Positions 1 to 64,000 of a DNA stretch of 64,000 nucleotides are shown piece by piece (positions within the stretch are counted from its first letter, which is position 1; each line of letters opens with the position of its first letter). The translations under genes were made by a program, and so were the position numbers. Under the pieces are notes generated by a model. It was not told the origin of the DNA, did not search any database, and saw only the letters and a program-made list of their open reading frames with translations. This stretch comes from Collimonas sp. PA-H2 (GTDB taxonomy: Bacteria > Pseudomonadota > Gammaproteobacteria > Burkholderiales > Burkholderiaceae_D). The DNA lies in assembly GCF_002564105.1 (NCBI RefSeq), contig NZ_PDBX01000001.1, positions 2,604,001 to 2,668,000 on the forward strand. The letters are read 5' to 3'.

Positions 1-293
1 TCGTCCAGCTTGACCAGCAAGTCGCCGGCATGCACCGCCTGGTTGTCGCTGACGGCGGCCGAGACGATATAGCCGGCCACCTTGGGGCTGATCACGGTGA
101 TGTCGCCGCCGACATAAGCGTCGTCGGTGCCTTCCATGAAGCGGCCATGGTTCCACCAGTGCCAGCCATAGGCCGCCGCGCCGAGGCCGGCGACCAGCGC
201 AACGCAAGTGATCAACCGTGTCCTGCCGCTCAGCTTGCGCTGTTTTACCGGTGCCGCGGGACTGCCTGTTTGCTCGCTTATCGCATTCGTCAT
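1..293 (-). CDS. HlyD/EmrA-family efflux adaptor protein, N-terminal part (runs off window start)
   Basis: This is the first 97 codons of a membrane fusion protein; the rest lies before the window. Read from the ATG at 293, it has a short basic N-terminus, one membrane anchor (about residues 27-45, ending YGWHWW), the motif EGTDDAYVGGDITVISPKVAG typical of EmrA/HlyD adaptors (barrel entry, shown here in part), and the start of the biotinyl-lipoyl-like half (VHAGDLLVKLDD). Such adaptors bridge an inner-membrane MFS or ABC pump and an outer-membrane channel. The divergent neighbour at 499 encodes a matching channel, and an EmrB-type pump would be expected further downstream of this gene outside the window. 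The substrate is unknown. Confidence 0.9.
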   Translation of the reverse strand, partial: MTNAISEQTGSPAAPVKQRKLSGRTRLITCVALVAGLGAAAYGWHWWNHGRFMEGTDDAYVGGDITVISPKVAGYIVSAAVSDNQAVHAGDLLVKLD

Positions 294-402
294 GACTGCT
301 GCTCCTTATTGATAGACGCCGTTTGCAGGTCATCCATAGACAGTTTGAAAAGATTTTTGTCCTGCAACGCCTGCCAGCTGGCGTTTTTCCTACTTTTAAA
401 AA

Positions 403-459
403 TTACTTGCTTTCATAATGAAAGTCACTTTACACTAGTGACTATCGTTATGCAAGTAA
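403..459. promoter_or_regulatory. Nested palindromic operator between divergent efflux genes
   Basis: Three perfect inverted repeats overlap in 57 bp: TTACTTGC (403-410) with GCAAGTAA (452-459); CTTTCAT-A-ATGAAAG (410-424); and AGTCACT-N7-AGTGACT (423-443). The block is AT-rich and lies between the HlyD start (293) and the OprM-type start (499). This is the arrangement expected for a MarR or TetR type repressor controlling both transcripts. No regulator gene is adjacent inside the window. The repeats are seen directly; the regulator class is inferred. Confidence 0.6.
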
Positions 460-498
460 CTGCGCAAGGCTTTTTTAAAAAGATAGAAGGAGCACAAG

Positions 499-1944
499 AT
501 GGCAAGCAAGTCAGTTGCATTGATATCAAGCCGGCCGGGCGCGTTACTGGCGACGGCTTTCTCGCTGGCGCTGGCCGCTTGCGCCGCCGGTCCGGACTAT
601 GTAAAGCCGGCAGCCGACATGCCGCCAGCCTTCCGCCATGCGGCGCCGGCAACCGCTGCTTCGGTGCCGACGCCGGCGCTGGAAGTCTGGTGGACCTATT
701 TCAACGATCCGGTCCTGACGCACATCATCGAACGGGTGCTGGCGCAGAATCTGGACCTTGCCGCTGCCTTGGCGCGGGTCGAGCAAGCGCGTGCCTCCGC
801 CCGCCTGTCGAATGCCGCGCTGCTGCCCATCGGCAGCGTCAACGCGCAGATAGCTGAACAGCGCCAGTCCCTGCAAAGCGAATTGGGCAAGCTGGCCAGC
901 CCGCATCCGGGTTATCAGCGCGACGCCACCCTATATAGCGGGGGAGTGGGAGCCAGCTGGGAGGCCGACCTGGCCGGCGGCTTGCATCGCGGCCAGGAAG
1001 CCGACAGCGCCGAGGCGCAGGCAGCGGAAGCAGATCACATGGGAGTGCGGGTAACAATCGCGGCGGAAGCAGCCGACGCCTATTTCCGCGTGCGCGGCGC
1101 ACAGACCCGCATGACATTGGCGGAAGCCGAACTCAAGGCCGACAGCGATTTGCTCGAGCTGGTCTTGCTGCGCCTGAAGGAAGGCATGGCGACCGAGCGC
1201 GAACAGGCGCAGGCCGAGGCGCGCCTGGCGCAAGTCAAGGCGACCTTGCCGCCGTTACGGGCCGAGCGCGAGGTCCAGCTCAACCGGCTCGACGTGCTGA
1301 TGGGCGTGCCGCCGGGCAGCTATGCCGCCGAACTGGTCACGCCGCTGACGGAGGCTAGCATTCCGCCGTTGGCGGTAAGCCTCAAGCCGGAGCAGCTGCT
1401 GCGGCGCCGGCCCGACGTGATCGCGGCGGAACGCCGGCTGGCGGCATCGAATGCCCGCATCGGCGTCGCCATCGCCGAGTACTATCCGAAATTTTCTTTG
1501 TCGGCCCTGTTGGGGTTTGAAAGCTTGAGTAGCGCCACGCCGTCGGCCGCCAGCTTCCAGCCGCTGGCGCTGGTGGGCCTGCGCTGGCGCTTGTTCGATT
1601 TTGGCCGGGTCGATGCCGAAGTGGCGCGCGCCAAAGGCGCTAACGCCGAAGCGCTCGCGCACTACCGGCAAGCAATGCTGCGCGCCACCGAAGATGTAGA
1701 GAATGCGTTGGTGATGCAGACTGAGCTGGAAGCGGAGCGCCAGGAGGTGCTGCGCGAAGTGGCGGCCGATGTGCGCGCCCGCGATTCTTCGGAAGAAGCC
1801 TACAAGGGCGGCGCCACCGGCCTGGCAGAAGTGCTGGAACAGGACCGCCAGCTGCTGGCTGCGCGCGACCAGCTGGCGCGCGCGCATACCGGCAGCAGCC
1901 GGGCCGTGGTGGCGACTTTCCGCGCGCTGGGCGGCGGCTGGTAA
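499..1944 (+). CDS. RND/MFS efflux outer-membrane lipoprotein (OprM/NodT family)
   Basis: A 481-residue TolC-like outer-membrane channel of tripartite efflux systems. The N-terminal signal ends in a lipobox, with Cys28 in SLALAAC followed by AAGPDY, so the mature protein is a lipoprotein. The body has the two-fold OEP repeat: first copy about residues 60-260 (WWTYFNDPVLTHIIERVL) and second about 290-470 (LLRRRPDVIAAERRLAASNARIGVA, shown in spirit by RRRPDVIAAERRL). The length is normal for the family. A ribosome site (AGAAGGAG) precedes the ATG. It is divergent from the HlyD adaptor and probably works with it; the substrate is not visible from the sequence. Confidence 0.93.
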   Translation: MASKSVALISSRPGALLATAFSLALAACAAGPDYVKPAADMPPAFRHAAPATAASVPTPALEVWWTYFNDPVLTHIIERVLAQNLDLAAALARVEQARASARLSNAALLPIGSVNAQIAEQRQSLQSELGKLASPHPGYQRDATLYSGGVGASWEADLAGGLHRGQEADSAEAQAAEADHMGVRVTIAAEAADAYFRVRGAQTRMTLAEAELKADSDLLELVLLRLKEGMATEREQAQAEARLAQVKATLPPLRAEREVQLNRLDVLMGVPPGSYAAELVTPLTEASIPPLAVSLKPEQLLRRRPDVIAAERRLAASNARIGVAIAEYYPKFSLSALLGFESLSSATPSAASFQPLALVGLRWRLFDFGRVDAEVARAKGANAEALAHYRQAMLRATEDVENALVMQTELEAERQEVLREVAADVRARDSSEEAYKGGATGLAEVLEQDRQLLAARDQLARAHTGSSRAVVATFRALGGGW

Positions 1945-2007
1945 GCGCCTGGGTTGACGGGCGTTAGGCCGGGGTGCGTTGCGCCAGCAGCTGCCCGCCC
2001 TTGGCGA

Positions 2008-2658
2008 TCAGCCCTTCCAGGTGCGCTGCAGGCCGGTATCGGCATGGATCCAGCCGCCGCGCTTGCCCGGCCGGTAGTAGAAGCCGACGCCGCCCTGGCG
2101 GAAGCTGCGGATCAGGCCGCCGAGGACGTCAGGCTCGAGCTGCGCCAGGCGGATGTCGGCTGCACGTCCTTCCAGATGCAAGGACTTGCGCGCCGCCGGC
2201 ACGCCGCTTTCGATCAGGCCCTGGTTGGTCGCCGGGGTACGGTATCCTGACAGGATTTCCAGCGGCTGCAGCATGCCGTAGCGGGCGATAAAGGCTTGTG
2301 TGCCCCACAGCGTTTCCAGCAGCTTGGGGTCGATCGCTTCGGTTTTCTTGGCTTGCACGTCGCGCAGCAGATGGCACAACTGCTGGTAGGCGGAATCCTG
2401 CACTTCACCGTCTTTCCAGTACAGCAGCTTGGCGTATTCGCCGCTGGCCGGGCGCGAAACTTCGAGCACGCGCGGCTTGAGCCAGAAATCCATGTCTACC
2501 AGCTGGGCGTCGAAGATGTCCGGCGGCGGATCCATCGGGGCCGCCTCGGCCGCGGCGCTGCCGGTAGCGGCGGACTTGGCGATTGCCAGTTCGCCGGAAA
2601 ACAGCCCGGCGGCGCCCAGGAATAAACTTTTTTGCAGGAATTTTCGGCGCGTCGGCAT
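2008..2658 (-). CDS. DUF882 / MepK-like murein endopeptidase (M15 family), Tat-type signal
   Basis: A 216-residue exported protein. The N-terminus carries a twin-arginine-like signal (TRRKFLQKSLFLGAAGL). The C-terminal half (about residues 90-216) has the metal-ligand pattern of peptidase M15A/YcbK: SGYRTPATNQ, SLHLEGRAADIRL (His and Asp ligands) and WIHADTG (His ligand). Members cleave 3-3 or 4-3 peptide crosslinks in peptidoglycan in the periplasm. Position and length fit E. coli MepK (YcbK). In E. coli this gene sits beside an L,D-transpeptidase gene; none is seen here. It is monocistronic, convergent with the upstream efflux gene. Confidence 0.88.
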   Translation of the reverse strand: MPTRRKFLQKSLFLGAAGLFSGELAIAKSAATGSAAAEAAPMDPPPDIFDAQLVDMDFWLKPRVLEVSRPASGEYAKLLYWKDGEVQDSAYQQLCHLLRDVQAKKTEAIDPKLLETLWGTQAFIARYGMLQPLEILSGYRTPATNQGLIESGVPAARKSLHLEGRAADIRLAQLEPDVLGGLIRSFRQGGVGFYYRPGKRGGWIHADTGLQRTWKG

Positions 2659-2755
2659 GGCGGTCCAGATAGAAAGGGATGCAGAATTTTATCTCACCAC
2701 CTTCTATTTGAGTAGCACTGCCTGCCGCCGGCGCCGATCCCACCGATTCAACAAG

Positions 2756-3238
2756 TTAGCGGCTGGCGCGCAAACGCCGCACCTGCAAAGCGGCGCCGAT
2801 CAGGAACAGCGCCAGCAATACCGCTGTCGCTGTTTTCAGGGCAGGATCTTCCGCATTGGCGAGCAGCGGATGCCCGAGCGGCAATCGGGTCGAGGCTTCC
2901 GTGATGGCCGGTATCATATGGAACAGGACCGTGGCGGAGTAGCCGATTACAGCAACGTAGCGCGCCAGGCGTCCAAGCAACGCGGTTTGTTCGGCCAGCG
3001 CGGCGATGGCCAGGGCCAGCAGGGTGATGATTCCTAGCGCATGGGGTTTGCCGAACCCACCATGCTGGAATATGCCGAACCCAGTCAGGCAGGTGACCAC
3101 GGTGGCGATGACGTAGATTTTCCCTAGTCCGTTGTTCCAGGAAATTTCTTTGTATTTGAAAAAGGCGATCAGGGCGGCGGCGACGGCAATCAGGCTGATT
3201 ACGGTATGAAACAGGCCTAGCGTGGTGAGTCCGAACAT
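2756..3238 (-). CDS. Conserved integral membrane protein of unknown function
   Basis: A 160-residue protein with about four hydrophobic segments (roughly residues 4-24, 41-58, 67-84 and 135-152) and a short basic tail (RRLRASR). A good ribosome site (AAGGATAAC) precedes the ATG at 3238. No catalytic motif is recognised. The pattern resembles small DUF2306/DoxX-like membrane proteins of proteobacteria, but I cannot name the family with confidence. It lies between the murein peptidase and the divergent HD-GYP/LuxR gene, and nothing in the context fixes its role. Confidence 0.75.
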   Translation of the reverse strand: MFGLTTLGLFHTVISLIAVAAALIAFFKYKEISWNNGLGKIYVIATVVTCLTGFGIFQHGGFGKPHALGIITLLALAIAALAEQTALLGRLARYVAVIGYSATVLFHMIPAITEASTRLPLGHPLLANAEDPALKTATAVLLALFLIGAALQVRRLRASR

Positions 3239-3373
3239 GTTGTTATCCTTTTGCAGATGGAATAAGTTTCACTATATTCGGCCCGCCGTGCCGGGAACAT
3301 CGGTCAGATATCCGATGGCGCGGCGTCCATGGCGACAGGATAGTACGGAATTGCTTGAGCGACAGGGGTACAT

Positions 3374-4834
3374 TTGAACAACGACGCAATCGCCACTGCC
3401 GATGCCTTGCAGGTGTTGGCGTTCATGGGCGACCTCAGCATGGGGCAGCCGGTCGACCATTCGAAACGGGTGGCATGGCTGAGCCGCCGCATGGCGCAGG
3501 AATTGGGCGCGGATGAGGCCTTCTGCCGCGGCGCCGGCCAGGTCGCCCTGCTGCGCTGGGCCGGCTGCAGCGCCAACGCCACCGAAGTAGCGCGCTTGAT
3601 CAGCGACGACGTCGGCGGCCGCAGCGCCATGCTCGCTTTGCGGCCGGACGACATCAAATTGCTGGTTTCGCCCAACCTGGTCGAGCGCCGGATCGCCGAG
3701 ATCAGCGCGATTCATTGCGAAGTGTCGGTGCTGATCGCCGCCACGCTCGGCCTGGCGCCCATGGTGATCGAAGCGCTGGCCGGCATCTTTGAATGCTGGG
3801 ACGGCAGCGGCCTCCCCGCCGGCGTGGCCGGCGATGCGATACCGTTGCCGGTGCTGCTGGTGAAGCTCGCCGGCGACCTGGAGATTTTCAACCGTGAGTA
3901 TGGCTTGGCCGGCGCATTGGATCTGCTGCGGCAACGTGCCAATGCAAGCTACCCGCGCTGTCTGGTCGATATGCTATGCCGGGCCGCCGCCGATTGGCTG
4001 AGGGAACTGGAGACGCAGGAAGAAACGGTCGCCGATGAGCAAGCGGATGCAGACGCCGTGCCAGTGAGCCTGTCGCTGGTGGCCGATGCGATCGATCTCA
4101 AGCTGCCCTGGCTGACCGGCTATTCGCGCGCCGTGGCGCAGCTGGCCGCGACCATGGCGGCACGCCTGGAGATGACGCCCGCCGCCCAGGCAAGGGTCAG
4201 GCGGGCGGGGTTGCTGCATGGCCTCGGCCGGGCGGCGATACCGAATGCCGTATGGAACCGGCCGGCGCCATTCTCGCTGGCTGACTGGGAACAGGCGCGG
4301 CTGAGCCCCTACTGGACCGCGCGCGCGGCAAGCCAGGTCAAATCGCTGGCGCAAGAGGCTGAGATTGCCTCCACCGTCTATGAAAGGCTGGACGGCTCCG
4401 GTTATTTCCGCGCAGCGCGTTCCGCCAGCACGCCGCTGGAGTGCCGGATCCTGCCGCTGGCGGCCAGCTGGCTGGCCTTGCAGGCGCCGCGCCCATGGCG
4501 TCCGGCGCTGAACGCCGGCGCCGCCATCGAACACCTGCAGCGCCAGACCGCGCTCGGCCGCTTCGACCAAAGAGTGCTGGCTGTGCTGGACAGCGCGCTG
4601 CCGCCGAGCGCGGGTCTGGCGGCGAGCATAGAAGCGCCTGGCGGCATCCTGTCGCCGCGCGAACTGGAGGTATTGCGCTGCATTGCCCAGGGCGACAGCA
4701 ACAAGGAGGCGGCGCGCAAGCTCGGCGTGAGCCCGTCGACCATACGCACCCATATGGAAAACACTTTCCGCAAGCTGGAATGCAAGAGCCGGGCGGCGGC
4801 CACGCTCAAGGCTTCCCTGCTGGGTTTGCTCTAG
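3374..4834 (+). CDS. HD-GYP-like domain protein fused to LuxR-type HTH
   Basis: A 486-residue regulator. It starts at TTG 3374, behind a strong GACAGGGGT ribosome site. Two HD-type halves are visible. The first spans about residues 15-190 (HSKRVAWLSRRMAQ, then FECWDGSGLP) and the second about 225-400 (GYSRAVAQLAATM, LLHGLGRAAIPN, YERLDGSGYF). In the second, the canonical LHDIGK is LHGLGR, so the HD dyad is lost and c-di-GMP hydrolysis is doubtful. Residues about 415-480 are a LuxR HTH (LSPRELEVLRCIAQGDSNKEA). The protein is likely a ligand- or nucleotide-responsive transcription factor. The target is unknown; copCD begins 165 bp downstream. Confidence 0.85.
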   Translation: MNNDAIATADALQVLAFMGDLSMGQPVDHSKRVAWLSRRMAQELGADEAFCRGAGQVALLRWAGCSANATEVARLISDDVGGRSAMLALRPDDIKLLVSPNLVERRIAEISAIHCEVSVLIAATLGLAPMVIEALAGIFECWDGSGLPAGVAGDAIPLPVLLVKLAGDLEIFNREYGLAGALDLLRQRANASYPRCLVDMLCRAAADWLRELETQEETVADEQADADAVPVSLSLVADAIDLKLPWLTGYSRAVAQLAATMAARLEMTPAAQARVRRAGLLHGLGRAAIPNAVWNRPAPFSLADWEQARLSPYWTARAASQVKSLAQEAEIASTVYERLDGSGYFRAARSASTPLECRILPLAASWLALQAPRPWRPALNAGAAIEHLQRQTALGRFDQRVLAVLDSALPPSAGLAASIEAPGGILSPRELEVLRCIAQGDSNKEAARKLGVSPSTIRTHMENTFRKLECKSRAAATLKASLLGLL

Positions 4835-4998
4835 GGTCTGTTAACATTCGATTTGGGAGTACGAACGCACGGCAGCGTAAATATCCGCTTATTGGCGTCA
4901 TTACTGGCATCATTCGTGGATATTCCGGCTGGTTCGGCGATCATCTATGCGTGCGGATAGCCGGGCGCCTTCAATGTTTTATTTCAAGGATGTGGTCT

Positions 4999-5382
4999 AT
5001 GTCAGTTATTTCTTCCGCGTGCAAGAGCGCTGCCATCGCAGCGCTCCTCAGTTTTTCCATGGCGCAGAGCGCTTTTGCGCACGCCCACCTGAAGGCCGAA
5101 ATGCCGGCGCACGATGCCATCGTCGCCACCGCGCCGAGCTCGCTCAGGCTGGAGTTTTCCGAAGCGCTTGAACTTGCATTCAGCGGCGCGGCTGTGAGCG
5201 ACGCCGCCGGCAAAAGCATCGCCACCGGCGCCGCCACGCTGGCGTCGGACAGCAATATGGTCTTGCTAGTCCCGCTCGGCAGCCGCCTGGCGCCCGGCGT
5301 CTATACGGTGACATGGCATGCGCTCTCGCGCGACGGCCACAAGAGCAAGGGCAGCTACAGTTTCACGGTCCGCCCTGGATGA
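4999..5382 (+). CDS. copC: CopC-type periplasmic copper-binding protein
   Basis: A 127-residue secreted protein that binds copper in the periplasm. The chosen ATG at 4999 has an AAGGA site 8 bases upstream. The signal peptide ends near SMAQSAFA, leaving a mature N-terminus beginning HAHLKAEMPAHDA, whose first His is the usual Cu(II) ligand. The conserved C-terminal strand HALSRDGHKSKGSYSFTV carries the second His site. The Met-rich Cu(I) site is poor. The stop overlaps the start of copD (ATGA), so the two are translationally coupled, as in most copCD pairs involved in copper import or resistance. Confidence 0.92.
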   Translation: MSVISSACKSAAIAALLSFSMAQSAFAHAHLKAEMPAHDAIVATAPSSLRLEFSEALELAFSGAAVSDAAGKSIATGAATLASDSNMVLLVPLGSRLAPGVYTVTWHALSRDGHKSKGSYSFTVRPG

Positions 5383-6260
5383 CACTGGATGCTGTAGTCG
5401 CAGGCAACCGGCTGCTGCATTATCTGGCGCTGATGCTGGTCTTCGGCAGCAGTGTCTTCCTGTGGAAAATCGCGGCGCCCGGGCTGCGTGTGCAGACCGA
5501 CCGCCGCCTGACATTGATAACGCGCGTGGCGGCGCTGCTGGCGCTGCTGACGGCACTGGCCGGACTGCCCCTGCAAGCCAGCGAGATCGTCGGCAGCTGG
5601 CAAGCCGCCGTCGATCCGGCCGTGCTGCAGAAACTGCTGCGCACCGCTATCGGCCAGACCTGGCTGTTCCGCATGTTGCCGGCTTTGCTGCTGCTGGCGC
5701 TCAGCATGCTGCGGCAGCCCGGCAGGCTGCGCGGCGTCGTCATCGGCTCCGGCGTGCTGCTCGCCAGCCTGGCGCTGAGCGGACATGCCGCCATGGACCA
5801 GGGCATGCGCGGCTTCCTGCACGGCGCGAATCATGCCGTGCATCTGCTGTGCGGCGGCGCCTGGCTCGGCTCGCTGCTGCCTGTCCTGCTATGTCTGCGG
5901 CTGCTGGCCGATCCTGTCGCCCGCGGCGATGCCAGCCTTACCCTGCGGCGCTTCTCCAACGCCGGCCATGTCGCGGTCGCCGGCGTCCTGCTTAGCGGCG
6001 CCATCAACACCATGCTGGTGCTGGGCCGCTGGCCGACCGACTGGTCCTCGCCTTACCAGCTGCTGCTGTCGCTGAAAATCCTGCTGACGGCGGCGATGGT
6101 GGGGCTGGCAATCCTGAACCGTTATGTATTCGTGCCGCGCATGAAGAGCGCTGCGCCAGCCGCCATCGCCTCGATCCGGCGTTCCACTCTGATCGAAATC
6201 TGCCTCGGCATGGCAATACTGGCGCTGGTGTCGGTATTCGGCATGCTGGAACCGGCTTGA
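5379..6260 (+). CDS. copD: CopD-family copper transport membrane protein
   Basis: A 293-residue inner-membrane protein with about eight transmembrane segments. The start ATG at 5379 overlaps the copC stop. Family signatures are RLLHYLALMLVFGSSVF near the N-terminus, a His-bearing segment SGHAAMDQGMRGFLHGANHAVHLLCGGAWLGSLLP (His residues in mid-membrane), and the C-terminal KILLTAAMVGLAILNRYVF. CopD acts with CopC to move copper across the inner membrane. No cop operator or CopR/S pair is seen next to it. Confidence 0.92.
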   Translation: MTLDAVVAGNRLLHYLALMLVFGSSVFLWKIAAPGLRVQTDRRLTLITRVAALLALLTALAGLPLQASEIVGSWQAAVDPAVLQKLLRTAIGQTWLFRMLPALLLLALSMLRQPGRLRGVVIGSGVLLASLALSGHAAMDQGMRGFLHGANHAVHLLCGGAWLGSLLPVLLCLRLLADPVARGDASLTLRRFSNAGHVAVAGVLLSGAINTMLVLGRWPTDWSSPYQLLLSLKILLTAAMVGLAILNRYVFVPRMKSAAPAAIASIRRSTLIEICLGMAILALVSVFGMLEPA

Positions 6261-6317
6261 ATTTGGCGCCATCTGGTTTTCCCTGACCGAGCGACGGGTG
6301 CTGCTTGATGACGAATT

Positions 6318-6333
6318 TGTCATGCGAGTGTCA
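6318..6333 (+). promoter_or_regulatory. TGTCA direct repeat, OmpR/PhoB-family-like site
   Basis: TGTCA occurs at 6318-6322 and again at 6329-6333, exactly one helical turn (11 bp) apart, upstream of the hydrolase gene that starts at 6459. Spaced direct repeats of this kind are the usual target of OmpR/PhoB-type response regulators. A 9-bp inverted repeat (6371-6379 with 6385-6393) lies between it and the gene. The repeat is seen; the regulator is inferred. Confidence 0.35.
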
Positions 6334-6458
6334 CGCGATCGCCCCGGCTGCAGTTCTAGACTTGCGTTCAGCGAAGTCGAACCGCGACTTCGCCCGACGT
6401 CAAAATTCCAGGACATCATCCGGTGTGCTGTAAAGACCAGTCTTGCAAAGGCCAACCA

Positions 6459-7235
6459 ATGAAAACCCATCTCAAGCTCACCCTGATCGCCTTCGGCATG
6501 GCTGCGGGGATATTCGCGTCCGCGCCGGCGCTGGCGCAAGCGCTGGCGCCGCTTCCTGCCGTCAACGTGGTGCTGGTGCACGGCGCCTGGGCCGACGGCT
6601 CCAGCTGGGCCAAGGTCATTCCGCGGCTGCAGGCTACCGGCCTCAATGTCACCTCAGTGCAGAATCCGCTGACTTCGCTGGCCGACGACGTGGCGGCGAC
6701 GCGCCGCGCGCTGGCCCTGCAGCAGGGGCCAACCGTGCTGGTCGGTCATTCCTGGGCCGGCACCGTGATCAGCGAGGCCGGCGACGATCCGAAGGTCAGC
6801 GCCCTGGTGTACGTGGCGGCGCGCGCGCCCGACGCCGGCGAGGATTTCGGCGCCCTGGCCGCCAAATATCCGACCATGCCGGTGCGCGCCGGCGCCAAGG
6901 ACCACGACGGCTATGTGAGCCTGACCGAGGACGCCTACCTCAAATACTTCGGCGGCGACCTGCCGCGCGAACAGGCGCTGGCGCTGTATGCCACCCAGCA
7001 GCCGATCGCTGCTACCTTGTTCAACGGCCGCACCACCGTCGCCGCCTGGCATACAAAGCCATCCTGGTACGCCGTTTCCAGGCAGGATCAGACTACCTCC
7101 CCCGATCTGGAACGCTTCCTGGCAAAGCGCATGCATGCGACCACGGTCGAGCTGGATTCCAGCCACCTGTCGCTGGTGTCGCATCCCGAGGAAATCGCCA
7201 ACCTGATCCTGGCGGCTGCCGGCCGCACCCGATAG
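6459..7235 (+). CDS. Exported alpha/beta hydrolase (salicylate-esterase-like)
   Basis: A 258-residue alpha/beta hydrolase. The start ATG at 6459 gives a clean signal peptide (MKTHLKLTLIAFGMAAG, cleavage near ALAQA), so the enzyme is probably periplasmic. The motif VNVVLVHGAWADGSSW forms the oxyanion region, Ser98 sits in VGHSWAG as nucleophile, and the catalytic His is in DSSHLSLVSHPEE. This layout matches the methylesterase/hydroxynitrile lyase-like family often called alpha/beta hydrolase in Burkholderiales. The natural substrate is unknown. The gene appears monocistronic. Confidence 0.88.
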   Translation: MKTHLKLTLIAFGMAAGIFASAPALAQALAPLPAVNVVLVHGAWADGSSWAKVIPRLQATGLNVTSVQNPLTSLADDVAATRRALALQQGPTVLVGHSWAGTVISEAGDDPKVSALVYVAARAPDAGEDFGALAAKYPTMPVRAGAKDHDGYVSLTEDAYLKYFGGDLPREQALALYATQQPIAATLFNGRTTVAAWHTKPSWYAVSRQDQTTSPDLERFLAKRMHATTVELDSSHLSLVSHPEEIANLILAAAGRTR

Positions 7236-7311
7236 CTGTTCAGACAGGCAGCTGGCGCGCCGGATTGCCTTATAATCGGCTGCACCGCCCGTTCAAACCT
7301 TGGGGATCGTC

Positions 7312-7935
7312 ATGTCGCTTTCGCTCTGGCTTTCTTTCGTCGCCGCTTCCGCGCTGGTCATTGCGATTCCGGGACCGACCGTTGTTTTAATTGCTACCCA
7401 TGCCGTCAGTTTCGGTCCGCGCATCGCGGCAGCCATGGTGCTGGGTTCCGCCTTGGGTGGAGCGAGCGCCATGGCGCTGGCGATGGCCGGCCTGGGCGTG
7501 CTGCTGACTGCCTCGACCGTCGTTTTCAGCGGCCTCAAGCTGCTCGGCGCCGCTTACTTCATCTATCTGGGAATCCGCATGTGGCGGCAGGATGCCGCAA
7601 GCCTGGCTGACGCGCAGTCGGCTGCGCAGGTCAGCCCGCTGAAAGCATTTTGCCATGCCTTCGTGGTGACCGGGCTCAATCCGAAGGGCATCGGTTTTTT
7701 TGTCCTGTTCCTGCCGATGTTCATCGACAAGCATGCGCCCTATGTGCCGCAGATGCTGATCCTGATACCGACCATGGCTGTGATCGGCCTGATCAACGAT
7801 AGCCTGTATGCGGCCTGCGCGATACGGCTACGCCACCTGATCCGGCGCGCCGCGGTCATGCGCCGCATCAACCGGGCCGGCGGCGCAATCCTGACCGGCC
7901 TCGGGATCGCCATCGCGGCGCACCGTTCATCGTGA
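7312..7935 (+). CDS. LysE/RhtB-family amino acid exporter
   Basis: A 207-residue inner-membrane exporter with about six transmembrane segments. The ATG at 7312 follows a GGGG ribosome site. Family signatures are PGPTVVLIATHAVSFGPR after the first helix, GAAYFIYLGIRMWRQ, and FCHAFVVTGLNPKGIGFFVLFLPMF. LysE/RhtB proteins export amino acids such as threonine, homoserine lactone or lysine. Substrate cannot be deduced. The gene converges with pstS, 35 bp away. Confidence 0.92.
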   Translation: MSLSLWLSFVAASALVIAIPGPTVVLIATHAVSFGPRIAAAMVLGSALGGASAMALAMAGLGVLLTASTVVFSGLKLLGAAYFIYLGIRMWRQDAASLADAQSAAQVSPLKAFCHAFVVTGLNPKGIGFFVLFLPMFIDKHAPYVPQMLILIPTMAVIGLINDSLYAACAIRLRHLIRRAAVMRRINRAGGAILTGLGIAIAAHRSS

Positions 7936-7970
7936 ACGTGCGCGGCCTGGCGTGCAGCCGGCCAGCCAGA

Positions 7971-9014
7971 TTATTTCAGGAACACCGGCATGGACAGCTG
8001 CTTGCCCTTGGCGTCGACCACGTTAGCCATTTCATGCACCACCCGCGCCTGCACATTGTCCGGCAGCCGCACGTAGTCCAGGCTGCTGGCAAGCGTGTCG
8101 CCTTCCATGAAGGCCCAGGTAAAGAACTGGATCACGGCCTTGGTCTGTTCCGGTTTGCTGGTGACACGTGGGACATAGACATAGGTGGCGCCGGTGATCG
8201 GCCAGCTGCCTGAGCCCGGCTTGTCGGTCAGCATTTCTTCAAAGTTGCCGGTGGTTTTCCAGTTGCTGTTGGCCAGCGCGCTGCTGAAGGAATTGGCGTC
8301 CGGCCGCACGTATTGGCCGTCGCGGTTTTTCATCTGGGCATAGTTGAGATTGTTTTCGATGACATAGGAAAATTCGGCGTAACCGATCGCGCCCGGCGTC
8401 TTTTTCAAGGCGGCGACCAAGTCGTTGCTGCCCTTCACGGCCTTGATGTCGGCCTGCCATGCGATGCTGAAATTGCGGCCGAACTGCTGCTTCCATTCCG
8501 GACTGACGGCGCTGAAATAGTCGGTCAGGGTATAGGTGGTGCCGGAACCGTCGGCGCGCGCCAGCGGCACGATGTGCAAGCTGGGCAGCGTCAGTTTCGG
8601 ATTGTCCCTGGCGATGACGGCGTCGTTCCATTTATCTATCTTGCCCAGATAGATACCCGTGATCGCCTCCGCGCTCAGGCGCAGCTCGCCGTCCTTGACG
8701 CCTGGCAGGTTAATGATCGGCACTACGCCCGAGATCACGGTGGGGAAATCCAGCAAGTTGAATTTCTTTAAATCGGCCACCGACATCGGTGCGTCGCTGG
8801 CGCCGAAATCTGTTGTTCCTTCTTTAATTTTCTTGATGCCGGCGGAGGAGCCGATCAATTCATAGGCCAGCTTGTTGCCGGTTTTCTTGTTGTAGGCGGC
8901 GTCCCATTTGAGGTAGAGCGGAGCTGCTGCCGTCGAGCCGGCGCCGTTGATATCGGTGGCATGGGATACGCTCAGGCCGAGCGCGCAGGAAAGCACAAAC
9001 AAATATTTCAACAT
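7971..9014 (-). CDS. pstS: Phosphate ABC transporter substrate-binding protein PstS
   Basis: A 347-residue periplasmic phosphate-binding protein. A signal peptide (MLKYLFVLSCALGLSVSHA) is followed by the typical mature start TDINGAGSTAAAPLYLKW. Binding-loop motifs are visible: ELIGSSAGIKKI, TTDFGASDAPM, and ARADGSGTTYTLTDYF. An AAGG site precedes the ATG. It is an orphan here: no pstC, pstA, pstB or phoU is adjacent. An autotransporter gene lies upstream on the same strand but 311 bp away with its own terminator. It is probably a second, unlinked PstS induced by phosphate limitation. Confidence 0.93.
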   Translation of the reverse strand: MLKYLFVLSCALGLSVSHATDINGAGSTAAAPLYLKWDAAYNKKTGNKLAYELIGSSAGIKKIKEGTTDFGASDAPMSVADLKKFNLLDFPTVISGVVPIINLPGVKDGELRLSAEAITGIYLGKIDKWNDAVIARDNPKLTLPSLHIVPLARADGSGTTYTLTDYFSAVSPEWKQQFGRNFSIAWQADIKAVKGSNDLVAALKKTPGAIGYAEFSYVIENNLNYAQMKNRDGQYVRPDANSFSSALANSNWKTTGNFEEMLTDKPGSGSWPITGATYVYVPRVTSKPEQTKAVIQFFTWAFMEGDTLASSLDYVRLPDNVQARVVHEMANVVDAKGKQLSMPVFLK

Positions 9015-9057
9015 TTACAACCTTACGCGTGAGTGTCTTTAAGAGCTGCAGCAAATT

Positions 9058-9073
9058 CTGTATTTTTTTACAG
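9058..9073. promoter_or_regulatory. Inverted repeat CTGTA-N6-TACAG upstream of pstS
   Basis: A 16-bp symmetric element (CTGTA, T-rich spacer, TACAG) lies 44 bp upstream of the pstS start. It partly resembles half of a Pho box (CTGTCA) but is an inverted rather than direct repeat, so PhoB control is only a possibility. Confidence 0.3.
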
Positions 9074-9186
9074 CTGGTCCAGTTAAGCCGAGCGGCATTT
9101 TCGCAGAAAAGTGCGGCGACGGCATGAACGGACAGTACTGTGCAGTCTCGCGCGGCAGGGAGTGACGGACTCCTTGGTGCGAGATG

Positions 9187-9223
9187 GAAAGGAAAACGCC
9201 CGGACCATGGCGGCGCCGGGCGT
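9187..9223 (-). terminator. Rho-independent terminator of the autotransporter gene
   Basis: On the minus strand, about 100 bp past the stop at 9326, an 8-bp perfect stem (9216-9223 with 9196-9203, ACGCCCGG/CCGGGCGT) is followed by TTTTCCTTT. This fits an intrinsic terminator of the minus-strand transcript. Confidence 0.65.
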
Positions 9224-9325
9224 GTCGGTCGGGCGGTTCCTGCTGTCGATTCGGCGTCTGCCGCCTCGCTGCGAGCCGCGGCCCGTAGCGGCTTGGCGTC
9301 GCAGCTGCGCCTTATCGGCGGCGGA

Positions 9326-12300
9326 TCAGAAACGCCACAGGATGTTAGCCTTGATGGCGTTGTCCCTTGCCTTGTTGCCGAACTGGCCGGAATAGCCCAG
9401 GCCCAGCGTCACGCTTTTACTGACATCGGCGTCGACTCCGGCCTCCAGCAGCAAGCTGTCGCGCGCCACCGGCACGCCGCTGACGTTGAACGCCGTCGCG
9501 CCATTGCTGCTGAAAGCCAGCCGTGTGACAGGCGTAACGTCGCCGAAGGCATGGCGCCAGCCGACCGTGCCGTATACCGCCGCGGTCGAGCTGGCGGCGC
9601 CAAGGCGGCTGCCGGCCCGCAATCCGAGTGTGGAGAATGTCACCTTCTGGCTTTGGCTGCTGCTGGTCAGTGCTGCCGGGCCACCGCTTTCGCTGAAGCT
9701 GTCGCCATGCACGTTGACATAAGCCAGGCCGGCGAACGGTTCCAGCGCCACCTGGCCGGCGGCGATACCGTAGCCGACCTCGCCGAACACCTGGGTGGTG
9801 TCGGCGTGATAGCTGGCCTTGGTGCTGTCGGCAAAGCTCGGGAACACGATGCTGCGGTCGGCGTCGACCTTGTTGCGGGTATAGGCCCCGCCCATGCGCA
9901 CCCCGACCGCGCCGAACTGCGCGCCGGCATACAGCGCCAGGTGGTAGCTGTCGACCGAGGCCGAGCCGTTGGCGCGGCTGGTGTCGAACGACGAGTGGCC
10001 GATGCCGCCGGCCACGCCGACGCGCCATTGATCGTTCAAGGGGGTGTCGGCGCCGATGATGAAGCCGCCGCCGCTGCGGTCGACATCGGCGCTGCCGTCC
10101 TTGCCGTCAAGCTTGCTCTTGGCGCCATACAGCTGGCCCCACACCACCTGGGCATTGCGGCGCTCGTCCTTGCAGGCATCCTGGGTATTCAGCTGGCTGT
10201 TCGGCTGGGTGGCGCTATCCGCGATGCAGTTAGCCACGCCGCCGCCAGCCAGCGCCGACAGCACGCCGGAACGGGGCGCCGATCCCTGCCGTGCGCGCGC
10301 CGTCACCGCATCGCGCAGATAGCGGCTGTCTTCCATCAGGACGCTATTGGCGCTGGCGTAGATCTCGCCCGACAGGCTGTCGAAGGCCGCTCGCGCCGAG
10401 GCCGGGTCGAGCGAGGTGATGGTGTCATAGATCGTGTTGCCGCCGCCCAGCGTGGTGACGGCGCCGGCCGCGTTGAACTGATTCGGCGTGTTGGCAACCT
10501 GCGGGAACTGGACCTGGTTGCGCGCCAGCTGCAGGAACACATTGTTGGCGTCGTAGCGCAAGCTCGGCGTCAGGAACACCAGGTTGGTGGTGGTGCCGGC
10601 AAAGTTGCCGCTGAGGCCGCCGGTGGCAGTCAGGATGGTGTAGTTGTTGGTCGGCTTGTAGTCGCCGGTGGCGGCAAGAACCTGCACCGTGCCGCCGCTC
10701 AGATTCGCGCTGCCGGCAACGCTGATCAGGTCGGCCTGTTGCGCAGTCGCCTGCACCCGGTAGGTCGATCCCGGATTGAAAGCGGCGTTGCCGGCCACCG
10801 TCAGGCTGCCGATAGGCTGGCCGACGCTGGCGATGGCTGCGGTGCCGCCGCTGTTGACCACCAGTCCGCCTATCGTGCCCGGACCCTGAACCGTGGCGCC
10901 GCTGTTGACGGTCACCGTCGAATTGGCGATCGAGCCGGAGACTGCTAGCGTGCCGCTATTTACCGCGGTAGGTCCGCTGTAGCTGCTGACGCTGCTCAGT
11001 CCCAGTACGCCAGCACCGAGCTTGACGACGCCGCCGCTGCCGCTGATGACGCCGGCGAATGTGGTGTCGTCGGAACGGTTGAAGCTCAGGGTGCCGTTGT
11101 CGATCACATTGCCGCTCAGGCTGCCGGTGCTGCCGCCATTGCCGATCTGCAGGGTGCCGCCGTTGATGGTGGTGCCGCCGCCATAGTTGTTGGCGCCGGT
11201 CAGGGTCAAGGTATCGCTGCCGCCCTTGGTCAGCGAGCCGCTGTCCGACATCACGCCGCCATAGACGCCGCCGCCGTTCACCGTCAGGCCGCCGCTGCCG
11301 AGGTCGATATTGCCGTTGCCGTTCAGGCCGGGTACGGTCACCTGGAAGCCGTTCAGGTTGAGCGAGCCGCCGTTCAGCGCCAGGCTGCCGCTGCCCAGCG
11401 CCGCATTGTTGCCGACAATGATGCTGCCGCCGTTGAGGATGGTGCCGCCGCTGTAGGTGTTGGCGTTGGCCAGGGTCAGGCTGGCGGCGCCATCCTTGGT
11501 CAGGCTGCCGCTGCCAGAGACGACATTGCCCAGGGTCAGGTCGTTGCTGCCGGCGATGGTGAGGCCGGCATTTAGCACTACGGCATTGTTCAAGGTAAGC
11601 GGCACGCTATTGTCCAGCGTCGCTGCGCCGCCGACAGTCAGGGCGCCGCTGCCGATGGCGCTGTTGTTGCCGAGCACCAGTGCGCCGGCGTTGAGGGCCG
11701 TGCCGCCGCTATAGGTGCTGGCGCCGGTCAAGGTTTCGGTGCCCGTGCCTTGCTTGACCAGGCCGCCGCTGCCGCCGACCACGCCGCCAAAGGTTTGATT
11801 AGTCGCGTCGCCAAAGGTCAATGTGTTCGCGCCCAGCGCCACCGTGCTGCCGGCCACGCCGGCCAGCGAACCTATGGTCTGGTTGCCTGCGGCGGAGATA
11901 TCAAAGCCGGCTCTGGCGCCAGCAAGATTCACTGCGCCGCTGGCTGCCAGGCTGCCGCCGGCGCCCAGCACCAGCTGGCCGGCATTGATGGTGGCGCCGC
12001 CGGTGAAGGTATTGGCGCCGCTCAGGGTTTCCGTTCCCGTGCCTTGCTTGACCAGGCCGCCGCTGCCGCCGACCACGCCGCCAAAGGTTTGATTAGTCGC
12101 GTCGCCGAAGGTCAATGCATTCGCGCCCAGCGCTACCGTGCTGCCGGCCACGCCGGCCAGGGAGCCGATGGTTTGATTGCCGCCGGCGGAGATGTCAAAG
12201 CTGGCGCCGAGGCCGGCGATATTCACCGCGCCGCTGGCTGCCAGGCTGCCGCCTGCGCCCAAAGCCAAGGTGCCGGCATTGATTGTAGCGCCGCCGCTAA

Positions 12301-15300
12301 AGGTGTTGGCGCCGCTCAGGGTTTCGGTGCCTGCGCCTTGCTTGACCAGCCCACCGCTGCCGCCGACCACGCCGCCGAAGGTTTGATTAGTCGCGTCGCC
12401 GAAGGTCAGTGTGTTTGCGCCCAGCGCCACCGTGCTGCCGGCCACGCCGGTCAGCGAACCGATGGTCTGGTTGCCTGCGGCAGAGATGTCAAAACCAGCG
12501 CCTGCGCCGGCAACATTCACTGCGCCGCTGGCCGCCAGGCTGCCGCCCGCACCCAGCACCAGCTTGCCAGCATTGATGGTGGCGCCGCCGGTAAAGGTGT
12601 TGGCGCCACTCAGGGTTTCGGTGCCAGCGCCTTGCTTGACCAGGCCGCCGCTGCCGCCAACCACGCCGCTAAATGTTTGATTAGTCGCGTCGCCGAAGGT
12701 CAATGTGTTCGCGCCTAGTGCTACCGTGCTGCCGGCCACGCCGGCCAGGGAGCCGATGGTTTGATTGCCGCCGGCGGAGATGTCAAAGCTGGCGCCGACG
12801 CCGGCGATATTCACCGCGCCGCTGGCTGCCAGGCTGCCGCCTGCGCCCAGGGCCAAGGTGCCGGCATTGATGGTGGCGCCGCCGCTAAAGGTGTTGGCGC
12901 CGCTCAGGGTTTCGGTGCCTGCGCCTTGCTTGACCAGCCCACCGCTGCCGCCGACGGCGCCGCCAAAGGTTTGATTGCTCGCGTCGCCGAAGGTCAGCGT
13001 GTTCGCGCCTAGCGCTACCGTGCTGCCTGCCACGCCGGCCAGCGAACCGATGGTCTGGTTGCCGCCGGCAGAGATGTTAAATCCCGCGCCGGCGCCGGCG
13101 ACATTTACCGCCACCGTTGGCGCCATGCTGCCGCCCGCGCCTAAAGCCAAGGTACCGGCATTGATGGTGGCGCCGCCGCTGAAAGTGTTGGCGCCGCTCA
13201 GGGTTTCAGTGCCGGTGCCTTGCTTGACCAGGCCGCCGCTGCCGCCAACCACGCCGCCAAAGGTTTGATTAGTCGCGTCGCCGAAGGTCAATGTGTTTGC
13301 GCCCAGCGCCACCGTGCTACCGGCCACGCCGGCCAGCGAACCGATGGTCTGGTTGCCTGCGGCGGAGATGTTGAAGCCGGCTCCGGCTCCGGCGACATTC
13401 ACCGCCACGGTCGGCGCCAGGCTGCCGCCTGCGCCCAGGGCCAGTGTGCCGGCATTGATGGTGGCGCCGCCGGTAAAGGTGTTGGCGCCGCTCAGGGTTT
13501 CGGTGCCAGCGCCTTGCTTGACCAGTCCGCCGCTGCCGCCGACGGCGCCGCCAAAGGTTTGATTGGTCGCGTCACCAAAGGTCAGCGTGTTCGCGCCCAA
13601 CGCGACATTACTGCCGGCCACGCCGGCCAGGGAGCCGATGGTTTGATTGCCTGCGGCGGAGATGTCAAAGCCGGCGCCGCTGCCGGCGACATTCAGCGCC
13701 ACCGTCGGCGCCAGGCTGCCGCCTGCGCCCAGGGCCAAGGTGCCGGCATTGATGGTGGCGCCGCCGCTAAAGGTGCTGGCGCCGCTCAGGGTTTCAGTGC
13801 CGGTGCCTTGCTTGACCAGGCCGCCGCTGCCGCCGACGGCGCCGCCAAAAGTATGATTGGCGGCGTCGCCGAAGGTCAACGTATTTGCGCCCAACGCTAC
13901 CGTACTGCCTGCCACGCCAGAGAGGGAGCCGATGGTTTGATTGCCGGCGGCCGAGATGTCAAAACCGGCGCCGGCGCCGGCGACATTCACCGCCGCGGTT
14001 GCCGCCAGGCTGCCGCCCGCGCCCAGGGCCAGCGTGCCGGCATTGATGGTCGCGCCGCCGGTGAAGGTATTGGCGCCGGTCAGGGTTTCAGTGCCCGTGC
14101 CTTGCTTGACCAGGCCGCCGCTGCCGCCGATGACGCCGCCAAAGGTCTGGTTGCCGGCATCGCCGAAAGTCAGTGTGTTGCCGCCCAAGGCCACCGTGCT
14201 GCCTGCCACGCCGGCCAGCGAACCGATGGTCTGGTTGCCGCCGGCGGAGATGTCGAAACCGGCGCCGGCGCCCGCGATATTGACTGCGCCGGTAGCTGCC
14301 AGGCTGCCGCCTGCGCCCAGGGCCAGCGTGCCGGCGTTGATCGAGGTGCCGCCGGTATAAGTATTCGCTGCTGTCAGGGTAGTGGTCGCGGCGCCGTTCT
14401 TCACCAGGCCGCCGGCGCCGGAGATCGCGCCGCCCAAGCCCAGGTTATTGCTGCCGCTCAGGCTCAGGTTGGCGCCGCTGGCCAGCGTAATGCTGTTGCC
14501 GATAGTCAGGCCGGTGCTGCTGTCCAGTGTCGCCGAGCCGCCCACCGCCAGCGTGCCGCTGCCGAGCGCCGTGGCATTGCCCAGCACCAACCCGCCGCCG
14601 TTCAGGCTGGTGTTGCCGCTATAGGTATTGGCGCCGCTCAGCGTCAATATGCCGGCATCGTTCTTGGTCAGTCCGCCGGCGCCGCTGATGAGGCCCGACA
14701 GGGTGAGGCCGTTGGCTCCCTGGACGGTCAGGCCGCCGGCCTGCAGACCGATGCTGTTGCCGACATTGAGTCCGCCGGCGCTGGCCTGGATGGCGCCGCC
14801 GTTGGCCGAGATCGCACCGGCGCCGAAAGATGCGGCGTTGTCGAAAATGGCCAGGCCGCCGTTCAGGGTGGCGTCCTGGAAGGTTTGCGCGCCGCTCAGG
14901 GTCCAGCTGCCGCTGTTCATGCCCAGGTGCTGGAAGTTGATATAGGTGCCGCTGGTGATCGTGCCTGAGCCGCCAGTGCCGCTGCCGGCGCCGCTGGCGG
15001 AATTTTGCAGCAGCAAGGTGTTGTTGCCGCCGGCGCCGCCGTCGATGGTGCCGGTCGCCGCGAAGCCGAGATTGAAGCCGACGACGCTGAGCAGATTGAG
15101 GCCGAGGCTGCCGCCTGCGCTGACCGTTGAACCGGTCACCGCGGTAAAGGTATTCGTACTGCTGGCGCCCATCGAGACGCTGCCGTTGATGGCGCCGGCA
15201 TTGATGAAGGTGTTGCCGGTCCCGGGCGTGCCAGAAGCCTCGAACGCAACGCGGCCGTTGATGGCGCCGCTGCTGGTATTGACGAAATTGACCTGGCCGC

Positions 15301-16000
15301 CGCCATAGGCGGCCACCACCGGCGCGTCCGACGACAGCACCGAGACCCCTAGCAAAGGAGTGCTGCCGATGTTGCCGCTGTTGGAAAGATTGCTGACGCC
15401 GCCGGTGCCGTTCTGCACCGCCAGGGCGACGCCGTTCAGGTTTGGCAGGCTGACGCCAAGCAGGCCGGCGGTTCCTTTCATGGTGCCGCTGTTGTTGACG
15501 CTGACGGTGCTGGCGGCGGCGTTGCCGATCACGGTGCCGGTCGAGAGCAGGCTGCCGACGCCGAGCAGCGAAGGGTCGATGGTGCCGCCGTTATTCAAGG
15601 TGACGTTGTTGCCGGTCAGGTTCATCGCGGTGCCCAGCAGGCCCAGCAGTACGCCTGAGCTGGCGCCGCTATTTACATTGACGGTCAGGTTATTGGCGGC
15701 GCTGCTGAACGAGGGCGCCAGCAGATTCGCGGCGCCGCTGCAGGTGACCGTGGCGCCGTTGGCAGGGTTGGCCGGCGTGCAGGTGGCCCAGGCTGCCGAG
15801 CCATGCAGGGCCAGCAGGCTGCCGGCGGCGAGTCCCAGCAACGCCGGCAGGCGCGAGCGTTGCGGCGCTCCGGCGCCAAGCGCAGGCCCGCTGGATACCA
15901 GCTGGCTGGCAGATCCCTTGCCGTTGGACTTGGCCAGCTCCGACACCACCACCAGCGCACCCTGCGATTTGCTCCACACCACTCGATAACTCTTGCTCAT
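9326..16000 (-). CDS. Giant type V autotransporter with AIDA-like beta-strand repeats
   Basis: A 2224-residue surface protein. The N-terminus has an extended ESPR signal ([24 protein letters not shown]) followed by a hydrophobic core ([17 protein letters not shown]) and cleavage near AWA. The passenger, about residues 70-1900, is Gly/Asn/Thr-rich parallel beta-helix, with many autotransporter-associated beta-strand motifs ([21 protein letters not shown] style). It contains nine consecutive 98-residue repeats (residues about 557-1438). A linker and beta-barrel domain (about residues 1930-2224) ends IKANILWRF, the expected aromatic C-terminus. A CCGGAGAATT ribosome site precedes the ATG. No protease or adhesin catalytic motif is seen. 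A role as adhesin or aggregation factor is inferred. Confidence 0.95.
11687..14332 (-). repeat. Nine tandem 294-bp (98-aa) in-frame repeats inside the autotransporter
   Basis: Each unit runs from G-x-L-x-LGAGGS through [24 protein letters not shown] and [10 protein letters not shown] to GGATINA. Phrases recur at an exact 294-bp period (for example the GTTTGATTAGTCGCGTC block near 11791 and 12085). Units differ mainly in short variable pockets (AATGAVN, APTVAVN, AASGAVN; FDIS or FNIS). This suggests recent duplication and ongoing exchange between units. Confidence 0.93.
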
Positions 16001-16089
16001 GGAATTCTCCGGAAAAAAAAGAAAACAGGGCCCCGGCGCCGGAACGGATTCGTAGCGCTTGCAACAGGGTGAATAATCAGGATTGCTGA

Positions 16090-16109
16090 CTCTCAGGCTG
16101 GGCTGAGAG
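16090..16109. promoter_or_regulatory. Inverted repeat CTCTCAG-N6-CTGAGAG upstream of autotransporter
   Basis: A perfect 7-bp inverted repeat with a 6-bp spacer lies 90 bp upstream of the autotransporter start. It could be an operator or a 5' leader hairpin. Confidence 0.35.
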
Positions 16110-16161
16110 CGGGTGCGCTGCAGGGTAATCGCGCGGCGCCGGCAGCGTTGTCAGATGGGGA

Positions 16162-16281
16162 CTATCCCCAGCGCATCGCCGCGGCGACGCAATCTTCCAT
16201 GAAGCTGGATATTGCCTGTGCGAGAGCGGCTGCATGTCTCGACGGCGTATCTTCGATAACCGGGTAAGCCTGTCTTGCCAT
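16162..16281 (-). CDS. Possible 39-residue small protein upstream of the autotransporter
   Basis: A short reading frame starting at ATG 16281 (GGGGAG 11 bases upstream) encodes MARQAYPVIEDTPSRHAAAL... and ends AAAMRWG. It is predicted to be mostly helical, with an Ala-rich amphipathic centre. It lies on the same strand as the autotransporter, 161 bp before it. No family is recognised. It could be a leader peptide or chance. Confidence 0.3.
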   Translation of the reverse strand: MARQAYPVIEDTPSRHAAALAQAISSFMEDCVAAAMRWG

Positions 16282-16577
16282 GACTTGATCTACTCCCCAA
16301 TCTGATTCGGACTACAAGCTGCAGCCGGCATATTCGAGCGCAAATGTTGAGCAAAAATGTCCAGGTTGGAACAAATTGGCAACATATTAAGTGTTTGTCC
16401 AGTATAGCGAGCCGCAAAAAAAATAAAGCTGTCATTATTGCCAGCTTGATATTTGCAAAAAATGTCTATGCGGCAATATTTATCGCATACTGTTCGACGC
16501 AAGTTTTGCGTTTATGCCGCTGCAAAAGAAAATGTCCGTTTGCATGTAAACTTGCAGCACATTTTTCCGGGATATCC

Positions 16578-17090
16578 ATGTTCACTTCCACCACTGCAGA
16601 AATCGATGTCGATTACGCACTACTGGCGCGTCAGGCCGCCAGCATCCTCGACCAGGAACGCGACCAGAACTCCAATGCGGCGCAGTTCTCCGCCTTGGTC
16701 TACCAGACCGTCGCCGATCTGAACTGGGTCGGGTTTTACTGGGTGCGGCCGCGCGGCGCGGCGAGCAGCCACGGCGACGAGCAGGAATTGCTGGTCGGGC
16801 CGTTCCAGGGCAAGGTTGCCTGTGCGCGCATCCAGTTCGGCCGCGGCGTCTGCGGCGCCGCAGCCGTCAGCCGTGAAGCGGTGCTGGTGCCGGATGTGCA
16901 TGCCTTCCCCGGGCATATTGCCTGCGATGCGGCGTCGAATGCCGAGATCGTGATTCCGGTGATCAAGGATGGCAAACTGTACGGCGTGTTCGACATCGAC
17001 AGCCCCAGCCTGAACCGTTTCCGGCCGCAAGACCTGCAGGGCCTGCAAGCCTTGTTGGCGGTGTTCGTGGCGGCGACCGACTTCGAATAA
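16578..17090 (+). CDS. msrC: Free methionine-R-sulfoxide reductase (GAF-domain fRMsr)
   Basis: A 170-residue cytosolic GAF-domain enzyme that reduces free L-methionine-R-sulfoxide. The three redox cysteines fall at Cys82, Cys92 and Cys116 (KVACARIQFGRGVCG and GHIACDAASNAEIV), close to the positions in E. coli fRMsr (84, 94, 118). NWVGFYW and ELLVGPFQG are also family-typical. The ATG at 16578 was chosen over upstream frame extensions because homologues begin at this point; the ribosome site (CCGGGA) is moderate. It is monocistronic and converges with a LysR gene. Confidence 0.95.
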   Translation: MFTSTTAEIDVDYALLARQAASILDQERDQNSNAAQFSALVYQTVADLNWVGFYWVRPRGAASSHGDEQELLVGPFQGKVACARIQFGRGVCGAAAVSREAVLVPDVHAFPGHIACDAASNAEIVIPVIKDGKLYGVFDIDSPSLNRFRPQDLQGLQALLAVFVAATDFE

Positions 17091-17098
17091 AACCCTGT

Positions 17099-17115
17099 GC
17101 CGGCGTGAAGCCGGC
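17099..17115. terminator. Hairpin between convergent msrC and lysR genes
   Basis: A GCCGGC-GTGAA-GCCGGC stem-loop lies in the 29-bp gap between the two convergent stops. There is no T tract, so termination is only probable. Confidence 0.4.
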
Positions 17116-17119
17116 GCCT

Positions 17120-18046
17120 TCAGCCGCCGTGGCCGGCCGCCAGCCACTCGCGGCGCTGTCCCAGCACGGCGAACAATTCCACAATGATGGCCTTGACCTT
17201 TTGCACGGCGTTGCTGAGCAATTCGGTATCGTGCCAGCACAGCGACAGCTCGCGCGAAAACAGCCGGTGGTCGACCGCGGCCAGCTTCAACTTGTGCTCA
17301 TCCAGTTCGACATGGGCGGCCGACCAGGGCAGGATGGTGACGCCCAGGCGAGCGATGACCGCAGCGAACAGCAGCGCGGTGGAACTAGCCTCGAAACGCA
17401 CTTCGGACGCCAGACCCGCCTCGCTCAAAGCCCAGTCGACGCGGCTGCGGATCGAGTTCGGCGCGCTCGGCAAGATCAGCGGCATGCGCGCCAGATCAGC
17501 CAGCTGCACCGGCGCCGCCGGCAGCGGGAAATCCGGCCAGGCGATCAGGTGCAAGGCTTCGCTGATCAGCCGCTGCGCCGCCACGCCGCGCGTTTCGGCC
17601 GCGTCGGCCACCACCGCCAGCTCGACCCGGCCGCCGCCGATCAGGCCGCCGAGGTCGGCGCTGGGGGCTTCGATCAATTCCAGCACGATGCCGGGAAAGC
17701 GTTCGCGCACCATGCGCGCCAGCGGGATCGCCAGCACCCGCGAGGTGCTGGACGGCATGCCCACCGATACTTTCCCTTGCGGGAATTCGGCATCCTGGCG
17801 CAGCAGTTCGCGCGTGCCGTCGGCTTGCCGCAGCAGCCCGGTCGCATGGCGGTAAAGGGTGAGGCCGGCGGCGGTCGGCGCCACGCCGTGCACGCTGCGT
17901 TCCAATAGCTGCATGCCAAGGTCGCGCTCCAGGTTGCGCATCTGCTGGCTGACCGCCGGCTGGGCGATATGCAGCGCCTCGCTGGCGTGCGTGACGTTGC
18001 CGCATTCAACCACTTTGACGAAATACCGCAATTGACGCAAATCCAT
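17120..18046 (-). CDS. LysR-family regulator, Nac/CynR-like
   Basis: A 308-residue LysR transcription factor. The N-terminal HTH (MDLRQLRYFVKVVECGNVTHASEALHIAQPAVSQQMRNLE, quoted in outline) strongly resembles Nac: RYFVKVV, LHIAQPAVSQQ. The effector domain spans about residues 90-300. It is divergent from the MFS/CoA-transferase/decarboxylase operon starting at 18230 and very likely controls it; the inducer would then be the imported acid or its CoA ester. The intergenic region contains an ATA-N9-TAT element. Confidence 0.9.
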   Translation of the reverse strand: MDLRQLRYFVKVVECGNVTHASEALHIAQPAVSQQMRNLERDLGMQLLERSVHGVAPTAAGLTLYRHATGLLRQADGTRELLRQDAEFPQGKVSVGMPSSTSRVLAIPLARMVRERFPGIVLELIEAPSADLGGLIGGGRVELAVVADAAETRGVAAQRLISEALHLIAWPDFPLPAAPVQLADLARMPLILPSAPNSIRSRVDWALSEAGLASEVRFEASSTALLFAAVIARLGVTILPWSAAHVELDEHKLKLAAVDHRLFSRELSLCWHDTELLSNAVQKVKAIIVELFAVLGQRREWLAAGHGG

Positions 18047-18086
18047 GTCCAGCTCCTCCAGCCTGTTGATCTTGTAGCGTCATCCT

Positions 18087-18101
18087 ATACGTTAATCCTA
18101 T
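18087..18101. promoter_or_regulatory. ATA-N9-TAT element, Nac-type LysR box
   Basis: The sequence ATACGTTAATCCTAT fits the ATA-N9-TAT consensus known for Nac. It overlaps a direct repeat of ATCCTA (18082 and 18095). It lies between the LysR start (18046) and the divergent operon (18230), 41 bp from the former. Confidence 0.45.
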
Positions 18102-18229
18102 GAAGCAAGCGGAATAACATATTTTTAAATTATCGACCGTTTTTCTATACTTGTCCCACAAAACCAGCGGCACGGCGACCAGTCTTAGCCGCAACACCAC
18201 GGCCGCTACAGGCCGACAAGGAGACAAGC

Positions 18230-19552
18230 ATGGACAAGGCAATCGGATTAACCGCGCCCGGCGTCAAGCCGCGGCGCACGCCTCTCAGCCGCGAGCAGAT
18301 CGGCGGCTTCTGGGCGGTATATTCAGGATGGGTGCTGGACGGCGTCGATTCGGTGATCTATGCGCTGGTGCTGATCCCGGCGCTGACCGAGCTGCTGCCG
18401 GCCTCGGGCATCGCCGCCACCCCTGGTAATCTCGGCATGTACGGTTCCATCCTGTTCGCGCTGTTCCTGATCGGTTGGGGTTTGTCTTTCATCTGGGGAC
18501 CGCTGGCCGACCGCTTCGGCCGCGTCAAGACGCTCGCCGCCAGCATCCTGATCTATTCGGTATTCACCGGCGCCGCCGCCTTTGCCCACAATGTCTGGGA
18601 GCTGGCGGCCTTCCGCCTGATCGCTGGCATCGGCGTCGGCGGCGAGTGGGCGCTGGCCGGCACCTATGTCGCCGAAAGCTGGCCGGAGGACCGCCGCAAG
18701 ATGGGCGCCGGCTATCTGCAGACCGGCTACTACGTCGGCTTCTTCATCGCCGCCTGGCTCAACTATACGATAGGCGCCACCTACGGCTGGCGCGCCATGT
18801 TCCTGTGCGGCCTGGCGCCGGCGCTGCTGGCGATCTTCACGGTACTGCGGGTGAAAGAGCCGGGCCAATGGCGCAAGGCCGCGCATGGCAAGGTGGCCGC
18901 CAGCGCGAGCGTGGTGCGCAGTTCTTTCCGCGAGCTGTTTGCGCCGGCCTTCCGGCGCCGCACCATCACCAGCGCTTCGCTGGTCGGCGTGGCGGTGATC
19001 GGCTTGTGGGCCGGCTCGGTGTACGAAGCCAGCGCAGTGGTCACGCTGGCGACGCGCGCCGGCGTCGATCATATCGGCTCCGTGCACCTGGCCTCGATCG
19101 GCGCGGCGATCCTGTCGTTCGCCACCATACTTGGCTGCCTGGCGGCGCCCTGGCTGGCCGAGCGGCTGGGCCGCCGGATGGCGCTGGGCATCTATTTCGC
19201 CGGCATGGCGTTCTCCATCGTATTCGCCTTCGGCTGGGTGTTTTACCTGGCGGACGGTCTCAAGCTGTTCATGGTGTCGCTGCTGTTCCTGGGTTTTTTC
19301 GGCGGCAATTTTGCGATCTTTTCATTGTGGCTGCCGGAACAGTATCCGACCCGGATACGGGCCACCGCGTTTGCTTTCAACGCTTCCATCGGCCGCTTCC
19401 TCGGCGCCGGCGTCAACTTCCTGCTGGCGGCGGCGATCCAGTGGCAGGGTTCGCTCGGCCTGCCGGTGGCCTGGACCGCGGCGGCTTTCGTGGCCGGCTT
19501 GCTGATCCTGCCGTTTGCGGTGGAAACCCGCGACCAGCACCTGCCGCAATAA
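18230..19552 (+). CDS. MFS transporter, sugar/acid:H+ symporter type (metabolite uptake)
   Basis: A 440-residue, 12-helix major facilitator. The motif-A loop GPLADRFGRVKTLAASI is between helices 2 and 3, with a second one at AERLGRRMALG. GVGGEWALAGTYVAESWPEDRR is typical of the sialate/aromatic acid:H+ symporter and metabolite:H+ symporter groups. A CAAGGAGACAAGC ribosome site precedes the ATG. It is the first gene of an operon with a CoA-transferase (35 bp downstream) and a decarboxylase-like crotonase, so it probably imports their organic acid substrate. Confidence 0.9.
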   Translation: MDKAIGLTAPGVKPRRTPLSREQIGGFWAVYSGWVLDGVDSVIYALVLIPALTELLPASGIAATPGNLGMYGSILFALFLIGWGLSFIWGPLADRFGRVKTLAASILIYSVFTGAAAFAHNVWELAAFRLIAGIGVGGEWALAGTYVAESWPEDRRKMGAGYLQTGYYVGFFIAAWLNYTIGATYGWRAMFLCGLAPALLAIFTVLRVKEPGQWRKAAHGKVAASASVVRSSFRELFAPAFRRRTITSASLVGVAVIGLWAGSVYEASAVVTLATRAGVDHIGSVHLASIGAAILSFATILGCLAAPWLAERLGRRMALGIYFAGMAFSIVFAFGWVFYLADGLKLFMVSLLFLGFFGGNFAIFSLWLPEQYPTRIRATAFAFNASIGRFLGAGVNFLLAAAIQWQGSLGLPVAWTAAAFVAGLLILPFAVETRDQHLPQ

Positions 19553-19587
19553 CCGTCATAGCTGTCATTACTTGACTGGAGAAACAG

Positions 19588-20826
19588 ATGCAAGCACTAC
19601 AAGGTATCAAGATCGTCGACCTCAGCCGTGCGCTGTCAGGGCCATTCTGTTCCATGGCGCTGGCCGACATGGGCGCCGACGTGATCAAGGTGGAGTCGGG
19701 ACCGTGCGGCGACATGAGCCGCAGCTGGGGGCCGTTCGACCGCGGCGTCAGCACTTACTATCTGTCCTGCAACGCCAACAAGCGCGGCATCTGCCTCGAC
19801 CTGCGCAATGCGCAGGGGATGGCGGCGCTGCAGCGGCTGATCGATGGCGCCGACGTCGTCATCGAGAATTTCAAGCCGGGCACGATGGCCGCCATGGGGC
19901 TCGGCTACGAAGTGCTGAGCGCGCGCAACTCGCGGCTGGTGATGGGCAGCATCAACGCCTTCGGCGTCGACGGTCCGCTGAGCGGCTGGCCCGGCTTCGA
20001 CCAGATCGCCCAGGGCTATTCCGGCATGATGAGCCTGACCGGCTTTGCCGACGGCGATCCGACCCGCACCGGCACCGCCATCGGCGACATGAGCTCCGGC
20101 ATGTGGCTGGCCATGGCGATCCTGGCGGCGCTGCTGGAGCGTCAGCGCACAGGACGCGGCCAGCATGTCGGCAGCTCGCTGCTGGCCAGCCTGGTCGGCT
20201 TGCTGAGCGTGCATGGCCAGCGCTATCTTAGCCTGGGTGAAATCCCGCAACGCAGCGGCAACGCCCACTCCGTGATTGCACCCTACGGCGTCTTCGAAAC
20301 CGCCGACGGCCCGCTCAACCTGGCGCCGATCACCGCCGACATGTGGCTGCGCCTGTGCCAGCTGCTGGAACTGCCGGCGCTGCCGGACGATCCGCGCTTC
20401 GCCAGCAACGAGCTGCGGGTCGCCCATCGCGACGAGTTGAAGGTCTTGCTCGAAACGCGCCTGAAAACGCGCAGCAAACGTGCATGGAGCGAGTTGTTCG
20501 CCGCCGCCGGCTTGCCGGCAGGACCAATCAATACCTTGGCCGAGGTGTTCGCCGATCCGCAGGTATTGCATTGCCGGCTAGTCGCAAGCACGCAGCATCC
20601 AATCCTGGGTGAGCTGCGGCAGGTGGCGACGCCGGTGACCAGCTACGGCGCCGATGCAGGCCCTGCGCTCAGCCGGCGGCCGCCGCCCGCTCTCGGCCAG
20701 CACACCGTGGAGGTGCTGCGGGAAGCCGGCTTCGAGCAGGCTGCGATCGACGCGCTGCTGGCCTCCAAGGCGGCGCATCAGGAGGCGGCGCCGGCGACCT
20801 CGGAAGCGCTGGCGGAGGTGGCGTGA
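19588..20826 (+). CDS. Family III (CaiB/BaiF) CoA-transferase
   Basis: A 412-residue CoA-transferase that would move CoA onto a carboxylic acid. The N-terminus LQGIKIVDLSRALSGPFCSMALADMGADVIKVE is a hallmark (shown only in part: DLSRALSGPF). The catalytic Asp is Asp138 in GWPGFDQIAQGYSGMM. IENFKPGTM and RTGRGQHV are also conserved. A GGAGAAACAG ribosome site precedes the ATG. The stop overlaps the start of the next gene, which resembles methylmalonyl-CoA decarboxylase. A substrate such as methylmalonate or another dicarboxylate is therefore suggested, but this is inference. Confidence 0.92.
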   Translation: MQALQGIKIVDLSRALSGPFCSMALADMGADVIKVESGPCGDMSRSWGPFDRGVSTYYLSCNANKRGICLDLRNAQGMAALQRLIDGADVVIENFKPGTMAAMGLGYEVLSARNSRLVMGSINAFGVDGPLSGWPGFDQIAQGYSGMMSLTGFADGDPTRTGTAIGDMSSGMWLAMAILAALLERQRTGRGQHVGSSLLASLVGLLSVHGQRYLSLGEIPQRSGNAHSVIAPYGVFETADGPLNLAPITADMWLRLCQLLELPALPDDPRFASNELRVAHRDELKVLLETRLKTRSKRAWSELFAAAGLPAGPINTLAEVFADPQVLHCRLVASTQHPILGELRQVATPVTSYGADAGPALSRRPPPALGQHTVEVLREAGFEQAAIDALLASKAAHQEAAPATSEALAEVA

Positions 20827-21623
20827 TGAATCCTTCTGATAACGCAGTCACGGTCACCAGCCGCATCATCGAAGAACGGATCGGCCATATCGTCTTCAGC
20901 AATCCGGCGCGCCGCCACGCACTCAGCGCCGATCTGCTGGACGCGCTGGAACAGCGCCTGCTGCAACTGGCCGAACAGCGCGTGCCGGTGCTGCTGCTGG
21001 GCAGCGGCGTCGGAGGCGAAGTCTGGAGCGCCGGCCACGATCTCGGCGAACTGGCGCTGGACCGCGATCCTGTCGCCTACGGCAAGCCGCTGGAGCGCGT
21101 CTTGCGCGCGATACGCGCCTATCCGGGAGTCGTGATCGCCATGGTGTCGGGCTCGGTGTGGGGCGGCGCGGTAGACCTGGCGATGAGCTGCGACCTGGTG
21201 GTGGCGGACCGCAGCGCGCGCTTTTCCATGACGCCGGCGAATATCGGCTTGCCTTACACCACCAGCGGGCTGCTGCGCTTTTTCCACAACCTGCCCATCC
21301 ATGTGCTCAAGGAGATGTTCTTTTGCGCGCTGCCGTTGACAGCCGAGCGCGCGCTGCAGTTCGGCGTCATCAACCGCATGGCCGACAGCACTATGCTGCA
21401 AGCCACGGCGCTGGAAATGGCGCACGGCATCGCCGCCAAGGCGCCGCTGGCGGTGCGCGCGGTGAAGGAGCAGTTACGCATCATGGAAGACATGCAGCCG
21501 CTGCCGGTGCAGGCAATGGAACAGATCGCGGAACTGCGGCGGCAGGCTTGCGCCAGCGCCGATTTCAGCGAGGGACTGGAAGCGTTCAGCGAACGCCGTC
21601 AGCCGTTGTTCCGCGGCGTCTGA
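20826..21623 (+). CDS. Crotonase-fold enzyme, methylmalonyl-CoA decarboxylase-like (ScpB-like)
   Basis: A 265-residue enoyl-CoA hydratase/isomerase superfamily protein. Many stretches match the pattern of E. coli ScpB (YgfG): VWSAGHDLGEL, MVSGSVWGGAVDLAMSCDL (oxyanion hole), FSMTPANIGLPY (the Tyr at the ScpB catalytic position), HVLKEMFF, VKEQLRI and EGLEAFSERRQPLF. The usual hydratase Glu pair is absent, in keeping with decarboxylase chemistry. The ATG overlaps the CoA-transferase stop (TGATG). Products would be propionyl-CoA and CO2 if methylmalonyl-CoA is the substrate. The exact acid is not proven. Confidence 0.85.
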   Translation: MNPSDNAVTVTSRIIEERIGHIVFSNPARRHALSADLLDALEQRLLQLAEQRVPVLLLGSGVGGEVWSAGHDLGELALDRDPVAYGKPLERVLRAIRAYPGVVIAMVSGSVWGGAVDLAMSCDLVVADRSARFSMTPANIGLPYTTSGLLRFFHNLPIHVLKEMFFCALPLTAERALQFGVINRMADSTMLQATALEMAHGIAAKAPLAVRAVKEQLRIMEDMQPLPVQAMEQIAELRRQACASADFSEGLEAFSERRQPLFRGV

Positions 21624-21977
21624 CTTGCCGTCGGCGGCAGTGGAATCGCGCTTTCCGGGATAGATTCATTTCAACTATATAACTGTTGAAAGCGCATAAG
21701 AAAATGTGTCGCAGCCGATAAAAATCATTGTTTCATTCGAGGCGCATGTGCTTTTAGATTTTGGCGGGGACTGTGTTGAGAACCATGTTGTCTTTTTCAC
21801 CTGTCACTATTCACAGCTGCGGATACGAGTAGCGCAGACTAGTCTGAACTGACTGGCCCAGGGACGCAAAATAGTGGCGCTGCAAATAGCGCCATGATTA
21901 TTTCAAGCCGGAGCCGGTGCTGCATTTCTCGTTTCCCGATCAATTGGAAAACTACTTATCTCAAAGGAGTAATAGCG
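21624..21977. other. Intergenic region with two palindromes
   Basis: AT-rich, no gene seen. It holds a perfect 12-bp palindrome CAGACTAGTCTG (21835-21846) and an inverted repeat TGGCGCT-N6-AGCGCCA (21875-21894), both upstream of the small protein gene at 21978 and probably part of its promoter or leader. Confidence 0.5.
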
Positions 21978-22277
21978 ATGGCACAACTTCTACTGTGGGG
22001 CAGTATTGAAAAAGATGGAACGATCGTCAGCAGCTCGGGCGGTTTCAGCGTGAAGCGTGAAAGCACCGGCAATTATTCGATTCTGTTCAAGAGCCAGTTC
22101 ACCAACAATCCTGCCATCACCGGCGCGCAATGGGGCTTTGGCAGCGGCGAAAGCACGCTGGACAATGTGATCTTCCCGTCGGTGTCGGGCGGCAGCGCCA
22201 GCGTCCAGACCGGCGATGGCGGCGGCAAGTATACCGACCGCAACTTTAGCTTCATCGCGGTAGGCAATACCGCTTGA
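21978..22277 (+). CDS. Small beta-rich protein of unknown function (99 aa)
   Basis: A 99-residue protein with a strong ribosome site (AAAGGAGT) before ATG 21978. It begins MAQLLLWGSIEKDGTI and contains FSVKRESTGNYSILFKSQFT-NNPAITGAQ, a pattern like the beta-strand heads of phage tail-fibre tips and C1q-like domains (GxYxIxFxxxFxxxPxI). There is no signal peptide or membrane segment. It has its own promoter-like region and no operon partner. I do not recognise a named family. Release as a small secreted or surface-binding protein is possible but unsupported. Confidence 0.75.
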   Translation: MAQLLLWGSIEKDGTIVSSSGGFSVKRESTGNYSILFKSQFTNNPAITGAQWGFGSGESTLDNVIFPSVSGGSASVQTGDGGGKYTDRNFSFIAVGNTA

Positions 22278-22332
22278 TACCCGCAGCAAGCCGTCGTCCG
22301 TCTGGCACAGGATGAACGACGCTACAGATGCA

Positions 22333-22365
22333 TGCCGGAAGCGCAGGCTGGTCCGGCTTCCGGCA
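22333..22365. terminator. Stem-loop between convergent genes
   Basis: A perfect 10-bp stem (TGCCGGAAGC, 22333-22342, with GCTTCCGGCA, 22356-22365) with a 13-base loop lies between the stops at 22277 and 22393. It has no T tract and may serve both strands. Confidence 0.45.
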
Positions 22366-22392
22366 CCCGCATCGATCATTGAGCAATCGCAC

Positions 22393-23820
22393 TTATCGCA
22401 GCGCCGCGGTTTTCGATCGCGCCTGAACGCGCGGCAAGCATGCTGACGGCCTGGTGGAAAACCACCATAGCAACGCAGCCGCCAGCGCGATGACGATGAC
22501 CATTCCAAGCACGATGTGCAGCGCATGCGCGAACGGCTGCAGCGTCGCCAGCAAGGCGCCGCAAATCGCTACCCCCAATGCCGCCCCTGTTTGCCGCGCT
22601 GAATTCAGCATGGCTGCCGCTATTCCCGCACAGCTTTGCTCGACCGTGCCCATGGCCGGCGCGGTAGCAGCGGGAGAGATGAAGCCGGAAGCCAGACCGA
22701 TCGCCAGCATTGGCAGGATGGCGAACCAATAGGGTGAGCCCGGTTCAGGCAGAAGCATGCCGGCGGCGCCGACGGCATACAGGCAGAACGCCGCGCACAT
22801 CGATGCGCGCGCACCGGACAAGCGGGTCAGGCGGCTGGAAGCCAGGCCGCCGATCGCCACCATGACAGTCATCGGCAGGAACGCCAGGCCAGTCTGCAGC
22901 GGCGCATAACCCAACACCCTTTGATAGTAGAGGCTGAAAGCGAACAGCATGCCGTAAAAGACCAGGGCGGAGACCATGGAGACCAGCGCGGAAGCGGCGA
23001 ACAGCCCGTTGCGGAAGAACGATAGCGGCAGCATGGGCTGCGGCTGCCGTGTTTCGATCCTGAGGAACAGCAGGCCAGCGACGCCGCAGAGGGCAATGCC
23101 GGCGACGATGGGCATGGATTGCCAGCCGAGCACCGGCGCTTCGATTAGCAGCGCAATCAGGCTGCCGAGCGCGACGATCGCCGCCAGCTGGCCGGCAACG
23201 TCGAAGTGGCGCGCACCTGGCGCCCGGTCGCGCGGCAGCGGCCAGGTCAGCCAGATGCCGGTCAGACCGAGCGGCAGGTTGACGAAAAAGATGCTGCGCC
23301 AGCCGAAGCCGTGGATCAGCAGGCCGCCCAGCAGCGGGCCTGAAGCCATGGCGATGCCGCCGCAGCCCATCCACATGCCGATCACCGCGGCGCGCCGGGC
23401 CGGATCGGGATAAGCCTGGTTGATCAGCGCCAGCGAGCAGGGCACCAGCATGGCGCTGCCGATGCCCTGCAGCGCCCGTGCCAAGGCCAGCGTACCGAGG
23501 CTGGGAGCGAAGCCGCACAGCGCCGACGCCAGCGTGAACAGCATGAGGCCGGCCAGGTAGATGTTTCTTGCGCCGAGGCGGTCGCCCAGCGTGCCGCCCG
23601 TCATGAGAAAGCTGGCGAAGCTCAGGGTGTAGGCGTTGACGATCCATTGCAGCCCGCTGACGCCGCTGTTGAGCGTGGCGCCGATCTGCTCCAGGCCGAC
23701 ATTGACGACCGAGGCGTCGAGCAGCACGATGGCGTAGCTGATGCTGGTCGCAGCCAGTATCTTGCGCGCCGGCTGGCCGTCGCCGGCGCGAAAATTTACT
23801 GCGCCAGTGTTCTTTATCAT
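22393..23820 (-). CDS. MFS drug exporter, DHA2/EmrB-QacA family
   Basis: A 475-residue multidrug-type exporter with about 14 membrane helices. The ATG at 23820 was chosen because it has GGAG 7 bases upstream and gives MIKNTGAVNF; a longer upstream frame lacks a site. Signatures: VLLDASVVNVGLEQIGATL, LQWIVNAYTLSFASFLMTGGTLGDRLGAR (motif A region), and motif C-like GPLLGGLLIHGFGWRSIFFVNLPLG. It is monocistronic, with no adaptor protein adjacent, so it probably works alone in the inner membrane. Substrate unknown. Confidence 0.9.
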   Translation of the reverse strand: MIKNTGAVNFRAGDGQPARKILAATSISYAIVLLDASVVNVGLEQIGATLNSGVSGLQWIVNAYTLSFASFLMTGGTLGDRLGARNIYLAGLMLFTLASALCGFAPSLGTLALARALQGIGSAMLVPCSLALINQAYPDPARRAAVIGMWMGCGGIAMASGPLLGGLLIHGFGWRSIFFVNLPLGLTGIWLTWPLPRDRAPGARHFDVAGQLAAIVALGSLIALLIEAPVLGWQSMPIVAGIALCGVAGLLFLRIETRQPQPMLPLSFFRNGLFAASALVSMVSALVFYGMLFAFSLYYQRVLGYAPLQTGLAFLPMTVMVAIGGLASSRLTRLSGARASMCAAFCLYAVGAAGMLLPEPGSPYWFAILPMLAIGLASGFISPAATAPAMGTVEQSCAGIAAAMLNSARQTGAALGVAICGALLATLQPFAHALHIVLGMVIVIALAAALLWWFSTRPSACLPRVQARSKTAALR

Positions 23821-23949
23821 CGCTGTTCTCCAGGCAAGGGGCTGGAGAACAATATACGTGCCTGGCTTGGTCAGATGCTTCGGCGTGTATCGAAGCAAGC
23901 GCACGGCAGGGGCGGCCGGCTGTATAGCGCGGCCGCCCTGCGCTGCCGG

Positions 23950-26900
23950 CTACTCTCCTGGCGTGAAATACTGCCTGCGCTGATGCTGTTCCTGATGCAT
24001 GGGAAACATGGTGGCATAGAACTCGGTCCAGCCGCCCATGCGCACCCGCACCAGGTTGTAGCGCTCCGGATCGTTCGCCGCCGCCTGGTAGGTCGCCAGG
24101 TCGGCGCAGGTGAGGGTGATCAGGTTGGAGCCGGTTTCGCCGCGTGCGTAAGCCTTCACAAAACGCTGCAGCTGTTGCAGCGGGAAATCCTCCTCGATGT
24201 TCATGTCGACCGGCGAGGCGTTCGACAGGCCATATTCGATGGAGTCGACGCGCCAGCTTTTCAGCGCCTGGTAGATGTTGCGGAAAGCCGGCGCCGGCGG
24301 CAGGTCTTGCGGCGCCGGCACCGGCGACAGGTCGGAGGCGATCGGCATGCCGTTGCGGCGGCCGTCGGCCGAGGCGCCGCAGGGCAGGCCGTCGCCGACA
24401 TAGCCTTCGAAGGTGCCGATGCCAGGCGTGATCACGAACTCGGCGCTGCCGTAAGTGCTGGCAATGCCATCCAGCACCGGCTGCAAGGCCGGATGCGGCT
24501 TGCGTATCACATCGACGCAGATGCGCACGGTGTTGTCCATCACCCAGGCGCCGAGGGCGTCGACCTCGGCATCGCCGCTGCCCCACTTGGGCAGCGCCAG
24601 CGCCGCGTTGCGCAGCTCTTGGTAGCGGCGGCCGCGTTCTGCGGCGTCGGCCGGGCCCAGCAGCTGGCTTTGATAGGGCTCGATCATGTTGAAACCCCAG
24701 TCGTTGATCAGGCAGTCGACCAGTTCCGGCAAGGTAGTGAGGGCAGTGGCGGGATCGAACACCAGTTTCTGGATCGCATACAGCGAATCGATGGTGTTGG
24801 AGACGCCGACGCAGAGCGGCGCGATCATGTTGAAGCGGGCGCCGCCGGCGGTCAGGTCGCGCCCGGATTCGGCGCAGCCTTCGATCAGCGCCGACAGCAG
24901 CGGGCTGGGGCAGATGCCGGACAGATTGCCGAAGCCGCCCAGGATCACGTTATAGCTCTGGATAGTGATCCACTCCAGCTGTTGCAGGAAGATCTCTTGC
25001 AGCATCTTGAAGCTGGTGATCTCGGCTGCCGGCGGCGAGCGGAAGGTCTGCTTCAGCCCGCGCAGGTAGACCGGGCCGGCCTCGCCGTAGCAGGCGCCCT
25101 GATTCAGGGTTTGCTCCAGCGCCGTCATCGGCGTCACATTGTTGAAGGAAAAACCGGTGGCGCCGGCCAGCATCGGCTCGTAGCAGCCGTCCGCTGCGTA
25201 GTCGCGCGACCAGCGCAGCGTCACCTGGCTGCCGGAGGCATGCAGTGCTTGGCAGAGGCGGTCGTCCTGGTACAGGATCGGATGGGCGCCGCCGGCCAGC
25301 AGGCATTTGGCGGCCTCGTCCATGATCTCGTCCGGAATGCCGTCGTACACACGCAGCGACAGCGTCGGCGCGTTGACCGGAATCCGTCGCGCTGCCTTCA
25401 GGCACAGCATGGTGACCGGATTGACGCCGCCGGTCGGGGTCGCATCGTCATTGGCGATATAACCGCCGACCGTGATCTGCTGCACCCACTGGTTGATGCC
25501 GCCGCCCTGCGGGAAATTGCCGCCGTAGCCGCAGACGGCGGTGGTGCCGTAGTTGACATAGTCGGTCACCAGGCCGCGGTTGACGAAGGCATTCTCGCCG
25601 ATCTTGAGCCACAGGCAGTCGACGATTTCCTGGGCTCGCTCGGGAGCGATGTTGTCGCGTTCCAGCAAGGGCCACAGGATCTGGTCCAGCCGTCCCAGCG
25701 AGGTCAGCTCGCCCACCAGGTGCAGGCAGCAATGGAAGGAAAACACCAGCTGCACGCCATCCTGGAAACTGAGCGGCGGCTCAGTGCGCAGGCGGCGCAG
25801 GCGGGCGGCGACGGCGCGCATATTGGCGGCGTTTTCCTCAGTGCCGGAGCGCTGTGCGGCGTTGGCGGCGGTTTCTGCCAGGGTAGCCCAGTTGCCCAGG
25901 TATTCCTGCACGCCTTCCAGCGACAGCGCGGCTGAAATATAGAATTCCAGCCGGTCTTTCAAAGCGCTGTCGCCGGGATTGTCTTGCTGCAGCAGCGCAG
26001 TCGCTTCCATCTGCCGCTTCAGCTCGGCGATCAGGCCGCTCAGTCCCAGCCTCACTAGTTTCTGGTAATGCGGCACCACGTGGCCCATCGCCGACCATTC
26101 GTTGAGCTGACCCTTGAGCCAGGCCGCCACGGTTTCATCCTGGTTCAGGTAGGGCACCACTTCCTTGCCGCGGCCGAGGGTGAAATCGGGAATCACGCCG
26201 ACCAGCAGTTCTTCCGGATAGATGCGCAGCAAGCCGTTGTTGCGGGCGATATCGGACTGCGGGCTGGACAGCAGTCCGGCCAGCGTCTTGTGATTGGCCA
26301 GCCCCTTGCGCAGCGCTACTGAAGAAGTCAGCGATGGCGCTTCCACCTCGCTGACCAGTTCCGACAGATGCGGCAGGCGCGGGAAAGGATTGCGCTTGAG
26401 CCAGCCGTCGTTCCAGTGTGAAAACGCGCGTCCCAGCAAGGTCAGCAGGCGCGGGCTGGGCGGATCGCCGGCAAGGTACTTGCCTTCGCTCATCTGGTGC
26501 AGATAGTCCTGACCGTTGTAGAACAGGTAACCGTTCTTGCTGCGTACCTGCCAGTGCGGATCTTCCTGGACATTGTCGATGCCGGCCGCCGGCACGTTCA
26601 GTTCCTGCGCATTCGGCACATACCAGTAGCTGCCGGCGATACCCTGCACCACGCTCATCAGGCGGTCCGCCGGCCGCTCCGGCAGCTCGCCCATCATGTG
26701 CTTGATGATGGTTTCGAAGCGCGGCTGGGCATTGCAGAAGGCGACGAACATCAAGCCTTTCTCGCGCGCGGCGCTGCCCGCGTGTTCCCCGAACGGCAAG
26801 GCCTGGCGCAGCAGCTTGAGATTGTCGCCGTTGCTGTCCAGTACATGCACACGGCGGATATGGGCGTTGTGGTCGTGCTGCGGCAGGATGGCGCCGGCCG

Positions 26901-27498
26901 GATCGCGGCCCAGCATGGCGTCCTGGGCATCGGGCAGCATGTCGCCGATGCTGCTCCATTCGAACAGGAATTTTTGCGTGAAGCCGTAGCAGGCGCCTTG
27001 GAATTCGCCGTCGACCAGGATGTCGGCAGCCAGGCTGACGGGATCGTTTGGATTGGTGATGCCGTCCAGGTAGCGTCCGCCCATCACCTTGCCGTCCGGC
27101 CGTTTGCCGACCGCCAGGATCTCGATCTGCGCCGCCAGCGCTTCCAGCCCGGGGCGCACGCTTTCCATCAGTTGGGCGGCCGCCGCGGCGTTATCGGCTT
27201 TCAGGTAAAGCAGGACGTCGCCGCCGCTGTCGCGCAGCTTGGGCGAGTTGTTCAGCACCGTGCGCGATACCGGAATATCACGGTCGTGCCAGCCGCCCCA
27301 CAAGTTGGGATCGAAGGCCGCCACCAGGCCGGCCTTGGCCGGCGATGCCTTGGCCGCCTGCGCCAGCGAACGGATCAGGCTGAGCAATGCTGCTTCAGTG
27401 GCCTGGCTGTGGTCGTGCAGCGTGATGGTGGCGATCTGGCCGAAAATGGCGCGGGTCAACAGGCCGTACTGGGAATGTTTGATAGCGTCGATAAACAT
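23950..27498 (-). CDS. DyP-type heme peroxidase fused to a glycyl-radical-enzyme (PFL-like) domain
   Basis: An 1182-residue two-domain protein. Residues about 1-300 match the DyP/YfeX peroxidase pattern: Asp145 in GGRYLDGITNP, heme-ligand His213 in NAHIRRVHV and Arg231 in LLRQALPFG, spaced almost as in E. coli YfeX. Residues about 340-1182 look like a glycyl radical enzyme: Cys772 in DGCYEP (thiyl Cys-x-Glu loop) and, near the C-terminus, VRMGGWTEF with Gly1156 at the radical position (usual Tyr replaced by Trp). Start 27498 was chosen for its AAGGA site; an upstream 46-residue extension is possible. No signal peptide and no radical-SAM activase nearby. Divergent from a JmjC oxygenase. Reaction unknown. 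Confidence 0.82.
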   Translation of the reverse strand: MFIDAIKHSQYGLLTRAIFGQIATITLHDHSQATEAALLSLIRSLAQAAKASPAKAGLVAAFDPNLWGGWHDRDIPVSRTVLNNSPKLRDSGGDVLLYLKADNAAAAAQLMESVRPGLEALAAQIEILAVGKRPDGKVMGGRYLDGITNPNDPVSLAADILVDGEFQGACYGFTQKFLFEWSSIGDMLPDAQDAMLGRDPAGAILPQHDHNAHIRRVHVLDSNGDNLKLLRQALPFGEHAGSAAREKGLMFVAFCNAQPRFETIIKHMMGELPERPADRLMSVVQGIAGSYWYVPNAQELNVPAAGIDNVQEDPHWQVRSKNGYLFYNGQDYLHQMSEGKYLAGDPPSPRLLTLLGRAFSHWNDGWLKRNPFPRLPHLSELVSEVEAPSLTSSVALRKGLANHKTLAGLLSSPQSDIARNNGLLRIYPEELLVGVIPDFTLGRGKEVVPYLNQDETVAAWLKGQLNEWSAMGHVVPHYQKLVRLGLSGLIAELKRQMEATALLQQDNPGDSALKDRLEFYISAALSLEGVQEYLGNWATLAETAANAAQRSGTEENAANMRAVAARLRRLRTEPPLSFQDGVQLVFSFHCCLHLVGELTSLGRLDQILWPLLERDNIAPERAQEIVDCLWLKIGENAFVNRGLVTDYVNYGTTAVCGYGGNFPQGGGINQWVQQITVGGYIANDDATPTGGVNPVTMLCLKAARRIPVNAPTLSLRVYDGIPDEIMDEAAKCLLAGGAHPILYQDDRLCQALHASGSQVTLRWSRDYAADGCYEPMLAGATGFSFNNVTPMTALEQTLNQGACYGEAGPVYLRGLKQTFRSPPAAEITSFKMLQEIFLQQLEWITIQSYNVILGGFGNLSGICPSPLLSALIEGCAESGRDLTAGGARFNMIAPLCVGVSNTIDSLYAIQKLVFDPATALTTLPELVDCLINDWGFNMIEPYQSQLLGPADAAERGRRYQELRNAALALPKWGSGDAEVDALGAWVMDNTVRICVDVIRKPHPALQPVLDGIASTYGSAEFVITPGIGTFEGYVGDGLPCGASADGRRNGMPIASDLSPVPAPQDLPPAPAFRNIYQALKSWRVDSIEYGLSNASPVDMNIEEDFPLQQLQRFVKAYARGETGSNLITLTCADLATYQAAANDPERYNLVRVRMGGWTEFYATMFPMHQEQHQRRQYFTPGE

Positions 27499-27639
27499 CT
27501 TGAGATCCTTATCTGAACGTGGCGCGAGGCCGTGGGAGAGCGATTGCCGCTGGCAGCGGACCGGTGTGGCTAGCTTGTTTTTAATTTCTTTGCGGAAATT
27601 TATTCTATCGGAAAGCCATGCCGCGGATAGCGCCAATCT

Positions 27640-27669
27640 GCGCCTACTGTCAAATTTGACAGTAGGCGC
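27640..27669. promoter_or_regulatory. Perfect 30-bp palindrome between the DyP-GRE and JmjC genes
   Basis: Two 15-base arms, with no spacer, centre on TGTCAAATTTGACA (27648-27661) and are flanked by GCGCCTAC and GTAGGCGC. It lies 142 bp from the fusion gene start and 91 bp from the JmjC start. A second palindrome, ATATTGCAATAT, follows at 27677-27688. This is probably a shared operator; a DNA or RNA cruciform is the alternative. Confidence 0.7.
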
Positions 27670-27760
27670 TCCAGTTATATTGCAATATGGAAATATTAAG
27701 TCTAGTCTTTATGCAAAGCAGTCAGGCTCGGGGCTGGTCTCTGAATCGACGGGAGTGATG

Positions 27761-28930
27761 ATGAAAAAGCTGGGAATGGCTGATCTGATCCATCCGCTGA
27801 CGCTGGATGCTTTCATGGCGCGCTACTGGCAAAAGAAGCCCTATGTTGGCCACGGCTCGCCGCAGCGCTTTGCCGAAATCGCCGCTATCCCCGAGCTGGC
27901 CAGCATCGATGCGCTGCTGGAAGCCTGGCGCGGCGAGGCCGATGCCTGGGCCCCGCGCGACACCAAAAACCCGCTGATCAACGCCAGCGCGCGGCAACTG
28001 CCGGCATTCTATGAAAGCGGCTACACGCTTTACCTCAGCAAGGTCGAGGACCACGTGCCGGCGCTGGCACCGATCGCGCGCAAGCTTGAGCGCGACCTCG
28101 GCCTGCGCCAGGATGATGTGTATTTCGAAGCCTTCATTTCCAAAGGCACGGGCTCAGGGTTTCATTTCGATCCGAACGTCACCATCAACATCCAGCTGAT
28201 CGGCAGCAAGCAATGGTGCGTCGCTGAAAACAAGCATCTGGTCAATCCGCATGTCGGCTGGTCGGCCGGCGCCGAGATCAACGAGCATATGCAGCGCTAT
28301 GCGCGCCAGCCGTTCCCGACCCGCATGCCGCCCAATTGCCGGCGTTTCGAGGCCCGGCCCGGCACCTTGGTGTACCTGCATCCGGGTTACTGGCATTGCA
28401 CCCTCAACCACGAGCCTTCTCTCTCGCTGCTGTTCACCATCAATCCGCCGTCCTGGACCGATCTGCTGATGGATGAAATCAGGGACTTGATGCTGAAGCA
28501 TGACGACGGCCGCGAGCTGGCCTTCGGCCTGGCGTCGACTGCCGGCCATGAACAAAAGCGGCAACGCCTGCAGCATCTGATCGAAGCCGCCGGCGAGGCG
28601 GTGGCGCAACTGTCGGCCGACGACTTGCTGGCCGACTGGGGCGGCGTCCTGACTGCCTCGTTTGAACGCAATCCGCAGATCGCCTGCCGCGTCGACGCCG
28701 GCCGCAGCGGCCAGGACGATGTGCTGGTGATCCAATCTGGCCGCAAGCAGGAGCGCAGCGTGCTGGCGCCGGACGCGCGCCAGGTTCTGAAGTGGGTCAG
28801 CGCGCGGAAAAAATCTTTCCGCGGTCATCAGGCCGCCGAGGCAACCACGACCGTGGCGACCACGCGGGTGGCAGAAATACTGGAACAGTTTGCGGATGCC
28901 GGCTTGATCTTGAGGGAGGGTAGTGCCTGA
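27761..28930 (+). CDS. JmjC-domain 2-oxoglutarate/Fe(II) oxygenase, ROXA/YcfD-like
   Basis: A 389-residue cupin-type oxygenase. The iron triad is readable: His135 and Asp137 in GSGFHFDPNVT and His212 in LHPGYWHCT. KKPYVGHG near the N-terminus and INIQLIGSKQW are typical of the JmjC ribosomal-oxygenase group, whose known members hydroxylate Arg or His in ribosomal proteins. Residues about 240-389 form a winged-helix-like C-terminal part. ATG 27761 has GGGAG 5 bases upstream; ATG 27758 is the alternative. It is divergent from the DyP-glycyl-radical fusion across a large palindrome. The substrate may be that protein, a ribosomal protein or a peptide; undecided. Confidence 0.85.
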   Translation: MKKLGMADLIHPLTLDAFMARYWQKKPYVGHGSPQRFAEIAAIPELASIDALLEAWRGEADAWAPRDTKNPLINASARQLPAFYESGYTLYLSKVEDHVPALAPIARKLERDLGLRQDDVYFEAFISKGTGSGFHFDPNVTINIQLIGSKQWCVAENKHLVNPHVGWSAGAEINEHMQRYARQPFPTRMPPNCRRFEARPGTLVYLHPGYWHCTLNHEPSLSLLFTINPPSWTDLLMDEIRDLMLKHDDGRELAFGLASTAGHEQKRQRLQHLIEAAGEAVAQLSADDLLADWGGVLTASFERNPQIACRVDAGRSGQDDVLVIQSGRKQERSVLAPDARQVLKWVSARKKSFRGHQAAEATTTVATTRVAEILEQFADAGLILREGSA

Positions 28931-28939
28931 GGCGAGGGA

Positions 28940-28964
28940 CTCCCGCGGCGCCAAGCCGCGGGAG
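28940..28964. terminator. Hairpin between convergent JmjC and TonB-receptor genes
   Basis: A perfect 10-bp stem CTCCCGCGGC / GCCGCGGGAG with a 5-base loop lies in the gap between stops at 28930 and 29017. It has no T tract and is possibly bidirectional. Confidence 0.5.
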
Positions 28965-29016
28965 CGCCAGGGTTGCCAGCCGCGCCGGATCTGAGGTGAT
29001 CGGCGCAGCCTACCCG

Positions 29017-31632
29017 TTACAAGAACTTGTAATTGGCGCCGACGGTAAAGAAGCGGCCGCGCGGATCGCCCTGCGTGATGTCGAAGTAAGGACTGCTTGG
29101 ATCCCATGATGGTTTCTGGTTGAACAGGTTTTGCACGCCGAGCCTGAGCGTCAGGTCGCGGATGCCCTTGTAGCTCAAGGTCCAGTCGAAAGTGCTGTTA
29201 TGGGCGACCGCGGCCGGGAAGTCGTCCTGCAGGCTGTTCTGGTCGATCTTGTAGCCGCCGGTGTAGTACCAGCTCAGGGTGCTAGAAACATTGCGGTAAT
29301 CCCAGTTCAGTTCCGTGGTGCCGCGCCATTTCGGCAGCGCGCCGAAAGTGTTGACGCCGCTGCCGTCGATGGCCGGCTGGCCGGCCACGCGCGGCTGGCG
29401 GAAATTGAGCAGGTAGGTCCAGCCGCCGTGCAGGGTGAACTTGCCGGCGCTGGCGGTTGGGATCACCTGCCGCACATCGAAATCCAGGCCGGAGGTGACG
29501 CGGCTGCTCTGATTCTGGTACTGGTTGCTGATGGTCAGCAGCTTGCCTTGGGCGTCGCGCGTGACCCGTCCCGGAAACTGCGCTTCATTCAGCAAGATAT
29601 AGCTGGCGTCGTCCGGACCGATGATGCCGGTCTGCTCGATATGATAGTAGTCGAGCGACAGGCTGGTGTTCCTGGCGGGGGACAGCACCACGCCAAAATC
29701 GAGGTTCTTGGAACGCTCCGGCTGCAGCTTGGGATTGGCCTGGTAGACGCCGGTGTAGCCGACGCTCTTGCCGGGTGTGACCGGATCGCGCGGATCGATC
29801 GCCGAGCCGTAGCTGATCGCGTTGCTGCTGGTGATCTCAGGCAGCGACGGCGCGCGGAAGCCGCGCGAGGCGGTGCTGCGCAACAGCAGCCAGTCGGTCG
29901 GCTGGAAGCGCAGGCTGAGCTTGGGCGAGAACGCCGTGCCGAAATCGCTGTAGTGATCGACGCGGCCGGCGGCGTTCGCTTCCAGGGTCTTCAGCACGGG
30001 AATCTTGATTTCCGCATAAGCCGCGGTGACGTTGCGCGAGCCGTTGATGATGTCGATGGCAGGACGCAGCTCGGTGCCGGAGAGGACGGCGCTGGAGGTG
30101 TCGGAATTGATGGATTCCTTGCGGAACTGGGCGCCGGCGGCAAAGCCGAGATCGCCCGCGGGCAAGGCCAGCAGCGGGCCGCTAACCGTCGCATCGAGCG
30201 AACTCAGCTTGGACACTGCGGGGCGCAAGGTCTCCAGCCGCAAGGCGTTGACGGCGCTGGCCGGATTGCCGGTCGCCGCCAGGTTGTAGCCGCCGTTCGC
30301 CAGCAGCTGCTGGAAGGCGTAGCGGTTGCCGAAGTTGCCCACGGTTTCCTGCAAGCGGCTTTCCGAATGCAGGGCCGATACGTCCCAGTCCCACTTGTCG
30401 TCAAGACTGCCCTTGAAACCGATCATGGCGCGGCTGAACTGGCTGACATCGGTCTTGCTGCGCGCCCCGACATCCCATAAATTGGTGGTCACCGGCGTCG
30501 GTTTGCCATAAGGATTGGCCGGATTCGCCGCCGGCAGCGTGGTGTCCACCGGCACCAGTGTCTGGCTGGCGTTGTTCCACGCCCGCAGGTTGCTGCTGAT
30601 GCCCAGCGGTCCGCCAAACACGAAGCTGGCCGAGCTGCGGCTGTACAGCAGTTCGCTGTAGGCTTGCAGGCGGTCGTTGATCTGCAGGGTGCCGTGCAGC
30701 AGGGCGTGATAGCGTTCGATGGCCGGCATCAGCGTGTCGTATTGGGCCGGATTGTAGGCCCACACATCGCCTTGCTTGCCCGGCGTGATGGCGCCCCATG
30801 GCACTCTTTGCACCGGCCCGACGGTGTTGGCGAATCCTTGCCGCGGGTCGTTGTTATAGTAGTTGGTCGGCGTCCAGTTCAAGCGCCCGCCCGGCTGGCC
30901 GCGGAAATCGGCGCTGCTCAGATAGCTCACATCGCTGGCGCGCAGCTCCTGGCGCTGCTGGCCGTCCAGCGAGAAGTACACGTTATAGCCGTCCTTATCC
31001 AGATCGCCTTTGCCCGCGATGATATTGTAGGTGCGCTCGTTTTGTCCGGTACCGCTGCCGGATTTCCCCAGGCTGCCGCCGGTCTCTATGCCTTGATAGT
31101 TTTTCTTGAGGATGATGTTGACCACGCCGGCCACCGCATCGGAACCGTAGACAGCGGAAGCGCCGTCCTTCAGCACTTCGATGCGCTCCACTGCGGCCAG
31201 GGGTAGGGAATTGATATCGACAAAAGTGTCTTGCAGATCCTGCGCGGTCGCATAATTCGCCAGGCGTTTGCCATCCAGCAGGATCAGCGTGTTTTTCTGT
31301 CCCAGCCCGCGCAGCGAAACGCCTGCGGTGCCGGCGGAAAAGCTGCCTGTGTATTGCTCGTTGAAGCTGTTGCCGCTGTTGGCCGAAATCGAACGCAGTA
31401 CGTCCGGCAAATTGGTCTTGCCGCTGGCCTGGATCTGCTTGGCGGTGATCACTTGCACGGAGGTGGCGCCGGCAGCGGCGGCGCCGCGGATGTTGGAACC
31501 GGTGACAATCACCTGGTCGATGGCTGTAGCGCCGGATTTTTGCTGGGCAGGGATTTCATCTGCAGCCTGCGCAAAGGCCGCCTGGCTTGAGAGTAGGGCG
31601 CTGATCATGGCAGCGAGTCGTGTGAGTTTCAT
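29017..31632 (-). CDS. TonB-dependent outer-membrane receptor
   Basis: An 871-residue receptor. A signal peptide (MKLTRLAAMISALLSSQAAFA) is followed by the TonB box region (IDQVIVTGSNIR). The plug domain spans about residues 45-180, with LILLDGKRLANY, VERIEVLKDGASAVYGSDAVAGVVNIILKK (in part). A beta-barrel follows to the C-terminal Phe-rich end (GRFFTVGANYKFL). The VIVTGSNIRG opening is typical of carbohydrate- or peptide-type and Oar-like receptors rather than of classical siderophore receptors; the ligand is unknown. No clear ribosome site precedes the ATG, and a terminator-like hairpin lies in the leader. Confidence 0.92.
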   Translation of the reverse strand: MKLTRLAAMISALLSSQAAFAQAADEIPAQQKSGATAIDQVIVTGSNIRGAAAAGATSVQVITAKQIQASGKTNLPDVLRSISANSGNSFNEQYTGSFSAGTAGVSLRGLGQKNTLILLDGKRLANYATAQDLQDTFVDINSLPLAAVERIEVLKDGASAVYGSDAVAGVVNIILKKNYQGIETGGSLGKSGSGTGQNERTYNIIAGKGDLDKDGYNVYFSLDGQQRQELRASDVSYLSSADFRGQPGGRLNWTPTNYYNNDPRQGFANTVGPVQRVPWGAITPGKQGDVWAYNPAQYDTLMPAIERYHALLHGTLQINDRLQAYSELLYSRSSASFVFGGPLGISSNLRAWNNASQTLVPVDTTLPAANPANPYGKPTPVTTNLWDVGARSKTDVSQFSRAMIGFKGSLDDKWDWDVSALHSESRLQETVGNFGNRYAFQQLLANGGYNLAATGNPASAVNALRLETLRPAVSKLSSLDATVSGPLLALPAGDLGFAAGAQFRKESINSDTSSAVLSGTELRPAIDIINGSRNVTAAYAEIKIPVLKTLEANAAGRVDHYSDFGTAFSPKLSLRFQPTDWLLLRSTASRGFRAPSLPEITSSNAISYGSAIDPRDPVTPGKSVGYTGVYQANPKLQPERSKNLDFGVVLSPARNTSLSLDYYHIEQTGIIGPDDASYILLNEAQFPGRVTRDAQGKLLTISNQYQNQSSRVTSGLDFDVRQVIPTASAGKFTLHGGWTYLLNFRQPRVAGQPAIDGSGVNTFGALPKWRGTTELNWDYRNVSSTLSWYYTGGYKIDQNSLQDDFPAAVAHNSTFDWTLSYKGIRDLTLRLGVQNLFNQKPSWDPSSPYFDITQGDPRGRFFTVGANYKFL

Positions 31633-31660
31633 GGCAGCGTATTGAGTAGTAAGTCAGGTG

Positions 31661-31684
31661 AAAAAAAATCCCGGCATGCCGGGA
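31661..31684 (-). terminator. Terminator-like hairpin in the 5' leader of the TonB receptor gene
   Basis: On the minus strand a perfect 16-bp palindrome TCCCGGCATGCCGGGA (31669-31684) is followed directly by eight T (31661-31668). It lies 29 bp upstream of the receptor ATG (31632). No minus-strand gene precedes it, so it looks like an attenuator of the receptor transcript, not the end of another gene. Confidence 0.6.
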
Positions 31685-31736
31685 CGCCGTCGGCAGCCGC
31701 ATGAGCGGCGCAACGGAATTTGAACAAGGCGACAAT

Positions 31737-31928
31737 ATGTATCGTTACGTTTCAAAAAGTAACGAATATTTTCAAATGAGAATATGCGCTACGCTGCAAG
31801 GCATGCGCCGAGGAACGCGAGAATTTGCCGAAGAAGTTTTGACGAAGCCGGCAGGACGATATCCGGGATGGCAGAAGATGGAAAAGTTTTTACGCACGGC
31901 GCACCTGCTACATGATCAGGCGGTTTGA
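31737..31928 (+). CDS. Possible 63-residue protein, unknown
   Basis: A short frame starting MYRYVSKSNEYFQMR with AAGG 8 bases upstream of the ATG. It is rich in charged residues (RRGTREFAEEVLTKPAGRYPG) and has no signal or membrane segment. It overlaps the region that should hold the receptor promoter. No family is recognised and it may be chance. Confidence 0.28.
   Translation: MYRYVSKSNEYFQMRICATLQGMRRGTREFAEEVLTKPAGRYPGWQKMEKFLRTAHLLHDQAV
31742..31765. promoter_or_regulatory. Inverted repeat TCGTTAC-N10-GTAACGA upstream of TonB receptor
   Basis: Perfect 7-bp arms with a 10-bp spacer. A second, shorter inverted repeat (ATATT-N10-AATAT, 31766-31785) abuts it and includes AATGAGAAT, which is Fur-box-like. 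This is probably the operator of the receptor gene, or of the small plus-strand frame here. Confidence 0.4.
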
Positions 31929-32472
31929 GATTACCCTAGACAGATCTGGCTATATCGAAAATACAAGGTCATTGAGGTGTCACACTCGGCGCCTATCATT
32001 CCGGCAGATTAATTTTCTCAATTGTTTTTTACGTGTTGGCGTTTCGAATATCCGGTATTCAGTGGGTCATAGCCTGGCGCCTGTATAGTGAACTAGGATG
32101 TTTGCTGCCGCACTCCGTGGATGTACTGGCGCCGCGCTGCCTTGAAGCAGAGGAAGACGGCGATGTCTGCCACGGGCATTTTTACATGCCGGCAGCGTTA
32201 TCTTTAATGCGTATCTTTCTTCCAGAATCGTGCCGCGCCATTTCGGGAGCGGGAGAGATTCAGCGAATACAACAACGTACGACAGTCAAAGCAATACAGG
32301 CGGGATGAGTCGATCTCGCTGGTGGTCAGTCGCAATCTAATCAACTCCCTAACTGAAAGCGGGCCAACATGCTTCCGATCATCGCTCCAATCTTGCTTAA
32401 CACGCAGCCAGTTTCCAGCCGGCAGGGCAGGGAACGCCGAATTTTCGTATCCGTCAATGCAGGAATTTCCAA
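31929..32472. other. Non-coding stretch of about 540 bp, lower GC
   Basis: Open frames exist here but none has a good ribosome site or protein-like composition. It may be decayed sequence or a long promoter region for the LysR gene that follows. Confidence 0.45.
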
Positions 32473-33405
32473 GTGAAGGGCGTCACCATCCATCAATTGC
32501 GCTGTTTTGATGCGGTCGTCGAGGAAGGCGGATTTCAGGCGGCGGCGGAAAAATTGCATAGAACTCATCCGACGATTTGCATCGCTGTCAAAGTTTTGGA
32601 AGAACAACTGGGCATCTGCCTGTTCGACCGCAGCGGCTACCGCGTCACTCTGACCGAAGCGGGACAGGCATTCCATCATCGAGCACAACAGCTATTGCGC
32701 GAAGTCGAAGGATTGGATGGGTTCGCTGCCAATTTGGCGGCCGGTGAAGAAGCCGAATTGGGGATCGTGATCGGTGATCTGTGTCCGCTCCCGGAGATCG
32801 TCGGCTTCTTGCGAAATTTTTTCGACGGTTGCAAGACACGCTTGCATTTGCACTGCGAGGCGATTTCCGGCCCGTGGGAACGCCTGTTCGACGGTAGCGC
32901 CGATCTCATCGTCCATCACATCGACCAAAGCGATGCGCGTATCGAATTCATCGAACTGTCAAAAGTGCGTCTGGTGCCGGTCGTCGCCCCGGGCTTCATC
33001 GACCTTCCCGTCTCCGGTGATGTAACACAGCGGCAAATGCGCGACCGGGTGCAATGCATTATCCGCGACACAGCGCGTCATTCTCCGCAGCAGAATTATT
33101 TTTTGATCGACGGCTCGCCGCGTTGTACTGTAGGAGATCAATTCGTGAAAAAAGAGGTCATACTGCAAGGCATGGCGTGGGGACACATGCCGCACTTCAT
33201 GATTGCGGAAGAACTGCGCGACGGACGCCTGCTGTCAATCGCTGGCAAGCACTTCCCTGGCAACAGCGTGAAGCTGGTCGCGGCGCGCTTACGCGACGGT
33301 TCACACGGCCCGGTTGCGAACCGTTTGTGGGACTACTTTTCCGAACAGGCTGGAAAACTGGATCTCGAAACGCGTGAAATGGCATTGATGAACCTGGCGA
33401 TATAG
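32473..33405 (+). CDS. LysR-family transcriptional regulator
   Basis: A 310-residue LysR-type regulator. The GTG start at 32473 has AGGAA 7 bases upstream. The N-terminal HTH reads IHQLRCFDAVVEEGGFQAAAEKLHRTHPTICIAVKVLEEQLG (in part), and the wing region is LFDRSGYRVTLTEAGQAF. The effector domain is about residues 92-300. The base composition is less GC-rich than in most of the window. It converges with the quinone oxidoreductase at 33571, which is a possible but unproven target. Confidence 0.88.
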   Translation: MKGVTIHQLRCFDAVVEEGGFQAAAEKLHRTHPTICIAVKVLEEQLGICLFDRSGYRVTLTEAGQAFHHRAQQLLREVEGLDGFAANLAAGEEAELGIVIGDLCPLPEIVGFLRNFFDGCKTRLHLHCEAISGPWERLFDGSADLIVHHIDQSDARIEFIELSKVRLVPVVAPGFIDLPVSGDVTQRQMRDRVQCIIRDTARHSPQQNYFLIDGSPRCTVGDQFVKKEVILQGMAWGHMPHFMIAEELRDGRLLSIAGKHFPGNSVKLVAARLRDGSHGPVANRLWDYFSEQAGKLDLETREMALMNLAI

Positions 33406-33570
33406 CCGGTCCGGCACCGGCGACCATCATTTCATGATGATGCCCCGGTTGGCGTATCCACCGAAGACGCTGTATTTGCTTGAAAATGCCGTTTATTCAA
33501 TCGACATCTGAACGATGTTCATTGGCAGATCACCACGCAGACGCCATGAAAAAGAAACTACTTGGCCGGG

Positions 33571-34548
33571 TTAAAGCAGAACAACAATTTTCCCGTGCAC
33601 GGAATTCGATTCCATCAGATCGTGTGCATTCGAAATCTCGTTGAAAGGAAAGGTTTTCTGAGGCAATGCTTTATAGATCCTGTCGGTGGCCCGGTCGACG
33701 ATGGACTGCATCGGGATTGCCGATAGCGGATGGTCTTTGGTGCCAAAGTTAAAGCTGGCAAAAAAGCTGAAATTCACCGAGGACGGCATGTCGGCTAGCG
33801 GGTTAAACAGGATTGGATCGCCGCCGCCAAGAAATCCTGCGTTACAGACATGACCGCCTTTTTTTGCGCACTTGAGAGAATCCAGCATGGTCGAATTGCC
33901 GACGATATCCATGACGCTGTCGATGCCGTCGGGATACAGTTGCCGGATCTGCTCGCTGGCATTGCCGTCTTCGAGTACGACGTGCTTGGCGCCAAGTTCT
34001 TTCAATAGCGCGACGCAATCTTTGTTGCGGGTTGAAGCCAGCACTTGAACTTCCTCTGTATTGGCGGCAATGTTGATGGCAGCCTGGCCCAGGGCAGAGG
34101 AGCCGCCGCGGATGAAGACGGTGTCGCCTTTCTTGAGTTTCAGGTTATCGTGCAAAACCGCCCAGGCCGTAGCGTAAGACTCTGGCAGGGCGGCGAAATC
34201 TTCCCATGGAATATTGGTATGCACGACGAACACGTTTGCGGCTGGAACGCTGGTGAATTCAGCGTAGCTGCCGTTGCTCTTGCGCCCCATGCCGCCCATG
34301 ATCGCGGCTACGGTCTGGCCTTTCTTGAGCTTGCCGGACGGGTCGTCTTCCACTTGCCCGACGCATTCGATGCCGGTGACCGCGGCGACGTCGCCGAACA
34401 GTCCGCGGCGCATGTAGGTTTCCGCGCGGTTGATGCCAAACGCCTTGACCTTGATCAGGACTCTGCCAGCCTCAGGCTGTGGCACAGGGATATCCTTGAT
34501 CACTAGCTGGTCGCTGCCGCCGTATTGGTTGATTACTATCGCTTTCAT
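33571..34548 (-). CDS. Zinc-free MDR-family quinone oxidoreductase (NADPH:quinone reductase-like)
   Basis: A 325-residue medium-chain dehydrogenase/reductase. ATG 34548 gives the canonical start MKAIVINQYGGSDQLVIKDIPVP. GINRAETYMRRG and the nucleotide-binding stretch KKGDTVFIRGGSSALGQAAINIA mark the quinone oxidoreductase subgroup. Structural zinc cysteines are missing, as expected for it. The enzyme reduces quinones or enones with NADPH in the cytosol. The GC content is lower than the window average, as for the LysR gene facing it, which hints at shared acquisition. Confidence 0.9.
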   Translation of the reverse strand: MKAIVINQYGGSDQLVIKDIPVPQPEAGRVLIKVKAFGINRAETYMRRGLFGDVAAVTGIECVGQVEDDPSGKLKKGQTVAAIMGGMGRKSNGSYAEFTSVPAANVFVVHTNIPWEDFAALPESYATAWAVLHDNLKLKKGDTVFIRGGSSALGQAAINIAANTEEVQVLASTRNKDCVALLKELGAKHVVLEDGNASEQIRQLYPDGIDSVMDIVGNSTMLDSLKCAKKGGHVCNAGFLGGGDPILFNPLADMPSSVNFSFFASFNFGTKDHPLSAIPMQSIVDRATDRIYKALPQKTFPFNEISNAHDLMESNSVHGKIVVLL

Positions 34549-34926
34549 ATGGATACCTTGAAATTCATTTATAGGGAATCTTGCGTTTGTGATTCTGCGC
34601 AGGCAGCGGCCTATTTGAAACAACAAAGTTTCAACACACAATGTAGATTTCCCGCCCCTCCAGTCCTTGCGACTTGCCGCTTAGTTCAGCAAACTGGCGG
34701 CGGGGCGCGCGATCCGGCAGGCGGCCCTGCCGGCATGATCCGTGTGGCGAATTCGGCAATCCGCGGCTGCACGATGCTGCATGCGTTCGTCCTGAACAGG
34801 GCACTGGGTAGTAAGATGCCTGGCAAGGCCATCTTTCTCTTGTTGTCAATGACGGCATAACTATCCCGTCCGGCTTCTGCCAATGCCTGGGCTGGCACTT
34901 CTTAAAACCGCATCGAGAGTTTCGCA
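34549..34926. other. Intergenic region, no gene seen
   Basis: This 378-bp stretch separates divergent genes. It contains a perfect stem-loop CCGGCAGG-CGGC-CCTGCCGG (34714-34733) and nothing coding that I can support. Confidence 0.5.
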
Positions 34927-35880
34927 ATGGATAACGAAAAACGACGCACCCTGATGGGAATCGGCATGCTTGGCGTATCGGCGCTGGTCGGCCCACCGCA
35001 GCTGTACGCGGCCGCTCTGTCTGCCGAAGATACGGAGATTCCTCTGTGGCCCGGCGACAAGCCGCCAGGCGGCAGCGGCCCGCAAGGATCGGAGCGGACC
35101 AATGCCAAAGGGTCGCTAACCAATATTTCGCGCCCGCGCATGGCGGCATATCGTCCACAGCGCCCCAACGGCAGCGCCATGCTGGTGATCGCCGGCGGCG
35201 GCTATGCGCATATCGAGCGCGGCACGGAAAGCATTCCGGCGGCGCGCTGGCTGCAAGCATTGGGCATCACCGTATTCGAGCTGATCTATCGCTTGCCTGG
35301 CGAAGGCTGGAGCAACCTCGCGCCGTTCCAGGACGGGCAGCGGGCCATGCGCCTGATCCGGGCCTCGGCGGCGCAGTACGGTCTGGACGCCAAGCGCATC
35401 GGCATCCTGGGATTTTCCGCCGGCGGCCATCTGGCCGGAACCACCGCCGCCGAACCGGACGCGCCGCGTTATGCGGCAACCGACATGGCTGACCAGTTTT
35501 CCGCGCGCCCCGACTTCGCCGGCCTGGTCTATCCGGTGCTGAGCTTCATGCCGCCCTATGACAATACGCATTCGCGCCGTGAAATCATCGGCAAGCATCC
35601 GGACCTGGTCGAGAGCGAGGCATTTTCGGTAGAGCGGCATGTCGGCGCCGGGATGCCTGCCACATTCCTGGCGCAGGCCGCCGACGACCCGATCTCGCCG
35701 ATCCAGAACAGCCTGCTGATGTTCAACGCGCTCAAGGCCGCGCGGATTCCGGCGGAAATGCACGTTTTCCAGGAAGGCGGACATGGCTGGGGCCTGGGGC
35801 CGGAGGGGAGCCTGGTGCATGCCTGGCCAGCCTTGTTTGAGACCTGGATCAGGCATAACGGCTGGATGGGATCAGTCTAG
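34927..35880 (+). CDS. Alpha/beta hydrolase, acetyl-xylan-esterase-like, exported
   Basis: A 317-residue esterase-type hydrolase. The N-terminus (MDNEKRRTLMGIGMLGVSALV) looks like a twin-arginine-type export signal. The catalytic core has AMLVIAGGGYAHIERGTE (oxyanion loop), the nucleophile Ser in GILGFSAGGHLAGT, the Asp in QAADDPISP and the His in EGGHGWGLGPEG. The GFSAGGH form and GGGY loop match the BD-FAE/acetylesterase group that deacetylates polysaccharides. Substrate is unproven. It appears monocistronic; the dienelactone hydrolase gene follows after 163 bp. Confidence 0.87.
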   Translation: MDNEKRRTLMGIGMLGVSALVGPPQLYAAALSAEDTEIPLWPGDKPPGGSGPQGSERTNAKGSLTNISRPRMAAYRPQRPNGSAMLVIAGGGYAHIERGTESIPAARWLQALGITVFELIYRLPGEGWSNLAPFQDGQRAMRLIRASAAQYGLDAKRIGILGFSAGGHLAGTTAAEPDAPRYAATDMADQFSARPDFAGLVYPVLSFMPPYDNTHSRREIIGKHPDLVESEAFSVERHVGAGMPATFLAQAADDPISPIQNSLLMFNALKAARIPAEMHVFQEGGHGWGLGPEGSLVHAWPALFETWIRHNGWMGSV

Positions 35881-36043
35881 GAGCAGGCCCCCGGCTGCAA
35901 TCGCCGGCTTCTGGTAGCATGCTATTCGGGCATAGACTTGCTCCAGTGCTGACGTTTGCCTGGAGGCCGATGATTTCAGCTGCCGCAAGTTACATCTCCC
36001 CACAACACCCCGACATTCATTCTTCATCCAGATAGGAATCACC

Positions 36044-36742
36044 ATGAGCGTTACCACCAAATGGATAGACATCGAAGCCGCCGACGGCACTTTCGGCGCC
36101 TACCTGGCCATCCCGCACACCGGCAAGGGCCCTGGCATCGTGCTGCTGCAGGAAATCTTCGGCGTCAACGAACACATCCGCTCGGTTGCCGAACAATACG
36201 CCGCCGACGGCTACATGGTGCTGGTGCCGGACCTGTTCTGGCGCAGCGACAAGCGCATCGAATTGACTTATGACGACGCCGGCTGGAAACGCGCGGTCGA
36301 ACTGATGAACGCTACAGACGTCGCCAAGGCGCAGGCGGACATCGCATTGACCGTTGCCGCCCTCAAGGCGCAGCCCGGTCTGGAAGGCAAGCTCGCCGTG
36401 ATCGGCTATTGCTTCGGCGGCCGGCTGGCGTATAACACCGCGGCCGACGGCCTGGTCGATGCTGCGATCGCCTATTACGGCGGTGGCATCCAGAACCAGC
36501 TGCAACGCGCCGACGAGATCACAGTGCCGCTGCTGATGCATTTCGGCGGCGCCGACAGCCACATTCCGCCGGAGGCGGTGCAGACCATCGCCGAGCGTTT
36601 CGAAGACAATGACGATGTCGAAGTACACGTCTACCCGGGCGCGGAACACGGCTTCAACTGCTCGCACCGCTCCAGCTACAACCAGCGGGCGGCGGCGGAA
36701 GCGCATGGTAATTCCTTGACTTTCCTCAGCGATCATCTGTAA
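36044..36742 (+). CDS. Dienelactone hydrolase family protein
   Basis: A 232-residue cytosolic alpha/beta hydrolase. The catalytic triad falls at Cys123 (IGYCFGGRL), Asp171 (HFGGADSHIP) and His202 (PGAEHGFNC), identical in position to Pseudomonas dienelactone hydrolase ClcD, with Glu37 in LLQEIFG. The classical enzyme opens 4-carboxymethylenebutenolide in chlorocatechol breakdown. No other ring-cleavage genes are nearby, so a broader ester or lactone role is likely. Confidence 0.93.
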   Translation: MSVTTKWIDIEAADGTFGAYLAIPHTGKGPGIVLLQEIFGVNEHIRSVAEQYAADGYMVLVPDLFWRSDKRIELTYDDAGWKRAVELMNATDVAKAQADIALTVAALKAQPGLEGKLAVIGYCFGGRLAYNTAADGLVDAAIAYYGGGIQNQLQRADEITVPLLMHFGGADSHIPPEAVQTIAERFEDNDDVEVHVYPGAEHGFNCSHRSSYNQRAAAEAHGNSLTFLSDHL

Positions 36743-36765
36743 CTATTCCGTGCACTTGCACTGTC

Positions 36766-36835
36766 GTCCCCGCGAACGCGGGGACTCAGGTTACTGGCCG
36801 GGGTCATGAGCATGGATTCCCGCGTTCGCGGGAAT
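36766..36835. repeat. REP-like pair of palindromic elements
   Basis: Two hairpins, GTCCCCGCG-AA-CGCGGGGAC (36766-36785) and ATTCCCGCG-TT-CGCGGGAAT (36816-36835), sit in the gap after the dienelactone hydrolase stop. They are of the kind dispersed in intergenic regions of many proteobacteria (CCCGCG...CGCGGG). GC-rich imperfect repeats GGGGCGCCTAG follow (36839-36880). They may terminate transcription and may be copied elsewhere in the genome. Confidence 0.75.
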
Positions 36836-36998
36836 GACGGGGGCGCCTAGCCGGGGACGCCTAGCTGGGGGCGCCCAGACGTGGCCGACGAGGCCGGGGT
36901 CGCTTGGCTCGAGGCGTGTAGCTGGCGCCACGCCGAAGCTGCAAAAAATTATTTTCTTGCCGCCACAATATATGCTGTTCTGAAACGTCTTCCATGCC

Positions 36999-38255
36999 AT
37001 GAACCCAACATCCTCTACCCCGTCTACGCAGTTCTCCCGCTACCAGAAATTTGTCGTCGGCATGCTGGCCTTCCTGCAATTCGCCGTCATCCTCGATTTC
37101 ATGCTGATGTCGCCGCTGGGCGCCATGATCATGCCAGCGCTGGCGATCGAGCCGAAACAGTTCGGCCTGGTGGTTTCCGCCTATGCCTTCAGCGCCGGCA
37201 TCTCGGGACTGCTGACGGCAGGCTTCGCCGACCGCTTCGACCGCAAGAAGATCCTGTTGTTCTTTTATACCGGTTTCATCGTCGGCACCTTGTGGTGCGG
37301 GCTGGCGCAAAGCTTTGAGATGTTGCTGCTGGCGCGCATAGTCACCGGTCTGTTCGGCGGCGTCATCGGCTCCATCGTGCTGGCTATCTCGACCGACCTG
37401 TTCCCGCCGCAGATGCGCGGGCGCGTGATGGGGCTGATCCAGACTGCCTTCGCCGCCAGCCAGGTGCTGGGCATTCCGATCGGCCTGTATCTGTCGAACC
37501 GCTGGAACTGGCATGTGCCGTTCCTGGCGATGGCTGGCCTTGGCGTGTTCGGTGGCCTGTTCGTGGCCTGGCGCATGCAGCCTGTCGCGGATCACCTCGG
37601 GCTGCCACAGGAACACAGCCCGTGGATGCATCTGTTCCATACGCTGACCGAGCGGCGCTACCTGATGGCCTTCGCCACCACCTCGCTGCTGACCACCGGC
37701 GGCTTCATGCTGATGCCCTTCGGCAGCGCTTATGCCGTCAACAACCTTGGCATCAACCTGCACGACCTGCCCACGGTCTATCTGGTCACAGGTTTATGCA
37801 CCATCTTTATCGGTCCCCTGATCGGCAAGGCCGCGGATGCCTTCGGCAAATTCAGGGTGTTCATGCTGGGTACCGCGCTGTCGATCATCATGGTGCTGAT
37901 CTATACCCATCTCGGGCCGACCTCCCTGGCGGGCCTGATTGCCGTCAATGCGATTCTGTTCGTCGGCATCTTCTCGCGCATGATTCCTTACCAGGCGCTG
38001 GTGTCGTCGGTGCCGAGCGCGACCCAGCGCGGCTCGTTCAGCGCCATCAGCGCCTCCATCCAGCAGCTGTCGGGCGGCATCGCTTCGGTGGTCGCCGGCC
38101 ACATCGTCACCCTCGGGGCGGACGGCAAGCTGCAGCACTTCGATGTGCTGGGCTACGTGCTGGTCGGCACGTCGCTGGCGGCCTTGCTGTTGCTCTGGCG
38201 CCTGCAGCGCAGTCTCGGCAACGCAGCGGCACCGCTGCCGGCAACGGCTCTCTGA
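36999..38255 (+). CDS. MFS transporter (DHA1-type)
   Basis: A 418-residue, 12-helix major facilitator. The motif-A loop GFADRFDRKKILLFFYTG follows helix 2, and FPPQMRGRVMGLIQTAFAASQVLGIPIGLYLSNRWNW (in part) fits the drug/arabinose-type DHA1 group with its antiporter motif C. No partner gene is adjacent. The ribosome site is weak; a nearby upstream ATG is not in frame. The substrate is unknown. Confidence 0.9.
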   Translation: MNPTSSTPSTQFSRYQKFVVGMLAFLQFAVILDFMLMSPLGAMIMPALAIEPKQFGLVVSAYAFSAGISGLLTAGFADRFDRKKILLFFYTGFIVGTLWCGLAQSFEMLLLARIVTGLFGGVIGSIVLAISTDLFPPQMRGRVMGLIQTAFAASQVLGIPIGLYLSNRWNWHVPFLAMAGLGVFGGLFVAWRMQPVADHLGLPQEHSPWMHLFHTLTERRYLMAFATTSLLTTGGFMLMPFGSAYAVNNLGINLHDLPTVYLVTGLCTIFIGPLIGKAADAFGKFRVFMLGTALSIIMVLIYTHLGPTSLAGLIAVNAILFVGIFSRMIPYQALVSSVPSATQRGSFSAISASIQQLSGGIASVVAGHIVTLGADGKLQHFDVLGYVLVGTSLAALLLLWRLQRSLGNAAAPLPATAL

Positions 38256-38292
38256 GCCGTGCATCGGTTTAGCCGGGGATATCGGCAGGCGT

Positions 38293-38322
38293 AAAAAAAG
38301 CGCCAACCGGCATCGGTTGGCG
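38293..38322 (-). terminator. Rho-independent terminator of the S9 peptidase gene
   Basis: On the minus strand, 85 bp after the stop at 38407, the stem CGCCAACCG / CGGTTGGCG (38301-38309 with 38314-38322) with a 4-base loop is followed by seven T (38293-38299). This is a classic intrinsic terminator. Confidence 0.85.
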
Positions 38323-38406
38323 TTCGTGACGCAAAATTCTGACGACAGAGTGGGAGAGCCGGCTGTACAAGACTTCCTGTTCCCCGTCCCGGCGCCGCCG
38401 GTATTG

Positions 38407-40947
38407 CTAAGGCGTCGCGGCGGCTACCGCCGGTGTGCGCGGCGGCGCATTCTTCACATAAGTGTCGAACCAGCGCAGCATTTCATACACCAGTTGCTCG
38501 TTCGATTCCATCGCTGCATACCAGTGCGGTTCATGCGGCAGCATCACTAGGCGCGTGGTGCCTCCATTGCCGCGGATCGCCTCATACAGCTTGCTGGCCT
38601 GCAGCGGCGTGGTGCCGGGATTGGCATCGTCCGCGCCATGCACGATCAGAATAGGCGTCTTCATCTTGTCGGCGTAGAAGAATGGCGAAACCTTCAGATA
38701 CACATCCTGCGTTTCCCATACCGAACGCTGCTCGTTCTGGAAGCCGAACGGCGTCAGCGTCTTGTTGTAGGAACCGCTGGTGGCGACGCCGGCCCGGAAC
38801 ATGTCCGAATGGGCCAGCAGGTTGGCGGTCATCAGCGCGCCGTGGCTGTGGCCGGTGACGCCGATGCGTTCCGGATCGGCGACTCCCAGCCGCACCGCTT
38901 CGTCAACCGCGCCCTTGGCATCGGCCACCAGTTGCTCCATATAGGTGTCATAGGCTTTCTTCGGATCGCCGACGATAGGGAAGGCGGCGTTGTCTATGAT
39001 GGCGTAGCCAGCCAGCAGCAGCAAACGGTACTGGCGCAGGCGCGTGAAGGTTTCCTGCGAGCCGGTGGTCTGGCCTGCCTTGGCAGCATCGGCGTAGTCG
39101 AGCGGATAGGCATACAGGATGGTCGGCACGCGCTGGCCTTCCTGGTAGCCGGGCGGGGTGTACAAGGTGAACGACAAATCCAGGCCGTCGGCGCGCTTGT
39201 ATTTCACCAGCCGCTTCTTGATCTGGCGCACCACCGGCGTCGGATCCGGAATATGGGTGATGGCGGCGCTGCTCGAAGCAAAGACGGCTTCTCCAGCGGC
39301 GGCATCAAGCGGCGCACCGATATTGCGGATAAACGCATTGGGCGGATCCATCACCGACTGACGCCAGCTCAGGAAGTTTTGCGCACCCGCTCCGGCGAAG
39401 CCCAGGAACTGCTCGTAGGAGCTCTTGTCGCTGCGGAACAGGCGTTCCGATTTCAGCGTCTTCAGGTCGAGCTTGTCGAGGAAGGGACGGTCGCCGTCCG
39501 GCGAAGCGCCGACGCCGCTGAGGAAGATTGCATCGCCGTCCTGGCGTAGCACCGTGGCGCCGTTGGGCAGCTGGCGTTTGACCGGGCTGCCCGGATTGGC
39601 ATATTTTTCATCGGTCGACAAATCCCATAGCAAACGCGGCTTCTGCTGGGCATCGTCGACATTGACCAGGAAACTGCGCCGCCAGTGGCGGTTGCGATCG
39701 TATTCGGTCAACAATGCAAGATCTGCCTGCTCGGTCCAGGAGATGCCGACATAGCGCTGCTCGGTACGAGTGATTTCCAGCGGCGCTGCATCGAACGGCG
39801 CCTTGGACAGCATCAGCTTGTCGCGTGCCGGCACCTTGGTCTTCCAGTCGCCGCCGTCGAGCGCTTCGGCCCAGACCAGCGTCGCCGGTTCGGTCGCGCG
39901 CCAGGAAAAGTCGCGCGGTCCGAGCGCAACGCCGCCGATCGGGACCCGGTCCGCCAGCGGCAGCGAGGCGATGCGATGTACCGCTAGGTTCGGGCGCTTG
40001 GCGAGATCCCAGACTTCCACTTCATGTGGAAAACGGTCGAAGGTGGTGACGTAGGAATACGGTTTGCGAATCGCGCTGACCAGCACATGCCGGCCATCCG
40101 GCGCGGCTGTCACCGATTCGTAGCGGCCGGCGGCGCCGATTGGCGTGACGGCCAGGCTGCCGGCGTCAACCAGCGCCAGCTGCGCGGCGGCGTAGTAGTC
40201 GAACAGATCTTCGTCGTGCTGGTTGCTCAGCGTATCGCGGTTTTCGTAGGTGCTGCTCTGTCCTGTGCCGCCGCCCGATTCCTGGATGCTGGGGCCGGCA
40301 GGGATCAGCGGTTCCGGCGGCGGTGGACCCATGCGCGCGGGAACCAGCTTGACCAGCAGCGTTTTCTGGTCGGGCATCCATTGCAGCTCGTCTTCCAGCA
40401 TCGGATTCAGGTGCGCGCCCGGCACGCGCTTGACCGCGCCGGTGCTGGCGTCGCCAATCCACAGATCAACCGAATCGGCGGTGATGTTTTCGAAAGCGAA
40501 ACGCTTGCCGTCGGCGCTCCATAGCGGCCTGCCAGGGCAGGCGTCCGCCGGCAGTGCGATACGCGTCTGTGCGCCGTCCGGGATATGCACCAGCTCAAAG
40601 CTGCTGGCGCAGGGCGTGATGCCGTAGCCGCCCGGGGTATCGTGCTTGCTATGGTTCTTGGGTTCGACGCGTACCCCGGCCAGGCGCAGGAAAGGCGCCG
40701 CCACCCGGGAAATCGACGGATAGTCTTGCCAGGACACCAGCAGCATGCGTTCATGCGTCGGGCTCAGCACTGGCACTGGCGGCGATGGCGCGCGCATGAC
40801 ATCGAGGATGTTCTTGGGAGGCTGGTTGTAGCCGGAGGCGGAACTGGCCGCCGTTGCCGGCGCGGCCGGCGCAGCTAGCGCGGCCGACGCGACGCCGGTC
40901 GCCAGCAGCGTGACCCACAGACAGGTCAAGGGGGATTTTATTGCCAT
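38407..40947 (-). CDS. Exported S9 family prolyl-oligopeptidase-like serine peptidase
   Basis: An 846-residue secreted peptidase. ATG 40947 (GAGGA 7 bases upstream) gives a signal peptide MAIKSPLTCLWVTLLATGVA ending near ALAAPAAP. An N-terminal beta-propeller (about residues 60-560) precedes the catalytic alpha/beta-hydrolase domain. The nucleophile Ser is in VTGHSHGALMTANLL, the Asp in VHGADDANPGTTP and the His in MLPHEPHWYAA. GHSHGA and the large propeller are typical of glutamyl endopeptidase / acylaminoacyl peptidase-like members of S9. Probable role: periplasmic or extracellular peptide degradation. Confidence 0.92.
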   Translation of the reverse strand: MAIKSPLTCLWVTLLATGVASAALAAPAAPATAASSASGYNQPPKNILDVMRAPSPPVPVLSPTHERMLLVSWQDYPSISRVAAPFLRLAGVRVEPKNHSKHDTPGGYGITPCASSFELVHIPDGAQTRIALPADACPGRPLWSADGKRFAFENITADSVDLWIGDASTGAVKRVPGAHLNPMLEDELQWMPDQKTLLVKLVPARMGPPPPEPLIPAGPSIQESGGGTGQSSTYENRDTLSNQHDEDLFDYYAAAQLALVDAGSLAVTPIGAAGRYESVTAAPDGRHVLVSAIRKPYSYVTTFDRFPHEVEVWDLAKRPNLAVHRIASLPLADRVPIGGVALGPRDFSWRATEPATLVWAEALDGGDWKTKVPARDKLMLSKAPFDAAPLEITRTEQRYVGISWTEQADLALLTEYDRNRHWRRSFLVNVDDAQQKPRLLWDLSTDEKYANPGSPVKRQLPNGATVLRQDGDAIFLSGVGASPDGDRPFLDKLDLKTLKSERLFRSDKSSYEQFLGFAGAGAQNFLSWRQSVMDPPNAFIRNIGAPLDAAAGEAVFASSSAAITHIPDPTPVVRQIKKRLVKYKRADGLDLSFTLYTPPGYQEGQRVPTILYAYPLDYADAAKAGQTTGSQETFTRLRQYRLLLLAGYAIIDNAAFPIVGDPKKAYDTYMEQLVADAKGAVDEAVRLGVADPERIGVTGHSHGALMTANLLAHSDMFRAGVATSGSYNKTLTPFGFQNEQRSVWETQDVYLKVSPFFYADKMKTPILIVHGADDANPGTTPLQASKLYEAIRGNGGTTRLVMLPHEPHWYAAMESNEQLVYEMLRWFDTYVKNAPPRTPAVAAATP

Positions 40948-41155
40948 TGGTGTCCTCAGTTTTGTTGCGGATGCAATAGGAGTTATGTCAGTTTGGTATG
41001 TGACTCTACTGATATTGCCATTTGAGACTGAAAAAGGGGCCATTTTCAGCGAATTATTTAGCAATGCCATGAAACGGCGGCAGGCAATGCCAAGCGTTCG
41101 CAGACTTAATGGCTGGTAATCCGTTGCGGATTTGACGCCAGCGGGCGATGTGATA

Positions 41156-41182
41156 ATATACGATTCGTATATGAAACGTATA
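41156..41182. promoter_or_regulatory. Operator with three CGTATA half-sites before the ParD-like/MetAP pair
   Basis: A perfect palindrome ATATACGA-T-TCGTATAT (41156-41172) and a third half-site CGTATA (41177-41182) lie just upstream of the ParD-like start (41197). This arrangement suits autoregulation by a ribbon-helix-helix protein. Confidence 0.6.
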
Positions 41183-41196
41183 ATTGAAGGGTAACC

Positions 41197-41460
41197 ATGG
41201 GCATCGTCAAAATCTCCGATCTAATGCACGACAACCTGCGCAGCGCGAGCGATGCGCTGAGCCGTTCCATCAACGCCCAGGCCGAACACTGGATGCGCAT
41301 CGGCATGCTGTCCGAACTGCATCCAGAGCTTTGCCATGGTGATATCTGCCAGCTGCTGATGCGCGCCAAGCAGGCAGGCGACCAGAGCTTGGCGTTCTTC
41401 ACGCAAGAGCTCCAGCCTCCGGCCGCGGCGCCGAAGCCGGCACGAAAGGCCTTGCGATGA
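41197..41460 (+). CDS. ParD-like antitoxin-family protein
   Basis: An 87-residue protein. MGIVKISDLMHDNLRSASDALSRSINAQAEHWMRIGML fits the ParD-like ribbon-helix-helix family found next to type I methionine aminopeptidases. A GAAGGGTAACC ribosome site precedes the ATG. The C-terminus is Pro/Ala/Lys-rich. Its stop overlaps the MetAP start (ATGA). No ParE-type toxin is present, so the pair is not a standard toxin-antitoxin module. An operator of CGTATA half-sites upstream suggests autoregulation. Confidence 0.85.
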   Translation: MGIVKISDLMHDNLRSASDALSRSINAQAEHWMRIGMLSELHPELCHGDICQLLMRAKQAGDQSLAFFTQELQPPAAAPKPARKALR

Positions 41461-42251
41461 GCCGCCCTGACATGATCAAGTCGGCGGCCGACATCGCCAA
41501 GGCACGTATCGCCGGCGCCCTGGCTGCCGACGTGCTGCGGATGATAACGGAACATGTAAAGCCCGGCGTCACCACCGAGGCGCTGGACCGCCTGTGCCAT
41601 GACTACATCGTCCATGTGCAAAAGGTGATACCGGCCAACGTCGGCTACCATGGCTTCCCGAAGACGGTGTGCATTTCCGTCAACGATGTGATCTGCCACG
41701 GCATCCCTTCGGCACAGGAGATCTTGAAGGACGGGGACATCGTCAACATTGACGTGGCAGTTATCGCGGATGGCTGGTTCGGCGACACCAGTCGCATGTA
41801 CTACGTCGGCGAGCCTAGCGCGCTGGCGCGCCGGCTGGTCGACACCACCTACGAGGCGATGCGGGCCGGCATCCTGCAAGTGCGCCCCGGCGCAACGCTG
41901 GGCGACGTCGGCCATGCGATCCAGAGCGTGGCGCAACGGGAGCGCTTCAGCGTCGTGCGCGAATATTGCGGCCACGGCATCGGCCAGGTTTACCACGACG
42001 ATCCGCAGGTGCTGCACTATGGAAATCCGGGGGAAGGGATGCGCCTCAAGTCCGGCATGGTGTTCACCATCGAGCCGATGCTGAATGCCGGCAAGCGCGA
42101 AACCAGGGAGCTGGAAGACGGCTGGACGGTGGTCACGCGGGATCATTCCTTGTCCGCGCAATGGGAGCACATGGTGGCGGTGACGGCCGACGGCTTTGAA
42201 GTGCTGACACCGTGGCCGGATGGCGCCGGGTCTTATGAACTGATTGCCTGA
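41457..42251 (+). CDS. map: Type I methionine aminopeptidase (accessory copy)
   Basis: A 264-residue metallopeptidase that removes N-terminal Met. Metal ligands can be read in order: Asp in IVNIDVAVIADGWFGDTSRMY (two Asp), His in CGHGIGQVYHDD, Glu in FTIEPML and Glu in AQWEHMVAV. GYHGFPKTVCISVNDVICHGIP is family-typical. It is translationally coupled to the ParD-like gene, and not linked to rpsB as the housekeeping map often is, so it is probably a second, regulated copy. Confidence 0.95.
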   Translation: MSRPDMIKSAADIAKARIAGALAADVLRMITEHVKPGVTTEALDRLCHDYIVHVQKVIPANVGYHGFPKTVCISVNDVICHGIPSAQEILKDGDIVNIDVAVIADGWFGDTSRMYYVGEPSALARRLVDTTYEAMRAGILQVRPGATLGDVGHAIQSVAQRERFSVVREYCGHGIGQVYHDDPQVLHYGNPGEGMRLKSGMVFTIEPMLNAGKRETRELEDGWTVVTRDHSLSAQWEHMVAVTADGFEVLTPWPDGAGSYELIA

Positions 42252-42347
42252 GCGGCTGCTACGCCAGGCGGTGATGGGAACTGAACGTGGAAAGGCTGGT
42301 ATCCAACTGAGCGCCCATCATCGAGAAAAGAGCTAATTCGCGGGTCG

Positions 42348-43280
42348 TCACTCGCTTTCCGACAACAGGGAAATCCTGGCCGGCAGTTCCGTTTTCAGAA
42401 ATTCTATATACGCCCGCACGGCAGGCACGACGCCACGCCGCGTCGGAAATACCAGGCGCACATGACCAGCCGGCGGACGCCAATCGGGCAGTACCCGCTG
42501 CAGCGTCCCCTGCCCCCGCTCTTCCGAGCAGATGTGGCAAGGCAAAGCGATCACTCCCATATGCGCAAGCGCCGCTTTTTTAAGCAGCCGGATGTTGTCG
42601 CTTCTCATGCGCGCCTTCAATTTAATTGCCAGCTGTTCGCCGGCCCGGTTCTGTAGACGCCAGGCTGGCGCTTCATCCTCCATGCCAAATACGAGCGCAT
42701 CCAGCGCAGCCAGATCGGCCGGCGATTGCGGCTGCCCGGCATGCTTTATAAAAGACGGACTCGCATAGAGTCCCCACGGGGTTTCGCACAGGTTGGCCTG
42801 GATCAGGCTGGAATTCTCCAGCGCCTGCGCATTGATGCGCAAGGCGACATCGATTCTTTCTTCGACCAGGTCGACGTTGCGATTGGTAATCTGCGTCATG
42901 ACCTGGACTTTGGGAAATTTGGCCATGAAGCGCGGCAACAGATCGCTCAGGACCAGATCGACCATGCCATCCGGCGCACTGACGCGTATTACTCCCACCG
43001 GCTCGACCAAAGTGCGCTGAACCACATCTTCGGCAGCCTGGGCTTCGGCGATCATCGCGACACAACGCTGGTAAAACTCGGCGCCGACATCGGTCAGCGC
43101 GATCCGGCGCGAGGTTCGGTGCAGCAAGCGGACGCCAAGCAATTTCTCCAGTTCTGCAATACGCCGGCTCAATCTGGATTTCGGAATGACCAGAGCGTCT
43201 GCCGCCGCCGTGAAGCCGCCATGGTCGACAACCTGAACAAAGAAATACAGGTCATTCAGATCGATAGTCAGTTTGCTCAT
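42348..43280 (-). CDS. LysR-family transcriptional regulator
   Basis: A 310-residue LysR regulator of the CrgA/DmlR-like group. The N-terminal HTH is LNDLYFFVQVVDHGGFTAAADALVIPKSRLSRRIAELEKLLG (in part), followed by VRLLHRTSRRIALTDVG. The PKSRLSRRI helix and RTSR.IALTD are typical of that subgroup. ATG 43280 follows an in-frame TTG and was chosen as the stronger start. It is divergent from the DUF4148 gene, 175 bp apart. Effector unknown. Confidence 0.92.
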   Translation of the reverse strand: MSKLTIDLNDLYFFVQVVDHGGFTAAADALVIPKSRLSRRIAELEKLLGVRLLHRTSRRIALTDVGAEFYQRCVAMIAEAQAAEDVVQRTLVEPVGVIRVSAPDGMVDLVLSDLLPRFMAKFPKVQVMTQITNRNVDLVEERIDVALRINAQALENSSLIQANLCETPWGLYASPSFIKHAGQPQSPADLAALDALVFGMEDEAPAWRLQNRAGEQLAIKLKARMRSDNIRLLKKAALAHMGVIALPCHICSEERGQGTLQRVLPDWRPPAGHVRLVFPTRRGVVPAVRAYIEFLKTELPARISLLSESE

Positions 43281-43455
43281 CAAAAGTTCCGTCTTTATCG
43301 TTCCATGTACAGAACGGAAGATCGCATTTTAGCTAATTTATCTCCGTTTTCTTTGGGCATAGTATCAATCGCACGGCAAGACATGCTGGAAAACAGCTTC
43401 CACAGAATGCCGACGCCGACGCCATCCCGGCTCATACTTTTACTGAAAGCGCAAA

Positions 43456-43755
43456 ATGAACATCTCAAAATTAGTTGCCGGCGCGATGCTTATCGCTGCC
43501 GCAGGCTCCGCTCTTGCCGAAGCTAGCTATCCGCCAGAACTGCCTTTTGTCTCGAGCAAGACGCGTGCAGAAGTCATCGCTGAATTGAAACAGGCGCGCG
43601 ACGATGGCAGCCTGAACTACGCTGCTTCCGCCTACCCGGTGCTGCGGCCGGTCGCATCGACCACGACGCGCGCCGAAGTCAAAGCCGAATTGAAGTCCGA
43701 TACGCCCGTTGCGAATCGCGAGCTGGACGAGCTGCGCGACAACCTTGGTCATTGA
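43456..43755 (+). CDS. Secreted DUF4148 family mini-protein
   Basis: A 99-residue exported protein. A signal peptide (MNISKLVAGAMLIAAAGSALA) is followed by two copies of the family motif: KTRAEVIAELKQARDDG and TTRAEVKAELKSD. DUF4148 proteins are abundant in Burkholderiales and often stress- or biofilm-associated, but their function is unknown. It is divergent from a LysR gene and precedes a DoxX gene by 156 bp on the same strand. Confidence 0.9.
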   Translation: MNISKLVAGAMLIAAAGSALAEASYPPELPFVSSKTRAEVIAELKQARDDGSLNYAASAYPVLRPVASTTTRAEVKAELKSDTPVANRELDELRDNLGH

Positions 43756-43911
43756 GCCGGCAGCAGCAAATCATGTCAATCAAGGACGGTGGCGCTGCGC
43801 CTGGCCACGCCGCCGTATTGAAGCATGTTTTCCCTTCTGGCTCAGCCGGTTCGGCGCCGGCGCAAAAGCCAGATTAAATTCACATCACGCTTCATTGAAA
43901 TATCGGAAATC

Positions 43912-44301
43912 ATGCAAACTTCCCCTGCACTGTATCGCACCGGCCGTATCCTCCTCGCTTCGCTGTTCGTCATTTCCGGCGTGCTCAAGATTGTCGGCTT
44001 TTCCGACGTGGTCGGCTACATGGATCGCATCGGTGTGCCGTTCGCCACGCTTGCCGTGCTGGCCGCGATTCTGATTGAGGCCGGCGGCGGCCTGGCGATC
44101 CTGAGCGGCTGGCGTGTCCGTCCGGTGGCTGTGGCGGTGGCCGTGTTCACAGCGATTGCCACGCTGACCGCGCACCGGTTCTGGCAAGCGGATCCTGCCG
44201 GCATGCAGAATCAGCTTAACCATTTCCTGAAGAATATTTCGATTATCGGTGCTTTGCTGATGCTGGCTGCAACGGACGAAGGCTCTCCAGGAAAAAAATA
44301 A
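43912..44301 (+). CDS. DoxX family membrane protein
   Basis: A 129-residue inner-membrane protein with four hydrophobic segments. The N-terminal LYRTGRILLASLFVISGVLKI and LIEAGGGLAILSGW are DoxX signatures, as is HFLKNISIIGALLML at the C-terminus. The start ATG at 43912 gives MQTSPALYR. DoxX proteins associate with oxidoreductases and thiol-stress complexes. The partner is not visible here. Confidence 0.9.
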   Translation: MQTSPALYRTGRILLASLFVISGVLKIVGFSDVVGYMDRIGVPFATLAVLAAILIEAGGGLAILSGWRVRPVAVAVAVFTAIATLTAHRFWQADPAGMQNQLNHFLKNISIIGALLMLAATDEGSPGKK

Positions 44302-44324
44302 GAGTTGTCGCCAGCCTGGCGACA
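44292..44324 (-). terminator. Terminator of the unknown 44335 gene
   Basis: On the minus strand a perfect 8-bp stem (TGTCGCCA / TGGCGACA, 44306-44324) is followed, after five bases, by a T-rich run (44292-44299). It overlaps the last codons of the convergent doxX gene. Confidence 0.55.
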
Positions 44325-44334
44325 GCCGCAGCCC

Positions 44335-45180
44335 CTATGCCGCAGGCGTGGTATGCCTGGTAGGCGTCACTTCTTCATGGTAATGCGGGGCGGCCGCGGC
44401 CGACGACATCAAGGCGGCGTTGGCCAGGATGGTTTCAGTCAGCAGCGTCGGTTTGGCGGGGTCAGACCAGCACGCCAACGCGGAGTTTCTGTTGCCGTGC
44501 AGGTCGACGATTTTTCTTTTTGCTTCGGCATAGGAAGCGCCGGCGCGGGGCGGAGATGGAAAGACCTTGGGCGGCAGCACGATGGCGTCGCCCGGGGCAA
44601 GCCAAAGATCAGCCAATGAAATTTCATTCACGTAGGGACGCCAGCGCGCGACGCTGATGACCAGCGGATGGCTGTCCTGGGAAAAAAAGACATGGGGGAA
44701 ATTGTGGAACTCCAGGTCTGTCGGATTGTAGGTCAGCAGTTCGCGCCGCCGCGCGGCTCCCAGGTAGGGGGACTGGTGCCCGGCCCACTTGCCGTAGGTG
44801 TATTTTGAGCAGACCAGGCCTTCGTATGCAAAGCGGACGGATTCGCCGTTTCTCAGCAAGGTCATGCCAAAGGCGCGTGCAGTCTCAGGCGTCGCCCGCA
44901 AGCCTTGGTAATGGACTTCCTTTACCTTGAAGTCAAACAAGGTGAGGGCGTAGGACCCATCGGGATCGACTATTTCCCGGTGCGTGATGTTGCTGTATCC
45001 GGTTCCGCGCTCCAGATCCGGATTTTCCGTAGCCATCTCGATCAAAGTCCCTTTCGGATCGCGCAGATGTTCGGGATGGCCTCTATCGTTATACAGATAA
45101 GAATGGGTTTTGGCGTCAGGGAGCGGGAATGGGCTGCCGTCCAGGATGAAGACTATCGGATCGAATATGTTCGGGGCCAC
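44335..45180 (-). CDS. Unknown protein downstream of the aegerolysin gene
   Basis: A 281-residue protein starting at GTG 45180 with GGAG 9 bases upstream; an in-frame stop at 45196-45198 rules out a much longer form. It has no signal peptide or membrane helix. The composition is mixed, rich in Pro, Tyr and His, with YSNITHREIVDPDGSYALTLFDF, CSKYTYGKWAGHQSPYLGAARR and a Gly/Pro-rich C-terminal third. I do not recognise a family. It follows the aegerolysin gene on the same strand by 146 bp, with a strong hairpin in the gap, and may act with it. Confidence 0.7.
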   Translation of the reverse strand: MAPNIFDPIVFILDGSPFPLPDAKTHSYLYNDRGHPEHLRDPKGTLIEMATENPDLERGTGYSNITHREIVDPDGSYALTLFDFKVKEVHYQGLRATPETARAFGMTLLRNGESVRFAYEGLVCSKYTYGKWAGHQSPYLGAARRRELLTYNPTDLEFHNFPHVFFSQDSHPLVISVARWRPYVNEISLADLWLAPGDAIVLPPKVFPSPPRAGASYAEAKRKIVDLHGNRNSALACWSDPAKPTLLTETILANAALMSSAAAAPHYHEEVTPTRHTTPAA

Positions 45181-45260
45181 AAGTTTGCTCCAGCGTTATG
45201 CGCAATAGCGAATAAACCCAAGGTGTCGATATTACATCAGCATGCCGCTGTCTTGCGGCG

Positions 45261-45292
45261 CCATCCCCGCAAATCTGCATTTGCGGGGATGG
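45261..45292. terminator. 14-bp perfect stem-loop between aegerolysin and unknown gene
   Basis: CCATCCCCGCAAAT (45261-45274) pairs with ATTTGCGGGGATGG (45279-45292) around a 4-base loop. It lies 34 bp past the aegerolysin stop on the minus strand. There is no U tract, so it could be a processing or stability structure that sets different expression of the two genes. Confidence 0.55.
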
Positions 45293-45326
45293 CTAAAAAC
45301 GGCCTGCTAAAAAACAGGCACGCAAA

Positions 45327-45725
45327 CTATGATTTAATCTGGAACGAGCAAGCATTCACATCGCCGCCCGTTCCTTCGCACGAAACTTTAAAAGCGCCCG
45401 CTGGCGAGCAGCTGATGCTCTGGCTGTTGCTGCCTCTGAGCGGGCAGCCGAAATTGATCGTGATGACGGCATTGCCGATCTGCCAAGTTGCAGTGCCTTC
45501 CGTGCCCGATGGCGAGCTGTCCCGTCCTTGCGATGCAAAGCGGCTGTTGCTGAAGCTAGGAACATCGACCGGCGATTGCATCCATTTACCCCAGGACAGG
45601 TTGGAGCTTTTGATGATCATCGGATGTTGTGTGAAATTGCTAACGGTGCCCTGAACCTGAAGGCGTTCATAGGCAACTTGGATTTCATCGGCAGACAGTT
45701 CGGATGCGGCGACAGTAGTGTTCAT
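45327..45725 (-). CDS. Aegerolysin family protein (predicted lipid-membrane binding)
   Basis: A 132-residue protein in which residues about 20-132 match the aegerolysin pattern: MIIKSSNLSWGKWMQSP, GRDSSPSGTEGTATWQIGNAVITINFGCP and NSQSI, like LSWGKWY, GRSDASSGTTG and WDCPWGSKTN in fungal Asp-hemolysin and ostreolysin. Length and lack of signal peptide are normal for the family. Aegerolysins bind specific sphingolipids or ceramide phosphoethanolamine, and some form pores with a MACPF partner; none is seen here. A GGAG site precedes the ATG. The gene is divergent from a STAND-type regulator, which may control it. Confidence 0.85.
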   Translation of the reverse strand: MNTTVAASELSADEIQVAYERLQVQGTVSNFTQHPMIIKSSNLSWGKWMQSPVDVPSFSNSRFASQGRDSSPSGTEGTATWQIGNAVITINFGCPLRGSNSQSISCSPAGAFKVSCEGTGGDVNACSFQIKS

Positions 45726-46154
45726 ATGATTCTCCGTGTGACAGCTATTGATCAGGCTCTTTGGAAATTGCCCCCGTTATTTAAAGTGGTTTCTGGACTC
45801 CACTGGTTTACCCTGAGCGTGTTGCGGCAGTCGGACGCTGCCTTTGTTCGAGACGCTTTTGCAAGCAGGACATCCGGGCGCCATCTGGTTGAACGTATAA
45901 TTCACTTCGATGCCGTGTGCCGAGAGCCGGGTTGCCTGGCGAGGAAGAGCACCTTGTTTGCGTCCTGGTGAATCAAGTATGGAAGCGCACCGGGGTCTGC
46001 GAAAGTGCATTGCGGGATCAGTTCGGTATCAGTTCGGTATCAGGAATCCTTTGCCGCGCGGCCCGGGCGGCCCGATTTTCACTTGTACTCTTGTCACAAG
46101 AAAGGCCGCTATGCCGGATAGTTCGCTGCAGATTCCCAAGACGACTGTGCAGCC
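45726..46154. other. Divergent control region between aegerolysin and STAND regulator
   Basis: No gene. It contains an 11-bp tandem repeat ATCAGTTCGGT (46017-46027 and 46028-46038, then ATCAGG) and an inverted repeat CTTGT-N9-ACAAG (46084-46102). These are candidate binding sites for the XRE-type protein encoded next to them. Confidence 0.5.
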
Positions 46155-49100
46155 ATGAGCTACGCATCGCTGCTGGCGGCGCCGGGCGCGGCGTCCGCGG
46201 TTTCCGACGGACGCATCGTGCTCAATGCCGGCCTGCTGAAAGGGATGCGCAAAGAGCGCGGCATCAGCCAGGAAGCGTTGGCGGAGTTGTGTTTTACCAA
46301 ACAACTGTGTGTCTCGATTGCCTCCATCAAGCGTGCGGAAACAGGAAAGCCGGTGCTCTATCGGACGGCGCGCCATCTCGCGACCATATTGGGAGTCGAC
46401 CTGGGTACGCTGGCTGGCCAGGCCGGTGCAACAGGACTGGCCGCGGCGCCGCTGCCGATCGCTTACACGGGAAATACGGCGGCAACGGAAGAGGAAGCGG
46501 AAACGCAACATGCCGCCGCCTTGAGGCGGAACCCGGTGCCGGGCCTGCCGCTGGAATATTCTGACGACGTCATCCGTTATGTGCTGGAGCTGCGTTTTGA
46601 AGCACGTCCGGAAGTGTTTGCGCAGAGCGGCGAATCGTCGGCTGCAGGCGATGAGCTGATGCAACTGATCCGGCAGTTCGGCGGCGTGATCGTTGCCGCC
46701 GACGCCAGCTCGGAAAACCCGGTGGTGGTGCATTTCGGTTTTCCGCATGCCTATCGCAGCGACAGCGAACGCTGCCTGCTTTGCGCCTTTGCCCTGCGCG
46801 GCGATTTTGTCCGTGCCGGCCACGCCATCTGGCTGCGGCTGGTACGCTGGCCCGGCGACGCGGCAGTGCCTGCGCAATACGGCAAGGCGTTCAAGGACCA
46901 GGCCGATGCCGGCGACGGAAGGGCGCCGATTTATGTCGCGCGCAGCTTGGTGGTGCAATTGGCAGCGCGTTTCGATTTTGCGCCAGCCGGGGATGAATTT
47001 GCGTCTTACCGCAAGTGCCTGCGCGCGCGTCCGCAGGACGGCGCCTTGGAAAACGGCTTGACGGGGCGCACCATAGAAATCCTGCAGTTCAAGGGCGTGG
47101 TCGAAGCTACGCAAGAATGCCAGAATGGACACGTTGTGTATGTTCGCGGCATGGCGGGAGTCGGCAAGACGCGTCTGGTGACGGAGTTTTCCGAGATCGC
47201 CCGGCAAAGCCAGTTTTCCTGTCACCAGGGCGAAGTGCAGGACTTCGGCATGGAAAGTTCATATGCCCCGCTGCGGCAACTGGTGCGCAGCCTGCTTGGC
47301 TTGTCCGGCTCGGTGACCGGCGTCGCGCAGGATGCGGTCTTGCATGCGGCGCTGGAACGCTGGAAGCTGCCGGCGGAAGCGAATATTTTCCTGCAGGTGC
47401 TGGCAGGCGCCGCGCCCGCCAGGCAGGATACGGCCGTGTATGCCGCCATGAGCAATGAAGCGCGGATGCAGGGCTCCCTGCGTGCGATGCAGTTGCTGCT
47501 GGTGCGCCTGGCGCTGCAACAGCCTTTGCTGATTTGCCTGGAAGATTTGCATTGGGGCGACGCTCACCTGTTCGCTGCCCTGGGCAGTTTGCTGTCGCTG
47601 ACGGATGAAGCACCCATCCTCTGGCTGCTGACCTCTCGCAATGAAGGCGATCCGCTGGAGAGCGCATTGCGGCCGCGTTTCTCCAATCCTTTGAGTTTAC
47701 TCGATATCGCCCCTATGCGTGCGCGTGAAGCCGCCTTGCTGGCGGAACAATTCACCGACGTCGATCCCGGCTACCGCGCGCATTGCGTAGAAAAGGCGCA
47801 AGGCAATCCACTGTACCTGACGCAGCTGCTGTCCAATCCTGCAGGCACCGTACCCGAGAGCCTGAAGCATTTGATACAGGCACGCCTCGACAGGCTCGAG
47901 CCGGAACATCGGCGCGCCCTGTCGATGGCGTCGGTGATCGGCAATCGTTTTGAATTGTCCGCATTGCGGGTGGCGCTCGAGCAGGCGGATTATCAGCCCG
48001 CGCGTACGGCTTGCCAGAACCTGATCAAGGAAATCGAACCCGGCTGCTATATGTTCGTGCATGACCTGGTGATGCACTGTATCTACGATGCCATTCCGCT
48101 CTCTCTGCGCAACAGTTATCATCGACGCGTGGCGGGTCCGCTGCGCCAGTCCGATCCCACCTTGTATGCCAGGCACCTGGTGCGCGCGCAGGACCCAGCT
48201 GCCTTCGAAGCGCTGTTGAACGCCACGCGAGGCAAGCTGCGCAGCTACCAGTACGACGACGCCATGGAACTGGCGCAGTTGTGCGATTCCTTTGCCGATA
48301 AGGCGGCAGTCAGTTTTGAGCTGGCCCTGCTGCGCGCCCGTGCCGCTGCCGGTATCGGCAAAACCACGTCGTCGCGGCAATACTTCCAGCGCGCCATGCA
48401 GCTCGCTGAACATCCTGATGAAAAAATAGAAGCGGCATTGGGGCTGGCCCCGGTGTTGAATACGCTCGATAGCCTGGATGAAGAAGAACGCTTGCTGCAG
48501 GCGACGCTGCCGTTGGCCAGGAATGCGCAAGCCGATGATGCGCTGGCGCGCTTGTTCCACCTGCAGGGCAATATCTTTTTCCCGCGCGGCGACTATATGC
48601 GCTGCCGCGACCATCATCAGGAAGCCCTGCATTTTTCGCGCATCAGCGAAAACCTGGAAAGCCAGGCTAACGCACTGAGCGGCATTGGCGATTCCTATTA
48701 CGCTGAAGGACGGATGCAAACAGCGCACGATGTGTTCGACCGCTGCGTGCGGCTGTGCGAAAGAAATGATTTGATGGATGTTGTCGCGCCCAGCCGCAGT
48801 GCGCGCGGTTCGACTCTCATCTATCTGGGGCGGCCGGCATTGGCGTTGCAGGATGCCATGGATTCGGTGCGGCACTGCCGCACCGTAGGGAATCGCCGCG
48901 CAGAGATTTTTTCACGGCTGACTGCCGCCTGGGTGCTGGTGGCGACCGCCGCGGACGAGAGCGCCAGGGAAGAATTGTCGACCGCGCTCGAGATTGCCCG
49001 CAGCATCGGCGCCAGCCGCTTTGAAGCAATCCTGCTGGAGGGCCTGGCGCGCGTCGCCTTCTGGCGCGACGACCAGGCGCAGGCGCAAGCCCGCATCCTG

Positions 49101-49532
49101 GAAGCCGCCGAACTGGTTGAGCGCCTGCAATTGCAGCGTTATATCGGTCCCTGGATATGGGGCAGCCTGGCGCTGATTACTGAAGATCCTGGCATGCGCC
49201 AGAATGCCTTGCAAAAGGGCGAGGCGCAGCTAGCGCACGGCTGCCTTGCTCACAACGCGTTCCGTTTCTATGTCGCCGCCGCTGAAACCAGCCTGATGAC
49301 TGGCGGCTACGGCCAGGCCAGCCGGTACGCGCAGCAAATGGCAGTCCTGGTGCAAGCCGAGTCCTGCATCTGGGTCGACCATCATGTGCGATTGATCGGC
49401 AGCGCGGTGAGCTGCCTGCAGGAGCGCAGTCATGCGCAGGTGAGCGCCCTGCAAAATATTTTCCGGGCATCGGAAGAGCTGGGGTTTGCGGCAACGATGC
49501 CCAGGCTGGCGCGCAAATTGGGGCAGCGCTAA
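46155..49532 (+). CDS. XRE-HTH / degenerate cyclase-like / AAA ATPase / TPR regulator (STAND type)
   Basis: An 1125-residue multidomain protein. Residues about 22-85 are an XRE helix-turn-helix (LLKGMRKERGISQEALAELCFT). About 130-300 resemble a class III nucleotide cyclase (LIRQFGGVIVAAD, VVVHFGFPHAYRSDSERCLLCAF), but the metal-binding Asp residues are lost. An AAA/NB-ARC-like ATPase follows: Walker A GMAGVGKTRLV with Lys338 and Walker B LLICLEDLHWGD. The C-terminal half is TPR-like helices. Such proteins integrate a signal and ATP binding to switch DNA binding. It lies divergent from the aegerolysin gene and may regulate it. Confidence 0.88.
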   Translation: MSYASLLAAPGAASAVSDGRIVLNAGLLKGMRKERGISQEALAELCFTKQLCVSIASIKRAETGKPVLYRTARHLATILGVDLGTLAGQAGATGLAAAPLPIAYTGNTAATEEEAETQHAAALRRNPVPGLPLEYSDDVIRYVLELRFEARPEVFAQSGESSAAGDELMQLIRQFGGVIVAADASSENPVVVHFGFPHAYRSDSERCLLCAFALRGDFVRAGHAIWLRLVRWPGDAAVPAQYGKAFKDQADAGDGRAPIYVARSLVVQLAARFDFAPAGDEFASYRKCLRARPQDGALENGLTGRTIEILQFKGVVEATQECQNGHVVYVRGMAGVGKTRLVTEFSEIARQSQFSCHQGEVQDFGMESSYAPLRQLVRSLLGLSGSVTGVAQDAVLHAALERWKLPAEANIFLQVLAGAAPARQDTAVYAAMSNEARMQGSLRAMQLLLVRLALQQPLLICLEDLHWGDAHLFAALGSLLSLTDEAPILWLLTSRNEGDPLESALRPRFSNPLSLLDIAPMRAREAALLAEQFTDVDPGYRAHCVEKAQGNPLYLTQLLSNPAGTVPESLKHLIQARLDRLEPEHRRALSMASVIGNRFELSALRVALEQADYQPARTACQNLIKEIEPGCYMFVHDLVMHCIYDAIPLSLRNSYHRRVAGPLRQSDPTLYARHLVRAQDPAAFEALLNATRGKLRSYQYDDAMELAQLCDSFADKAAVSFELALLRARAAAGIGKTTSSRQYFQRAMQLAEHPDEKIEAALGLAPVLNTLDSLDEEERLLQATLPLARNAQADDALARLFHLQGNIFFPRGDYMRCRDHHQEALHFSRISENLESQANALSGIGDSYYAEGRMQTAHDVFDRCVRLCERNDLMDVVAPSRSARGSTLIYLGRPALALQDAMDSVRHCRTVGNRRAEIFSRLTAAWVLVATAADESAREELSTALEIARSIGASRFEAILLEGLARVAFWRDDQAQAQARILEAAELVERLQLQRYIGPWIWGSLALITEDPGMRQNALQKGEAQLAHGCLAHNAFRFYVAAAETSLMTGGYGQASRYAQQMAVLVQAESCIWVDHHVRLIGSAVSCLQERSHAQVSALQNIFRASEELGFAATMPRLARKLGQR

Positions 49533-50202
49533 TCGCGCCGGTTTATGCTGCCGGGCCCGCGCCGTAGGTCTGGCGCGGTAGCGCAGTGCGTCGACCAGCA
49601 AAGCAAAGGTCCGGCCGAATCCGGCCAGCGCCGCCCTCAGGATCGGCGGGCTGCTGCCGAGCACCAGTTCGGCGGCTCGCTCGGACTTGGCGTTCTCACC
49701 GTCATATCCGCCGCATCGGGTTTCGGCGGGCTCAACGGCCGGAAACTGCTGGCGCTCGTCATTACGCTGATCACCCAGTCGTTTGTGCTGAAACGAGCGG
49801 CATCGCAGCTGCAATCCCCATGATATTTTGTGAGCGGCGAGGACGAAGCATCAATTTTGCGCGAATGAGAATTTGATGCGAGAAGAGTCACGATCTTTCA
49901 ATGGAGACAATATCGGCGCATCCTTATCTCCGTGGGCAAAGCCTTCAGCCAGCATGTCGCGGAAGAAACAGCGCCGATGGCAACGACAGCCTGGGCATAG
50001 AGATTGCTTGGATTTCTCGATACTTTGCATGGAACTTGCAGCGCAGAAATTTTCAAGTCCTGATCTTGAAAACCGGATCTTTCTGCAAGAAGCCCGCTGC
50101 TTTCGGGGTGCGAACAGGAATTGAGGTTATCGAGACATGCCAGCATCAAGCAGTACAGAACAACTCGCCGGAACATTCTTGTTCATTCGGGGGGGGAAAG
50201 CG
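49533..50202. other. Non-coding stretch before the histidine kinase gene
   Basis: About 670 bp. Frames on both strands have no ribosome site and shadow-like composition. The right part is AT-richer and contains the stem-loop at 50043-50086. Confidence 0.5.
50043..50086. promoter_or_regulatory. Nested stem-loop upstream of the histidine kinase gene
   Basis: The outer arms GCAGAAA / TTTCTGC (50043-50049, 50080-50086) enclose an inner perfect stem TTTTCAAG-N7-CTTGAAAA (50050-50072). It lies 117 bp upstream of the kinase start. Operator and RNA leader structure are both possible. Confidence 0.45.
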
Positions 50203-53200
50203 ATGGGAGCCGGAATGGCGATGACCTTGCGCTGGACCTGTCAATTGCTTGTGCTGTTATGGCTCATATGCTGCCCATTGCGGGCGTCGTGCCAGCAACT
50301 GCCCTTACGCTATTACAACCAAACCGATGGCTTAGGGAATATGGCGATTACCGCCTTGGCGCAGGAGCCTGGCGGCTATATCTGGATCGGTACACAAAAC
50401 GGCTTGTTCCGCTACGACGGGGCACGGTTCCAGCGCTTTGAGCTAAGCGATAGCGCGACCGCTCTGTATATAACCGCATTGCATGTCGACGGCAGCGGCC
50501 GCTTATGGGTCGGTACGAGCGAAGGTTTGTACCTGTGGCAAGGACAGCGTTTCTTGTTGATACAGTCTGAAAATATCCAGTTCACCCTCCATCAAGGACA
50601 GACCTTCGCAACCCTTGCACCGGATCGTCTGCTGCTTATAAGCAGGGACCGATTGTGGCTGGTGCAGTCTGAGGATCATGGCCATTCCTGGCAGGTGCTG
50701 GAATTTTTCGAAGCAGAGCAACTATCGCGCCATCCCGAGATGGCCAGCCTTTTCAGCATCCAAGTCGGCCAACACGGAGAATTGTGGATGGGGTGCGCGC
50801 GCGCGCTGTGTCATTACGATCAGGGAAAACTGACTGTCCTGGGGAAGGAAAGCGGTTTACCCGCTGAAAACTGGCGCTCCCTTCTGCTCGATCGGCAAAA
50901 GCGGCTCTGGGTGAGCGGTGAGCGGCATATACATATGCTGCCGCCCGGTGGCCATGTTTTCCAGGACCGTTCGCCAGACCAAAGCGAACAGAAAAAAGCG
51001 AGAGGCTTGCCATTCCTGGTGGAGGACAATGAGGGCCGGATTTTCGGCCGGCAGGACCAGGGAGTCATCCGATGGAACGGTAAACGCTGGGAATCCTTTG
51101 GCGAATCCAGCGGACTGATAGCGGGCGGAGGAATCAACTCTCTCCTGGTTGACCGCGACGGCGGTGTCTGGCTCGGATCGCTGGGACATGGGCTGGTGCA
51201 TTGGATAGGCTATCCGAATTGGGAGAACTGGACCACCAGGCAAGGCTTGCCCAACGACGTCGTGCTGTCTTTCTTGCGCGACCGGGAAAATCTGCTGCAC
51301 GTAGGCACTCGTTCTGGCTCCGCGATATTGCAGAAGGATGGATATTTTTCCGTTTCCCCGGGAACCTATGGCGGTACATCCCACCAGTGGTCCAGCATGG
51401 CTGAAGATGCCAGGGGCAACATCTGGGCAGGCTCGCTGTCGGGTCTGCTGGTGCGCCGCGGGCGCGGCGCCGGAGCGGACGTGAAGGTCGCTCGGCTACC
51501 CTCGATCAATAGCCTTTTTTTCGATCAGTCGGGACAACTCTGGATTGCTACCGATGTCGGCATTTACAGCATCAGGCAACCTGAATCGAATCCGGTTCCG
51601 GTAAAGGTAGCGGTCACTGAGTTGCCTTTCATGGAGGACATCAACGCATTCCAGGGATGCCAGGGCCGGACCGGAGTGCTGTGGTTTGTCACCGATAAGG
51701 GATTGCTGCGTTTTGACGGCGCGCATTGGCGCAAATCACGGCCCAAGCCGTCCGCGCAGCTTTTCCAGCCTAGCGCTATCGCTTGCACCCGTGGCGGAAC
51801 ATTGTGGCTGGGCGGCGAAACAGGGAATGTCTGGCGCGCCAACGAACAGGGCGAGGCGCTGGAGATAAACGACATTACACCTTCCTTGCTGCAGGATCAG
51901 TCGGTGACGGCGGTGCTCGAAGACAGGCGTGGCTGGTTATGGGTATCGACGGATGCCGGAGTCGGCGTATGGAATCGCCAGCAATGGCGCTTTTTCAACC
52001 ATGAAAGCGGGCTAGTCTGGAACGACACTGACCTGAACACCTTTTATGAAGACAGCGACGGCTCGATGTGGGTGGCGACCAGCGGCGGCGCTTCCCATAT
52101 CCTGCGGCCGGAGTCGCTGTTCGCGCCGCTGCAGCTGGATATGCTGGTGGAAAGCATCGCCCGCGACGGCGAAGTTCCTGCCCGCGACCAGCCTGTCCGT
52201 CTGCCGTGGAGCTCCGGCCCGCTCACTTTCAAACTGGCCGCACTGTCATACCAGAATCGCGAGACCCTCGTTTTTCGTTACCGGATGCAGGGCCTGGAGC
52301 CTGACTGGTCCAAGACCGGCGTCCCGGAGCTGCGCTATGCGGCTTTGCCTCCTGGCCATTATCACTTTCAGGTCGTCGCCGAGAATCCCGCCATGCATGC
52401 TGTTTCTCCGCAAGTGGACGTCGAGATCGAGATACTGCCTCCATGGTGGGGAACAAAGATTTTCTATTCTGCCTGCGGCGCGCTGCTGATGCTGCTGCTG
52501 TTTTTAATCCATCGCTACCGCGTGCGCAGGTTGGTCGCCCGCCAGCACCTGCAGGAGCAACTGGCGCGTGAGCGCGCGTTTGAGCTCGAAATGTCGCGGG
52601 AAGAAGAACGCAAGCATCTGACGCGCGAAATTCATGACGAACTCGGGCAATATCTGTCGGCATTGCGCATGGGCGTTTCAGTGGTAGGGATGGAATTTGG
52701 CGGCAAGAATCCGTCGCTGCAAGGAAAAATGGAGCGCATGGTGGCACTGGTCGACAGCACCATCAAGGTAGTGCGCAATGTCGTCTCGTCGCTGCGTCCG
52801 TCGGCTTTGGATATGGGGATCGTATCGGCGCTGGAATGGCTGGCGGAGGAGTTTACCGGGAATGCAGGCATCCCATGCAGCCTGGATGTGTGCGAAGACA
52901 ACATCGTCCTGGATGACAAGCGGGCAACTACCATTTTCCGTATCGCGCAAGAATCGCTGACCAATATCAGCCGCCACGCGCTGGCGAGCCGGGTGGAAAT
53001 CAGCCTCAAGAAAAAGGAAAAGCACTATGTGCTGGAGGTGCGCGACAATGGCAGGGGGTTCGATACCAGCCAGTGCAAAAAGAAATCATTCGGCCTGATC
53101 GGTATCCGCGAGCGCACAGCCATGCTCGGGGGCGAGGCCTTCATTTTTAGCGTACCCGGCGTCGGCACCACGATCAGGGTGTCGATCCCGATCGCGGATG

Positions 53201-53217
53201 CGACGCTGGAACGATGA
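50203..53217 (+). CDS. Sensor histidine kinase with periplasmic propeller (Reg_prop/YYY) sensor, NarX type
   Basis: A 1004-residue membrane kinase. ATG 50203 has a strong GGGGGGAAAG site; a start 66 bases earlier is possible. A signal/anchor (LLVLLWLICCPLRASC) leads a large periplasmic sensor of repeated beta-propeller motifs (GYIWIGTQNGLFRYDG, RLWVGTSEGLYLW, GGVWLGSLGHGLV, LWVSTDAGVGVWN), then a Y_Y_Y domain (about residues 650-755) and one transmembrane helix (IFYSACGALLMLLLFLI). The HisKA_3 dimerization segment has His811 in REIHDELGQ; HATPase motifs are DNGRGF and GLIGIRER. Its likely partner is the convergent response regulator. Confidence 0.92.
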   Translation: MGAGMAMTLRWTCQLLVLLWLICCPLRASCQQLPLRYYNQTDGLGNMAITALAQEPGGYIWIGTQNGLFRYDGARFQRFELSDSATALYITALHVDGSGRLWVGTSEGLYLWQGQRFLLIQSENIQFTLHQGQTFATLAPDRLLLISRDRLWLVQSEDHGHSWQVLEFFEAEQLSRHPEMASLFSIQVGQHGELWMGCARALCHYDQGKLTVLGKESGLPAENWRSLLLDRQKRLWVSGERHIHMLPPGGHVFQDRSPDQSEQKKARGLPFLVEDNEGRIFGRQDQGVIRWNGKRWESFGESSGLIAGGGINSLLVDRDGGVWLGSLGHGLVHWIGYPNWENWTTRQGLPNDVVLSFLRDRENLLHVGTRSGSAILQKDGYFSVSPGTYGGTSHQWSSMAEDARGNIWAGSLSGLLVRRGRGAGADVKVARLPSINSLFFDQSGQLWIATDVGIYSIRQPESNPVPVKVAVTELPFMEDINAFQGCQGRTGVLWFVTDKGLLRFDGAHWRKSRPKPSAQLFQPSAIACTRGGTLWLGGETGNVWRANEQGEALEINDITPSLLQDQSVTAVLEDRRGWLWVSTDAGVGVWNRQQWRFFNHESGLVWNDTDLNTFYEDSDGSMWVATSGGASHILRPESLFAPLQLDMLVESIARDGEVPARDQPVRLPWSSGPLTFKLAALSYQNRETLVFRYRMQGLEPDWSKTGVPELRYAALPPGHYHFQVVAENPAMHAVSPQVDVEIEILPPWWGTKIFYSACGALLMLLLFLIHRYRVRRLVARQHLQEQLARERAFELEMSREEERKHLTREIHDELGQYLSALRMGVSVVGMEFGGKNPSLQGKMERMVALVDSTIKVVRNVVSSLRPSALDMGIVSALEWLAEEFTGNAGIPCSLDVCEDNIVLDDKRATTIFRIAQESLTNISRHALASRVEISLKKKEKHYVLEVRDNGRGFDTSQCKKKSFGLIGIRERTAMLGGEAFIFSVPGVGTTIRVSIPIADATLER

Positions 53218-53232
53218 CGGCAGGAGCGGCTA

Positions 53233-53865
53233 CTACTCGATCAGATTGTAGGTAACCGCGTAGCGCACCAGCTCGGCATTATTCTGGAATTTCATTTTTT
53301 GCATCAGCCGCGCCTTGTGGGTGCTGACGGTCTTGTTGCTGATCGACAGTTCTTCGGCAACCTGGTTGACGCTTTTGCCGCGCACCAGCAAACGCAGGAT
53401 GTGGAACTCCCGATCGGACAGAAGTTCATGGGGCGGACGCTGATCCGGGCTGCTCGTTTCGAACACCATCTGTTCCGCCAGTTCAGGATCGATGAAACGT
53501 CCTCCCGCGACCACTTTGCGGATAGCGAGCATCAGTGTTTCCGGTTTGTTATCTTTGGTCAGGTAGCCGGAAGCGCCGGCCGCCAGGGCCCGGCGTGCAA
53601 TCGGCAATTCATTGTGCATGCTGAGCACCAGGACCGGCGGATAAGATTCATGCGCACGGATGCGCTGGATCAGATTGACTCCGCTGACGCCTGGCATGGT
53701 CATGTCGAGCAGCACCAGGTCGATGCCGCCCGCATGCAAGGCATCGAGCACTTGCCCGCCGTTGACAGCTTCTCCAACCACCGCCACCTCTGTGCCCAGA
53801 GCAAACAATTGTTTCAGTCCTTCACGCATGATCGCGTGATCGTCGGCGATCAGTATTCGTATCAT
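53233..53865 (-). CDS. NarL/FixJ-type response regulator
   Basis: A 210-residue two-component regulator. The receiver has the acidic pocket DD at 8-9, the phosphorylation site Asp54 in LVLLDMTMPG and Lys in GYLTKDNKP. A LuxR HTH occupies about residues 143-208 (LSDREFHILRLLVRGKSVNQVAEELSISNKTVSTHKARL, in part). Its gene converges with the HisKA_3 kinase gene across 15 bp, and the kinase and regulator types match. Divergent to it, the pilin operon begins at 54212 and is a possible target. Confidence 0.93.
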   Translation of the reverse strand: MIRILIADDHAIMREGLKQLFALGTEVAVVGEAVNGGQVLDALHAGGIDLVLLDMTMPGVSGVNLIQRIRAHESYPPVLVLSMHNELPIARRALAAGASGYLTKDNKPETLMLAIRKVVAGGRFIDPELAEQMVFETSSPDQRPPHELLSDREFHILRLLVRGKSVNQVAEELSISNKTVSTHKARLMQKMKFQNNAELVRYAVTYNLIE

Positions 53866-54211
53866 GAATCCCTCAATTCATCGTTGACAGAAATGCCGGT
53901 CCGGATCTTTGCGTCCTGATCTGGCATTTGCGGAATAGCCGCTTTCTCTGCCATTATCGCGCACCTGCGGCAGGCATCGGCTGCCTTTTCTGCATGTTGT
54001 TCCCGCTGCTGATTCTACTCCCCGTATTTACCCAGGCTTTTGTGCGGTGCCATGAGACCTCGGGCGGTAACGCCCGGTTTGTGTCGGGGGGAGGGGCAAG
54101 GAAATCCTTACACCAAGTTCAGGATATGACGATATTTCCTCTGTGAAAGAATTGCTACCCTTACGCCTGTTTGACTTGTTCGTAAAAATTACATCTGAAG
54201 AGAAGGTCGGC
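53866..54211. other. Divergent region between response regulator and pilE
   Basis: No gene. It holds a stem-loop CGGGCG-GTAA-CGCCCG (54061-54076) and an AT-rich stretch from about 54140 that probably contains the pilin promoter. Confidence 0.45.
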
Positions 54212-54637
54212 ATGGCCAGCAAAGGTTTTACCTTAATCGAACTGATGATCACGATCGCCATCATCGCGATCCTGTCGGCCATTGCCTATCCAAGCTATAC
54301 CGATTATGTATTGCGGGGCTATCTGGTGGATGCCACCAACGGCATGGCTTCCGGCCAGGCGCAGCTGGAGCAGTTTTATCAGGATAACCGGACCTACGAC
54401 CCGCAAAAAAGCGCCCCTTGTCCAGGCGCCACAAAGAATTTCCAATTTAACTGTACCGGCGACGCCACGAGTTATTCAATCACAGCCGCCGGCCAGGGGG
54501 CAGTGGCTCTTTTTACCTATACCTACACGTACACGCCTGCCGCAGGGCTGATAAAAGCCACCACGGCAACGAAACCGGGATGGGGCGGTGCATGCCCCCA
54601 AGCCTGGATCGTCAAAAAAGGCCAGTCATGCGCGTGA
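54212..54637 (+). CDS. pilE: Type IV pilin-like protein PilE (minor pilin)
   Basis: A 141-residue type IV prepilin. The short leader MASKG is cut before Phe by prepilin peptidase; the mature start FTLIELMITIAIIAILSAIAYPSY carries Glu5. Residues 30-141 form the globular head, with a disulfide pair near the C-terminus (GACPQAW...GQSCA). ATG 54212 has GAAGG 8 bases upstream; a longer frame start lacks a site. It opens the operon pilE-fimT-pilV-pilW-pilX-pilY1; its stop overlaps fimT. Confidence 0.92.
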   Translation: MASKGFTLIELMITIAIIAILSAIAYPSYTDYVLRGYLVDATNGMASGQAQLEQFYQDNRTYDPQKSAPCPGATKNFQFNCTGDATSYSITAAGQGAVALFTYTYTYTPAAGLIKATTATKPGWGGACPQAWIVKKGQSCA

Positions 54638-55209
54638 TGCCGCCCTCCCTGGAAGAGCGGGGGTTTAGCCTGATCGAGCTGATGATCACGATTACCTTGG
54701 CAGCAATCATGATGGCGGCCGCCATACCTTCGTTTTCCAGCTGGATCCAGAATACCAGGATCAGATCCACCGCCGAGGCGTTGCAAAACGGTATCCGGCT
54801 GGCAAAGACCGAGGCGGTGCGACGCAGCCGGCTGGTCGATTTCCGGCTGACCGCGGTGACGCCGATAAAGGATGCGGCAACCTCCAAGAGCGGCAACAAC
54901 TGGTACGTGCAGCAGAACGACACGTTTCAGCTGGCCACCGATTCCAGCGATGCAAATTACAATCTTTTCATTCAGGGCTCCTCGCTGTCTGGCGCGAATG
55001 CCAATGTCGTTATTGCCGGCGACGTCGATACCCTGACTTTCACCAGCCTTGGACGCCTGAACAACAGCGGCGCCGCTCCCTATAAGTTTGAGGTCAAGGG
55101 CGCGAGCAGCAGTGGCCGCAACCTCAGAGTCATCGTCACGCAAAGCGGCCAGATCCGCATGTGCGACCCCCAGATTACTTTGTCCAGCACAACTCCGACA
55201 GGTTGCTAA
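54628..55209 (+). CDS. fimT: Minor pilin FimT/GspH-like
   Basis: A 193-residue prepilin of the FimT/FimU/GspH type. After a short leader (MRVMPPSLEERG) comes FSLIELMITITLAAIMMAAAIPSFSSWIQNTR (in part), then RIRSTAEALQNGIRLAKTEAVRRSRLV, a FimT signature. A Cys pair lies at MCDPQ and PTGC. The start ATG 54628 overlaps the pilE stop and has AAAAAAGG upstream. Minor pilins of this set prime pilus assembly and sit at the tip with PilY1. Confidence 0.9.
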   Translation: MRVMPPSLEERGFSLIELMITITLAAIMMAAAIPSFSSWIQNTRIRSTAEALQNGIRLAKTEAVRRSRLVDFRLTAVTPIKDAATSKSGNNWYVQQNDTFQLATDSSDANYNLFIQGSSLSGANANVVIAGDVDTLTFTSLGRLNNSGAAPYKFEVKGASSSGRNLRVIVTQSGQIRMCDPQITLSSTTPTGC

Positions 55210-55641
55210 ATGATGAACCAATCCCTGCAGCAGCAAGGCGGCTTCACGCTGATCGAGGTCCTGATTGCGATCCTGATTTTTTCGTTCGGCATCCTGGGTC
55301 TGGTCGGCCTGCAGGCCGCAACCATCAATAACTCCATCAGCGCCGAAGACCGCAGCCAGGCAGCGCTGCTTACCGACAACCTGGTTGCCATGCTGTGGAG
55401 CAAAAGCAAACTGGTCAATGGCAGTTGCGACCTGCTATGCGCGGCCGACGGCGGCAATGCGAAAGACTATGCCAACTGGCAAAGCAAGGTGCAGACGGCG
55501 TTCCAGGGCGGGAAAGGAGTGGCGACGCTGGATCCCGGCAACCCAGCTTTGGTCAAGATCAGCATTACCTGGACCGCAGCCGCCAAAACCGCCGCCGCGA
55601 CGACCAGCCATAGCTATAACACCGAGGTAGTGGTGCAATGA
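55210..55641 (+). CDS. pilV: Minor pilin PilV
   Basis: A 143-residue prepilin with leader MMNQSLQQQGG before FTLIEVLIAILIFSFGILGLVGLQ, which is the PilV signature (FGILGLVGLQ). The DRSQAALLTDNLVAMLWS segment is also typical. It follows fimT directly and its stop overlaps the pilW start. A shorter start at 55213 is possible. Confidence 0.92.
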   Translation: MMNQSLQQQGGFTLIEVLIAILIFSFGILGLVGLQAATINNSISAEDRSQAALLTDNLVAMLWSKSKLVNGSCDLLCAADGGNAKDYANWQSKVQTAFQGGKGVATLDPGNPALVKISITWTAAAKTAAATTSHSYNTEVVVQ

Positions 55642-56822
55642 AAAAATCATTCAAATGCGCCTTGCCGCCGCTCAGTCCGCACTTTCAACGCGGGCTGAGC
55701 CTGATAGAACTGATGGTGACGCTGGTTATCGGCCTGGTGGTGTCGCTGGCGATTTTCAGCGTGATGTCGGTCAGCGAAGCGCGTAAAAGAAATACCACCG
55801 GCGCTAACGACATGAACCAGAATGGCGCTTTCGCGCTGTATCAGCTGGACCAGGCGATCAGGAGCGCCGGCACCGGATTTTCCCAACAGTACACCTTGAC
55901 CTTCGGCTGCGTGATCAATGCCAGCAATAGTGGCAAGGCAGTGATCCCGCCGGCTACGCTGCCGAGTCCGTTTTCCAGCCTGAAGGCGAATATCGGCGGC
56001 GCCTTCCGCATGGCGCCGGTGATCATCTCGCAAGATCCCAACGGTAAGCTTTCCGATAATCTGATCGTGATGTCCGGCTCCGCCGGCTACGGCGAAATGC
56101 CGATCGAGTCGACCAGTGTCCCAACCACCAGCCCGAGTGCGCAGCTGCACCTGTTGAATACGCTGTCGTTTGCTGCGGGAGGAGGGCAGCAGCTGCTGAT
56201 GGCAGAGCGTTCCGGCGACAGCACCGGATCACTGCCGGCATGCCTGGTCGAATCGGTTGACAACGCCTACGCGGGGCCTCCGAGTACCGGTGTTTTGCCA
56301 CTGGGTGGGAAATTTTATACCGCTGGCGCCGACAAGACTCTGGCCAGTTATTCTTCCAACTCGGTCGTTCTCAATCTTGGTTTCAATCCGTCGTTCCAGC
56401 TTTATGGCGTGGGATCGAACAATACCTTGGTCGGCTTCGATTTGTTGAGTGGAAGCGCCGCCGGCACCGACTTGATCGCTGACGGCGTGGTCGAGATGCA
56501 CGCGATTTACGGCGTCGACAAAGCCAACAATGGCACGCTTGCGTGGACCGCGCCCACGGGCGGCTACGCTGCCAGCGCGCTGCTGGACGGCAGCGTCAAT
56601 GCCGGCAAGCTGATTGCTTCCATCAAGGCAATCCGCATCGGCATGATCACCCGTTCCGCGGTGGAGGACAAGAACACGGTTTCATCAGCGACCTTGCCGG
56701 CCATGTTCGACGGCACGGCGTTTTCCTATGCCAGGACCTTGAGCGCCGCGGAACAAAAATTCCGCTATCGCGTGCTGGACGCCACCATTCCCTTGCGCAA
56801 TGCGCTTGCACTGAGCAACTAA
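55638..56822 (+). CDS. pilW: Minor pilin PilW
   Basis: A 394-residue prepilin-type protein. The leader ends QRG, then LSLIELMVTLVIGLVVSLAIFSVM, with Glu5 present. The large C-terminal part (about residues 60-394) is a beta-rich head with NGAFALYQLDQAIRSAGTGFSQ as the PilW hallmark. The start overlaps the pilV stop (ATGA), giving translational coupling. PilW is needed for assembly of the tip complex. Confidence 0.92.
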   Translation: MKKSFKCALPPLSPHFQRGLSLIELMVTLVIGLVVSLAIFSVMSVSEARKRNTTGANDMNQNGAFALYQLDQAIRSAGTGFSQQYTLTFGCVINASNSGKAVIPPATLPSPFSSLKANIGGAFRMAPVIISQDPNGKLSDNLIVMSGSAGYGEMPIESTSVPTTSPSAQLHLLNTLSFAAGGGQQLLMAERSGDSTGSLPACLVESVDNAYAGPPSTGVLPLGGKFYTAGADKTLASYSSNSVVLNLGFNPSFQLYGVGSNNTLVGFDLLSGSAAGTDLIADGVVEMHAIYGVDKANNGTLAWTAPTGGYAASALLDGSVNAGKLIASIKAIRIGMITRSAVEDKNTVSSATLPAMFDGTAFSYARTLSAAEQKFRYRVLDATIPLRNALALSN

Positions 56823-56834
56823 GGAGGGCATGCC

Positions 56835-57464
56835 ATGACCCTATATTCATTTTCCCATCGGCGATGCGGCGATTCGCACGATATGCGCATGGCCAGCCTG
56901 AAATCGCACCGGCACATAAAACAGCGCGGGTCGGTATTGATCATGGCCCTGATTTCTCTGCTGATACTGATGCTAGCCAGCGTCGCGCTGATCAGTTCGA
57001 CTGACACCTCTTTGCTGACCGCCGGCAACCTAGCCTTTAAACGCGATCTGGCAAATCAGGCTGAGCGTGCCGTGGCGCAGGTCAGGAGCCAGTTTGTCAG
57101 CGGCGCGCTGGTGTCGGAAACGGTTTTGTACAACGACCAGGCGGCGCAAAATTATTGGGCTCACGTTCTACCCTCGACCAAACTGCCGGGCATCCCCGAT
57201 GTATTGACCGCGTCGGCAAAAAAAGACGACATCACCGACACCGCCACAGGCATCAGGCTGCGCTATGTGATTGACCGCATGTGCATATCGGGCACGGTGC
57301 CCGACAAAGCGACTTGCACCATGGGCTCGTTTGTCGACGACAAGGGAGGAACCGGCGGCTCCACCAAGGTGAGCGCTGGCCTGGGTCCGGTATACCGGCT
57401 CACGATCATGGCGCTCGGCCCGCGCAATACCCAGACGTTTACCCAGATTACGTTCACTCACTAA
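56835..57464 (+). CDS. pilX: Minor pilin PilX
   Basis: A 209-residue protein with an unusually long leader ending KQRG before SVLIMALISLLILMLASVALISSTDTSLL. It lacks the Glu5 of most pilins (Ala instead), as PilX does, and keeps AGNLAFKRDLANQAERAVAQ. A strong AAGGAGG site precedes the ATG. It is 12 bp after pilW and 69 bp before pilY1 in the same operon. Confidence 0.88.
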   Translation: MTLYSFSHRRCGDSHDMRMASLKSHRHIKQRGSVLIMALISLLILMLASVALISSTDTSLLTAGNLAFKRDLANQAERAVAQVRSQFVSGALVSETVLYNDQAAQNYWAHVLPSTKLPGIPDVLTASAKKDDITDTATGIRLRYVIDRMCISGTVPDKATCTMGSFVDDKGGTGGSTKVSAGLGPVYRLTIMALGPRNTQTFTQITFTH

Positions 57465-57533
57465 AGCGCAGACGGTTGCCGGGTGCATGTTCACCCGCTC
57501 GGCATGCATTCGCACAAACAGGAGCATCAGTAC

Positions 57534-60500
57534 ATGAATCGAATCCCCAAGACGCTGCAGGCGCCGCATTGGCTGAACCGCCTGCTGCTGGCTGTACTGA
57601 TGCTGGGCAGCGCCGGCGCACCGTGTGCGGCGCAAGCACAAACCGCGCTTAACGATACGCCTATGTTTAGCAGTATTATTGTGCCCTCCAATGTGCTGCT
57701 GACCCTATCGGTTGAATATCCCACAGCGACCAGCCGTGCGCATACCGGCGCGTATGCATCGGCTTCAACGTTCATCGGTTATTTTGACCCTGACAAATGC
57801 TATGACTACGACAATGCCAATGGCTATTTTGCGGCGAGCAGCGCAGCCGCGAGCCACGTCTGTTCCGGGCAATGGAGCGGCAATTTCCTGAATTGGGCGA
57901 CTACGTCAACCATCGATCCCTTCCGTTGGGCGTTGACCGGCGGTTATCGTGCAATAGACACCAAGACTGCCACGATATTGCAAAAAAACTATATGCCGGC
58001 TAGTCAGGGAGGGGTAAAGAACTTCCCGGTCCAGGCAATTGCCAAGGACGCTGCGACGATAAGCGGCGCCACGCCATTCAGCGGCAAAAACTGGAAAAAC
58101 ATCTATGTGCGCGTGTATGGCTTCGGCACTTCGATGCGGGTGTCGAACAGCAATGACAACACCACCATCAGCGTCGACGACACTCCCGGGACTTTCGGGA
58201 CTTTCGCCGCCACTGCATATACGTCCGGCGGAAAGAACATCCCGGCGTCGAGCACGACTGACGGCGCTACCTTCGATATACCGGTGCTGGTGAAGGTCTG
58301 TGATCCGAACGCGGTCTCGCTGGAGACCAACTGCACCCAATACGGCAGCGATATTTACAAGCCGACCGGTTTGATTCAAAACAATGCCGATAAATTACGC
58401 TTCGCAGCGTTCTCTTATCTGAACGATTCGAGCCTCTTGCGTGATGGCGGTGTAATGCGCGCCAGGATGAAATCCGTCGGTCCCAGGACGCCGGTGCCGG
58501 GATCGACCAGCCTCGATAACCTGCAAAAGGAATGGGATCCTGCTACCGGCATCTTTGTGGATAATCCCGACAGCACTGACGCCGCCGCCACCGGAAAAGT
58601 CACCGGCAGCACCATCGCCAATAGCGGCGTCATCAATTATTTGAATAAATTCGGCTTTGCCAGCAAGATCTACAAGAGTGCGGATCCGGTCAGCGAATTG
58701 TATTACGCGGCGATTCGCTATCTCAGGAACGTGGGCAATGTTCCGGAATACGCCAGTGGTTTGAATACCGCCATGGCTGACGGTTTCCCGGTGATTACCG
58801 GCTGGGACGATCCGGTCCAATACGCTTGCCAAAAGAATTTCATTATCGGCATCGGCGATGAAAATACCCATGCCGATGCCAATCTTCCCGGTAGCACAAT
58901 CGCCGATGCCAGCACGGAACCGGCTATGCCAACCAGCGTAGCGGCCGACGTGCCGGTGTCAGGAGTCAAAAGCTCTGCGATCGATGTCCGGCTGGCGACC
59001 AACCAGGTCGGCGCACTGGAAGGCCTGGGCAATCTTGGAGAGATGCATCCGACCTGGTGTTGCGACAAGAACAGTTATTTTATCGCCGGTCTCGCTTATG
59101 CGGCCCATACAGGCGATCTGCGGCCCAACGATTTCGGCAGCAAGAAGAGAAACTTCACTACTACTGCTGCAACATACTGGCTGGATGTGATGGAACGTGG
59201 CGTAGAGAGAAAAAACAATCAATACTGGCTTGCCGCCAAATACGGCGGCTTCACCGTTCCTTCTGGCTACAGCACCTATGGAAATACCACCGCGCCGACA
59301 CAATCGAGCTGGAACAAAGCCGGCGATACAGACCGCAACGGCGATTTACGGCCGGATAATTATTATGATGCAGGCAAGGCTGGCCTGATGGTGTCTTCGC
59401 TGACGGATGCCTTTAAAAGCATTAATTCGGCAGCGCAGTATTCTTCGTCGCTGGCAGTAGCGTCGCCGGTGAGCATCACCGATGGAACAGTCAGCTACAG
59501 CACACAGTATTTCGCGGCCAACTGGTCGGGCGAGGTGATTGCCAGTGCGCTGCAGTTCGACGCGACGAGCGGGCAAGTGGTCGCCACCACTCCCGCATGG
59601 GATGCTCGCGCGCTGCTGGAAACGCAAGCGGCTGCCACCGGCAACGGCAGCGGCCTGGTCGCGGGCTGGGACACGCAACGCTTCATCGCCACCAGCGACG
59701 GCGGCAAAGGGGTGCCGTTCCGTGCTGCCAATATCGGCAATGCAAGCAATGCCGCAGCCCTGGCCGTGCTTGGCGCGACTGCTGCCGACGTCGTCAATTT
59801 CCTACGTGGCGACCGCAGCAAGGAAGGTAGTCCATTCCGTCAACGCGCGTATCTGCTGGGCGATATTGTTACCTCCAAGGCGGATCCGGTGGGCGCGCCG
59901 GCGGCAACCTATGCGGATGCCAACAACCCAGGTTACAGCAGCTTCGTCAGCACCCACAAAACCCGCGGCACGGTGCTGTACGTGGGCGCCAATGACGGCA
60001 TGCTGCATGCTTTTGACGGCGCATTAACCGGCGGCCAGGAGCTGTTTGCCTATGTGCCCAGCTTCCTGTATCAGGGACCGAGCGCCACGCCTGCGGTGAA
60101 CGGCCTGGCTTCGCTGGCCAGCGCCAATTACATCCATCATTTTTTTGTCGATGCGACACCGGTAGTGACTGATGTCGATTTTGGCAAGGCCGGCAATGCA
60201 AATACCTCAGCCGACTGGCGTTCCCTACTGGTTGGCGGCCTGGGCAAGGGCGGCAAGGGCTACTATGCGCTTGATGTCACCAATCCAGGTTCGCTGAGCA
60301 ATGAAGCCAATCTCGCCAGCGCTGTGTTGTGGGAATTTACCGACGCCACCATGGGTTATAGCTACGGTCCGCCGATTGTCGTGAAAACAGCCAGGTATGG
60401 CTGGGTAGTCATCCTTACGTCGGGCTACAACAATGCCGACGGCAAAGGTTATTTTTACATCGTCAACCCAAGCAACGGCAAACTGCTGGAGCCGCCGATT

Positions 60501-61346
60501 TCGACTGGCGCCGGCAGCGCCAGCGCGCCGGCCGGCCTGGCTCAGGCCTCCGCCTATGTCGGCGACTATACCGATTACACGGCCGACGCCGTGTATGCAG
60601 GTGATCTGCTGGGCAATGTATGGCGCCTGGATTTAAGCAAAATCACCGGCAGCGGTTACGATGCGCCGACCCAGATCGCTTTGCTGACCGATCCGTCCAG
60701 CGCCGCGGCAGTACAGCCGGTCACCACCCGGCCGCTGATTGAGGTCGACAAGAATTCATTGAAACGCTACGTGCTGATCGGCACCGGCAAGTTGCTGGCG
60801 GACAGCGATATCAAGAGCAGCCAGATCCAGACTTTCTATGCCATCAACGATGGCACCGGTACCCGCTTCGATACCAGCGCGACCTTGCCGGCCGCCGTCG
60901 GCAAGTATCCGATCACCCGCGCCAACCTGAACAACAATACGGACGTCACCATCGGCATAGGCGCCACTCCGGGAAAACCTTCCGGCTGGTATATCGACCT
61001 GGCGCTAAGCGCCAACAATATTGCGCAGCGCGTGACATCGCAAGCCGCGGCAAACGGCGGCATAGTGGCATTTGCCGCCAATCTGCCGGATGGCGACGTC
61101 TGCACTCCCTCGGGCAGCAATGATGTTTATGCCGTGAGTTACGGTACCGGAAAGTCTCAGCTTGCCAATCTGGCAGCCGTGACTACAGCGGGCATGAACA
61201 ATGGCATCTATTTTGGGAATGTCAATGGACGGATCAAGGTGGTGACCACCAATACCGACGGCAAGAGCAATATGAGTGATCCCGGCAGTCCCTTGAACGA
61301 TCCGTTCAATCGCCTGAACTGGCGCCAGATTCCAATTACGAACTGA
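57534..61346 (+). CDS. pilY1: Type IV pilus tip adhesin PilY1
   Basis: A 1270-residue exported protein. ATG 57534 has AGGAG 9 bases upstream; a start 51 bases earlier is possible. A signal peptide (LLLAVLMLGSAGAPCAAQA) is followed by PMFSSIIVPSNVLLTLSVEYPT. Residues about 760-1180 form the PilY1 C-terminal beta-propeller (TVLYVGANDGMLHAFDGALTGGQELFAYVPSFLY, KGYYALDVTNPG, VYAGDLLGNVWRLDLSK, in part), with the DYTDYTAD loop a possible calcium site. No clear von Willebrand A MIDAS motif is present. It crowns the pilus and supports adhesion and twitching. Confidence 0.93.
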   Translation: MNRIPKTLQAPHWLNRLLLAVLMLGSAGAPCAAQAQTALNDTPMFSSIIVPSNVLLTLSVEYPTATSRAHTGAYASASTFIGYFDPDKCYDYDNANGYFAASSAAASHVCSGQWSGNFLNWATTSTIDPFRWALTGGYRAIDTKTATILQKNYMPASQGGVKNFPVQAIAKDAATISGATPFSGKNWKNIYVRVYGFGTSMRVSNSNDNTTISVDDTPGTFGTFAATAYTSGGKNIPASSTTDGATFDIPVLVKVCDPNAVSLETNCTQYGSDIYKPTGLIQNNADKLRFAAFSYLNDSSLLRDGGVMRARMKSVGPRTPVPGSTSLDNLQKEWDPATGIFVDNPDSTDAAATGKVTGSTIANSGVINYLNKFGFASKIYKSADPVSELYYAAIRYLRNVGNVPEYASGLNTAMADGFPVITGWDDPVQYACQKNFIIGIGDENTHADANLPGSTIADASTEPAMPTSVAADVPVSGVKSSAIDVRLATNQVGALEGLGNLGEMHPTWCCDKNSYFIAGLAYAAHTGDLRPNDFGSKKRNFTTTAATYWLDVMERGVERKNNQYWLAAKYGGFTVPSGYSTYGNTTAPTQSSWNKAGDTDRNGDLRPDNYYDAGKAGLMVSSLTDAFKSINSAAQYSSSLAVASPVSITDGTVSYSTQYFAANWSGEVIASALQFDATSGQVVATTPAWDARALLETQAAATGNGSGLVAGWDTQRFIATSDGGKGVPFRAANIGNASNAAALAVLGATAADVVNFLRGDRSKEGSPFRQRAYLLGDIVTSKADPVGAPAATYADANNPGYSSFVSTHKTRGTVLYVGANDGMLHAFDGALTGGQELFAYVPSFLYQGPSATPAVNGLASLASANYIHHFFVDATPVVTDVDFGKAGNANTSADWRSLLVGGLGKGGKGYYALDVTNPGSLSNEANLASAVLWEFTDATMGYSYGPPIVVKTARYGWVVILTSGYNNADGKGYFYIVNPSNGKLLEPPISTGAGSASAPAGLAQASAYVGDYTDYTADAVYAGDLLGNVWRLDLSKITGSGYDAPTQIALLTDPSSAAAVQPVTTRPLIEVDKNSLKRYVLIGTGKLLADSDIKSSQIQTFYAINDGTGTRFDTSATLPAAVGKYPITRANLNNNTDVTIGIGATPGKPSGWYIDLALSANNIAQRVTSQAAANGGIVAFAANLPDGDVCTPSGSNDVYAVSYGTGKSQLANLAAVTTAGMNNGIYFGNVNGRIKVVTTNTDGKSNMSDPGSPLNDPFNRLNWRQIPITN

Positions 61347-61373
61347 TGGCAGTGTCCTTCCGGGATAGCTAGA

Positions 61374-62000
61374 GTGCGTGCGGCAGAATCACGTGGCGTG
61401 AGTGATATACCTCGCTTGTTCGGCGTCGCGGCATCCCTTGTGTGTCACATGGCAATAGCGACGCTGTGGTGGCATCGTAGCAACGCCGCCGGATTGCCGT
61501 CGGCGCCGGTCGCCGCGGCTCAGGAAACGCGCATCGATGTCCAGTTCATTGCGGTAGCGCCTCCCATCGCAGAAGATGTGCCGCAGTCAATTGCAGCGAG
61601 TACGGCGTTTGAGAAAAGGCAGTCCTCCAAGCCGCTTCAGGAACGCAATGCGATCGCAAAAACTGCACTCTCGCCAACGACGCCGATATTTTACGGACCG
61701 CAGGAAGTTGACAAGGGCGCTTTGCCATACAGTGCGCCAGATCCGGATTTGCTGACGGGTGCTGTGGTTTCAGGATTGCCGATCCGCGTGCGCCTGTATA
61801 TCGACGCCAGCGGCATGGTGGCAGGTGTTGAACAATTGCAGGCGCTGGCCGACGATCAACCGGCGCTGGAGCGCATAGAGAGGATGTTGCGCGGCACCGC
61901 TTTCATGCCGGCCAGACTTGCGGGAACCGATGTGAATTCATATCAAGACCTGGAGTTTCGTATTGGCCCGGAACTGAATAAAACTGCAGCAGCGGACTAG
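61374..62000 (+). CDS. TonB-like C-terminal domain protein following pilY1
   Basis: A 208-residue protein from GTG 61374 (site weak). A hydrophobic segment (LFGVAASLVCHMAIATLWW) anchors it in the inner membrane; a Pro/Ala-rich linker follows. The C-terminal part (about residues 130-205) reads VVSGLPIRVRLYIDASGMVAGVEQL, AFMPARLAGTDVNSYQDLEFRIG, a TonB/TolA-like fold. It follows pilY1 by 27 bp and may be co-transcribed with it. A link between pilus and TonB-type energy transfer is not established. Confidence 0.75.
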   Translation: MRAAESRGVSDIPRLFGVAASLVCHMAIATLWWHRSNAAGLPSAPVAAAQETRIDVQFIAVAPPIAEDVPQSIAASTAFEKRQSSKPLQERNAIAKTALSPTTPIFYGPQEVDKGALPYSAPDPDLLTGAVVSGLPIRVRLYIDASGMVAGVEQLQALADDQPALERIERMLRGTAFMPARLAGTDVNSYQDLEFRIGPELNKTAAAD

Positions 62001-62160
62001 GTGCAAGAGGGCGGTTCGGGAGAAGCACAGCTGTGCGAGGTGACGATGTGTGCCGCCGCATCATGGGTGCAGAACATGAATATAGGCGATGCAGTTTTAT
62101 ATATACGGATGGTCGACGCCCGTTCTATGCCAGGCCAGAAGTTTTCTATCCTTACATCAA

Positions 62161-62188
62161 GATCAGGATCTCCTGATATCTCCTGATC
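62161..62188. promoter_or_regulatory. Inverted repeat GATCAGGA-N12-TCCTGATC with internal direct repeat
   Basis: The 8-bp arms flank two tandem copies of ATCTCCTGAT. It lies about 90 bp upstream of the solute-binding gene (62281) and could be its operator or a leader hairpin. The rest of 62001-62280 shows no gene. Confidence 0.45.
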
Positions 62189-62280
62189 CAGACTCTCATT
62201 ATCCTGAGTTCGGCACGATGGCTGCCAATGCGTTCTTTCGGATATTTCGCATCATCCTCTTCATATGACAAGGTGGTTCA

Positions 62281-63192
62281 ATGTACACGGATGTTTTTCT
62301 TCGGCCAGGATATTCGATTCTTGGAGCGATGTTGTTGAGTTCATGGCTGCTCCCCTCGCCAGCAGTTGCCGGCCCCACCCTGGCGAAAATCAGGGATACC
62401 CAGGCCATCACCATTGCCTATCGGGAAACCACGGCGCCGTTCTCGTATCTTGATGCGGAAAAGAAGCCAGTCGGCTTCACGGTCGATCTCTGTTTGAAAA
62501 TCATCGAGGGAATACGGCAGGAACTGAAGCTACCGCAATTGAAAGTAAACTATCTGGCTGTCACGCCTTCCAGCCGCATTGCTGCCATCACCAGCGGCCA
62601 GGCCGATCTTGAGTGCGGCACCACCACCAACAATGCCGAACGCCGCAAGCAGGTGGCGTTTACCGTCCCCCATTTTTTTGCCGGAGTGCGAATGGCTGTC
62701 CGTACGGATTCCGGCATCAAGAACTGGATTGATCTGCGCGGAAGAGAAGTCGTGACTACCAAAGGGACGACTACCGTCAAGTTACTGAACGACAGGAACA
62801 AGGTAAGGGCGTTGGCCTTGAAGCTGGTAGAAGGAACGGATCACTCCGAATCGTTCAGCATGCTTGAAAAAGGGCAGGCCGCGGCATTCGTGATGGACGA
62901 CGTTATCTTGTACGGTTTCCGCGCAAGCATGAAGCGCCCCGAAGAATTCGCGATTGTCGGTGACGCGCTCTCGGTGGAACCCTACGCGATCATGCTGACT
63001 AAAGACGATGCGGAACTCAAGACATCGGTTGACCGGGAGATGGCGAATTTGCAGAATGACGGCAATTTTCGCAAGATATACGACAAATGGTTCATGCATC
63101 CCGTTCCGTCGCCAGGGAAGAGCGTGAACATGCCGATGGGATATTTGCTGCGGGATTCCATCCTTTTTCCTACAGATAAAATCGGAGATTAA
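62281..63192 (+). CDS. Periplasmic solute-binding protein, family 3 (amino-acid type)
   Basis: A 303-residue periplasmic binding protein. A signal peptide (LGAMLLSSWLLPSPAVA) is followed by TLAKIRDTQAITIAYRETTAPFSYLD. SBP-bac-3 motifs are present: PVGFTVDLCLKIIEGI, SRIAAITSGQADLECGTTTNNAERRKQVAFTVPHFFAGVRMAV (in part) and FRKIYDKWFM. The CGTTTNN loop is typical of the glutamate/aspartate GltI group. No permease or ATPase gene is adjacent, so it is an orphan component, or part of a signalling system. Confidence 0.9.
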   Translation: MYTDVFLRPGYSILGAMLLSSWLLPSPAVAGPTLAKIRDTQAITIAYRETTAPFSYLDAEKKPVGFTVDLCLKIIEGIRQELKLPQLKVNYLAVTPSSRIAAITSGQADLECGTTTNNAERRKQVAFTVPHFFAGVRMAVRTDSGIKNWIDLRGREVVTTKGTTTVKLLNDRNKVRALALKLVEGTDHSESFSMLEKGQAAAFVMDDVILYGFRASMKRPEEFAIVGDALSVEPYAIMLTKDDAELKTSVDREMANLQNDGNFRKIYDKWFMHPVPSPGKSVNMPMGYLLRDSILFPTDKIGD

Positions 63193-63283
63193 TCGGCCTG
63201 CCAGGACGGTTTCACAACGTCCCGGCATTGCAGCGCATTACGGTCGCCTGGATTTCGACGGCAGATAGGCCGGCCAGGGACGT

Positions 63284-63643
63284 TTACATTACCAGCGCTT
63301 GTTCCGCATCCTGTACTTTGCGCCGGGCCAGCGCCAGATTCGATTTACTCTTGTCGAGGACAGCATAGATGAACAGTCCCTCGTGCTTGTCTATCGGCCG
63401 CAGTATGTGATACTGCTTGCCGAGAGTGATCAGGATATCTTCGATACTGTCATTCAGACCGAGGCTTTTCATGGTTTTCAATTTGGCGCGCACTACCTCG
63501 GTGTTGCCGGCTGCCGCCAACTCTAGATCGACGCCGCTGCCGCCTGAGCCCAGGATCATCCCACTGTTGCTATCGACAATTGCTGCCGCCAGCGTGCCAT
63601 CGATATTCAGTAGTGCGTCAACAATAACTTTCATGTTACTCAT
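63284..63643 (-). CDS. Roadblock/LC7-domain protein
   Basis: A 119-residue protein. ATG 63643 has AAGGGAAAAT upstream and gives MSNMKVIVDALLNIDGTLAAAIVDSNSGMILGSGG, a roadblock/LC7 beta-strand pattern. The C-terminal helix (DKSKSNLALARRKVQDAEQAL) is typical. These proteins assemble with small Ras-like GTPases (MglA) in polarity control. It lies 88 bp downstream of a second roadblock-like gene on the same strand. Confidence 0.85.
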   Translation of the reverse strand: MSNMKVIVDALLNIDGTLAAAIVDSNSGMILGSGGSGVDLELAAAGNTEVVRAKLKTMKSLGLNDSIEDILITLGKQYHILRPIDKHEGLFIYAVLDKSKSNLALARRKVQDAEQALVM

Positions 63644-63731
63644 ATTTTCCCTTGGCTTTATAGGTAGTGGCGTTGAACGGAACAGAAGCATCACCGCCGG
63701 CCGACCAGCGCCGGTGATGCATGAAACTGCG

Positions 63732-64000
63732 TCAGTGGTTCAGGATTAACTGCTGGATGAAATTGCTGACAATTTTGTCGACCGTCCATATGGTGTGTCC
63801 AAGGATGGCGTCCTGGTTGACTACGATGCAGAGCAAATAGGGATATTTATGGCCGACCGGACGGAAAATGATTTTTCCTTTCGGGGTTTCAAGCATCAAA
63901 CGATCGCAGCCATCGAAGTCCACCTCTTTACCTAGCGAGCGCGCTATGGCAATCAGGGAACTGGTCATCGCCGACAGGCGGGCCGCACTGAATTTTTGTC
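63732..64000 (-). CDS. Second roadblock/LC7-like protein, C-terminal part (truncated by window end)
   Basis: The frame stays open to position 64000, so only the C-terminal 88 or so residues are seen. They read KFSAARLSAMTSSLIAIARSLGKEVDFDGCDRLMLETPKGKIIFRPV (in part), typical of roadblock regulators. The pairing with the neighbouring roadblock gene suggests an MglB-type heteromer or a two-subunit GTPase-activating module; a GTPase gene would be sought beyond the window. Confidence 0.75.
   Translation of the reverse strand, partial: QKFSAARLSAMTSSLIAIARSLGKEVDFDGCDRLMLETPKGKIIFRPVGHKYPYLLCIVVNQDAILGHTIWTVDKIVSNFIQQLILNH

Follow-up and report, generated by a model that had tools for sequence, protein, structure and literature searches.

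The gene described here encodes a DyP-type heme peroxidase and a glycyl-radical enzyme (GRE) in a single chain. Both domains of its product, P0001, are intact and share one reading frame, as seen from the open reading frame (ORF) and Pfam matches, and the fusion is genuine. We see an even chance that in P0001, as a glycyl-radical-type enzyme coupled to heme and at work in aerobes, peroxide-oxidised heme replaces radical-SAM chemistry in the making of a glycyl/thiyl radical. Within the window, the whole stretch of 64,000 nucleotides of Collimonas DNA that was analysed, the gene and its parts are located as follows:

23950..27498, minus strand: DyP-GRE fusion gene (P0001), 1182 amino acids; ORF with PF20628 and PF02901, model pTM 0.91
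26593..27480, minus strand: DyP domain of P0001, residues 7-302, with Asp145, His213 and Arg231
23953..26478, minus strand: GRE domain of P0001 (PFL/diol-dehydratase-type), residues 341-1182
25174..25188, minus strand: thiyl loop G771-C772-Y-E774-P775; Cys and Glu invariant in the aligned sets
24028..24042, minus strand: glycyl-radical loop R1153-M-G-G1156-W1157; R, G1155, G1156 and W invariant in the aligned sets

The original prediction of a DyP/GRE fusion is borne out by the ORF, by the PF20628 and PF02901 profiles and by the structure model, and the residues it named (Asp145, His213, Arg231, Cys772 and Gly1156) are correct. Searched separately, the halves match PF20628 (DyP) and PF02901 (PFL-like), and the second half is indeed predicted as a PFL-type fold. 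Profiles and models predict each fold confidently; P0001 comprises the PFL-like barrel (PF02901) and, by fold assignment, the ferredoxin-like double barrel of DyPs. The ORF, the Pfam matches and the homologues rule out a chance or artefactual ORF, and an AlphaFold artefact is unlikely, as the HMMs and two models are concordant. Model confidence is low at residues 1154-1164, the Gly loop, where pLDDT drops in both models, and the NQWxQQ segment of the GRE domain is poorly modelled. A viral fold library delivered two matches with E <= 0.001, one to a DyP-type peroxidase and one without a name.

The closest known systems differ for the two domains. For the DyP domain these are peroxidases of the YfeX/KpDyP kind (5vj0, 5gt2, 6fks), which we take to be B-type DyPs; P0001 departs from them in being fused to a GRE barrel and scores 100.0 against TIGR01413, whose cut-off is 100.5. 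For the GRE domain they are GREs of the PFL2/glycerol- and propanediol-dehydratase/CutC group (PF02901; 1r8w, 9rco, 5i2a, 5fau), while P0001 reaches 172.2 bits against TIGR01774 with its cut-off of 678.2. Cys772 aligns with the catalytic Cys of 1r8w. Pyruvate formate-lyase proper has two adjacent catalytic Cys, whereas the GCYEP loop of P0001 holds a single one. In B12-independent glycerol/diol dehydratases, the active-site set lies around H164/H281/S282/D447 (1r8w numbering). The H164 position is kept as H473 in 155/155 fused and 129/129 stand-alone proteins, counts that contain near-duplicates from a partly motif-biased sample; the H281/S282 region reads GELTSLG in P0001, and the D447 position is unmatched in the alignment.

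Conservation was analysed in two sets gathered independently of the GCYEP and RMGGW motifs: 112 fused proteins of at least 1100 amino acids (from 121; source, the 120 matches listed of 315), and a stand-alone set of 117, consisting of 116 of the 120 listed matches (411 in total) and P0001. Far from varying freely, Cys772 and Gly1156 are invariant, and the same is true for Glu774, R1153, Gly1155 and Trp1157, in 112/112 fused homologues among the matches listed and in 117/117 of the stand-alone set. The residue after the radical Gly is Trp throughout these sets, while the six ordinary GREs that we compared have Tyr; the oddity that the original prediction had noted is thus upheld. On sequence grounds this Trp marks the family, a marker that is new in the present analysis. 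Gly1156 aligns with the Gly of the C-terminal RVxGY motif (PF01228), whose Y position is W here; this profile gives no match in P0001, and of three relatives put through Pfam, two show it below threshold. W934, E1031, D1056, E1103, R1151 and E1159 are likewise specific to the family if compared with the six ordinary GREs; two spurious antisense ORFs among the 'canonical' rows of our tree (L087_canm0, L089_canp2) were left out of this residue comparison.

The DyP triad is complete in P0001 (D145, R231, H213), with His213 presumably the proximal heme ligand. An alignment of 44 fused proteins (P0001 and those of 43 loci) shows this His to be the only universal member of the triad: the distal Asp position holds D in 25, E in 14 and H in 5, and the distal Arg is found in 39 and lost in 5 (G in 4, S in 1). 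Unlike in the YfeX/KpDyP kind, the distal Asp and Arg are not retained by every subclade of the family, and one subclade of fused proteins lacks both Asp and Arg, which counts against activation by heme.

The DyP-GRE pairing occurs well beyond the window. Among the matches listed (120 of 315), homologues with the same fusion come from ascomycetes as well as from a wide range of bacterial phyla; carriers among them include aerobic genera and filamentous ascomycetes, and the fungal proteins are 54-66% identical to P0001. By the patterns VRMGGW[TS]E and NQW[VG]QQ[IV]T, which bias the conservation of these very motifs, 65 loci were retrieved. Of these, 43 hold an intact fused ORF and L050 a fused ORF truncated where its contig stops; in L040, L055 and L072 the fused gene is interrupted. 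A further 13 are stand-alone GREs, L074 and L076 are tails of stand-alone ones at the start of their contigs, and L073, L077 and L078 are fragments without class. The stand-alone GREs form the sister clade of the fused ones (SH-aLRT 93 for the fused, 99 for the split and 92 for the canonical clade, in a tree that still contained L087_canm0 and L089_canp2). Here the same GRE is unfused, and wherever downstream sequence is present (14 loci), the next gene encodes a DyP (14/14), whose profile match starts between 10 bases before and 79 bases after the end of the GRE. The downstream DyP is of a different, EfeB-like kind where tested (L057), and Asp, His and Arg are conserved in the 11 of 14 that were aligned. 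This arrangement of a stand-alone GRE with an adjoining EfeB-like DyP is new in the present analysis. No partner other than DyP was seen at all of the classed loci; L073, a 3' family fragment with no DyP in its 15.8 kb, counts against heme activation.

Radical-SAM activases were surveyed in 51 carrier genomes (50 from the loci set and that of the window), a score over the curated TIGR02493 or TIGR02494 cut-off being taken as an activase, so that activases of other types would escape. The absence of an activase near the fusion, claimed by the original prediction, was confirmed and extends to the whole genome: its two contigs (completeness 100%) encode a single PF02901 protein, neither TIGR02494 nor TIGR02493 gives a match, and none of 12 radical-SAM matches is an activase. 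In total, 45 of the 51 genomes have neither an activase over cut-off nor an ordinary GRE, and in the other six each activase lies less than 4 kb from an ordinary full-length GRE. Searched with TIGR02493 only, eight additional carrier genomes gave none over its cut-off (0/8). Matches below the TIGR02493 cut-off occur in 19 of the 45 activase-less genomes (at most 79.8 bits against 231.75), and with TIGR02494, 40 of the 50 genomes from the loci set give matches at E 1e-3; in the 45, such sub-cut-off matches were taken for other radical-SAM proteins and ferredoxins. No weight is placed on Fisher tests (p 5.6e-8 and 0.005), in which related genomes count as independent observations. The missing activase in the window's genome and in 45/51 carriers is new in the present analysis. 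Since a dedicated radical-SAM activase is lacking, P0001 is called GRE-like here and may not be a classical GRE. However, its absence is not peculiar to the DyP-GRE family, because genome G232 encodes a GRE-like protein without DyP and lacks an activase as well. Chromobacterium alticapitis also counts against heme activation, since some 6 kb separate its fusion from an ordinary GRE with the matching activase.

How might such an enzyme work? The DyP heme would be brought to a ferryl/Compound I state by H2O2 or a peroxy compound. The hole would then move through the protein, plausibly via the family-specific Trp1157, to Gly1156 and on to Cys772, or straight to Cys772. There, a thiyl radical in the barrel would take a hydrogen from the substrate, Glu774 serving as general acid/base. 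In this scheme the DyP part would fill the role of the radical-SAM activase of ordinary GREs. What we infer here is that heme is loaded, that a radical is transferred, that it resides on glycine or as a thiyl, and that there is a substrate for it. For the family as a whole, a radical-SAM-independent glycyl/thiyl radical enzyme, in which a fused or next-gene heme peroxidase uses peroxide to start the radical of a PFL-type barrel as an aerobic counterpart of GREs, has in our view slightly less than an even chance. Cyclooxygenase and class I ribonucleotide reductase (RNR) start a hydrogen-abstracting protein radical by a metal oxidant made with oxygen or peroxide, and may serve as a works-like analogy to the proposed heme-started GRE radical.

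Four other explanations were weighed. Unlikely, in our opinion, is a barrel without any glycyl radical: the PFL-like barrel would be a substrate chamber, the DyP heme would oxidise the substrate or Cys772 at every turnover, in the manner of class I RNR, and the role of the Gly loop would be structural. This fits the missing activase in most carriers, the low confidence of the Gly loop in models of both versions, the replacement of Tyr by Trp and the vulnerability of a stored glycyl radical, which peroxide and oxygen would destroy. However, Gly1155 and Gly1156 are invariant (112/112, 117/117), which seems stricter than a structural loop requires. It is rather improbable that the DyP, an H2O2-consuming enzyme, merely removes or senses peroxide and so shields a normal oxygen-sensitive GRE activated by a radical-SAM enzyme in micro-oxic cells. 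Six of the 51 genomes do encode an activase, and a putative one was reported in Chaetomium (PMC5041501), which likewise counts against heme activation. Yet all activases over cut-off in the 51 lie near ordinary GREs, 45 genomes including the window's have none, and every protein in the aligned sets has Trp in place of Tyr in the radical loop. The original prediction offered two roles for the heme domain, to scavenge oxidant or to generate a radical; genome content and the two-gene version favour the latter, because a purely protective DyP leaves the GRE without an activator of known type in 45/51 genomes.

Activation by an unrecognised maturase, either another radical-SAM protein or a host protein, is very improbable: carriers hold other radical-SAM proteins, such as the SPASM maturase-like L009 in the window's genome, but the identified recurrent neighbours include none and DyP is the sole partner at every classed locus. 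It is scarcely probable that the fusion unites two separate activities for channelling, the peroxidase working on a substrate or product of an anaerobic-type lyase with no radical exchanged; metabolite channelling is common in fusions, and a lipid or head-group pathway is hinted at by phospholipase-like and HAD-like proteins that recur nearby, yet neither the missing activase nor the pairing of two DyP kinds with one GRE family is explained.

To our knowledge, GREs are textbook oxygen-sensitive enzymes, and all studied ones rely on a radical-SAM activase. The present family differs from them in its DyP, in cis or as next gene, and mostly in the lack of an activase in the carrier genome. If the heme-started radical holds true, GRE chemistry would reach beyond anaerobes, as bacteria and filamentous fungi with an aerobic life keep the GRE signature; ascomycetes and many bacterial phyla would own an aerobic counterpart of GREs, comparable to class I RNR beside class III RNR. 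It would also add a further way of starting a GRE-type radical, and peroxide-driven radical lyases could be used for chemistry in air. The physiological role of some DyPs is called largely unknown in the available text of PMC11107159; the DyP-GRE family makes it directly testable.

The DyP-PFL fusion as such is already in print. According to the accessible part of PMC5041501, a fusion from Chaetomium cochliodes (CcochDyPrx), identical to P0001 in domain order, was noted in 2016 as a hypothetical protein, for which a radical-SAM activase was suggested; on CcochDyPrx, that text is silent about a two-gene version and about activase absence in bacteria. Exposure to H2O2 raised expression of the fungal gene 3-fold and peroxyacetic acid 18.5-fold (PMC5041501), which we count in favour of heme activation. 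In Streptomyces, a DyP is needed for maturing a radical enzyme: DtpA was hypothesised to oxidise Cu(I) in copper trafficking to GlxA (PMC4736821, as far as accessible). There, the DyP serves a copper oxidase, whereas in the P0001 family it is paired with a GRE. In open-licence PMC full text, PMC5041501 was the one paper on the fusion that came up, and we found no report of a heme-activated GRE; the terms 'glycyl' and 'formate' are absent from the available text of PMC4420034.

Recurrent neighbours identified across loci are DyP, PLD-like, phosphoesterase, HAD-like, DUF2608 and cytidine deaminase proteins, with no radical-SAM protein among them. A neighbour cluster of 14 loci contains two families, trypsin/endonuclease and HAD-like, which single linkage had merged. 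The HAD-like family, presumably such by its motifs, gave nothing significant in a profile search against PDB sequences (best E 1). A defence-system neighbourhood, considered for the PLD-like and trypsin/endonuclease genes, was rejected: PADLOC matches were weak for some neighbours (best E 1e-10) and lacking for the GREs and DyP tested, and open-licence PMC full text yielded nothing relevant. The SPASM maturase-like radical-SAM protein of the window's genome (L009) has a best profile under its cut-off. The fusion gene itself is flanked by:

22393..23904, minus strand: DHA2/EmrB-like MFS efflux pump; PF07690, TIGR00711 below cut-off (208.9 against 230.2)
27760..28930 (start approximate), plus strand: JmjC/cupin-4 oxygenase-like gene, divergent from the fusion; PF08007, E 5.2e-7

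The MFS gene lies directly 3' of the fusion gene on the same strand, 45 bases apart, and the two are possibly co-transcribed. In three genomes of the same genus (L021, L096, L097), an MFS-like gene is kept at that place (Pfam was run on L021 only), and DNA matches put the JmjC/cupin-4 gene in the same place as well.

As originally predicted, P0001 (1182 aa, minus strand, 23950-27498) carries a heme peroxidase (DyP) domain and a PFL-like glycyl-radical-enzyme (GRE) domain in one chain, and this fusion is real, conserved and widespread, with conserved homologues in bacteria and ascomycetes. A search of 5.8 billion proteins with P0001 gave 315 matches, for 120 of which taxa were taken. Among the matches listed, the best is a Collimonas humicola protein (98% identity); further bacterial homologues stem from Janthinobacterium, Massilia, Chromobacterium, Andreprevotia, Chloroflexota and Bacteroidota. 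The same matches comprise many ascomycete proteins (Xylaria, Fusarium, Chaetomium, lichen fungi), and some homologues sit on contigs millions of bases long. A genome scan delivered 65 loci from Pseudomonadota, Myxococcota, Cyanobacteriota, Actinomycetota, Bacteroidota, Planctomycetota, Acidobacteriota, Gemmatimonadota, Verrucomicrobiota and others. Many carrier genera are aerobic; Desulfobacca and Scalindua are among the few that are not. Closer to the window, the C. humicola locus L021 shares about 93% DNA identity with it across 14.7 kb surrounding the fusion gene, which points to Collimonas as its most probable genus, and MFS-like and JmjC-cupin genes flank the fusion in three same-genus genomes (L021, L096, L097) as they do in the window. 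The fusion gene is accessory, since among 195 genomes sampled from the family, 12 belong to the same genus and just 4 of these, counting the window's, carry it.

The fusion as such is already known. It has been in print since 2016 as DyP-PFL (PMC5041501); that paper cites a 2014 encyclopedia entry on it, infers transfer between bacteria and fungi, reports a putative activase in Chaetomium and says of its significance that it 'remains elusive'. No functional study of DyP-PFL was found in open-licence PMC full text.

It had been considered that Cys772 and Gly1156 might vary freely among homologues. Both are fixed: in 112 long fused homologues, picked without regard to motifs, C772, E774, R1153, G1155, G1156, W1157 and the DyP residue R231 are each present in 112, H213 in 111 (the remaining one being a gap) and D145 in 108. 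The six GRE residues are likewise found in 117/117 sequences of a set of 116 stand-alone GREs plus P0001, while the position of P775 is Thr in 116/116 stand-alone GREs. The Trp after the radical Gly is indeed unusual, as ordinary GREs from carrier genomes have Tyr there (6/6). In comparison with these six, W934 (Tyr or Phe in the ordinary enzymes), D770, E1031, D1056, E1103, R1151 and E1159 are family-specific as well. In a tree whose outgroup included two spurious ORF rows, the family forms one group distinct from ordinary GREs (support 92), and within it the fused and stand-alone forms take separate sides.

Ordinary GREs require a radical-SAM enzyme to remove H from the loop Gly. The lack of such an activase near the fusion, noted in the original prediction, extends to the window's whole genome (5.95 Mb in 2 contigs, 100% complete), where P0001 is the single PFL-like protein and the activase models TIGR02494 and TIGR02493 gave no match at E up to 1e-3 and 1e-6, respectively. 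Its radical-SAM matches number 12. MoaA, MiaB, LipA, HemN, a PA0069-family protein and QueE exceed the profile cut-off, SPASM maturase-like and B12-type proteins fall below it, and further radical-SAM proteins are, as we read their sequences, RimO, BioB, HemW and RlmN. The genome also holds a separate, unfused DyP gene (G000:C1:5458996-5459463, 314-aa frame).

Among 51 carrier genomes, six encode an activase over the curated cut-off of either model, each at most 4 kb from an ordinary full-length GRE; the other 45 have neither such an activase nor an ordinary GRE. TIGR02493 matches below cut-off (E <= 1e-12) occur in 19 of these 45, reaching 79.8 bits (217-aa frame) against a cut-off of 231.75, and weak TIGR02494 matches, many in number, reach at most 51 bits in the 45; all these are probably radical-SAM proteins of other kinds and ferredoxins. 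Within the window's bacterial family, no activase matched (E <= 1e-6) in 4/4 fusion-only genomes, and an activase adjoins the ordinary GRE in 9 of the 10 genomes having one. In the tenth, G232, no activase was detected; its 809-aa GRE-like protein (L095:4021-6447), to which no DyP is fused, has GCLG for GCxE and RIGGC for RVxGY. In Chromobacterium alticapitis (L051; G036:C157:16587-27239), an ordinary pfl gene lies together with its activase about 6 kb from the fusion.

H2O2 and DyP yield ferryl heme and protein Trp/Tyr radicals. Given that most carriers have no such activase, that the Gly, Cys and Glu do not vary and that the GRE has a heme peroxidase fused to it or encoded next door, the most economical explanation is radical formation by the heme. 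The DyP heme would thus generate a radical in the GRE half in place of a radical-SAM activase, and this radical might either reside on Gly1156 or be generated anew on Cys772 at each turnover; the low confidence of the Gly loop in both structure models allows for both. A strict peroxidase step is counted against by five fused proteins (L025, L032, L033, L038, L054) in which the distal Asp is His and the distal Arg is Gly or Ser, the heme-ligand His being kept, and by fourteen with Glu for the distal Asp; the heme-ligand His is the only DyP pocket residue universal among aligned fused proteins. By analogy to plant-type peroxidases, the distal His might still act as acid/base. With the absence of the activase in most bacterial carriers tested and with the two-gene version, what was an oddity becomes a claim open to test, namely that heme starts glycyl/thiyl radical chemistry here. 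A fungal fusion gene is induced 3-fold by peroxide and 18.5-fold by peroxyacetic acid, according to PMC5041501.

Regarding the substrate, sequence alignment indicates that P0001 keeps the GHV His of the glycerol dehydratase pocket (H473) but not its HS pair and Asp. In the window, the fusion neighbours an efflux pump and the JmjC-cupin gene. Recurrent neighbour families in relatives were defined by clustering, with Pfam run on few members: PLD-like (11 loci), phosphoesterase/phospholipase-C-type (7), DUF2608 (7), HAD-like by motif (9) and cytidine-deaminase-like (4). The HAD-like family (DxDDN, TARGH, SDDD) had no HAD match in Pfam. PLD-like, HAD-like and cytidine-deaminase-like neighbours are common to fused and two-gene versions (L032, L033, L047, L054, L057, L060-L062, L064-L068). 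DUF2608 and/or PF04185 phosphoesterase genes adjoin fused genes in gammaproteobacteria and others (L024, L025 and L029 by Pfam; L026, L028, L031, L034, L037 and L071 by clustering). One might guess that phosphodiesterase, phosphatase and radical lyase would suit head-group breakdown.

Elsewhere, the window comprises:

9326-16000, minus strand: 2224-aa protein with many similar repeats, on reading probably an autotransporter adhesin
17120-18046: LysR-like gene (by reading), divergent from the three genes that follow
18230-21623, plus strand: consecutive genes for an MFS transporter, a class III CoA-transferase and an enoyl-CoA hydratase (Pfam)

These three genes and the divergent LysR-like gene look like a small catabolic operon.
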